The notes beneath the pieces are model-generated. The model had not been told where the DNA came from. It made no database searches and saw only the letters and a list, made by a program, of their open reading frames with translations. A stretch of 32,907 bases of DNA. Source: a virus. A program made the translations under genes and the position numbers. The DNA is taken from positions 1-32,907 of IMG/VR virus record IMGVR_UViG_3300043409_001004; one strand, 5' to 3'. Positions 1 through 32,907 of the stretch are shown piece by piece (the first letter of the stretch is position 1; each line of letters starts with the position of its first letter).

Positions 1-842
1 GCAACTATAAGATCTTCACATCTGCTCTCAAAAAAAATAAAGTAAACTATCTAACTATAGAACTATCTTTTGATGGTATATACGATATACCGTATTCTGA
101 AGATGTTATAAGGTTAAAGTCTGATTCTGTCATGTGGCAGAAAGAAAGACTAATCAATTATGGGGTCAGTCAGTTACCTCCTAGTTGTAAGAAGTTTGCT
201 TGGGTTGATTGCGATGTACTTTTTGAGTTTAACGACTGGGTGAACCAAGCAGAAAAAAAGCTGGACGAGGTTGATATCGTCCAGCTTTTCAAACGTGTCT
301 TCTATCTCCCCTCTGGGGATGAGTCTTATAAGGGACGACACGACATTATGGTCCAGAGTGTCATCTGGCAGGTTAAGACCCACAGAAATTGGCTGAACCG
401 GCGTAAGGCAAAAATGTTGCCATTCTCTTCGCCCGGATTTGCATGGGCCGCTCGCAGAGATGCTTTTGTAGAAGGCATCTATGACAAAAATATAGTTGGT
501 AGTGGCGACACATTCCTAGTTGATGCCATATTGGGCTCTTGGGAAATTCATGGATTCGCCAGCAAGTTCACGTTAGCTATGAAGTCAGATATGGCAATCT
601 GGCTAAATAAACAAAGAAAGTGGACATACGACTACGTCCCACAATCGATTTACCATCTGTACCATGGTTCTTTAAAGAAGAGACAATATATGGACAGACA
701 CAATATAATTTTAGACAACAATTTCGACCCATCCTTGGATATAGTTCTTAAAGACAACGTCTTTGAATGGGCCTCAGACAAACCAAATCTACACTCCGGT
801 ATTATCGAGTATTTCAATGGAAGAGACGAAGATGAAAATTAA
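1..842 (+). CDS. Glycosyltransferase-like protein, 5' end outside window
   Basis: The frame is open from base 3 with no stop, so the start lies upstream; the ATG at 132 is internal. The segment WVDCDVLFEF carries a DxD-type motif after a hydrophobic strand, as in GT-A glycosyltransferases that bind a nucleotide-sugar through a metal ion. Further on, PGFAWAARRDAF followed by GSGDTFLVDAIL resembles the acceptor-side region of galactosyltransferase-like enzymes. Donor and acceptor cannot be read from sequence. It ends in an 11-nt overlap with the next gene. A perfect 13-bp inverted repeat with a T-run lies inside the gene at 256-289. The GT-A class is fairly likely; the precise function is unknown. 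Confidence 0.65.
   Translation, partial: NYKIFTSALKKNKVNYLTIELSFDGIYDIPYSEDVIRLKSDSVMWQKERLINYGVSQLPPSCKKFAWVDCDVLFEFNDWVNQAEKKLDEVDIVQLFKRVFYLPSGDESYKGRHDIMVQSVIWQVKTHRNWLNRRKAKMLPFSSPGFAWAARRDAFVEGIYDKNIVGSGDTFLVDAILGSWEIHGFASKFTLAMKSDMAIWLNKQRKWTYDYVPQSIYHLYHGSLKKRQYMDRHNIILDNNFDPSLDIVLKDNVFEWASDKPNLHSGIIEYFNGRDEDEN
256..289. other. Terminator-like hairpin inside a coding region
   Basis: AAAAGCTGGACGA at 256-268 is perfectly complementary to TCGTCCAGCTTTT at 277-289, with an 8-nt loop. A-rich sequence precedes it and four T follow the GC-rich part, so it could act as a weak intrinsic terminator or pause in either direction. It lies wholly inside an open glycosyltransferase frame. The structure is certain; a function is only inferred. 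Confidence 0.5.
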
Positions 843-999
843 ACTTTCTTGTGAAGCCATTTCAGTAGTCGGCCTCGCAGCTTATGGACTTTATGCCCAC
901 AATGTCGGGTTTCTTCTAACCTGCGTACCACTTGGGTTAATTTGTTACGCACTTAAGAAAATTCGCTGCCAAATCAAGAACATAGAAGTGTGGTATTAA
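832..999 (+). CDS. Small membrane protein, 55 aa
   Basis: ATG at 832 is chosen because a GGAAGAG purine run sits about 5 nt upstream and it overlaps the end of the preceding gene by 11 nt, as is usual here. Longer in-frame extension would reach far into the glycosyltransferase gene. The product has one long or two short hydrophobic helices (AISVVGLAAYGLYA and VGFLLTCVPLGLICYAL) followed by a basic tail, so it probably sits in the inner membrane. No family was recognised. A holin-like or superinfection role cannot be shown. Confidence 0.6.
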   Translation: MKIKLSCEAISVVGLAAYGLYAHNVGFLLTCVPLGLICYALKKIRCQIKNIEVWY

Positions 1000-1000
1000 T

Positions 1001-1762
1001 ATGCGAGAGTGGGTAGTAGAACAAGGTGTATTTGAAGAGAATGAACAAAAGCTGAGAGATATTCTTGGCGAGAGGTTCATTTCGGTAAAGTATACAATCA
1101 ATGGGCCGACTTTCTCAAGGTCTCCTGTTAGCGACTATGTCTTCTATGGTACTTCTGTACTAGGTAGAAGATTACAAAAGTCGAAAGGTCACAAAGCTAT
1201 TTGTTGGCTGTGGGATAAAGTATATGACTGCAACTACTACCTACCATACTTTGGTAAATTGGCACTAAATAATCCACATATATTAGTTGAGGCTGGAACA
1301 TTTCCTTTACTGTGGGAATCCATTGGCTTAGAATCCGCATTTGTGAAGCAGAATAGTGGATATAAGACGTTTACGGGTATGGTGATGGACAAATTTATTG
1401 ATCCTGAACTTTACTCGGACGACCTCCTGATGCTTTCCCCAGTGCGGCCTATTGAGGCAGAGTGGCGTTTCGTCATTCACAATGGATCGACCTTGACCTA
1501 CTCGTCTTATGGCGACATAATAAGCTGCGGCGACGAGGCAAAGTCCTTTGTCGAATCCGTGCTCGGTCAGGTGCAATATGACCCAGCCCCACTATGGACA
1601 CTGGACATCTGTAAATCAAATGGAGACTACCGAGTGTTAGAGGTTAATAGCCTTCTCTCTGCTGGGTGGTATGACTGCGATGTCAAAAAGATAGTGGAGG
1701 CTGTTGATGAACAGAACAAGAATGATTATTCTGGCAATATGGATATCCCTAGGGATATATGA
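1001..1762 (+). CDS. ATP-grasp ligase, R2K-clade (DUF4343-like)
   Basis: At 253 residues, with EAEWRFVIHNG, then YSSYGDI, then LWTLDICKSNGDYRVLEVN, this matches the second half of ATP-grasp enzymes of the R2K clade, related to CDC123. The Asp of LDIC and the Glu and Asn of LEVN are candidate Mg-ATP ligands. Such enzymes join a carboxylate to an amine using ATP. Phage members have been proposed to modify proteins or peptides, but the substrate is unknown. The gene starts one base after the upstream stop, and its end overlaps the next small membrane-protein gene by 56 nt. The fold call is fairly firm; the biological role is open. Confidence 0.75.
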   Translation: MREWVVEQGVFEENEQKLRDILGERFISVKYTINGPTFSRSPVSDYVFYGTSVLGRRLQKSKGHKAICWLWDKVYDCNYYLPYFGKLALNNPHILVEAGTFPLLWESIGLESAFVKQNSGYKTFTGMVMDKFIDPELYSDDLLMLSPVRPIEAEWRFVIHNGSTLTYSSYGDIISCGDEAKSFVESVLGQVQYDPAPLWTLDICKSNGDYRVLEVNSLLSAGWYDCDVKKIVEAVDEQNKNDYSGNMDIPRDI

Positions 1763-1925
1763 TGCATGGGTTTGTTCTGCCGGGAATTTTGAGGCATCGA
1801 TTAGTCAGTTTATTGTAGATCTAGTGAACGTAAGTCCAGTGGCCTATGGGGTAATTTGTGTCCTCATCGGCCATTTTGGTTTTCCTATGATTTCAAAATT
1901 TAAGACACCGCAGTCGCCCGATTAG
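1707..1925 (+). CDS. Small membrane protein, 72 aa
   Basis: ATG at 1707 follows GGAGG (1696-1700) with a 6-nt spacer, a strong ribosome site lying inside the end of the ATP-grasp gene. The protein has an N-terminal hydrophobic helix (MIILAIWISLGIYDAW) and a second near SPVAYGVICVLIGHFGF, ending in a polar tail. This is a two-helix membrane topology, with the first helix possibly acting as a signal anchor. The family was not recognised. Size and topology would allow a holin or spanin-like part, but nothing specific supports this. Confidence 0.6.
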   Translation: MNRTRMIILAIWISLGIYDAWVCSAGNFEASISQFIVDLVNVSPVAYGVICVLIGHFGFPMISKFKTPQSPD

Positions 1926-1928
1926 GGC

Positions 1929-1938
1929 GTATTAATAC
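1929..1938. promoter_or_regulatory. 10-bp palindrome in the leader before nrdA
   Basis: GTATTAATAC is a perfect palindrome in the 40-base gap between the small membrane-protein gene and nrdA, the longest gap in the window. It could be an operator or part of a promoter, but no consensus was matched and chance is possible. Confidence 0.25.
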
Positions 1939-1965
1939 CTGCACTGAATTTTTATTGGAGAAGAC

Positions 1966-4188
1966 ATGACTGAGTTGTTAGTTCGCAAGCGGAATGGTAA
2001 GACAGAAAATTTTGATCCAGAAAAAGTAAACAAGGTTCTGGAATGGGCTTGCGAAGGAATCACTGAGGTAAACCCTAGTGACGTTGCAATGAATGCAAAG
2101 CTTAGTCTTTTTAGTAAGATCAGGACCAAAGATATCCATGAGGTATTGATCCAGTCTGCCTTCAATCTTATCTCAGAAGAGACGCCAAATTACCAATTTG
2201 TAGCAGCAAGACTGAGAATCTATGCACTTCGCAAGGAAGTCTGGGGAGGCAATCTTCCTCCGCGACTGTATGACCACATCCGTCGAAATAAGAAAATTTA
2301 TGATGATGTGCTTCTAGAATCTTATTCGGAGTCTGAAATTCATAAGATTGACAAGATGATCAATCATGATAGAGATTATCGCTTCACCCACGCTGGCATC
2401 CAGCAGATGGTAGAGAAGTATCTAATTTGTGATAGGGCCACCAAGAAGGTTTTTGAGACCCCACAATTTGTATTCATCCTTATTCCTATGGTCCTCTATG
2501 CAAACCAAGAAAATCGCATGGAGTTGATCAAAGATGCCTACAACCATATCTCTAAATTCAAGATTAATCTACCAACACCAATTCTAGCTGGAGTACGTTC
2601 ACGTACAAAATATTACAGTTCGTGTGTACTGATTGATTGCGGAGACAGTCTTGATTCGATCTTTACAACCGCCATGGTTGCTGGTAAATACACCGCACGT
2701 AGAAGCGGTATTGGTGTTAATATGGGTCGTATCAGAGCAGTTGGCTCATCCATTCGCGATAGTGAAGTCATTTCTACTGGACTTATTCCATTCCTACGTG
2801 TGATTGAGAGCACTGTTAAGTCTACCTCACAAAATGGCCTAAGAGGTGGTGGGGCAACAATTTCTGTACCTTGGTGGCACTACGAAATCGAGGATGTGAT
2901 TGTTCTTAAGAATAATCGTGGGACCGATGACAATAGGGTCAAAAAACTAGACTATACAATTCAATTAGATGAAATCTTCTATGACAGAGTCAAGAACGAC
3001 GAAGAAGTAACCTTGATCTGTCCACACGAGACCGACATTTATGAGTACTGGGGAACTCCAGAGTTTGCCCAGAAGTATCTAGAGGCAGAGTCTAAGCCTT
3101 TAAGACTTAAAAAGGTAGTAAAAGCACGCGATCTTTTCTTTTTACTGGCAAAAGAGCGTCTGGAGACTGGCCGAATCTATGTGATGAACATGGACAATTG
3201 TGCCAATAGTAGTTGGAATACTCCTATTCGTATGTCGAATCTATGCTTAGAGATTTTACACCCCACAACTCCACTACATTCCGCAACAGATGAAGATGGA
3301 CGAATTGGGATTTGTATTCTATCATCTATTAATCTTCTCGAAACAAAAAGAGAGGATATTCCAAATGCTTGTCAGGTAATAGTTTCGCTTCTGAATAGTT
3401 TGATTGAATATCAACTTTACCCATTTGAAGCCGCTAAGAGATTCTCTCAGTGGACAAGATCAATTGGGGTAGGAGTAACTAACTTTGCCGGATGGCTCGC
3501 CTTTCAGGGTCTGAACCATGAATCGCCAGAGTCGGTAAAGAAGGCAAATGACTTGATGGAACTCATCCAGTATAGCCTCCTAGAAGCCTCATGCGAAGAC
3601 GCGAAAGTCCGAGGCGTGGCAAAAGACTTCCAGCTATCCAAATACTCGCAGGGGTGGCTTCCATGCGATTCTCATAAGGATCTCCCAGAAGATATCCAAT
3701 TTGAATTAACACAGGATTGGGAAGTACTTCGGGAAAAGATTGCAGAATTCGGATTGGCCAATTGTACCCTAACAACAATTATGCCTGCTGAATCAAGCTC
3801 TGTCGTCCATTCTTCTACAAACGGAATTGAGCCAATCCGTGCCTTTATGACTGAAAAGATTGCTAAGAATGGGGTTAAGAAGGTTCTAACTCCAGAATTC
3901 CCGAAGCACAAAAAGAATTATGTGCTTGCGTGGGACATGAAATCTAACCTAAACTCTATTAAGATCGCTGGTGCTCTTCAGAAATGGATTGATATGTCCA
4001 TTAGTTTTAATACATATCTTAATTACACTCATTATGAAGGTGGGGAAATTCCTATATCTGTTGTTGTACAAGATATTATTACTGCACACAAGTATGGTCT
4101 TCGTACTATGTACTACAACAACACCCCAAATGATAATGAGGAAGCGGATGTATCAAAGGGATGTGAATCAGGAGCGTGCAGCATATGA
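1966..4188 (+). CDS. nrdA: Ribonucleoside-diphosphate reductase class Ia, alpha subunit
   Basis: This is the catalytic subunit that reduces ribonucleotides to deoxyribonucleotides for phage DNA synthesis. At 740 residues it is close to E. coli NrdA. An ATP-cone fills roughly residues 4-90 (VRKRNGKTENFD). By comparison with E. coli, the redox cysteines are C220 and C450, the radical-site motif SNLCLEI gives N425, C427 and E429, and the radical-transfer tyrosines are Y716-Y717. The tail ends CESGACSI, supplying the thioredoxin/glutaredoxin-reduced pair C733 and C738. GGAG at 1957-1960 supports the ATG. The stop overlaps the nrdB start (ATGA). All key residues are present, so it should be active. 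Confidence 0.97.
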   Translation: MTELLVRKRNGKTENFDPEKVNKVLEWACEGITEVNPSDVAMNAKLSLFSKIRTKDIHEVLIQSAFNLISEETPNYQFVAARLRIYALRKEVWGGNLPPRLYDHIRRNKKIYDDVLLESYSESEIHKIDKMINHDRDYRFTHAGIQQMVEKYLICDRATKKVFETPQFVFILIPMVLYANQENRMELIKDAYNHISKFKINLPTPILAGVRSRTKYYSSCVLIDCGDSLDSIFTTAMVAGKYTARRSGIGVNMGRIRAVGSSIRDSEVISTGLIPFLRVIESTVKSTSQNGLRGGGATISVPWWHYEIEDVIVLKNNRGTDDNRVKKLDYTIQLDEIFYDRVKNDEEVTLICPHETDIYEYWGTPEFAQKYLEAESKPLRLKKVVKARDLFFLLAKERLETGRIYVMNMDNCANSSWNTPIRMSNLCLEILHPTTPLHSATDEDGRIGICILSSINLLETKREDIPNACQVIVSLLNSLIEYQLYPFEAAKRFSQWTRSIGVGVTNFAGWLAFQGLNHESPESVKKANDLMELIQYSLLEASCEDAKVRGVAKDFQLSKYSQGWLPCDSHKDLPEDIQFELTQDWEVLREKIAEFGLANCTLTTIMPAESSSVVHSSTNGIEPIRAFMTEKIAKNGVKKVLTPEFPKHKKNYVLAWDMKSNLNSIKIAGALQKWIDMSISFNTYLNYTHYEGGEIPISVVVQDIITAHKYGLRTMYYNNTPNDNEEADVSKGCESGACSI

Positions 4189-6188
4189 GAAGTGTTCTTA
4201 ATACAGTCGTAGTAGATACAACAAAACAGCCCATGTTCCTAGGAGAAGGACTCTCTCTACAGAGGTATGACAAGTGTAAGTATGAAATCTTCCTCACTCT
4301 GTTCAAGAAACAGCTTGGATTCTTCTGGCGACCCGAAGAGATCTCTCTTGTTAAGGATCGTGGCGACTACAAGCAACTGACAGAGCATGAAAAGTTCATC
4401 TTTACATCAAACCTAAAATTCCAGACGATGATGGACAGTGTGATCGCTCGTGCTATTCCAAATCTTACTCAGTATGTAAGTTTGCCAGAACTTGAAGCCT
4501 GCATGAATATTTGGGCAGCATTTGAAACAATTCATAGCTACTCCTACAGCTATCTGATCAACAATGTCTATCCTGACCCATCTGAAGTCCTAGACAGCGT
4601 CCTAATGGACTCTGAGATAGTAAAGCGTGCTAACTCGGTTTCTTGGGCTTTTGACGCACTAGCATTCGATGCGAGCGAAAGACCGATAAAGGAAAGAATC
4701 TATCTTGGACTTATGTCCACCAACATTCTTGAGGCTGTTAGATTTTATGTGAGCTTTGCCTGTGCTCTCGCTTTCGAGCAGAATAATAAAATGTGCGGAA
4801 ACGCACAAATTATCAAATTGATTCGAAACGATGAAGCATGTATGAGTGACGATACAGAAATATTAACCCCAAATGGTTGGGTTAAATTTCCAGAACTAAA
4901 AAATGAAGACTTAGTCGCACAATATACCTTGGATGGTAAAATAGAATTCGTACTGCCGAATAAGGTAATACGAAAAAGCCATAATGGGGATATGATTAGA
5001 TTCAAAAATGCTGTCGGTCATATTGATATGTTACTTACACCAGACCATCGTGTAATTTATGAGAATCTGGATGGAAACTTCGTAGAAACTACTGCTGACT
5101 CTTTTAAACCAAATCATCTCAAGAAAATAGTTGTGTCTGGAGAAGCCTGTGGTAAGAGAGAAGAGATATCTACTTACGAAAGGTTCCTAATAGCCTTACA
5201 GGCCGATGGAACAATAAGAGATACTGATGTAAGGGACGGAAGCAGGTCAGGTTACCACTGCGTCTCATTCTGCTTAAAAAGAGATAGAAAGATAGTACGA
5301 CTTGAGTCAATTCTTTCCGATCTAGGATTTTCATACTCTAAGTCAAATCCAGACAATAGAGGTAGGACTACATTTTATGTATCAGTTCCTGTAGAACACC
5401 TATTGACTAAAAATTTCTCAGAATGGATAAAACTAGAAACAATATCATCTAATTGGTGCAAGGGATTTATTGAAGAATTGATGAATTGGGATGGGTCTTT
5501 GATCGAGAGTAGACCAGAGTACCTCTATTACTCTTCGTCAGTAGAATCAAATTCTATTATGGCTCAAACAATAGGTTGTTTGGCTGGATATAAAACATAT
5601 ATTTTTCAACAGGAAGATTCCAGAAAATCCTCATATAAGACTATGCACAGAGTGTCCTTCCAGACAGATAAACGTACACAGTCTGGCCAGTCCCTCAAAA
5701 AGGAGACTGTCGACTACAACGGGATTGTATATTGCGTTTCAGTTCCGTCTGGAATGTTTTTGGCCAAAAGAAACGGCGGAATTTTCGTGACAGGGAACTG
5801 TCACATGTCTATAACCCAAACTATTCTAAAGTACATGAGAGATAATGACGAGGAAGGCTTTACCGACGTTGCCACTTCATGTAAGAATGAAGCAACTCAA
5901 ATGTTCTTAGAGGCCGCAGAAGAAGAAAAGGCATGGGCAACCTACCTGTTCAACAATGGCGGCATGATCGGTCTCAATGAGAAAATAATGCATCAATATA
6001 TCGAGTCTCTAGTAGACAAAAGATTAATTGGTGCTGGTCTTGACAAATATTTCGGGACGAAAAATCCAATTAGTTGGCTTGAAGCCGACAGTCGGGGAAA
6101 ACAGACCGCTCCACAGGAACAGGAGATTATATCCTACAAAGTAGGAGCCTTCAAAAACGACCTATCTAACGCTAAATTGGAGTGGTAA
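4185..6188 (+). CDS. nrdB: Ribonucleoside-diphosphate reductase beta subunit, interrupted by an intein
   Basis: This is the radical-generating diiron partner of NrdA. The precursor is 667 residues: a 218-residue N-extein, a 320-residue intein and a 129-residue C-extein. Spliced length is 347, similar to phage NrdB. By alignment with E. coli, the iron ligands are D84, E114, H117, E183, E217 and the His right after the second junction; the radical tyrosine is Y121. The intein sits between ligands five and six (RNDEA/CHMS), so the precursor cannot form a normal iron site until spliced. ATG at 4185 is chosen because GGAG at 4171-4174 is 10 nt away and gives an ATGA overlap with nrdA. The GTG at 4176 is too close to that site. 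Confidence 0.95.
   Translation: MRSVLNTVVVDTTKQPMFLGEGLSLQRYDKCKYEIFLTLFKKQLGFFWRPEEISLVKDRGDYKQLTEHEKFIFTSNLKFQTMMDSVIARAIPNLTQYVSLPELEACMNIWAAFETIHSYSYSYLINNVYPDPSEVLDSVLMDSEIVKRANSVSWAFDALAFDASERPIKERIYLGLMSTNILEAVRFYVSFACALAFEQNNKMCGNAQIIKLIRNDEACMSDDTEILTPNGWVKFPELKNEDLVAQYTLDGKIEFVLPNKVIRKSHNGDMIRFKNAVGHIDMLLTPDHRVIYENLDGNFVETTADSFKPNHLKKIVVSGEACGKREEISTYERFLIALQADGTIRDTDVRDGSRSGYHCVSFCLKRDRKIVRLESILSDLGFSYSKSNPDNRGRTTFYVSVPVEHLLTKNFSEWIKLETISSNWCKGFIEELMNWDGSLIESRPEYLYYSSSVESNSIMAQTIGCLAGYKTYIFQQEDSRKSSYKTMHRVSFQTDKRTQSGQSLKKETVDYNGIVYCVSVPSGMFLAKRNGGIFVTGNCHMSITQTILKYMRDNDEEGFTDVATSCKNEATQMFLEAAEEEKAWATYLFNNGGMIGLNEKIMHQYIESLVDKRLIGAGLDKYFGTKNPISWLEADSRGKQTAPQEQEIISYKVGAFKNDLSNAKLEW
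4839..5798 (+). mobile_element. Intein with LAGLIDADG homing endonuclease in nrdB
   Basis: This in-frame 320-residue insertion begins with Cys (CMSDDTEILTPNGW) and ends in VTGN before a +1 Cys. The block B-like motif is LLTPDHRVIY. The LAGLIDADG motifs are FLIALQADGTIRD and FIEELMNWDGSL. The block F-like segment is VYCVSVPSGMFLAKRNG. These are the hallmarks of a homing-competent protein-splicing element. The residue before the terminal Asn is Gly rather than the usual His. Its codons look more AT-rich than those of the flanking extein. Both endonuclease motifs keep their acidic residue, so it may still be active. Confidence 0.95.
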
Positions 6189-6506
6189 ATGATTACCGAA
6201 CTCATAAACGATGAGCAGCTTCTTGAAATTCTTTTAGAGAATCAAGCCATATATGACTACAATATGGAGGGATTCAGTGGTGAGCTTATCACTCTGTATT
6301 GTATGAATAAAGTTGGAGTTGGAGCATCTTTTGATACAGTGTATGAGGAAGTGACAAAACTTGTTACGTCCCATGTATGTGAGAATTTAGTAAAAGATGG
6401 ATTGATATATCCTGTATTTGCCGAAAGCGGAATCGAGTATCAATCTACTGACGAAGGCAAGAAGCTCATTGAAATGTACAAAAAACTAGGGGTAATGAAT
6501 GACTAG
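6189..6506 (+). CDS. Hypothetical protein, possible winged-helix
   Basis: The 105-residue product begins directly after the nrdB stop, with GGAG at 6179-6182 giving a 6-nt spacer, so it is translationally linked to the reductase genes. The sequence is acidic. Its second half (HVCENLVKDGLIYP, then STDEGKKLIEMYKKLG) has the helix-helix-strand rhythm of small winged-helix domains, but no family was recognised. It overlaps phoH by 8 nt. Position suggests early expression along with nucleotide metabolism. Confidence 0.75.
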   Translation: MITELINDEQLLEILLENQAIYDYNMEGFSGELITLYCMNKVGVGASFDTVYEEVTKLVTSHVCENLVKDGLIYPVFAESGIEYQSTDEGKKLIEMYKKLGVMND

Positions 6507-7224
6507 ACGCAAACCAAAAGCGGCTCCTGTTCCAATTAAACAACCACGTCAGCAGTATCATCCTAGATACAATTTGATAAAGCCAAAGACTATTAATCAA
6601 CGCGATTATGTGTCTTCTATTATCGAAAATGACGTTACTATTTGTTCTGGGCCATCTGGATCGGGAAAGAGCTTGGTAGCACTTTCTACTGCTATTGCGA
6701 GTATGTCAGACCCCAACAACTCCTGTAGCCGTATTTACGTTACTCGTCCTATGATCTCTACTTCTACTAAGGATTTCCCATGGATCAAAGGAAGTCTAAT
6801 CGACAAACTTCGACCTTGGTTTGCTCCGATTTTAGCCAATCTTGAAGAACTGGTTGGATCAAAAACAGAGCTTGAAAAGCTAATCGAATCAGAAACTATC
6901 TGTCTTCAAGCAATTGAACTGATGCGGGGTTTCACTTACAAGAATTGTTACGTACTGATTACAGAAGCACAAAACATGACTGTGCCTCAAGCAGTAATGG
7001 CTATTACTCGAATCGGCGAGAACTGCAAGATGATATTTGAGGGCGACACGGATCAAAAGGACCTGCGTGGCGAAGAAGATGGACTGTCCTATCTAAAACG
7101 CAAACTTCGTAGCAGGGATGATTTGTGCGGCATGGTTGAGCTTGACTCTTCTGACATCCTGAGGCATCCACTCATCGGCCAAATCCTTGAACAGCTTGAT
7201 TATAGAGGAATGTCGTCCTACTAG
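6499..7224 (+). CDS. phoH: PhoH-family P-loop ATPase
   Basis: At 241 residues this is the core PhoH domain seen in many phages; the family's phage role is unsettled, with RNA helicase or ribonuclease-related activity proposed. A basic, Pro-rich N-terminus is followed by Walker A GPSGSGKS (residues 51-58) and, near 178-190, MIFEGDTDQKDLR, which matches the GDxxQxDL sensor of the family. The Walker B region reads VLITEAQN (152-159), where the family normally has DEAQN, so the magnesium-binding Asp is replaced by Thr155. The following Glu is kept. Family assignment is firm; ATPase activity is less certain because of that change. Confidence 0.9.
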   Translation: MTRRKPKAAPVPIKQPRQQYHPRYNLIKPKTINQRDYVSSIIENDVTICSGPSGSGKSLVALSTAIASMSDPNNSCSRIYVTRPMISTSTKDFPWIKGSLIDKLRPWFAPILANLEELVGSKTELEKLIESETICLQAIELMRGFTYKNCYVLITEAQNMTVPQAVMAITRIGENCKMIFEGDTDQKDLRGEEDGLSYLKRKLRSRDDLCGMVELDSSDILRHPLIGQILEQLDYRGMSSY

Positions 7225-7233
7225 GAGACTGCA

Positions 7234-7446
7234 ATGGTATTTCGTCTTTTTCATAATGGCGAACAAATCAAAACTAAGGCAAATCGAGACAACCTCTATA
7301 TGTCACTACAAAATGCCAAGAGAGCACTAAGGCAGTATCTATTATGGGTCAACAAAAAGATACACAGAAAGGACCTACAGGTGAAGTCAGAGAACTGTCA
7401 GATAATTGGCTTCGAACTTGTAGAGAAGGCGAAGCATCATCTCTGA
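7234..7446 (+). CDS. Small basic hypothetical protein, 70 aa
   Basis: This starts 9 nt after phoH, with AGGAG (7223-7227) 6 nt before the ATG. The product is Lys/Arg-rich and probably helical in the middle (NAKRALRQYLLWVNKKI), ending in a strand-like IIGFELVEK. No family was recognised. Its last 103 nt overlap the next membrane-protein gene in another frame, an unusually long overlap for this genome. The strong ribosome site favours it being real. Confidence 0.6.
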   Translation: MVFRLFHNGEQIKTKANRDNLYMSLQNAKRALRQYLLWVNKKIHRKDLQVKSENCQIIGFELVEKAKHHL

Positions 7447-7736
7447 GATTTGTAGTATTGTTCATATGCCTAGTATGCATATATGATATTCATTGCACAG
7501 TTAAATATGCAGATACTCTTATAGAACTAGAAAGAAATATCATAGCAAAAATAATGATCTCTTCTTCTGGCGAAAATGTTGATGTATCTAGGTTAGTTAC
7601 ATTTAAGTGTCTAGGTCTTCTCGCAGCAGCCGACATACTAGAATGGATGATTCGAAAAAATACTAGATCATCCAGACTAGTCATATACACTATTGCTGTA
7701 CTTCAAACCATACTTCTTCTTTATCTGGTGAGTTAA
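7344..7736 (+). CDS. Membrane protein, 130 aa
   Basis: A hydrophilic N-terminus of about 33 residues precedes a hydrophobic helix (FVVLFICLVCIYDI). A second lies around VTFKCLGLLAAADILEW and a third at the C-terminus (LVIYTIAVLQTILLLYLV), so it is an integral membrane protein. No clear ribosome site precedes ATG 7344, and it overlaps the upstream frame by 103 nt. There is no later in-frame ATG before the first helix. Its stop overlaps the next start (TAATG), which supports translation. Function unknown. Confidence 0.6.
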   Translation: MGQQKDTQKGPTGEVRELSDNWLRTCREGEASSLRFVVLFICLVCIYDIHCTVKYADTLIELERNIIAKIMISSSGENVDVSRLVTFKCLGLLAAADILEWMIRKNTRSSRLVIYTIAVLQTILLLYLVS

Positions 7737-8053
7737 TGCCAATTTACGAGTACAAATGTTCGAATTGTGATCATTCTTTCGAGATAGTCCAAGGCGTTAA
7801 AGACCCGGTAAAAAAGAAGTGTTCTGAATGTAAGCAATTTGGGCTGGAGCGGCTGCTCTTTCCCGTTATGGGCTGCGTCAAGGAGATTAGAACACTAGGC
7901 CAATTAGCAGAGAAGAATACTAAGCTTGCTGGTTCTAGTCTTCAAAATCCAGAAACCGAAAAGATGTTAGCCAATAAGGCGAGAACACGAGAACTTAATC
8001 AGATCAACCGTATGACGAATAAAGAAAAGAAGAAATTCATTGAGGGTAAGTAA
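7736..8053 (+). CDS. FmdB-type zinc-ribbon protein
   Basis: The N-terminus MPIYEYKCSNC is the signature of the FmdB/CxxC regulatory family. C8, C11, C29 and C32 form two CxxC knuckles that should bind one zinc. The remaining 70 residues are charged and likely helical and extend beyond the usual short FmdB domain. Homologues in bacteria are annotated as putative regulators without a firm role. Start and stop overlap the neighbours by one base each (TAATG), so it lies in a tightly coupled run of small genes. Confidence 0.8.
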   Translation: MPIYEYKCSNCDHSFEIVQGVKDPVKKKCSECKQFGLERLLFPVMGCVKEIRTLGQLAEKNTKLAGSSLQNPETEKMLANKARTRELNQINRMTNKEKKKFIEGK

Positions 8054-8361
8054 TGACACGTTTTATTAGTGACAAGTCTCAAATTGAACCATCTAAGGTG
8101 GTTACCACGTATTACGGAAAAGGAGGCGAAGAGTGTGATAAAGATAAAGCCATTATTTATCATATCTCAACAGATACGCGAGATACATATTTCTCAATTG
8201 TTCAAAATGGTGGAATCTTCAATCCTGACTCTCTGCGGTTTCCACGCCCTGTTCAGTATGGCAAGATTTCAAAAGAATGTTTCACAAAGTTTCTCTCAGC
8301 ACTAATTTCAGGAAAACAAAGCGATTATGAAAAAGCAGCCCGCGAATACAGGAAGTCTTGA
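8053..8361 (+). CDS. Hypothetical protein, 102 aa
   Basis: This starts in the TAATG junction with the zinc-ribbon gene. The product looks like a compact mixed alpha/beta protein (AIIYHISTDTRDTYFSIV, then ISKECFTKFLSALISG) with no membrane segment and no recognised motif. The final 35 nt overlap the next gene. Context gives only co-expression with nucleotide-metabolism genes. Confidence 0.7.
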   Translation: MTRFISDKSQIEPSKVVTTYYGKGGEECDKDKAIIYHISTDTRDTYFSIVQNGGIFNPDSLRFPRPVQYGKISKECFTKFLSALISGKQSDYEKAAREYRKS

Positions 8362-8695
8362 CAAGGTCCAGAAATTTTACATCGCACACCACAAGTCACG
8401 AGATATTAAAACCCTTGCCGCAGACGTAAAGTCTTCTGTCAAAGTTGTTCGAGCATATATCAATGGTCTTGAAAAACGAGCCCAGCGAAAAGCAGCCGAA
8501 GTCGCTGCCGCTGAAGCTGCAAAGCCTCCTGATAAAGGTGTTCAGTCAATTAGAGCTGATGACCTGATGAACCGAAATAAGAAGCGTGGTGCGGTTGTCA
8601 TGACAGAAGCGGCATCCCAACTCGGTGATGCCACAAGGGCGAATAGAATGTCGCCTAGATTGGCTCAGAATGTACAAAAGATACGACCAGAGTGA
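8327..8695 (+). CDS. Hypothetical protein with possible helix-turn-helix
   Basis: The 122-residue product has a segment near residues 25-46 (RDIKTLAADVKSSVKVVRAYI) spaced like a helix-turn-helix of the type that reads DNA. It is followed by an Ala/Lys/Glu-rich helix (KAAEVAAAEAAK) and a basic, probably flexible C-terminus. A small DNA-binding or transcription-associated protein is plausible, but no known family was matched. It overlaps both neighbours (35 and 26 nt). Confidence 0.65.
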   Translation: MKKQPANTGSLDKVQKFYIAHHKSRDIKTLAADVKSSVKVVRAYINGLEKRAQRKAAEVAAAEAAKPPDKGVQSIRADDLMNRNKKRGAVVMTEAASQLGDATRANRMSPRLAQNVQKIRPE

Positions 8696-9080
8696 TCTTA
8701 GACCATTTCAGTCAATGTACAAAGAAGGTCATGTGACCGTAGATAATTACATTGCTGAGATGCTTTTTAAAAGAAGGGCCGAATTTAGTGGGAAGGCCCT
8801 TCCCCAGTCTTTTTGGAACAACCCAAAATTCAGACAGGCATATATTATCGAACTCACTAGAATTAATAAGCTTCTTGAAAGGGTATGCTCTTCATGCATC
8901 ATTAAAGCGTTCAATCAGACTAAAGCTTGTTCTGTCAAAAATCCAGATCTTATTAGACTTGCTGAAAAGTTCCAACAAGAGATGGAAGACAAGAAGAAGG
9001 TAATCGAGAAGACAGAAGAGAAACCCGCTGTTGGGCCTACTAAACCGTTTGGAAAAGTAAATAAGTTATCAGAGTTATAA
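8670..9080 (+). CDS. Hypothetical protein upstream of the recombinase
   Basis: ATG 8670 gives 136 residues and a 26-nt overlap with the preceding gene; GTG 8625 or ATG 8628 would add 14-15 residues, and no start has a strong ribosome site. The protein is mainly helical, with CSSCIIKAFNQTKAC containing C-x2-C and a third nearby Cys. A Lys/Glu-rich C-terminus ends in KPFGKVNKLSEL. It lies two bases before the RecA-like gene, so a recombination or replication accessory role is possible but unproven. Confidence 0.65.
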   Translation: MYKRYDQSDLRPFQSMYKEGHVTVDNYIAEMLFKRRAEFSGKALPQSFWNNPKFRQAYIIELTRINKLLERVCSSCIIKAFNQTKACSVKNPDLIRLAEKFQQEMEDKKKVIEKTEEKPAVGPTKPFGKVNKLSEL

Positions 9081-9082
9081 AT

Positions 9083-10135
9083 ATGGCGAAAAAAGCAAAG
9101 AGTGAAGAAGTTGAAGTTGTGGATGACGGCGAAATGGCAATGAAAGCCATTAAGAAAAAATATGGTGATATTGTTCGTCGCGGTTGTGATATCTTTGACG
9201 AGAAAAGCAACAAAACGTGTGTGAGTGTGAGCCCAGCATATGACCTCGGTTTGAACGGTGGTATTCTTGAGGGAAGCTGGACGGTTATTTCCGGAGTCGA
9301 AAAGTGCGGTAAATCAAGTCTTACTCTTCAGACTATCGCGAATGGACAAACACAGGGCAGACGAGGTATCTATGCAGATGCCGAAAGTCGACTTAAGGCT
9401 TATAATCTAGCCGGTATTCATGGACTTAATCAGAGCGAACTAGAAGTCATTAGCGGTAAAGATGAAGATCTTTCTGCTGAAGACATTCTTAACACGATTA
9501 ACGATATGATCCGAATGCCACGGAACAGGGGCTCCGTATGTGTCATTGACTCGACCTCTTCTCTTTTACCGAGAGACGAGATGGATTCTGAAGTTTCGTC
9601 TAAGCTCAGAGCACAATTGCCAAAACTTCTATCTCATTGGATTAAGAAGAATGCTCAAGTTGTTGTGCGTAATGACATTCTGATGATCTTGATCACCCAC
9701 TACATCACTAATACGAGTGGTTATGGCAAGCATAAGCTTGCAGATTGTGGTGTTATGGTTCAGTATCAGGCAGACAATCGACTGAACTTTACTCATGTGG
9801 AACCATGGGAAGAGAACGGTAAGAAAATCGGCCAAAAGACAATGTGTGACATCAATTGTTCCGCAATGGGCTCTTCTGGTAAGACAGTAACGTCTTATCT
9901 GAGATTTGGACACGGTATTGACTTCACTAAAGAATACATCGAGCTTGGTGAATCTTTTGGACTGATTGAAAAGGCTGGTGCGTGGTTTACCATGCCATAT
10001 CTAGCTGGATGTGCAGAACTATCAGATGCAGCCACACAAAAGTTTCAGGGTCAGCAAAAAGTATATGACTTTATCTCATCTCATCCTGTGGCTGGTGAGT
10101 TCTTGAAAAAGGAGCTTACAACATTGCTATTATAG
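9083..10135 (+). CDS. recA: RecA/UvsX-like recombinase
   Basis: This 350-residue product would form filaments on single-stranded DNA and catalyse strand exchange for recombination-dependent replication and repair. Walker A is GVEKCGKSS (71-79), diverged from the usual GPESSGKT. YADAES (98-102) matches the RecA DAE segment with its catalytic Glu. Walker B ends at D156 in SVCVIDS. The C-terminal pattern FGHGIDFTKEYIELGESFGLIEKAGAWF is the typical RecA core ending. The N-terminus is Lys/Glu-rich. Its last 13 nt overlap the probable ATT start of the next gene. Whether it is closer to T4 UvsX or bacterial RecA cannot be settled by eye. Confidence 0.92.
   Translation: MAKKAKSEEVEVVDDGEMAMKAIKKKYGDIVRRGCDIFDEKSNKTCVSVSPAYDLGLNGGILEGSWTVISGVEKCGKSSLTLQTIANGQTQGRRGIYADAESRLKAYNLAGIHGLNQSELEVISGKDEDLSAEDILNTINDMIRMPRNRGSVCVIDSTSSLLPRDEMDSEVSSKLRAQLPKLLSHWIKKNAQVVVRNDILMILITHYITNTSGYGKHKLADCGVMVQYQADNRLNFTHVEPWEENGKKIGQKTMCDINCSAMGSSGKTVTSYLRFGHGIDFTKEYIELGESFGLIEKAGAWFTMPYLAGCAELSDAATQKFQGQQKVYDFISSHPVAGEFLKKELTTLLL
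10106..10125 (+). promoter_or_regulatory. Shine-Dalgarno paired with an ATT start codon
   Basis: AAAAAGGAG at 10106-10114 lies 8 nt before ATT at 10123 inside the end of the recombinase gene. Translation from this ATT adds 14 residues that read naturally into the nuclease. No ATG, GTG or TTG in that frame lies at a suitable distance from the site. Confidence 0.45.
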
Positions 10136-10530
10136 TCCATGGTTTAGACGGAAAAACACACAAGATGGTGTTAACGTCAACCAAGCGGAGCCTAAGAGAT
10201 AAGTCCGCACCCCATAAAGAAGCTGCTTCTCTTTTACAGGTGTTCTTTCCCGGAATGCCAATCTTCGAAGAAGTATTTTTACCGGGGTGTGGACTATATC
10301 TTGACATTTTTGTGCCAAATTTGTCCATAGGAATAGAAATCCATGGTCGTCAACATTTCGAGTACACTCCATACTTCCACAAGACCAAGGCAGACTTTCT
10401 AATGGCCTGTAAAAGAGATCGTGAAAAGGCCGAATGGTGTAGAATCAATGACATCGATCTTATCGTCCTACCAGACGGAGAGGAAGACAAATGGAAGAAC
10501 TTGATCAGTTCAGCGATATCAAGGGACTAA
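10123..10530 (+). CDS. Vsr/PD-(D/E)XK-like endonuclease-fold protein
   Basis: From ATT 10123 the product has 135 residues; from the first ATG (10165) it has 121. The core reads LYLDIFVPNLSIGIEIHGRQHF, an Asp-strand-Glu arrangement followed by HGxQHF, then RDREKAEWCRINDIDLIVL. This matches small nuclease-fold proteins related to Vsr and DUF559, which cut DNA using a metal bound by Asp and Glu. The ATT start is preferred because of the AAAAAGGAG site and because the extension (AIIVHGLDGKTHKM) reads as a plausible strand. It lies in the recombination block and overlaps the next gene by 40 nt. It may process recombination intermediates or be a homing-type remnant. Confidence 0.7.
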   Translation: MAIIVHGLDGKTHKMVLTSTKRSLRDKSAPHKEAASLLQVFFPGMPIFEEVFLPGCGLYLDIFVPNLSIGIEIHGRQHFEYTPYFHKTKADFLMACKRDREKAEWCRINDIDLIVLPDGEEDKWKNLISSAISRD

Positions 10531-10979
10531 AAGAGTTAACATCTTTCATCGACAGATACTGCATCGAGTTTATGACTCCGGATTGTAAATTCGATCCGGT
10601 GTCTCAGATGATTATGGACATTGCTTATGAAGACTTGGTAGTTCTCTCATCTGATGAGGCCTACGCCAATTCTTTTAAGCTCCACTCATACTGTATCTAT
10701 CTCAGGAAGAATCTTGATAAGTCTATTGCAAAAAGAACTTGGTGTGAAGAGACACTAAATTCTATTGTAGCTAGAAACTGGAAGTCTCAGTCTGAGTATA
10801 TGAAGTATGAAGTAAAAAGACAGGCGATTATCGCTGAAGACACATTTGCTGAAAAGGTAGAAAAAATGAGGATCTACCTCACGAGTGCTATAGCCCAAAC
10901 AGAGGACAAGATTTATTCAGTAAAGAGAATGGCAGATATCCTTCAGGAAATTGGAAAGAAGAAATCTTATGATCGATGA
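10491..10979 (+). CDS. Hypothetical helical protein, 162 aa
   Basis: This overlaps the nuclease gene by 40 nt. The ATG is preceded by GGAGAGGAAG (about 10480-10489), a strong purine ribosome site. The product is largely alpha-helical with a possible coiled coil in the second half (YEVKRQAIIAEDTFAEKVEKM onward). No motif was recognised. Its place between the recombinase and the helicase fits a replication or recombination accessory, but this is context only. Confidence 0.7.
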   Translation: MEELDQFSDIKGLKELTSFIDRYCIEFMTPDCKFDPVSQMIMDIAYEDLVVLSSDEAYANSFKLHSYCIYLRKNLDKSIAKRTWCEETLNSIVARNWKSQSEYMKYEVKRQAIIAEDTFAEKVEKMRIYLTSAIAQTEDKIYSVKRMADILQEIGKKKSYDR

Positions 10980-11448
10980 TTTTAAAGAGGCCATTCAAAA
11001 TGGCGACTGGGACGGCGTCGTCAAATTTTATACATCACTTGTCGGCTTGCCGCCTGTCATTTCTTCCCCTCGGGAACAGAAGCTAATTCGACAAGTTGAG
11101 ACTGCTATTAATCGTGGCCAAAACCTTGACTTTCAGATGCGGCCAGACACATCTAGCAAGGCTGCTCCAGCAAAACCAGCGAAGCCGAAAAGGGTCTCTA
11201 AGAAGAAAGCGAAGGCCCGAGAAATTGCCTTTGTAGACACCGGGGAAAAGGTAGAAGAGAATGGGGCTGATAAGATCAATGATAATGTATCACTTACTCC
11301 TAGAACTAGAAAGCCCTTTAAGACGATTAAGATGACTTGTATATCTTGTAAATCGACAGAGGAAGTCGCACCAATATTCAAGCGTGACCCAGAAGTGTAT
11401 AAGTGTAACAAGTGCCTGTCTAAGGGAAGAAAAGATGGAGTTGAGTAA
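10969..11448 (+). CDS. Hypothetical protein with C-terminal C4 zinc ribbon
   Basis: ATG 10969 overlaps the previous gene by 11 nt and follows a GGAAAG purine run. The 159-residue product has a helical N-terminus (MIDDFKEAIQNGDWDGVVKFY), a Lys/Ala/Pro-rich linker (AKPAKPKRVSKKKAKAR) and a C-terminal zinc-binding unit, TCISC then YKCNKC (two CxxC). A basic linker plus zinc ribbon suggests nucleic-acid binding. It directly precedes the helicase gene and overlaps it by 14 nt. Confidence 0.7.
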   Translation: MIDDFKEAIQNGDWDGVVKFYTSLVGLPPVISSPREQKLIRQVETAINRGQNLDFQMRPDTSSKAAPAKPAKPKRVSKKKAKAREIAFVDTGEKVEENGADKINDNVSLTPRTRKPFKTIKMTCISCKSTEEVAPIFKRDPEVYKCNKCLSKGRKDGVE

Positions 11449-12880
11449 TGTCGCGAGTGAACGTGCTGTGCTTGCTGGTATTTGTGCTCATGGTCCAGAC
11501 TGCTATTTAGATGTTGAGCCCTTCTTGGAGGAAGGGACATTCACAGTCGACTTTAACAAGGTGATGTACAAGTGTATAAAGGAGATTATCAACACGTCTG
11601 ATCGAGTTGACTTTGTCTCCTTATTATCTGCCGCAACTGACCTCTCTCTTGGAGAGTACGTCAATCGTCCCGATGTCTTGAAGCATTTCCACGGAGTTCT
11701 TGCAACTCCAGTTGACCTTTCTGTGGTCTCTGGGCACGCAAAAAAGATTCGCCGTCTTCAATTCGCGAGACATCTTCAGGAAACGATCAAGGAATCCTAC
11801 AAAGACCTGAATGAGATTTCCGGGGAAGAATCGCTCTCTCACATTGTTTCCATCATCGAGAACCCCGTCCAGAACGCTTCTACCTCTTATCTCAAAAAGG
11901 ACGAAAATAAGCCTAAGAGACTTGGAGAAGACGGGATTGCCTACTTTGAACACCTAATGTCTGACGAGCCAAAACAGGTGGGGATATCAAGCGGATTCCC
12001 CTCGTACGATGCGGCAATCGGAGGAGGTTTTTTAAGGAAGTGCGTGGATCTGGTCGGGGCTAGAACAAAAGGTGGTAAATCTGTTTTTTGTGATAATGTT
12101 GCACTACACGTTAGTAATGCCAACATACCAGTCTTAGTTTTAGATACAGAAATGTGCCAAGAGGATCATTGGAATAGGCTCTGGGCAAATATGACCGGAA
12201 TCCCTATTAATGAAATAAAGACTGGTGACTTTAAAACAGATAAACTAAAAGTATCCGCTGTTGCAGAAGCAAGGGATAAATTAGCATCTATACCATATTT
12301 CTACATCAATGTATCCGGCAAGGGATTTGATGAGATTCTTTCTATAGCTAGAAGATGGGTTCTAAGAGAAGTCGGGTATGAAAATAATGGCAGGACTAAA
12401 GACTGTCTTATTATTTACGACTACTTCAAACTGATGGATGCCAGTAGTATATCCGATAATATGGCCGAATTTCAGGCTATGGGATTTCAGGCAACAAAAC
12501 TGCACAATTTCTGTGTAGAGTATGACGTACCATGTTTATCTTTCGTTCAGTTGAATAGGGATGGTATCGACAAAGAATCTGCTGATGTTATTTCCCAATC
12601 TGACAGAATTGGATGGTTGTGTACATCCTTTACAATCCTGAAACAAAAATCAGTAGATGAAATAGCTGATGATGGCCCCAAAAACGGAAATAGAAAATTA
12701 GTACCTGTGCTTTCAAGACATGGCCCCGGAATGACGGACGAAGGGTATATTTGTCTCGATATGAGGGGTGAATTAGCGAGGATGCGAGAAATTGGCACTG
12801 TTAGACGACTTTCTAGAAGCAAAGAATTCCCAGAAAGAACTCCAGATTCTGAAAGCGAGGATGAAAGCGAAGATACCTGA
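11435..12880 (+). CDS. dnaB: DnaB-like replicative DNA helicase
   Basis: ATG 11435 gives 481 residues, with N-terminal SNVASERAVLAGI matching the start of the DnaB N-domain; GGGAAGA lies just upstream. The C-domain has Walker A GARTKGGKS (208-216), the catalytic Glu in VLDTE (E239), Walker B LIIYD (D329) and FVQLNRD as motif H4. It would unwind duplex DNA at the fork as a hexamer driven by nucleotide hydrolysis, working with the primase encoded next. The tail is Ser/Glu/Asp-rich (SESEDESED) and overlaps the primase frame. Function is confidently assigned. Confidence 0.92.
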   Translation: MELSNVASERAVLAGICAHGPDCYLDVEPFLEEGTFTVDFNKVMYKCIKEIINTSDRVDFVSLLSAATDLSLGEYVNRPDVLKHFHGVLATPVDLSVVSGHAKKIRRLQFARHLQETIKESYKDLNEISGEESLSHIVSIIENPVQNASTSYLKKDENKPKRLGEDGIAYFEHLMSDEPKQVGISSGFPSYDAAIGGGFLRKCVDLVGARTKGGKSVFCDNVALHVSNANIPVLVLDTEMCQEDHWNRLWANMTGIPINEIKTGDFKTDKLKVSAVAEARDKLASIPYFYINVSGKGFDEILSIARRWVLREVGYENNGRTKDCLIIYDYFKLMDASSISDNMAEFQAMGFQATKLHNFCVEYDVPCLSFVQLNRDGIDKESADVISQSDRIGWLCTSFTILKQKSVDEIADDGPKNGNRKLVPVLSRHGPGMTDEGYICLDMRGELARMREIGTVRRLSRSKEFPERTPDSESEDESEDT

Positions 12881-13802
12881 AATTCTGGATTTCTTCGGGG
12901 TCAAACCATATAGGTCTGGACAATTGCTTGTATGTAACTGCCCAATCCATAATGGAGATAACACCACCGCATTTAATATAAATGGGGATGTCACATCCGA
13001 ATTCTGTGGTAGGTGGTTCTGTAATACCGCTGGATGCCACAAAAAATTTGGCGGAGATATCCTTGGGCTCCTACGTGGGCTGGCCTCTCTAAAGGCTGAT
13101 CTTACTTTTACTGAAGTAATTAATCTTGCGGCTACATTCTGCGGAATAGAGCAGATCGATTACATCTCTGACGTTTTCAATGACATGATGCTCAGAGAAA
13201 CGGTAAAAGTGACAGGTCCTACCAGAGAACAGGTCAGGGAGCGGCTGAAGAGACCTGTCGAATATTATCTTAAAAGGGGATTTTCTTTATCTATTCTCGA
13301 CGAATTCGATATCGGAATATGCGACGATCCCACAAAAGAGATGTATAACAGGGTAGTATTTCCAGTATATGACCCAAATGGGAAATATCTTATAGGATGC
13401 GTAGGTCGGACCTTGACAAACGCACCCGATAAATGGAAGAATCAGAAAGGATTCAAGAAGTCAGAACACCTGTATGGATATTGGAAAGCTTTTCAGGCGA
13501 TATGCCAAAGTGGAAAGATAATTCTCGTAGAAGGACAGGGTGACGTTCTTAGATTCCATGAAGCTGGAATAAAAAACGCGGTGGGAATCTTTGGGAGCAA
13601 ACTATCTGACTCTCAGGAGTTACTTCTTCAGAAAACTGGAGTAACTGAGATCACAACGGTTTTTGACCGAGACGCCGCAGGCGATAAATGTAGACTAGAC
13701 TGTAACAAACTTAATCGTCTATTCAATGTCAGGCACGTAATACCTGAAGCAGAAGACGTAGCAGAAATGACTGTAGAACAAGTAAAAGGATTAAAAGTAT
13801 GA
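12861..13802 (+). CDS. dnaG: DnaG-type DNA primase
   Basis: This would lay RNA primers for replication with the adjacent helicase. From ATG 12861 it has 313 residues, shorter than bacterial DnaG because it lacks a helicase-binding C-domain. A zinc-binding domain is seen at CPIH (C27, H30) with FCNTAGCHKKFGGDILG (C54, C59). A Toprim domain has ILVEGQGD (E224) and FDRDAAGD (D269, D271). A TTG at 12792, 10 nt after GAGG, would add 23 plausible residues and lengthen the overlap with the helicase from 20 to 89 nt; neither start has a strong site. Confidence 0.9.
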   Translation: MKAKIPEILDFFGVKPYRSGQLLVCNCPIHNGDNTTAFNINGDVTSEFCGRWFCNTAGCHKKFGGDILGLLRGLASLKADLTFTEVINLAATFCGIEQIDYISDVFNDMMLRETVKVTGPTREQVRERLKRPVEYYLKRGFSLSILDEFDIGICDDPTKEMYNRVVFPVYDPNGKYLIGCVGRTLTNAPDKWKNQKGFKKSEHLYGYWKAFQAICQSGKIILVEGQGDVLRFHEAGIKNAVGIFGSKLSDSQELLLQKTGVTEITTVFDRDAAGDKCRLDCNKLNRLFNVRHVIPEAEDVAEMTVEQVKGLKV

Positions 13803-14617
13803 CGCAAATCATTTGTATCGCTGGGGCAAAACAATCAGGTAAGAATACAGCGGCCAATTTCCTACATGGTCATATTCTTCAGCTTAATGAAGTGATACTA
13901 AAGTATGAGATCACTAAAGCTGGAGAATTAATGGTTAACACCCATTACATGAAGGATGGGGAAGTTAAAGAAGATATGGGCGTACTCGACCTGAGTCGAA
14001 AAGACGACCTTTATGTTCAGTATGCAGATCAAATGATCTGGCCCTATGTTAAACTATATCATTTCGCTGATGCTCTTAAAGAGCTTTGCATGGCGATGTT
14101 CGGACTAACCTACGAACAAGCGTATGGAAACTACAAAAATTCAAACACTAAGCTTCGTTGGGAGAATATGCCCGGAGTCGTCACGCCAGAGGCCTCTGAG
14201 GGCCTTGGAGACTCGACCCTGAAAGCTATTGGGCTCATGAGGCACAAGCCCGGATACATGACCGCACGAGAGGTATTACAGTTCGTTGGAACTGATATTT
14301 TCCGCCGCATGTATGAGCCAGTATGGGTTAATCTATTAATGAATAAGATTAAGGAAGATTCACCCATGGTCGCTATTATCGCAGATTGTCGTTTCGACAA
14401 CGAAGCACAAGCGGTAAAAGAAGAAGGTGGTACAATTGTACAGTTAACTCGTCGTCCTTTTAAAGACGGACATGTATCAGAAGATGGGTTCAAAGATTTT
14501 ACAGATTTCGACAAAGTCCTTGATAACCGCGAGCTTGAAATCAGTGCTGCTAATTCTGAACTACTAGACTTCTTGGTTCAGCGTGGTATTACAGAGCTAG
14601 TTACAAAGGCCTCCTAA
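13799..14617 (+). CDS. Deoxynucleoside monophosphate kinase (T4 gp1-like)
   Basis: This phosphorylates dNMPs to dNDPs for phage DNA synthesis. The P-loop is GAKQSGKNT (9-17), like the GxKxSGKDT of T4 gp1. AREVLQFVGTDIFRRM and VWVNLL match the T4 segment around LMQALGTDLI and YWVKLF. IADCRFDNEAQAVKEEGGTIVQLTR matches T4 PDTRQDHEMDAARAMGATVI. The 272 residues exceed the T4 enzyme by about 30. The start overlaps the primase stop as ATGA. Confidence 0.88.
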   Translation: MTQIICIAGAKQSGKNTAANFLHGHILQLNEVILKYEITKAGELMVNTHYMKDGEVKEDMGVLDLSRKDDLYVQYADQMIWPYVKLYHFADALKELCMAMFGLTYEQAYGNYKNSNTKLRWENMPGVVTPEASEGLGDSTLKAIGLMRHKPGYMTAREVLQFVGTDIFRRMYEPVWVNLLMNKIKEDSPMVAIIADCRFDNEAQAVKEEGGTIVQLTRRPFKDGHVSEDGFKDFTDFDKVLDNRELEISAANSELLDFLVQRGITELVTKAS

Positions 14618-15660
14618 TGATTCTAACCTACCTGCGGTCGAGTTCGATCGGCACGTATCATATGTGTCCTCAAAAGTACTTATTCACTTATGTACTTGGT
14701 ATGAAGGACAAGGATAACGCCAAAGCAATTATGGGGACTGTTACGCATAAGACCCTAGAACTGCTTGGAAAGCAGAGGATCGCAGAAAAGAATAAAAAAA
14801 GGAGTTTCGTAGACGAGGAGTTCGGAAAGATTAACTTCTCAAAGTGTACAATTGAGTATCTCAATGAGCTATCTCATGCCCACTATGAGAAGTTATATCC
14901 CGGACTGATGCCAAAAAACTCTAAGAAGATAACCCTAGAGTGGACACATTTGGCAGTAACTCGTTTAGATGGCGAAATGGACCCAAGAAAACAGGATATC
15001 CATGCTGTTGAGGAATTTTTCGAGGTAGAAGTTCCTCATGAGTGGGCTGATTATGAGTACGAGATTAATGGCGAAGTTCTAAAAGGAAGATTAGGACTTA
15101 AGGGTACAGTAGACCTGATTGTAAAAGAGGACGATGTCTTCTTCCATATCATGGACTATAAAACTGGCCGTAGATACAATTGGGCTACAGATAAAGTAAA
15201 AACATATGATTGTCTATCGGAAGATAAACAACTATTACTTTATTATTATGCTCTAAGGCTTAAGTACCCAGAAAAGAAATTCTATATATCGATCTATTAC
15301 ATTAATGATCATAAGATTGATGGCGTGGTTGTTCCGGGAGGATTGTTCACGTTTGCCTTTGACGACAATGATTTCAAAAAGGCAGAACTGATGATCAAGA
15401 AAGAATTTGAGACAATTAGAAATGATAAGTATCCTCGTGTAATCAGTAAAACATGTAATCATTTCAAGTGTCAACATCTATGTGCATTTTCTAAAATCAT
15501 TCCGTCTATTTCCGAAGATGAGCCAGCATGTACCTTCATAAGAAAAGAAATAGAAAGAATTGGGATTGATGCTGTTACGGCAAAATATGCTGACCTATCT
15601 CGTATGAAGGTATACACTGGTGGTGGTAGGCAGGATGTATCTTTGGAAGAAAAAGAGTGA
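14617..15660 (+). CDS. Cas4/RecB-like PD-(D/E)XK exonuclease
   Basis: At 347 residues, LRSSSIGTYHMCPQKYLFTYV at the start, GTVDLI (D166), MDYKTG (D180, K182) and QLLLYYYAL (205-213) give the complete PD-(D/E)XK active site and QxxxY helix of the RecB/Cas4 nuclease family. C17 together with C280, C285 and C289 (CNHFKCQHLC) is arranged like the Fe-S cluster of Cas4 and AddB nucleases. It probably resects DNA ends for recombination. It starts at a one-base TAATG overlap with the dNMP kinase gene. No cas genes or repeats are nearby, so a CRISPR role is not suggested. Confidence 0.85.
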   Translation: MILTYLRSSSIGTYHMCPQKYLFTYVLGMKDKDNAKAIMGTVTHKTLELLGKQRIAEKNKKRSFVDEEFGKINFSKCTIEYLNELSHAHYEKLYPGLMPKNSKKITLEWTHLAVTRLDGEMDPRKQDIHAVEEFFEVEVPHEWADYEYEINGEVLKGRLGLKGTVDLIVKEDDVFFHIMDYKTGRRYNWATDKVKTYDCLSEDKQLLLYYYALRLKYPEKKFYISIYYINDHKIDGVVVPGGLFTFAFDDNDFKKAELMIKKEFETIRNDKYPRVISKTCNHFKCQHLCAFSKIIPSISEDEPACTFIRKEIERIGIDAVTAKYADLSRMKVYTGGGRQDVSLEEKE

Positions 15661-16226
15661 TAACTATTCTTGGCCAGCCGTTTAATATAAGAATGAAAGA
15701 TGGAAATACATATAAGCATGTTGTATATGAATGCGAATGCGGTAAAAGAGAGATCGCTCAATTATGCAATGCTAAAAAGGGCGTATCTTGCGGATGTTTA
15801 AATAAGAGATCAAAAAAGCATATGATGACAAAAACAAGTATTTATGCTAGATGGTCTTCTATGATCGCAAGATGTCACTCTCCGGGAACTAAAAGATATA
15901 AAGACTACGGTGCTAGAGGAATAGTTGTATGTGAAGCTTGGCATACATTCGAAAATTTCCTAGAAGACATGGGCCATCCAGAAAATGGATTAACTCTTGA
16001 TAGAATCGATAATGATAAAGGGTATAGTAAAGATAATTGTAGATGGTGTAGTCCGAAAGCTCAATCAAGAAATAGAAGAAATACGATCTATCTGACAATA
16101 GATGGAACTACTAAAAGCATATCTGAATGGTCTGAACATACAGATGCCTGTACATATAATACTATATCGTCTAGATATCATCGTGGATGGTCACACAAAG
16201 AATGTGTATTTGGAAAGATTAAATAG
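15657..16226 (+). CDS. HNH homing endonuclease, free-standing
   Basis: This starts with GTG in a GTGA overlap, with GGAAGAA 6-8 nt upstream. The N-terminal half holds a zinc ribbon (CECGKREI and SCGC). An HNH nuclease core follows: IYARWSSMIARCH, YGARGIVVCEAW, then LTLDRIDNDKGYSKDNCRW. The C-terminus (YLTIDGTTKSISEWSEH) looks like a DNA-recognition unit. It is more AT-rich than the genes around it, consistent with a mobile gene that settled between the Cas4-like nuclease and the exonuclease without breaking either. Confidence 0.9.
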   Translation: MITILGQPFNIRMKDGNTYKHVVYECECGKREIAQLCNAKKGVSCGCLNKRSKKHMMTKTSIYARWSSMIARCHSPGTKRYKDYGARGIVVCEAWHTFENFLEDMGHPENGLTLDRIDNDKGYSKDNCRWCSPKAQSRNRRNTIYLTIDGTTKSISEWSEHTDACTYNTISSRYHRGWSHKECVFGKIK

Positions 16227-16234
16227 GACTTAAT

Positions 16235-16888
16235 ATGAACTACGAAAATTTTATAGTATTTGACCTTGAAACATCTGGAATAAACCCAGAAACAGCACAA
16301 ATAGTACAGGTCGGTGCGGTTTGTGTAGATGCTCGAAGATTGGAAATAATTGGAGGGAGCGAATTTGACGTTCTCATCAAGCCGCTATACGGCGAAGAGT
16401 GTACTAAGGCTGGACTTCAAGAGCTAACTGATGGTGCTATTAAAATCCATAAAAAAGATCATACATTGTTGGCTGAGAAAGGAGTATCACTCGACACTGG
16501 AATTTCTAATTTTGTATCCTATGTAAACTCATATAATTATGCAAAAACAAAGTGGAAAAGCCCAATCGCTTGTGGTTACAATAGTAACAACTATGATATT
16601 CCAATCTTAAAAAGAGATTTGGCCAGAACGAATCAGAATTATCCATTTCATCCATCTATATCTGTAGATGTAATGCAATTACTCTTCCTCTTTTTTGAAA
16701 ACGATAAGAATGTGTCACGCCTATCGGCGGACTCTCTAATCCGAAAGCATATGGGATGGAAGGACAAGGGAGAATCTCACGACGCTCTTGGTGACGTTAT
16801 TATGACCGCAGAAGTACTGATTAAATCTCTGCGACTTATCAGAAAAGCTGTTGGAACGGTGAAGTTCGAGAACTGCTTCGCACTATAG
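16235..16888 (+). CDS. DEDDh 3'-5' exonuclease (DnaQ-like)
   Basis: This 217-residue enzyme should remove nucleotides from 3' ends using two metals. Exo I is VFDLETSG (D10, E12), Exo II is GYNSNNYD (D121) and Exo III is SHDALGD (H182, D187), giving the full DEDDh set. It may proofread for the phage polymerase, which is not in this window, or process recombination ends. The HNH gene lies 8 nt upstream. Confidence 0.88.
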   Translation: MNYENFIVFDLETSGINPETAQIVQVGAVCVDARRLEIIGGSEFDVLIKPLYGEECTKAGLQELTDGAIKIHKKDHTLLAEKGVSLDTGISNFVSYVNSYNYAKTKWKSPIACGYNSNNYDIPILKRDLARTNQNYPFHPSISVDVMQLLFLFFENDKNVSRLSADSLIRKHMGWKDKGESHDALGDVIMTAEVLIKSLRLIRKAVGTVKFENCFAL

Positions 16889-16899
16889 TAGGTAAGTCA

Positions 16900-17328
16900 A
16901 TGACAGAATTTATGAAATACGAAGCCCTCATAGCCGACATAGCTCGCACTCTGTACAGAAAGACTCACCTGTATGACTTTGAAGATCTTTTTCAGATCGG
17001 CCTACAGTCGGCTATGAGGCTTGATAAATCTTTTGACCCAGAAAGAGCGAAGAGAACTACTTTTTTCACTCTGTGCGTCAGGAGGGATATGCTTAAGTTC
17101 ATTAAGAAGCATAATAAGGTGTTCTCTAATGTGTCTTTGCCGAAAGAAGTTGAAAAAAACTATGAGGATCAGCTTTGGGAAAGTATTCCAGACCTAGATC
17201 CAGAAGACAAAGAAATGGTCAACATGATAGTGTCAGGACACAGTAAAAGAGATGTGGCCAAAAGATTAAGACTCCCATACAAAGAAATTCAAAAGAGATT
17301 AGAGAAAATAGGAGATACCATTGGTTAA
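16900..17328 (+). CDS. Sigma-70-like RNA polymerase sigma factor
   Basis: The 142-residue product has a region-2-like block (YDFEDLFQIGLQSAMRL followed by FFTLCVRRDMLKFIKKHNK) and a region-4-like helix-turn-helix near the end (MIVSGHSKRDVAKRLRLPYKEIQKRLEKI). The domain order fits a small phage sigma that redirects host RNA polymerase to late promoters, as T4 gp55 does. The ATG is preceded by the AGGT of 'gtaggtaag'. Its end overlaps the glycosyltransferase start by 8 nt. A sigma-like DNA-binding protein without sigma activity is an alternative. Confidence 0.72.
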   Translation: MTEFMKYEALIADIARTLYRKTHLYDFEDLFQIGLQSAMRLDKSFDPERAKRTTFFTLCVRRDMLKFIKKHNKVFSNVSLPKEVEKNYEDQLWESIPDLDPEDKEMVNMIVSGHSKRDVAKRLRLPYKEIQKRLEKIGDTIG

Positions 17329-18976
17329 GAGAGTCTTAGTTGGGTCAGAAGCATCCTATTTAAATACTGGATATGCTTCATATGGTCGTGAGCTTATTAA
17401 GAGATTGATAGATACGGGGAAGTATGAAGTAGCTGAGATCTCCTGCTACGGTGCCGCTGACGACGAACGTCGCAGAGAAATTCCTTGGAAGAACTACCCT
17501 ATTGCTCCAAGTAGGAACGACCCCGAGAAGGTCCGACAAATCTACGGATCTAATCCCGCCAATCAATTTGGAGCATGGCGGTTTGAAAGAATCTGTCTGG
17601 ATTTTAAACCAGACGCGGTTCTCATGCAAAAAGACCCTTGGATGGACTCTTGGATTAAGCATTCCCCGTACAGACCATATTTCTCTTGGATTTGGGCCTC
17701 TACGGTAGATAGTGCCCCACAGTCTCCAGAATGGATCAACCAGTTCGCAGATGCGGATTACTTCTATACTCTCTCAGAGTGGGCAGAGGGAGTCATTAAA
17801 GAGCAAGCCGGAGATTCTGTCAACCTGATAGGATCTGTCACTATGTGTGCGGCTGACGAGTTTAAGCCGGTTCCTAATAAGGCAGTCCATAAACTATCTA
17901 TGGGGCTAGATCCTGAGTACAAGATCATCGGCACCGTCATGCGAAATCAGAGAAGGAAGTTGTTTCCTGACTTGTTTGAGGCATTTTCAAAATATCTGAA
18001 GGCAACAGGAGATGAGAAAACATACCTCTATTGTCATACGTCTTACCCAGACAATGGGTGGGATATCCCGCAATTGATGCTCCGAAATGAAATTTCATCA
18101 AGGGTATTGTTCAGCTATGCGTGTGAAGCATGTGGGGCTCTGTCAATCTGTCGGTTCAGTGACACAGTAAAACAATGTAAGAAGTGTAAGCATTATGCTT
18201 CTAAAATGTCTAATGTGAGTACTGGTGCCACGACAGAAGATCTGGCAAAGATCTATAACCTGTTTGATGTATATGTTCAGTATTCAAACAGTGAGGGTAT
18301 GGGTATTGGGCAGCTTGAGGCCGCAGCGTGTGGTATTCATGTGATGTCAACAGATTATTCCGCTATGGAATCTATCGTAAGAAAAGTTGATGGCTACCCG
18401 ATTCCTGTAAGAGCAAAAACACTTGAGCTTGAAACAGGGTGTTATAGGGCAATTCCAGACATTGATGCGGTTGCCAAATATTGGCAAGAGTTTCTTTCTT
18501 TACCGGAAGAGAAACGTGATGAGCTTGGCAAACGAGCTAGAGAAGCTTATGTAGCGAATTTTCAGTGGGATAAGGTAGTAGACAAATGGATGCAATCAAT
18601 TGATGCATGCCCGAAAGGGCAATGGGATCTGCCGCTAAGACAGATTAATCTACCAGCAGAAGACAAAATGCCTAAGGTCAGGAACAACTACGAATTTTTG
18701 GAATGGGCACTTAAGACATATATTCCATATTCAAGACTTGAAGGTTCCTTTGAGTTAAATTGTATACTGAGAGATATGAACTTCCAATCGCACAGGCCGA
18801 ACCCCTGTGGGTATTTTTATTCAGAAAACTCATATTTCGATAGGGTTAACTTCGTCCCATTCTCTGCACAGAATGTAATCGAATTGTTCAGGGGAAAAGC
18901 GGAAGTATTCAACTTCTGGGAAAATGCAAGAGTTGGAAACGTCAAACTTCATAATGAGGACTGGCTGAATGATTAG
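17321..18976 (+). CDS. GT-B glycosyltransferase with zinc-ribbon insert
   Basis: TTG 17321 is used as start because GGAG at 17311-17314 precedes it by 6 nt. The N-terminus VLVGSEASYLNTGYASYGRELIKRL and C-domain YVQYSNSEGMGIGQLEAAACGIHVMSTDYSAM fit GT4-like glycosyltransferases, with the EGMG/E-x7-type donor site. Between the C-domain strands lies a zinc ribbon, C268-x2-C271 and C286-x2-C289, which is unusual for the family. Another 120 residues follow the GT fold. It opens the sugar cluster and overlaps the next gene by 8 nt. The sugar and acceptor are unknown. Confidence 0.82.
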   Translation: MVKRVLVGSEASYLNTGYASYGRELIKRLIDTGKYEVAEISCYGAADDERRREIPWKNYPIAPSRNDPEKVRQIYGSNPANQFGAWRFERICLDFKPDAVLMQKDPWMDSWIKHSPYRPYFSWIWASTVDSAPQSPEWINQFADADYFYTLSEWAEGVIKEQAGDSVNLIGSVTMCAADEFKPVPNKAVHKLSMGLDPEYKIIGTVMRNQRRKLFPDLFEAFSKYLKATGDEKTYLYCHTSYPDNGWDIPQLMLRNEISSRVLFSYACEACGALSICRFSDTVKQCKKCKHYASKMSNVSTGATTEDLAKIYNLFDVYVQYSNSEGMGIGQLEAAACGIHVMSTDYSAMESIVRKVDGYPIPVRAKTLELETGCYRAIPDIDAVAKYWQEFLSLPEEKRDELGKRAREAYVANFQWDKVVDKWMQSIDACPKGQWDLPLRQINLPAEDKMPKVRNNYEFLEWALKTYIPYSRLEGSFELNCILRDMNFQSHRPNPCGYFYSENSYFDRVNFVPFSAQNVIELFRGKAEVFNFWENARVGNVKLHNEDWLND

Positions 18977-19676
18977 TACTACATGTAAAGACTGTGTATT
19001 TAAAGAGATGAACGGCAAAATCCAGACAGGATGTAGCTTAGGAGTTCTGGAAAAGTTTGAAGAGTCTGGGGCGTCGATTACTAGATTCAATGCCGAAGAC
19101 GAAGTCTATAAGCAGGTTAACAGAGTCTGCATGTATCGACGACCGTCTTGGGATTATTCTGGCAATATCTACGACGAAGTATTCATTAAGAGTACAATCG
19201 TTATCCTGCATGACGATGGTGATCTGGTTGCTACGCTTAAAAGCATATACGAACTAGATACCCCAAAACCGCCAGATGTCATTATTTGCCATACATCTAC
19301 CGACTTTACTGGCGTGTATAAAATTGGGTCTGACATTCTCGGTAAAGAAAGAGTGTCCTGTGTTTATATGGCCGATTTACCGTACGATGGTGTATCATAC
19401 GATGAATGCTTTAAGAGATGCAAAAATGGATGGATATTTTTCATTCCATCTGGGCAAATCTTGTCAAAAGATACACTCAAGATTCTAAATTTTTCGGTAA
19501 ATGAAAGAATGCATAACCATATTGGTACTACAGGAATTGAGTGCTATATGGCGGTTGCTTACAAATTGTTTCGAGGACAAAAGGGTATGATTCGCCATGC
19601 CCTGTCGGAAATCCCAAATGCTACAATAGACTGGAGCGTAATAAGTGAAGATTATCGGCTACACGCTATCGAATAA
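18969..19676 (+). CDS. GT-A-like protein with N-terminal Cys4 motif
   Basis: The 235-residue product starts with a candidate metal site: C6, C9, C22 and C54 (TTCKDCVF, QTGCSLG, NRVCMYR). A GT2-like part follows (STIVILHDDGDLVATLKSIYEL, then GWIFFIPSGQIL). The place where active GT2 enzymes carry an acidic DxD reads PSGQ, so it may be a non-catalytic or diverged member. It lies between the GT-B gene and another small cluster protein with overlaps of 8 and 32 nt. Participation in the sugar cluster is likely; enzyme activity is uncertain. Confidence 0.6.
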   Translation: MISTTCKDCVFKEMNGKIQTGCSLGVLEKFEESGASITRFNAEDEVYKQVNRVCMYRRPSWDYSGNIYDEVFIKSTIVILHDDGDLVATLKSIYELDTPKPPDVIICHTSTDFTGVYKIGSDILGKERVSCVYMADLPYDGVSYDECFKRCKNGWIFFIPSGQILSKDTLKILNFSVNERMHNHIGTTGIECYMAVAYKLFRGQKGMIRHALSEIPNATIDWSVISEDYRLHAIE

Positions 19677-20007
19677 AACATCCAGTCCTTTTGTAGACGA
19701 AGTAGTAAAGTTCACAAGCTACTCTGAGCTTGATTGCGACTATGCTATCGATATCTCTTCTGGAGATCTTGTTCAAGATCCTAGGCCATTTTTATCTGGC
19801 GGGGCTGCGTATTATGGTGATTACTACGACCCGAATGGAAACTACTCTCTACATTCAATGTTCCCATCTAAACGGAGTGTCTATCCGGGAATCATCTATA
19901 AAGCATCCCTGCTGAGGGATTGTAAAACCAATAATCCCCTAGAAGAATTGGCGAAAGAGAATGTCATTTATTACATTCCAAAGCCAATGTTCAAGATTGG
20001 TGTATGA
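19645..20007 (+). CDS. Small protein in the sugar cluster, 120 aa
   Basis: GTG 19645 follows GGAG (19633-19636) with an 8-nt spacer and overlaps the previous gene by 32 nt. The product is rich in Tyr, Asp and Ser. SVYPGIIYKASLLRD resembles the acceptor-side segment of GT2 proteins, so it might complement the preceding GT-A-like gene. No catalytic motif was seen, and the assignment is weak. Confidence 0.6.
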   Translation: MKIIGYTLSNKTSSPFVDEVVKFTSYSELDCDYAIDISSGDLVQDPRPFLSGGAAYYGDYYDPNGNYSLHSMFPSKRSVYPGIIYKASLLRDCKTNNPLEELAKENVIYYIPKPMFKIGV

Positions 20008-20651
20008 GTACATACATATTGTTGTCTGCTGGATGTGGTCGGTCTATGCAAACCAAAGGGGCGAAATCCCTTTTGGTATATGACGGTATGGCTGTTCTTG
20101 ATCATCAAATTAAGACCATTCTTGGATATGATAAGAAAGCTGACATTTTAATCGTTTCAGGGGTTGGGCATGAAAAAATAGTAAAGCATATTGATAAAAA
20201 GAATTATGATATAAGGATTCTATTTAATTACAACTACAAATTGACTAGTCAAACAGAAAGTCTTCGACTAGCAATGAATGCTGTAAGGCCGGAATCAGTA
20301 TACATCATACACGGAGATATCATCTTCAACGAAGCATCTTTGTGTTGTTCTCAGACAAAATCGGCAATCATGCTTGACCCAACCCAGTCAGATAAGAAAT
20401 ATATAGGTGCGACATACCATAATGGAATTTTAATGAACCTGTCATATGGTCTGGAAGAGAAATGGGCACAGATCGCTTTTCTGTCAAAAAAGGATTTTCC
20501 TTCCGCCCGTAAAGTGATCAACTCTTTTAAAAATAACAAAATGACATTTGAGTTCATCAATATGCTAACGAAGCATACAAAATTCTCAATTATTTACGAT
20601 GGAATCAAAACTTTAGAGATATCACGAAATTATGAAGACACTAGTAATTAG
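20004..20651 (+). CDS. Sugar nucleotidyltransferase-like protein
   Basis: YILLSAGCGRSMQTKGAKSLL at the N-terminus is a variant of the LAAGxGxRMxxxxPK signature of NTP transferases, which join a sugar or choline phosphate to a nucleotide. YIIHGDIIFNEAS corresponds to the metal-binding GD segment. At 215 residues it is a single GT-A-fold domain without a left-handed helix domain. It overlaps its neighbours by 4 and 20 nt. A role in making an activated donor for the cluster fits. Substrate unknown, and the signature is diverged (Ser for the first Ala). Confidence 0.68.
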   Translation: MSTYILLSAGCGRSMQTKGAKSLLVYDGMAVLDHQIKTILGYDKKADILIVSGVGHEKIVKHIDKKNYDIRILFNYNYKLTSQTESLRLAMNAVRPESVYIIHGDIIFNEASLCCSQTKSAIMLDPTQSDKKYIGATYHNGILMNLSYGLEEKWAQIAFLSKKDFPSARKVINSFKNNKMTFEFINMLTKHTKFSIIYDGIKTLEISRNYEDTSN

Positions 20652-21321
20652 TCAGAGAAATGACTTCCGGATTCATTCATTGATTTCGCCGTTCCGCAGG
20701 ATCATGGAAGTTGGCACAATCCCGATGTATGATCGGGCCTCGGTTGAATCTTTTGGTGCCGACATCATCTTTACTGATGAGATTGAAAAGAGCCCTGATG
20801 CGTTCGATTTAACCCAGATCAGTAATTTGGCCCCATTCATCAATCTAATGGCCTATCAAGAGCCGTCCAAACAACCTAGGTATGAATCTGATATTTCCTA
20901 CATCGGACCAATATCTGATATTGACGGACTCATGCTTGATCTATACAGGCTTGGATATAATGTAAGAAATTTCTATGGCTCTCCATCAATGTTGCCATGT
21001 TACTCTGGGTCTATATCAATGTCAGAGTGTTGGAACGTCTATAAAAATTCGAAGGTGAGCCCAATTCCAAAAAACGATATTGGGTATAGAGAACTCGACA
21101 TTATTGCCTCAGATGGGAATCCTCTTAAATTCTCCAACAAGGATGAGTTTATCACCGAGTCGATCAAAGGAATTAAAGGCAAGAAATTCAAGACCAAGGT
21201 ATCAAAGAAGATCATATTTTCTGATAATACAAATTTTGACAGGCTTGCGACAATTCTAGATAAAATGGGTTTTGGGGCCGTAGCTAAGAAGATTAAGCAG
21301 GAGAAGTTATGCTTGGTGTAA
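20632..21321 (+). CDS. Hypothetical protein, possibly CgeB/GT-B-like
   Basis: The 229-residue product overlaps the nucleotidyltransferase gene by 20 nt and the next gene by 13 nt. DIIFTDEIEKSPDAF and SDISYIGPISDIDGLMLDLYRLGYNVRNFYG resemble the central strand of CgeB-like glycosyltransferases, where SDIxFxG starts the second half. The usual C-terminal donor site is missing, so this is at most a partial or degenerate transferase. Confidence 0.55.
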   Translation: MKTLVISQRNDFRIHSLISPFRRIMEVGTIPMYDRASVESFGADIIFTDEIEKSPDAFDLTQISNLAPFINLMAYQEPSKQPRYESDISYIGPISDIDGLMLDLYRLGYNVRNFYGSPSMLPCYSGSISMSECWNVYKNSKVSPIPKNDIGYRELDIIASDGNPLKFSNKDEFITESIKGIKGKKFKTKVSKKIIFSDNTNFDRLATILDKMGFGAVAKKIKQEKLCLV

Positions 21322-21764
21322 TTGTTCCAGATACAAACTTCTCAGAAAGATCAGTCATGGTCTTCAAAGAACTTAACAGGGCGGTAAAAAAGATAGGCGA
21401 ATATTGTCTTTTTTATGTGAACTTAAGTTCTCAGGTTAGTTTCGCAGATTTTGCCATCATGAATATTACAGAGGTAAATAATGCGTATGGCGGAACTCTA
21501 ATTGCGACGTGCCCCATATCAGCCGATATCCTCAGAAAAGCCGCAGTAAATGCGAATAAGGCGTATTATCTTATGGATCTAGGCTTTCTTCTAGCTCCTT
21601 ATGACTTCAACGAGATGTACAAGACCTTATCTGGTCTGACTCTGATCGTGCGATCAGAAGAGCATCAAAAGTTCATCAAGAACTTGTTCAATCTCGACTC
21701 TATTGTTCTACCATTTGATCTGGGACTATTATGCAATACGCTCTCGCCAACGCCGATAAACTAA
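21309..21764 (+). CDS. Hypothetical protein at the end of the sugar cluster
   Basis: AGGAG at 21299-21303, 5 nt before ATG 21309, is a strong ribosome site. The 151-residue product (VIVPDTNFSERSVMVF, YLMDLGFLLAPYDF, LIVRSEEHQKFIKNLF) reads like one Rossmann-type half of a GT-B protein. With the preceding gene it could form the two parts of a split transferase, but no catalytic residues were found. It overlaps the endonuclease gene by 34 nt. Confidence 0.58.
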   Translation: MLGVIVPDTNFSERSVMVFKELNRAVKKIGEYCLFYVNLSSQVSFADFAIMNITEVNNAYGGTLIATCPISADILRKAAVNANKAYYLMDLGFLLAPYDFNEMYKTLSGLTLIVRSEEHQKFIKNLFNLDSIVLPFDLGLLCNTLSPTPIN

Positions 21765-22537
21765 GGTTTGCCTATCTCGAAGAGAAGAAATCTGTCCCCA
21801 TTATCGCCAAAGAATTTGGCACCAATGAGACAAAAATTCGACGAGCACTAAAGTTTTTGGGGGTTGAAATCCGTTCTTACGCTGAAGCACAAAGTATCGC
21901 TATTGCTTCTGGAGTCGCCAAACACCCAACTAAGGGCAAGAAGCTCTCCAAAAAAACAATTGACCTGATCTCGGCGAATAGATCTCAAGCGTGGATTGAT
22001 TTGTCGGAAAGCGAAAAGCAGAAGTTCAGAGATACGAAAAAAGATCAATGGGAAAAAATGTCCGAATCTGCAAAAAGTGAGCTACGTGCAGCCGCCTACG
22101 CAGCTATTAGAGAGTCAGCAGAAATTGGGTCAAAGACAGAACGATATGTGTCTGCCGCCCTCGAAGAAGAAGGGTATGGGGTTATTATCCACGCCCGAAA
22201 CCTAATTCAGAGTCAAGCCCTTGAAGTTGACATGTTTATCCCCGACCTGAAAACGGCAGTGGAGATTGATGGACCATCACATTTTGAACCCGTATGGGGA
22301 GAAGACAGGCTAAGGAAGCAACAATCTGCTGACACAGTGAAGCAGGGTCTTCTACTAAATAACGGATATGTGCTCATCAGGGTTAAACAACTTGATCGAA
22401 GTATGAGTGTTAAGAGAATGAAGGATGTCTATGAACTAATTCTTTTGGAGCTAAGGAAGATTGAAGAAGAATTCCCTCCCGCAGGTAGGAGATTGATCGA
22501 AATGGAAATTAAGGACGGTGTTACACGAAAATTATAG
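21731..22537 (+). CDS. Homing-type endonuclease: HTH, NUMOD3-like, Vsr-like nuclease
   Basis: The 268-residue product has three parts: an N-terminal helix-turn-helix (VPIIAKEFGTNETKIRRALKFLG), a NUMOD3-like segment (GVAKHPTKGKKLSKKTIDLI), and a nuclease domain with ALEVDMFIPDLKTAVEIDGPSHF. The nuclease part is close in layout to Vsr and EDxHD-type homing enzymes. The modular build suggests a free-standing site-specific endonuclease. It lies between the sugar cluster and the annealing/SSB genes. Overlap with the preceding gene is 34 nt and the ribosome site is weak (GGGA). Confidence 0.75.
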   Translation: MQYALANADKLRFAYLEEKKSVPIIAKEFGTNETKIRRALKFLGVEIRSYAEAQSIAIASGVAKHPTKGKKLSKKTIDLISANRSQAWIDLSESEKQKFRDTKKDQWEKMSESAKSELRAAAYAAIRESAEIGSKTERYVSAALEEEGYGVIIHARNLIQSQALEVDMFIPDLKTAVEIDGPSHFEPVWGEDRLRKQQSADTVKQGLLLNNGYVLIRVKQLDRSMSVKRMKDVYELILLELRKIEEEFPPAGRRLIEMEIKDGVTRKL

Positions 22538-22548
22538 ATAGGACAAAA

Positions 22549-23199
22549 ATGACCGAGGAAAGACCAGATTATTTATCGCCAGAATGGGACGCATATGTAA
22601 TGTCCCAATTTTCAGAATCAGAACTGATGGATGGACATCCTAATGCCGCTGGACTTAGACGAGTTTCAGAACTCCTATTGGGACCTATTTTGAAAAGTGG
22701 CCCAACTCAAGTATTTCCTTCTGAAGGAAATGGGGCAAGTCGAGCGACAGTTGTCTATAATGTAGTATTCCAATGGAATGACGGCACTATTCGAGAGTAT
22801 TCAGAAGTCGCAGACGTATGGCATGGCAATACAGACCTCATGTTCGCCGCATACGCAGTCGCAACAGCTTCTACGAGAGCAGAAGGACGAGCACTCCGTA
22901 AGGCCTTGAAACTTCGTAAGTGTGCCGCAGAAGAACTTACTAAGAAGGATGTGGCGAAAGCTGCGGCTGAAAGCCTAGTTGAAAAGATTGCAAGTGAGCA
23001 AATTAGTTTTATCGATAGCAAATGCAAGAAGCTTGACATCAATGTTATCGAATTCATTAACTCTGGGGAGAAACAGTATAGCACAATATTCGACGTGACA
23101 AGAGAAACAGCAGCGAAAATGATCAAGAAATTAACAGAGTTGACTAACGACAAAACATTGATTCAAGATTCAGTTAAGGGCTACTCCGAGTGGAGATAG
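22549..23199 (+). CDS. Candidate single-strand annealing protein (Rad52-like)
   Basis: AGGA upstream supports ATG 22549. A beta-rich N-terminal half (TVVYNVVFQWNDGTIREYSEV) is followed by AYAVATASTRAEGRALRKALKL, which resembles the conserved TRAxxRAlr helix of Rad52-fold annealing proteins. The C-terminus (EQISFIDSKCKKLDINV, then DVTRETAAKMIKKLTEL) matches the small helical end that many phage recombination proteins carry. It would pair complementary strands, and the SSB-like gene follows 24 nt later. The Rad52 link is by eye only. Confidence 0.6.
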   Translation: MTEERPDYLSPEWDAYVMSQFSESELMDGHPNAAGLRRVSELLLGPILKSGPTQVFPSEGNGASRATVVYNVVFQWNDGTIREYSEVADVWHGNTDLMFAAYAVATASTRAEGRALRKALKLRKCAAEELTKKDVAKAAAESLVEKIASEQISFIDSKCKKLDINVIEFINSGEKQYSTIFDVTRETAAKMIKKLTELTNDKTLIQDSVKGYSEWR

Positions 23200-23223
23200 T
23201 CCAGTAAAAAAGAAAGAACTAAA

Positions 23224-23823
23224 ATGAGCAGAACAGAAACACAGCAGTCTAACAAGATCAAGTCCCCAATTAAGTACTACCTCGAATTTGGTGGTGCTGA
23301 AGGTATCTGGGCCTACTGGGATGGCGAGAAGAATGTTAGACTTGATAGTCTAGAGTTTGTGGTTATGGACATTCGTTCATCTATCGGTGGATGGAGCGAT
23401 GCCAATAATTGCCGAATCTACTCAAACATGGTCAAGTCTACCAAGTCACCATTCGTAGTCAAGGCTGGGAAGACTGTCCTTATCGAAGGACCCTATGCCG
23501 ACATTAAGAATGAAGTTGTCGCGGCTGGCGGCAAGTTCGTAACAAATATCCTCGCTATGGCGAAGATCGACAGCATCTGGGTTCCAGTAGATATCCAGCT
23601 CTCTGGAGCCTGCCTCCGTGACTGGAGTGCCTTTGTTGAGAAGAGCGGAAGTATCTTCGAAGTTTACAAGGGTGTGGTCTCTGCTAGTCGAGGAGAGCAG
23701 CAGAAGAAGGGTGCGGTAAAGTATTACACACCAGATTTCGTACTGGGGGAAATGCCAGAAGGTGTAGATGTTGTTGCAGACAAGTTCTGTGCTGACCTTC
23801 TAATGCCCTATCTCAATCAGTAA
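23224..23823 (+). CDS. Single-stranded DNA-binding-like protein
   Basis: The 199-residue product has strand-rich OB-fold-like composition: KSPIKYYLEFGGAEGIWAYW, EFVVMDIRSSIGGW, VLIEGPYADIKNEVVAAGGKFVTNILAMA, then VPVDIQLSGACLRDWSAF. This layout resembles ssDNA-binding proteins found in many large phages next to recombination genes. It would coat single strands during replication. The codon choice (many C-ending codons) suggests high expression. No acidic tail is obvious. An unrelated OB-fold protein remains possible. Confidence 0.6.
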   Translation: MSRTETQQSNKIKSPIKYYLEFGGAEGIWAYWDGEKNVRLDSLEFVVMDIRSSIGGWSDANNCRIYSNMVKSTKSPFVVKAGKTVLIEGPYADIKNEVVAAGGKFVTNILAMAKIDSIWVPVDIQLSGACLRDWSAFVEKSGSIFEVYKGVVSASRGEQQKKGAVKYYTPDFVLGEMPEGVDVVADKFCADLLMPYLNQ

Positions 23824-23825
23824 TT

Positions 23826-24890
23826 ATGGTAGCTAGGTATGATTATCTCATAGTCGGTTGTGGTTGTTTCGGGGCAACCTTTGCAAGAATCGCAACCGAC
23901 CGTGGGAAAAAGTGTCTAGTAATAGATAAGAGGCCACACATAGGTGGCAATTGTTATACAGAAAACAGAATAGGCATTGATGTACACAAGTACGGAGCCC
24001 ATATTTTCCATACCTCAAACCAAAGGGTATGGGATTTTGTAAACCAGTTTGGCAAATTTAACTCTTATCGCCATACGATTAAAGCCTTCAATTACGGAAG
24101 GCTTTTTTCGTTTCCAATCAATCTAATGACGCTTCATCAGGTCTGGGGCGTAAACACACCGGACCAAGCAAAGTGCCTATTAGAAGAAAAGAAGATACCA
24201 AGTTCAGAAGACAACTTAGAAGCATTCATTTTGTCTCAAATTGGCAGAGAATTGTATGAATTATTCGTTAGAGAGTATACAACTAAGCAGTGGGGTCGAT
24301 CACCAAAAGATCTACCAGTATCAATAATACAGCGTATGCCGATCAGACTATCGTTCAACGATGACTATTTCTCAGATACGTATCAGGGAATTCCGGTAAA
24401 AGGATATACTGCCCTTTTTACCGAAATGTTGTCTGGAATTGATGTAGAACTTGGCGTAGACTTCTTTAAGATTGACCCAGTTAAGTATGCCAAAAAAATC
24501 ATCTACACCGGGCCAATAGATCAGTTATTCGGCTACGAGTATGGCAAATTGGGCTGGCGTAGTCTCAGATTTGAGGAAGAAGTCCATTCTGGAGACTATC
24601 AAGGGTGCTCGGTCGTAAACTACACAGATAATTCTCCTTACACGAGGATATGTGAGCATAAGCATTTCATTGGGCTGTCTTCCCAAAAGACGATTATAAG
24701 TAAAGAGTTTCCATGCGAGGGAGAGCCATATTATCCTATAAGAGACGAATATGACATGGTCACTTACAGAAAATACAAAAAATTGGCAGATGGTAAAATT
24801 GTGTGCGGTGGAAGACTTGGCGGATACAAGTATATAGATATGCATCAGGCAATTGGTTCAGCAATGAAAGTAGCAAATGAAATACTATAG
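23826..24890 (+). CDS. glf: UDP-galactopyranose mutase
   Basis: This FAD enzyme turns UDP-galactopyranose into UDP-galactofuranose, the donor for galactofuranose-containing glycans. At 354 residues it is close to E. coli Glf (367). The FAD-binding start is YLIVGCGCFGATFAR with E/D-type DKRPHIGGNC. Family landmarks include GAHIFHT, FVREYTTKQWG, RLSFNDDYFSDTYQGIPVKGYT and the C-terminal GRLGGYKYIDMHQAI, which holds the substrate-side tyrosines. A terminator-like hairpin lies inside the gene at 24081-24108. No strong ribosome site was seen. It overlaps the next gene by 14 nt. The annotation is firm. Confidence 0.95.
   Translation: MVARYDYLIVGCGCFGATFARIATDRGKKCLVIDKRPHIGGNCYTENRIGIDVHKYGAHIFHTSNQRVWDFVNQFGKFNSYRHTIKAFNYGRLFSFPINLMTLHQVWGVNTPDQAKCLLEEKKIPSSEDNLEAFILSQIGRELYELFVREYTTKQWGRSPKDLPVSIIQRMPIRLSFNDDYFSDTYQGIPVKGYTALFTEMLSGIDVELGVDFFKIDPVKYAKKIIYTGPIDQLFGYEYGKLGWRSLRFEEEVHSGDYQGCSVVNYTDNSPYTRICEHKHFIGLSSQKTIISKEFPCEGEPYYPIRDEYDMVTYRKYKKLADGKIVCGGRLGGYKYIDMHQAIGSAMKVANEIL
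24081..24108 (+). other. Terminator-like hairpin inside glf
   Basis: AAAGCCTTC (24081-24089) pairs perfectly with GAAGGCTTT (24097-24105) across a 7-nt loop, and the T-run continues to six T. This has the form of an intrinsic terminator on the plus strand, but it is within the open glf frame. The structure is clear; activity is unknown. Confidence 0.5.
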
Positions 24891-25104
24891 ATTGGTTTTC
24901 AGTAAAGACGAAAATGGGGTATCTTTCTCTGAGATAACAGAGCAGCTAATAGATATGGATACATTCACAAAGATGAATTGGGACAAGCCAATTATCCGTC
25001 ATTTTGATGGTAAATATACCCATCTCATGTCGCTACATAACGACTACCTTGAGTGTATTGTAGCCGGAATCGGTATCTATCAGGAATTGCAAAATGGGGT
25101 TTGA
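24877..25104 (+). CDS. Hypothetical protein, 75 aa
   Basis: This starts 14 nt before the glf stop and overlaps the methyltransferase-like gene by 11 nt, so it is embedded in a coupled run. The short acidic, mixed alpha/beta product (YYRLVFSKDENG, YLECIVAGIGIYQEL) has no recognised motif or membrane segment. Real by position; function unknown. Confidence 0.55.
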   Translation: MKYYRLVFSKDENGVSFSEITEQLIDMDTFTKMNWDKPIIRHFDGKYTHLMSLHNDYLECIVAGIGIYQELQNGV

Positions 25105-25582
25105 GATTCAGCCTGACGATGTCTTATACCTGACCGCCACCATTAAGACATGTCATATAAAGACAATTCTTGAATTTGGCGGTCTAGATGGATTTTCGGC
25201 AAGAGTATTCTGCGAGGCTGGAGCCAGAGTATGGAGTATAGATGTCAATCCGTTCAGTATTGACCATCCTAGTCATACTATGATAACGAAGAATATAGCC
25301 GATTTACAACCAGACGAAATTGGTCAAAAAATTGACATGGTGTTCTTTGATGCCCATTGCTATAAAGCCCAGACAGATTGTCTTGAAAGATTCAAGGAAG
25401 CTGGACTTATTACCGACGAGACACTTTTAGTGTTTCACGATACTGGTGGGAGTTGCATACATCAGATATCAGAGAGATTGATGGTGAACGATTTGCTGTG
25501 CAGCAATTATAGTTGCCTCCACATAAAAACCGAGAGAGGTCTAAGTGTCTGTTGTAAAACCCCACTATTGGACATCCTATGA
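25094..25582 (+). CDS. Class I SAM-dependent methyltransferase-like protein
   Basis: The 162-residue product has the Rossmann motifs of SAM methyltransferases: motif I ILEFGGLDGFSARVF, an acidic end to strand two (VWSIDVNP), IDMVFFDAHC as motif IV and LLVFHDTGG after strand five. Among known groups it is most like Methyltransf_24-type enzymes, which often act on sugars or small molecules in glycan clusters. AGGA precedes the ATG by 8 nt. The start of its SAM loop is FGGLDG rather than GxGxG. Its end overlaps the next gene by 4 nt (ATGA). Confidence 0.75.
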   Translation: MGFEIQPDDVLYLTATIKTCHIKTILEFGGLDGFSARVFCEAGARVWSIDVNPFSIDHPSHTMITKNIADLQPDEIGQKIDMVFFDAHCYKAQTDCLERFKEAGLITDETLLVFHDTGGSCIHQISERLMVNDLLCSNYSCLHIKTERGLSVCCKTPLLDIL

Positions 25583-26532
25583 ATTGGCCCAAATGTAGTT
25601 GTGACGCACCGGGATGGTGCAATCGGCACTTTCAAAACAAAAGTACTAAAGAGTGGGCACTTTGTCTTAAGCACGAGGGCCACAGGCACAGCCTAGACTC
25701 TCAGTTCGGTATATTGCCAGCCCAAATGACGGAGGCCCAAAAAAACGCAGTCGTGAGGCATGTGGAGGCCCAAAAGACTTTTGCAAAATTCAACCACGAG
25801 TACGATCCAGAGTTTTTAAAACGAACTAAGATATTACTTCTTGGTCATACACAGAATCAGTATTCAGGCGAGAACAGAGACTACTTAGAGTTTCGCCTAT
25901 TACAAGATCTAGACTTGGGTATCTACAGACAGTATCAAAATAACTGTTTCTCTGAATCTAGAATGTATTTATCTGAGATCCCAGACACCGAATACGTTGG
26001 GACAGTAACTGCTTCTTGGAATCAAAAGTTTGACCAAAATAGGATAGACGAATTCCATAATTGGGAAAACACAAAGGTGCTATTCAATAGTGGAGATAGG
26101 AATATCGTTCTTACCTCGGAAAAGTCGATGTTCAAGCATGACTGTATCTTTGATCTATTCAGCGATAAAGAAATCGTCAGAGACTTCAGCGATTTCGCCA
26201 TCTCTCTAACTGGCGAGATCTGTAATTTTGGCCTGTGGTCGAACCAAATTATTTGCCATAGGAGCATTTATCTAAAATTGCAAGAATTCCACAGAATGGC
26301 TTTTCCTTTGGTCGTTGAGAAGATACACTCATACAACCTAAGAGCACTCAAATGTCGCATCCTTCATGGGCAAGATGCCTCGAACCTCTATTTTACTGAA
26401 GGGTTTGAGAATAGAAAAGCTGGCCTGTTCTTCGAGTTTTTGACAAATGTATGGGTCTCTTGTCAAAAAGACCTTATTATTTTACCGAATGCTTCCCGTA
26501 AAAAAGAATGGTACGATAATACGCCCAAATAG
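25579..26532 (+). CDS. Protein with N-terminal Cys/His module, 317 aa
   Basis: Residues 6-32 read C-x-C-x5-C-x2-H-x11-C-x2-H (C6, C8, C14, H17, C29, H32), a likely metal-binding unit also found in the neighbouring minus-strand protein. The rest is soluble alpha/beta. Near the end, FGLWSNQIICHRSIYLKL and ENRKAGLFFEFLTNVWV faintly resemble DUF4422-like glycosyltransferases, but no catalytic acid pair was identified. It starts in an ATGA overlap with the methyltransferase-like gene and is the last plus-strand gene, so it may belong to the sugar cluster. Function unknown. Confidence 0.6.
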   Translation: MNWPKCSCDAPGWCNRHFQNKSTKEWALCLKHEGHRHSLDSQFGILPAQMTEAQKNAVVRHVEAQKTFAKFNHEYDPEFLKRTKILLLGHTQNQYSGENRDYLEFRLLQDLDLGIYRQYQNNCFSESRMYLSEIPDTEYVGTVTASWNQKFDQNRIDEFHNWENTKVLFNSGDRNIVLTSEKSMFKHDCIFDLFSDKEIVRDFSDFAISLTGEICNFGLWSNQIICHRSIYLKLQEFHRMAFPLVVEKIHSYNLRALKCRILHGQDASNLYFTEGFENRKAGLFFEFLTNVWVSCQKDLIILPNASRKKEWYDNTPK

Positions 26533-26534
26533 AC

Positions 26535-26981
26535 CTACCATTTATTGTCTGGGCACTTGCTACTGGCCCAACTTGTTTTAGTTGGCAAATGACAACCGCA
26601 TTTAGAACATCTGTCACCCGCCAAGAATGGGCATGTTGCACAAATGTCTAATCTTGATTGTTTTACTTCTTCCGGAACGTGTAAGAGTCCCGACTTTACA
26701 TGTTGGCCAACCGCCGATGTCAAGTTTTTGGCTTGCTGCCATAGAGATGGCATCGCCTTCGGCACCTCTTGAGGAGCCTCCTGAGGAATTGGCTTAGCCT
26801 CCTCCTTTTTAGTTTTACAGTCTATAAACCTTTGGCCCGGTCCACGACAATCTTCCCAAGACTGAAAATATCCCGGATGGGTTTGACACAGCTTATGCTG
26901 ATGAGGAGTTTTGTTGACTCCGTGCCTTGAGCAGAGGCCCGCGAAAATACACTCGCATCCAGTTTTTTTATCCTCACTCAT
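26535..26981 (-). CDS. Cys-rich small protein with two metal-binding modules
   Basis: In 148 residues there are 12 cysteines. The N-terminal module (C9, C11, C17, H20, C32, H35) has exactly the spacing of the neighbouring plus-strand protein. A Glu/Pro/Lys linker and an amphipathic stretch (residues 78-107) follow. The C-terminal module has C114-x2-C117, C125-x2-C128-x-C130 and C143 (ICATCPF, RCSKCGCHL, SKCP), a spacing typical of zinc ribbons or Fe-S sites. It is the last gene of the minus-strand unit and starts in an ATGA overlap with the GIY-YIG gene. Zinc or Fe-S binding is likely; role unknown. Confidence 0.7.
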   Translation of the reverse strand: MSEDKKTGCECIFAGLCSRHGVNKTPHQHKLCQTHPGYFQSWEDCRGPGQRFIDCKTKKEEAKPIPQEAPQEVPKAMPSLWQQAKNLTSAVGQHVKSGLLHVPEEVKQSRLDICATCPFLAGDRCSKCGCHLPTKTSWASSKCPDNKW

Positions 26982-27745
26982 ATATTACTCATACTATCAA
27001 TGTTAAGATTATTAAAAATACTTTTTTGATTCTTATTCGGATTTCTCTTGATCCATCTGAGAACAGTCCTATCACTTACTCCAAAAAATTTCGAAGCTTC
27101 TCTTGTGGTCTTAAATATTATTCTAGATCTATTAGTATATACTACTAATATAGGAAGACTAAAGACTTTCCCAAAATTTGGATTTAGACTTCCAAGCTTA
27201 GATACAGATTTTTTGTGCTTTTCCTCGTCTGAATTTTTCCTGCCATATGCTGGACTATCCTTTCCTGTCTTGCTATAAAAATAATTCTTATTCCCAGTAT
27301 TATGCAGGCTTATTTTCTTTTTTGTCTCGTCTGATAACTTCGATCCTGTTCTATATGATTTGATCGCGGCTATACATGCCTCTGACGGTTTTTTGCCCTT
27401 ATTAGCTAAAGATAAAGCCTTACGGTGTGATTCGGTTTTAGGAAGGTCCCTAAAGGGACAATCTGCACTTTTGGACAAGTTCAAACACTGATCAAAGCTA
27501 AAATACATGTCTATGTAGGTCTGTTCAGTTCCAGATAGTTCATCCTTCTCCTGTAGCTCTAAGACTTGAAAATCAAATTTTAGATATTTATTATATACGT
27601 TTTGCATTTTTTCGTTATGGTGGCTATTGGTCTTGAGAGAATTTAAATGCTCTCTTCTCCTTTTATTTAGGTTCTTACTACTTCCTATATAAAAATATTT
27701 ATCAACAAAAATTATATAGATTCCACTGTTATTTCCTTTTATCAT
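26978..27745 (-). CDS. GIY-YIG homing endonuclease with NUMOD modules
   Basis: The 255-residue product starts with the GIY-YIG nuclease core (SGIYIIFVDKYFYIGSS, NKRRREHLNSL, Glu in SGTEQTYIDMYF). Repeated NUMOD3-like segments follow (LANKGKKPSEACIAAIK, SKLSDETKKKISLHNTG, GRKNSDEEKHKKSVS), then a NUMOD1-like helix-turn-helix (TREASKFFGVSDRTVLRWI). GGAG 5 nt upstream supports the ATG. The gene is visibly AT-rich against its neighbours and sits 16 nt after the giant gene, as a mobile free-standing endonuclease would. No intron boundary was seen. Confidence 0.93.
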   Translation of the reverse strand: MIKGNNSGIYIIFVDKYFYIGSSKNLNKRRREHLNSLKTNSHHNEKMQNVYNKYLKFDFQVLELQEKDELSGTEQTYIDMYFSFDQCLNLSKSADCPFRDLPKTESHRKALSLANKGKKPSEACIAAIKSYRTGSKLSDETKKKISLHNTGNKNYFYSKTGKDSPAYGRKNSDEEKHKKSVSKLGSLNPNFGKVFSLPILVVYTNRSRIIFKTTREASKFFGVSDRTVLRWIKRNPNKNQKSIFNNLNIDSMSNI

Positions 27746-27761
27746 ATTCGCTCCAATATAC

Positions 27762-30700
27762 TTAAGCTTCCGTAATCGTTACGTGCAACAAAGAAGTGTC
27801 ACACGAAGTATACTGATTTGCATCCAAACACCCACACCCATTCAGATAATCCGCTAAGTGATCGGCTTTACCTGATGGTCTTAGTATAGCACAATCTCCG
27901 ATGCGAAGTTTCCAAGAATTTCCCAAAACCGTGCAGAGGGTAGATGTCGTACAGCATCCTGTTGTGGAGACATCACTAAAGTACAGATAATCTCCACATT
28001 GATAGGCTGGTACTGTAATACTGCTGGTAGAGATGAAACCATCAGATCCACAAACTTCGTAACTGCTCCCAACTCCAAGTGGTGTAGCTCTGTTACAAGC
28101 AGCCTTACAACCTACTGGTATACCAGCATTTGCACCAATTTCGTAACTCACACCACCATTGCTTGTCAGGTAACCATAACTAGCCACTCCAGTATTCGCT
28201 ATAAGTGCTGTGGCTGTTCCATCTCCCGCTCCAGCACAACAGGTAGTACAATTAGTAGTATTACATTTTGTAAATGTTCCTGTTCCATCTACAGCGTGAT
28301 ACGATGCTCTAGGTGCTGTTAGTGTGAGGCATACTGGCTTCGGATGTAATTCATAGTATTCTGATGTAGCTCCTCCGCAGGTACTTGTGGCACATGAGCA
28401 CGGAGGTTGTTTAATAAAACCCTTACAGGCAACACTAGGAACTCCGTCTAGTACATACTCTAGCATCGTCGGAGGGTCTGTAGGAACTTCTCTTCTTCTT
28501 AGAACAGATTCACAACATTCAACATCTACTAAAATTTTGAATGGATTGAATAGACAGTTATCAGATTCTACAGTTGTAGTCTTGTCTAGATAGTATCCCA
28601 TACTTGTTCTACCATCTATCAAGAACGTCTTTGGTGCATGGATTCCGCCATCTATGGATAGTTTTGAGTGAGTATTCATTATGTGGCAGTCGCCACTAGA
28701 AATGATGGTACAGCTCTTGATATCTTGCTTATATCTGAATAAAGAAGTATTTACTCCAATCAGTGGTAGATAGTCTACTACTTTAATTACTACATCATCT
28801 AGCCCAACATTCTGCGTGATGGTAGTCTTAATCGTTTCATCACATGCATGGATAAATCTTGTATTTTCTGCTTCCAAGATGATATCTGGCATTTCGTCAT
28901 TACCAAAATCTTGATAGCCAGTATACCAGTCTCCCTGCACCAAAGATGAGTGAGATGTACACAGTTGCAATGAACCGAATCTGGAAACCTTCGTTCCAAC
29001 CGCATACTTCCTTCGAGGAAAGAACATCTTATTACAATAGAAATCAGCCCCACATTCGACATGGTCCTGAAGACAGCTATGGAATCTATTGGTCCAGTCG
29101 ACTCCAAATCTTCCAGTTGGTGTCAAATATTGACCCGATGTGAAAATGGAGGTATTGACATAGGATGTTCCTGTCCCACATGGATTGATGGGTACAACAG
29201 GATCAGAAGTTGGATCTCCTAAGTAGACGGCTGGAAAATATTTGCTATTTGGGAAGCCAGATCCGTAAAAGAGATTGAAGTAATTCCACAATCTATCTTG
29301 TCCAGATGCCGCAGTATTCAAGATGAAGTCTTGATTCGCATATAGTCCATCAGAATAATGTGCATTACAAACTCCTCTATATGATACTATCCCAGTCCCG
29401 CTTAATACTGGCTCTGTATAGTAGGCTGGGGTTACTGAATCTGTAGGTGTCGCAAATGGTATCTCAACACAGGTTGTACCAGTTCCAGCAGGATATCTAT
29501 AGGCTCCAATTTGTTTAGGCTGACATGTAGAAACTGGCGGGGTGCCAACAGCAACTATTTGTTCCCACGCTCTTCCATGGGAGTGATATTCTCTTGCCAC
29601 ATAAAGATCAAACACACCAGAGGTACATTCAATTTTATTGACAATCATAACCTCTGGGAAACACGATCTAAGATTTACGGAGACACCACTATTTGTAGCA
29701 TATCCAGACCATGGAATTGGGTCTCCACAAGAGCCAGCCTGAGCACGAGAATCATGGGCACATGTTCCCGTACACTGGTCAGGAGTTAAACTTTCACAGG
29801 TGACTGTCCCATCCGCCAGTCTATATGGTTCTTCGTATTCATAGTATACGCCAGTTGCCAACATATTTGGGCCAGTATGCCATGAGCAAGCAGATTCTCC
29901 AGTCACATAAGATGGGGTAGACGAGAACGGTATTTGAGAGTTTGAATTTAGATAAGTGACTCCTACGGAACCGTATTCACCAGAATAACTGACGGCAACT
30001 ACTATTCCAGATGGGAAACTTCCAGAACAAGCAACTCCGGTAGAATAAACTAACGTCCTATTACCGTCAAAATCTATCAGAGTAGTACGCATCAACTGTA
30101 AATCACAGTCACACATACATGGATTTTGATATTCGTCAGGAAAGGCTCCTTCAATTTTGTCACATGTATCGCAAACTATGCCAGCACAATCGCATAGTGG
30201 CGTAGAAACTCCTGAAGTACATGCGGCACATGGATAAAACGCTCTCTGTCCATATGAATTTGTGCCTGCACACCCATATTCACTAAAGTAGGTATTACAA
30301 CCAAATACATGTTCTTCCGCCATAGCACTTAACACTTCACTTGGGGACTCCATTAGGGTTCCGAGTTGTGTCATTAAATGTTCTGGAATTAGTTCAAATA
30401 TTGGCTCATTTCCACTTGGTACTAAAATAAAGCTTGATTTTAATTCAAGATCTGAGGCTGCTGATGGATAGTGGTGACCACAACCAGCATTCGTATACAT
30501 CAAATCGAGTACGTTTTGACTTCCAGTGATCTGAGATAACATCAAATAGTTTCTCAAGATTCCGGTAGCATCGGCTGGAACTAGAAAATCATGGGCATCC
30601 GCACAAGCCAACTTGAACGAAGCATAAACAGAAAAGCCAGAAAATCTCTCATATGGAACATCTGAGAAATAGTCATTAAGATAATCCTGAGCACAATTTC

Positions 30701-32907
30701 TTACATTGATGTATGAATTATTTACATTCCAAGTTGTCCAACCAGCAGAGATATTTGTACCTTTAAGCGGTACGTTAATCAGATTAAACTGACCAGACAT
30801 ACACGTACATGTATTCCCTGTATATGGATTAACGACATCTCTAAAGTCTTCACCATCTACTAGGCCACTACATGGGATACCAAAACCAGATGTACAATTG
30901 TACGTTGGATCATAAGACGTGCCCCTGTACTTGCAATGATTCCATCCATATTTTTCTCCTCTTGCGTGAGAGAACTTGGCATCTAAACCAACTGCATCTA
31001 ATACTAGGTCCCCCTGCGTTGCTTCTATGCTTCCGCACCCAATACAATCATCTGTGTGGTCAATCTCTACCAAGAATGGGACTTTACTTGTCGGCCATCC
31101 TGATGCCCTTGTAGTACAAAGGTCAAAATTACGATATTGTAGAGTCCCACCGCAATTTCTTGTGTAAGTGTCGGTCTTGTATCTGAAGTATGGTGCTGCT
31201 AATCTTCCATCTGGTCCAGCGAGTCCCCAGAATGGATAATTCCCAGATGGAGAAAAGGCCCCAGAAACTGATCCGGTTTCGTGGACATATGGGTTATTAA
31301 AATTCCAGTACATCGGCTGTGGAGAAGATGGGGCTACTCCAGTATTTCTATAATCTCCCGCTTGCACAAGGGAGGAGAACGCCGAGGTGATTACTTCTCT
31401 ACGGTCATGATATTGATTGCCACATAGGTTTCTAATAAATCCATAGGTCGTATATGGTTGTTTCGTCAAACACGCATACGCAGAAGATGGAATTGGACAA
31501 GTATTTAGTGTTCCACTCTCGCATTCACTAGCCCATTTGTATTGCCATAGTATATCTTGGCAACCATACTCATTAGGATATAGATCAAATTTTGGAAACG
31601 TAGGAAAAGTGACAGGAGATGGAATCATCACTTTGTTTTCGGGAGTAGAATTTCCCGCAGGAGAATCTACGCAGGCACATGGCTCTGCGGCAATATTTGC
31701 ACCCCAAGCATCATTCAGATTAATGTACATATGTATCTCTTGGCCAGCTAAACCTCTTTTAAGGTCTACAACGCTGGTAGGAGCAACATATGGATGACCG
31801 CTTCCATTGAATTGACAGTTGTCTTCGTAATTACATCCCTTGTATACTATTCCAAGTCTAGATACTTGATTCGTTAAGTATTTAAACGGCCCATCATTAC
31901 ACTCTTGATAGTAGTAAGACTGCGTAAAGCAATCTGGGAATATGGACAAACTTGTCTTTTTACTGTAACAAGTTCCATTGTTTCCTTTTGTCGTATTCTG
32001 CTTAGAACTGTTCCGAGTAGATGTATCGAATCGATCAGTCTCATAGAATGGTCCGTAGTATGGTCTTTCCCGTTCAAAAACTGGAAACCCGCTCTCAATA
32101 AGGACCCCAGTAGATGTTACTGTTGGATAAGTTCTATCCGTGCGTACGGTATTTGCAGAAACTACTACCTCAGGTTGACCAAGCCCATAATCATACCTAT
32201 TTTCTATGAATCTATTAGATTGAACAATATTTTTGTTGTTGTTGAATATACGACCAAGATCAGCATGATAATTAGTGAGATTATTCATCTTCTTCGTATC
32301 GTTAGATACGTTGTAGGCAAATCCTCCACAGCAACTCTCTGGATCGTAAGTCCCTAGTGCAGTCCAACGATTAAGGCCAGTCTCATTGACATAGCCAGAA
32401 CCTAGAGTTCCTACTACTTTGCATCCACTTGTATTAACGTCAAATACAACGTATGTTCCATTCAAGTAGGTTCCACTTAGTCCGACAACACTTCCATTTA
32501 TTAAGCCAGACGCCATCACACCGTTGTATTTTGGTCTCATCTCGACGAAATCTGTAACGCCAGAATTTCGGTAAAAGGTAGCTATTCCTGTATATGCTGC
32601 CGGAATAGACCCGTCTCTTAAACAACCTCTATCTCCAGATACTCTAATCTGGAATGGATCGTAAAACAGCCCGTATGTATCTCCACGAAGAATCTCTTGC
32701 TTCGGGGTTCTATCACACTCACTAGCTATGCCAGAATCCATATAGACTGTATTACAGTCGTCAAGATCAACATATCTCCAAGCACCTGTTCTATTCTTAA
32801 AGACCGTATCTGTCGTAGAGATCTTTGTTCCATAGCCGAAATTCTCTGGGAACTTCTTATAGACATTCGCCGGATCGGTCGTGCTGCAAGACTCAAGGTC
32901 AGCAGTT
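27762..32907 (-). CDS. Giant cysteine-rich protein, N-terminus outside window
   Basis: The frame is open to the window edge, so over 1714 residues are present and the ATG at 32741 is internal. About 80 cysteines occur, roughly 5 percent, many as CxC or CxxC groups (LCDCAGIVCDTC, CMCDCD, CSCATSTC, CNTTNCTTCC). Tyr, Gly, Ser, Thr and Asn are abundant, with many short beta-like stretches and NxS/T sites. No transmembrane segment or enzyme motif was found. Size and composition suggest a virion structural or adhesin/fibre protein stabilised by disulfides or metal, facing the outside after lysis. It is followed by the GIY-YIG and Cys-rich small genes. The family was not recognised. Confidence 0.8.
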   Translation of the reverse strand, partial: TADLESCSTTDPANVYKKFPENFGYGTKISTTDTVFKNRTGAWRYVDLDDCNTVYMDSGIASECDRTPKQEILRGDTYGLFYDPFQIRVSGDRGCLRDGSIPAAYTGIATFYRNSGVTDFVEMRPKYNGVMASGLINGSVVGLSGTYLNGTYVVFDVNTSGCKVVGTLGSGYVNETGLNRWTALGTYDPESCCGGFAYNVSNDTKKMNNLTNYHADLGRIFNNNKNIVQSNRFIENRYDYGLGQPEVVVSANTVRTDRTYPTVTSTGVLIESGFPVFERERPYYGPFYETDRFDTSTRNSSKQNTTKGNNGTCYSKKTSLSIFPDCFTQSYYYQECNDGPFKYLTNQVSRLGIVYKGCNYEDNCQFNGSGHPYVAPTSVVDLKRGLAGQEIHMYINLNDAWGANIAAEPCACVDSPAGNSTPENKVMIPSPVTFPTFPKFDLYPNEYGCQDILWQYKWASECESGTLNTCPIPSSAYACLTKQPYTTYGFIRNLCGNQYHDRREVITSAFSSLVQAGDYRNTGVAPSSPQPMYWNFNNPYVHETGSVSGAFSPSGNYPFWGLAGPDGRLAAPYFRYKTDTYTRNCGGTLQYRNFDLCTTRASGWPTSKVPFLVEIDHTDDCIGCGSIEATQGDLVLDAVGLDAKFSHARGEKYGWNHCKYRGTSYDPTYNCTSGFGIPCSGLVDGEDFRDVVNPYTGNTCTCMSGQFNLINVPLKGTNISAGWTTWNVNNSYINVRNCAQDYLNDYFSDVPYERFSGFSVYASFKLACADAHDFLVPADATGILRNYLMLSQITGSQNVLDLMYTNAGCGHHYPSAASDLELKSSFILVPSGNEPIFELIPEHLMTQLGTLMESPSEVLSAMAEEHVFGCNTYFSEYGCAGTNSYGQRAFYPCAACTSGVSTPLCDCAGIVCDTCDKIEGAFPDEYQNPCMCDCDLQLMRTTLIDFDGNRTLVYSTGVACSGSFPSGIVVAVSYSGEYGSVGVTYLNSNSQIPFSSTPSYVTGESACSWHTGPNMLATGVYYEYEEPYRLADGTVTCESLTPDQCTGTCAHDSRAQAGSCGDPIPWSGYATNSGVSVNLRSCFPEVMIVNKIECTSGVFDLYVAREYHSHGRAWEQIVAVGTPPVSTCQPKQIGAYRYPAGTGTTCVEIPFATPTDSVTPAYYTEPVLSGTGIVSYRGVCNAHYSDGLYANQDFILNTAASGQDRLWNYFNLFYGSGFPNSKYFPAVYLGDPTSDPVVPINPCGTGTSYVNTSIFTSGQYLTPTGRFGVDWTNRFHSCLQDHVECGADFYCNKMFFPRRKYAVGTKVSRFGSLQLCTSHSSLVQGDWYTGYQDFGNDEMPDIILEAENTRFIHACDETIKTTITQNVGLDDVVIKVVDYLPLIGVNTSLFRYKQDIKSCTIISSGDCHIMNTHSKLSIDGGIHAPKTFLIDGRTSMGYYLDKTTTVESDNCLFNPFKILVDVECCESVLRRREVPTDPPTMLEYVLDGVPSVACKGFIKQPPCSCATSTCGGATSEYYELHPKPVCLTLTAPRASYHAVDGTGTFTKCNTTNCTTCCAGAGDGTATALIANTGVASYGYLTSNGGVSYEIGANAGIPVGCKAACNRATPLGVGSSYEVCGSDGFISTSSITVPAYQCGDYLYFSDVSTTGCCTTSTLCTVLGNSWKLRIGDCAILRPSGKADHLADYLNGCGCLDANQYTSCDTSLLHVTITEA

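Follow-up and report, generated by a model that had tools for sequence, protein, structure and literature searches.

The window analyzed here, a viral stretch of 32,907 nucleotides that makes up the whole of its source record, ends within a gene for a giant cysteine-rich protein. This protein belongs to a genuine and unusual family, outside any described family, which we file as one of distal tail adhesion proteins; on balance it is probably a receptor-binding or tail-tip protein of a very-long-tailed phage, held mainly by intramolecular short-range disulfides. Phage structural proteins normally avoid Cys because they are assembled in the reducing cytoplasm, and an 1800–2400-residue protein that keeps 80–100 Cys over deep divergence would represent one tail component built by extracellular rules. 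The analysis suggests a disulfide-held attachment device without a counterpart among cultured phages, and raises the testable question of when and by what phage disulfides form and whether they gate infection.

The cysteine-rich gene and its family

The gene is read as a single open frame of 1714 residues without a stop that is still open at the window edge. It contains 84 Cys (4.9%), in agreement with the roughly 80 (5 percent) of the first-pass annotation. Comparison with two full-length homologues (L006, 1862 residues and 90 Cys; L002, 1871 residues and 91 Cys) shows that ∼147 N-terminal residues lie beyond the edge, giving a full length of ∼1860; the extent first assigned is thus sound as an open frame and incomplete as a gene. 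An internal ATG at 32741 was rejected as the start, as the relatives place the true start that many codons upstream. The frame is a real gene, since the relatives keep it open at 66–69% protein identity to the window protein, with a dN of ∼0.26 and a saturated dS for the window–relative pairs and a dN of 0.15 and a dS of 1.02 for the two relatives compared with each other. The full-length members (start MADMLSGCYECSRNC...) have no N-terminal signal segment.

Scans of IMG/VR yielded 14 distinct members, including the window protein, in ∼21 contigs. Full-length members have 1812–2370 residues and 81–103 Cys (4.0–4.9% by gene). L034 differs in carrying the gene as two adjacent ORFs of 1593 and 613 residues, together containing 81 Cys (∼3.7%), owing either to a sequencing error or to true fission. 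A tblastn search with three family members against 50,697 GenBank-derived phage records gave no match, and no relative of the large protein was found in bacterial and archaeal genomes. As initially annotated, the protein matches no known family: neither the window protein nor the full-length relatives gave a significant profile match in Pfam, PHROGs or NCBIfam, PDB sequences gave none at E ≤ 1 and segments of the protein gave only chance-level, single-member matches (E of 0.05–0.07). A known Cys-rich fiber or baseplate family was sought in these four collections and none was found, nor was any adhesin, carbohydrate-binding or fiber domain recognized in them. The family can also serve as a marker for a phage group to which nothing in the searched phage collection is closely related.

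AlphaFold models of the two halves, built from 12 sequences, have mean pLDDT values of 41 and 34, too poor for judging Cys pairing, and the sole moderately confident patch is a small β-barrel (Table 1). A Foldseek search with the first-half model, which is a weak test of fold because of the pLDDT of 41, gave nothing at E ≤ 0.001 (T5 pb9 at E = 0.2).

Table 1. Positions of the features discussed; coordinates refer to the window unless a contig is named
Feature	Location	Strand	Basis or remark
Cys-rich tail-end protein, C-terminal 1714 of ∼1860 residues	27762..32906	-	Open frame and homologues L006 and L002
Densest Cys cluster, window residues 893–934	30105..30230	-	9 Cys in 42 residues
Region containing C702 and C738 (L006 C853/C889)	30693..30803	-	Both absent in L014 and L034
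Small β-barrel patch (approximate), L006 residues 251–337	32346..32597	-	Predicted model, pLDDT ∼70–80
148-residue Cys-rich DUF6171-like companion	26535..26981	-	Accompanies the large protein in 14/14 members
GIY-YIG/NUMOD3 homing endonuclease	26978..27745	-	Between companion and Cys-rich genes; absent there in L002 and L006
Neighbor of the companion	25579..26532	+	
Ribonucleotide reductase small subunit	4176..6188	+	
Full-length homologues	L006 9563–15151; L002 9563–15178		
Split Cys-rich gene	L034 8001–12782 and 12834–14675	+	
835-residue protein occupying the slot	L067 13670–16177	-	Unrelated to the Cys-rich protein; 35 Cys (4.2%)
Glycosyltransferase homologue	L067 5390–8191	+	
Thioredoxin-fold protein	G001 3052–3678 (-); L053 1018–1758 (-); L054 665–1345 (+); L064 10001–10630		
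Papain-like looking ORF	P0010 (L007 3691–4608, -); L053 1758–2423 (-); L064 9098–9991		
Protease–thioredoxin fusion (G015)	L055 246–2084	+	

Position in the tail module

The longest relative contig (G001, 139.9 kb) contains a terminase (phrog_2, 3e-23), a tape measure protein (phrog_28, 4.5e-27) of 2090 residues with zero Cys, proteins of 537, 1186 and 554 residues and then the Cys-rich gene, which is the last in the tail module. This place is fixed in 14/14 members and supports a phage tail-module protein, in line with the earlier description. The 1186-residue protein is probably the hub, and the 554-residue protein, here called the linker, has a conserved C-terminal Cys motif. Bacterial and archaeal genomes gave one linker fragment, on a 5-kb contig assigned to an alphaproteobacterial bin, which is too weak for naming a host. 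The terminase is 23–30% identical to those of Microcystis phage MaeS, Bacillus phage Slash and Lactococcus phage 949, all of which have long non-contractile tails, so that the phages of this family are likely to be siphoviruses; no cultured virus is close to them, and the 1784-residue tail fiber of MaeS has only 4 Cys. Siphophage tail ends share the order of tape measure, tail proteins and large terminal protein with an interchangeable distal module, but those compared (Dit, hub/Tal and central fiber, as in λ gpL/gpJ and T5 pb9/pb3/pb4) have no sequence match to the proteins described here.

Cys accounts for 4.8% of the Cys-rich protein versus 0.77% of 31 other plus-strand ORFs, called mechanically in the head–tail block of the same phage (G001). 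The latter figure is close to the whole-phage values for T4 (0.9%) and A511 (0.7%; PMC10811340).

The 148-residue companion is encoded on a strand that differs among the 14 members. It matches phrog_13558 (1.7e-10) and scores 25.2 bits against Pfam DUF6171, under the Pfam cut-off of 27; these families are those of the companion only and not of the large protein. It is possibly an assembly or docking partner of the latter. The companion and its neighbor share an N-terminal CxC...G.C.RH...LC motif that is probably metal-binding. The homing endonuclease probably lies outside the Cys-rich system.

Conservation and paired gain and loss of cysteines

The first-pass annotation had described clustered CxC and CxxC units recurring along the protein, a description that does not survive comparison of the window protein with shuffles: CxC occurs seven times versus 4.0 expected (p = 0.10), CxxC four times versus 4.1 and CC four times versus 4.0. 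The densest cluster is mildly unusual (p = 0.03); six corresponding positions are invariant in a 12-member alignment and a conserved CxCxC lies within it. The N-terminus of the family has four near-invariant Cys (C-x2-C-x3-C-x5-C).

The non-random property of the cysteines is their conservation rather than CxC/CxxC spacing. All but one of the 84 window Cys are identical in both close relatives, compared with 94% of Trp, the next best residue, 50% of Ser and 40% of Thr. At 33–39% overall identity, 73–82% of Cys are retained, above any other residue. Across the 14 members, at 33–40% identity, 56 of 90 Cys positions are invariant and 65 of 90 have at most one member missing, whereas the invariant fractions are 7/19 for Trp, 30/175 for Gly and 3/31 for His.

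Presence patterns were compared among the 24 variable homoplasic Cys columns. Six pairs share the same pattern versus 0.5 expected (p = 4.5e-4), and three of the six lie within 40 residues of each other versus 0.03 expected (p = 5e-5). These p-values are indicative, because the null draws each column independently from prevalence-matched columns of other residues and the tree is small, with 14 tips. The near-neighbor pairs (559/587, 853/889 and 1119/1141 in L006 numbering) are spaced by 22–36 residues. The second of these corresponds to C702/C738, within the window the strongest candidate for a disulfide pair. Shared binding of one metal could in principle give such patterns too, but the paired gain and loss, together with the lack of a CxxC excess, makes a disulfide signature the simpler reading. 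Of the disulfide-built fiber originally envisaged, conservation and paired gain and loss thus support the disulfide-partner behavior, while the absence of internal or fiber repeats from the large protein speaks against a repetitive fiber. Cys totals are odd in some members (91, 89, 103 and 81) and therefore not every Cys can pair within one chain; parity differs among members and was left out of the evidence.

Replacement of the module in one relative

G020, a 123.6-kb contig reached through the search for the thioredoxin-fold protein described below, retains the 1186-residue protein at 64% identity and the linker at 64% identity up to residue 253, after which its second half is gone. Neither the Cys-rich protein nor its DUF6171-like companion is found; the genes that flank the slot on its far side are 76–84% identical. 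The slot is occupied by an 835-residue protein that is unrelated to the Cys-rich protein according to BLAST, HMMER and hhalign and has no relatives in any collection searched; the tail-end slot thus remains Cys-rich despite the change of occupant. Because all 14 members have the companion and its loss here coincides with that of the large protein and the distal half of the linker, these three move as one unit. An exchange of this kind at the end of the tail typifies phage host-recognition modules, and that in G020 is the strongest hint, resting on one contig, that the Cys-rich protein belongs to such a module. Location at the end of the tail cluster, after the tape measure and the putative hub, and modular replacement between close relatives, two features expected of a siphophage receptor-binding or tail-tip protein, are both found.

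A link between UDP-galactopyranose mutase and the module was considered and rejected as not general (6/15 contigs). The glycosyltransferase homologue in L067 has 933 residues versus the usual ∼551, and the segment inserted after QYSN resembles an intein.

Proposed function and alternatives

We infer that the Cys-rich protein is present in the virion, binds a receptor, contains disulfides rather than metal and is oxidized after lysis. The chain would fold with reduced Cys in the host cytoplasm and would be mounted at the tail end through the linker, the first half of which would dock on the hub while the second half fits the Cys-rich protein; the small companion may help in assembly or docking. 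At lysis, on leaving the reducing cytoplasm, the ∼90 Cys would oxidize to give a rigid, protease-resistant adhesin. Disulfide formation at this stage is plausible, and the bonds would stabilize a non-repetitive, surface-exposed protein.

The closest precedent is the Agrobacterium phage Milano, in which experimentally proven disulfides tie tail components and receptor-binding proteins (PMC10811340). As in the present family, its tail-module proteins are rich in conserved Cys, pairing here being suggested by the sequence patterns. Milano has many inter-chain Cys and a contractile tail, whereas here one protein with 4.8% Cys stands among Cys-poor neighbors, and no enrichment of the Milano type is seen in the remaining virion-block ORFs (0.77%). 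Milano nevertheless lends some weight to an unlikely yet appreciable alternative, in which the protein is a tail-tip or baseplate-like component with inter-chain disulfides forming a latch that is reduced or broken for DNA release, receptor contact being optional. The gene adjoins that of the putative hub, the linker carries its C-terminal Cys motif and the odd Cys counts of several members would permit inter-chain bonds. Paired gain and loss at 22–36 residues favors intra-chain bonds instead, and the structural proteins of Milano are generally Cys-enriched (average 2.1%; PMC10811340), unlike the virion-module ORFs considered here.

The paired losses also bear on whether the Cys clusters hold zinc or iron in a metal- or Fe–S-binding tail protein that would act as a scaled-up counterpart of λ gpL. 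The four-Cys Fe–S site of λ gpL itself is far smaller. Such a role, consistent with this precedent, with the dense nine-Cys cluster and its CxCxC and with the four near-invariant N-terminal Cys, seems improbable given that Cys are spread along the entire chain and appear and disappear by twos instead of fours, that CxxC and CxC lack overall enrichment and that so few His are invariant. Very improbable is a late protein that stays out of the virion and is either exposed on the host or released from it, such as a surface mimic or exclusion factor: the Cys content is of the extracellular type, and these genomes also export other proteins and have numerous sugar genes, but full-length members lack a signal segment and the place in the tail module never varies.

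An exported thioredoxin-fold protein

A protein of 209–246 residues that combines a hydrophobic N-terminal stretch (a signal or anchor segment) with a CxC-rich linker and a thioredoxin-like domain (active-site motif CGPC, CPPC or CSPC) was found with strong scores in nine of 19 contigs by an alignment-based search, and G020 was also positive. It is present in eight of the nine contigs longer than 66 kb; the exception, G002, is a 74.6-kb fragment with a tail locus identical to that of G001. Pfam detects the thioredoxin-like domain in two members, and in G001 only the alignment does. None of the phage records contains a match to this protein. The contigs carrying the Cys-rich family contain no Erv/ALR, DsbA or VKOR oxidase, and glutaredoxin matches were all below the cut-off, two of them falling on the thioredoxin-fold ORF itself.

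This protein is a possible partner of the Cys-rich protein. The link is a lead only, because descent from one phage lineage would explain the co-occurrence without any functional connection. A phage redox system, in which a giant disulfide-built adhesin is matured or unlocked by the exported thioredoxin-fold protein, is a rather unlikely proposal, consistent with the retention of the protein even where the adhesin has been replaced by another Cys-rich protein. If it were true, bonds could be formed or reshuffled at lysis, or reduced at the surface of the host, setting off entry.

The fusion in G015, a marginal match in the same search, combines a trypsin-like protease with a thioredoxin-like domain (Trypsin_2, 1.1e-15; Thioredoxin_2, 0.0027). 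Directly upstream of the thioredoxin-fold gene is a papain-like looking ORF with the motifs WQHxM and, in some, NSWG; it has no Pfam hit. Elsewhere in the window, an intein (TIGR01445, 1.1e-5) interrupts the ribonucleotide reductase small subunit, starting near residue 222.
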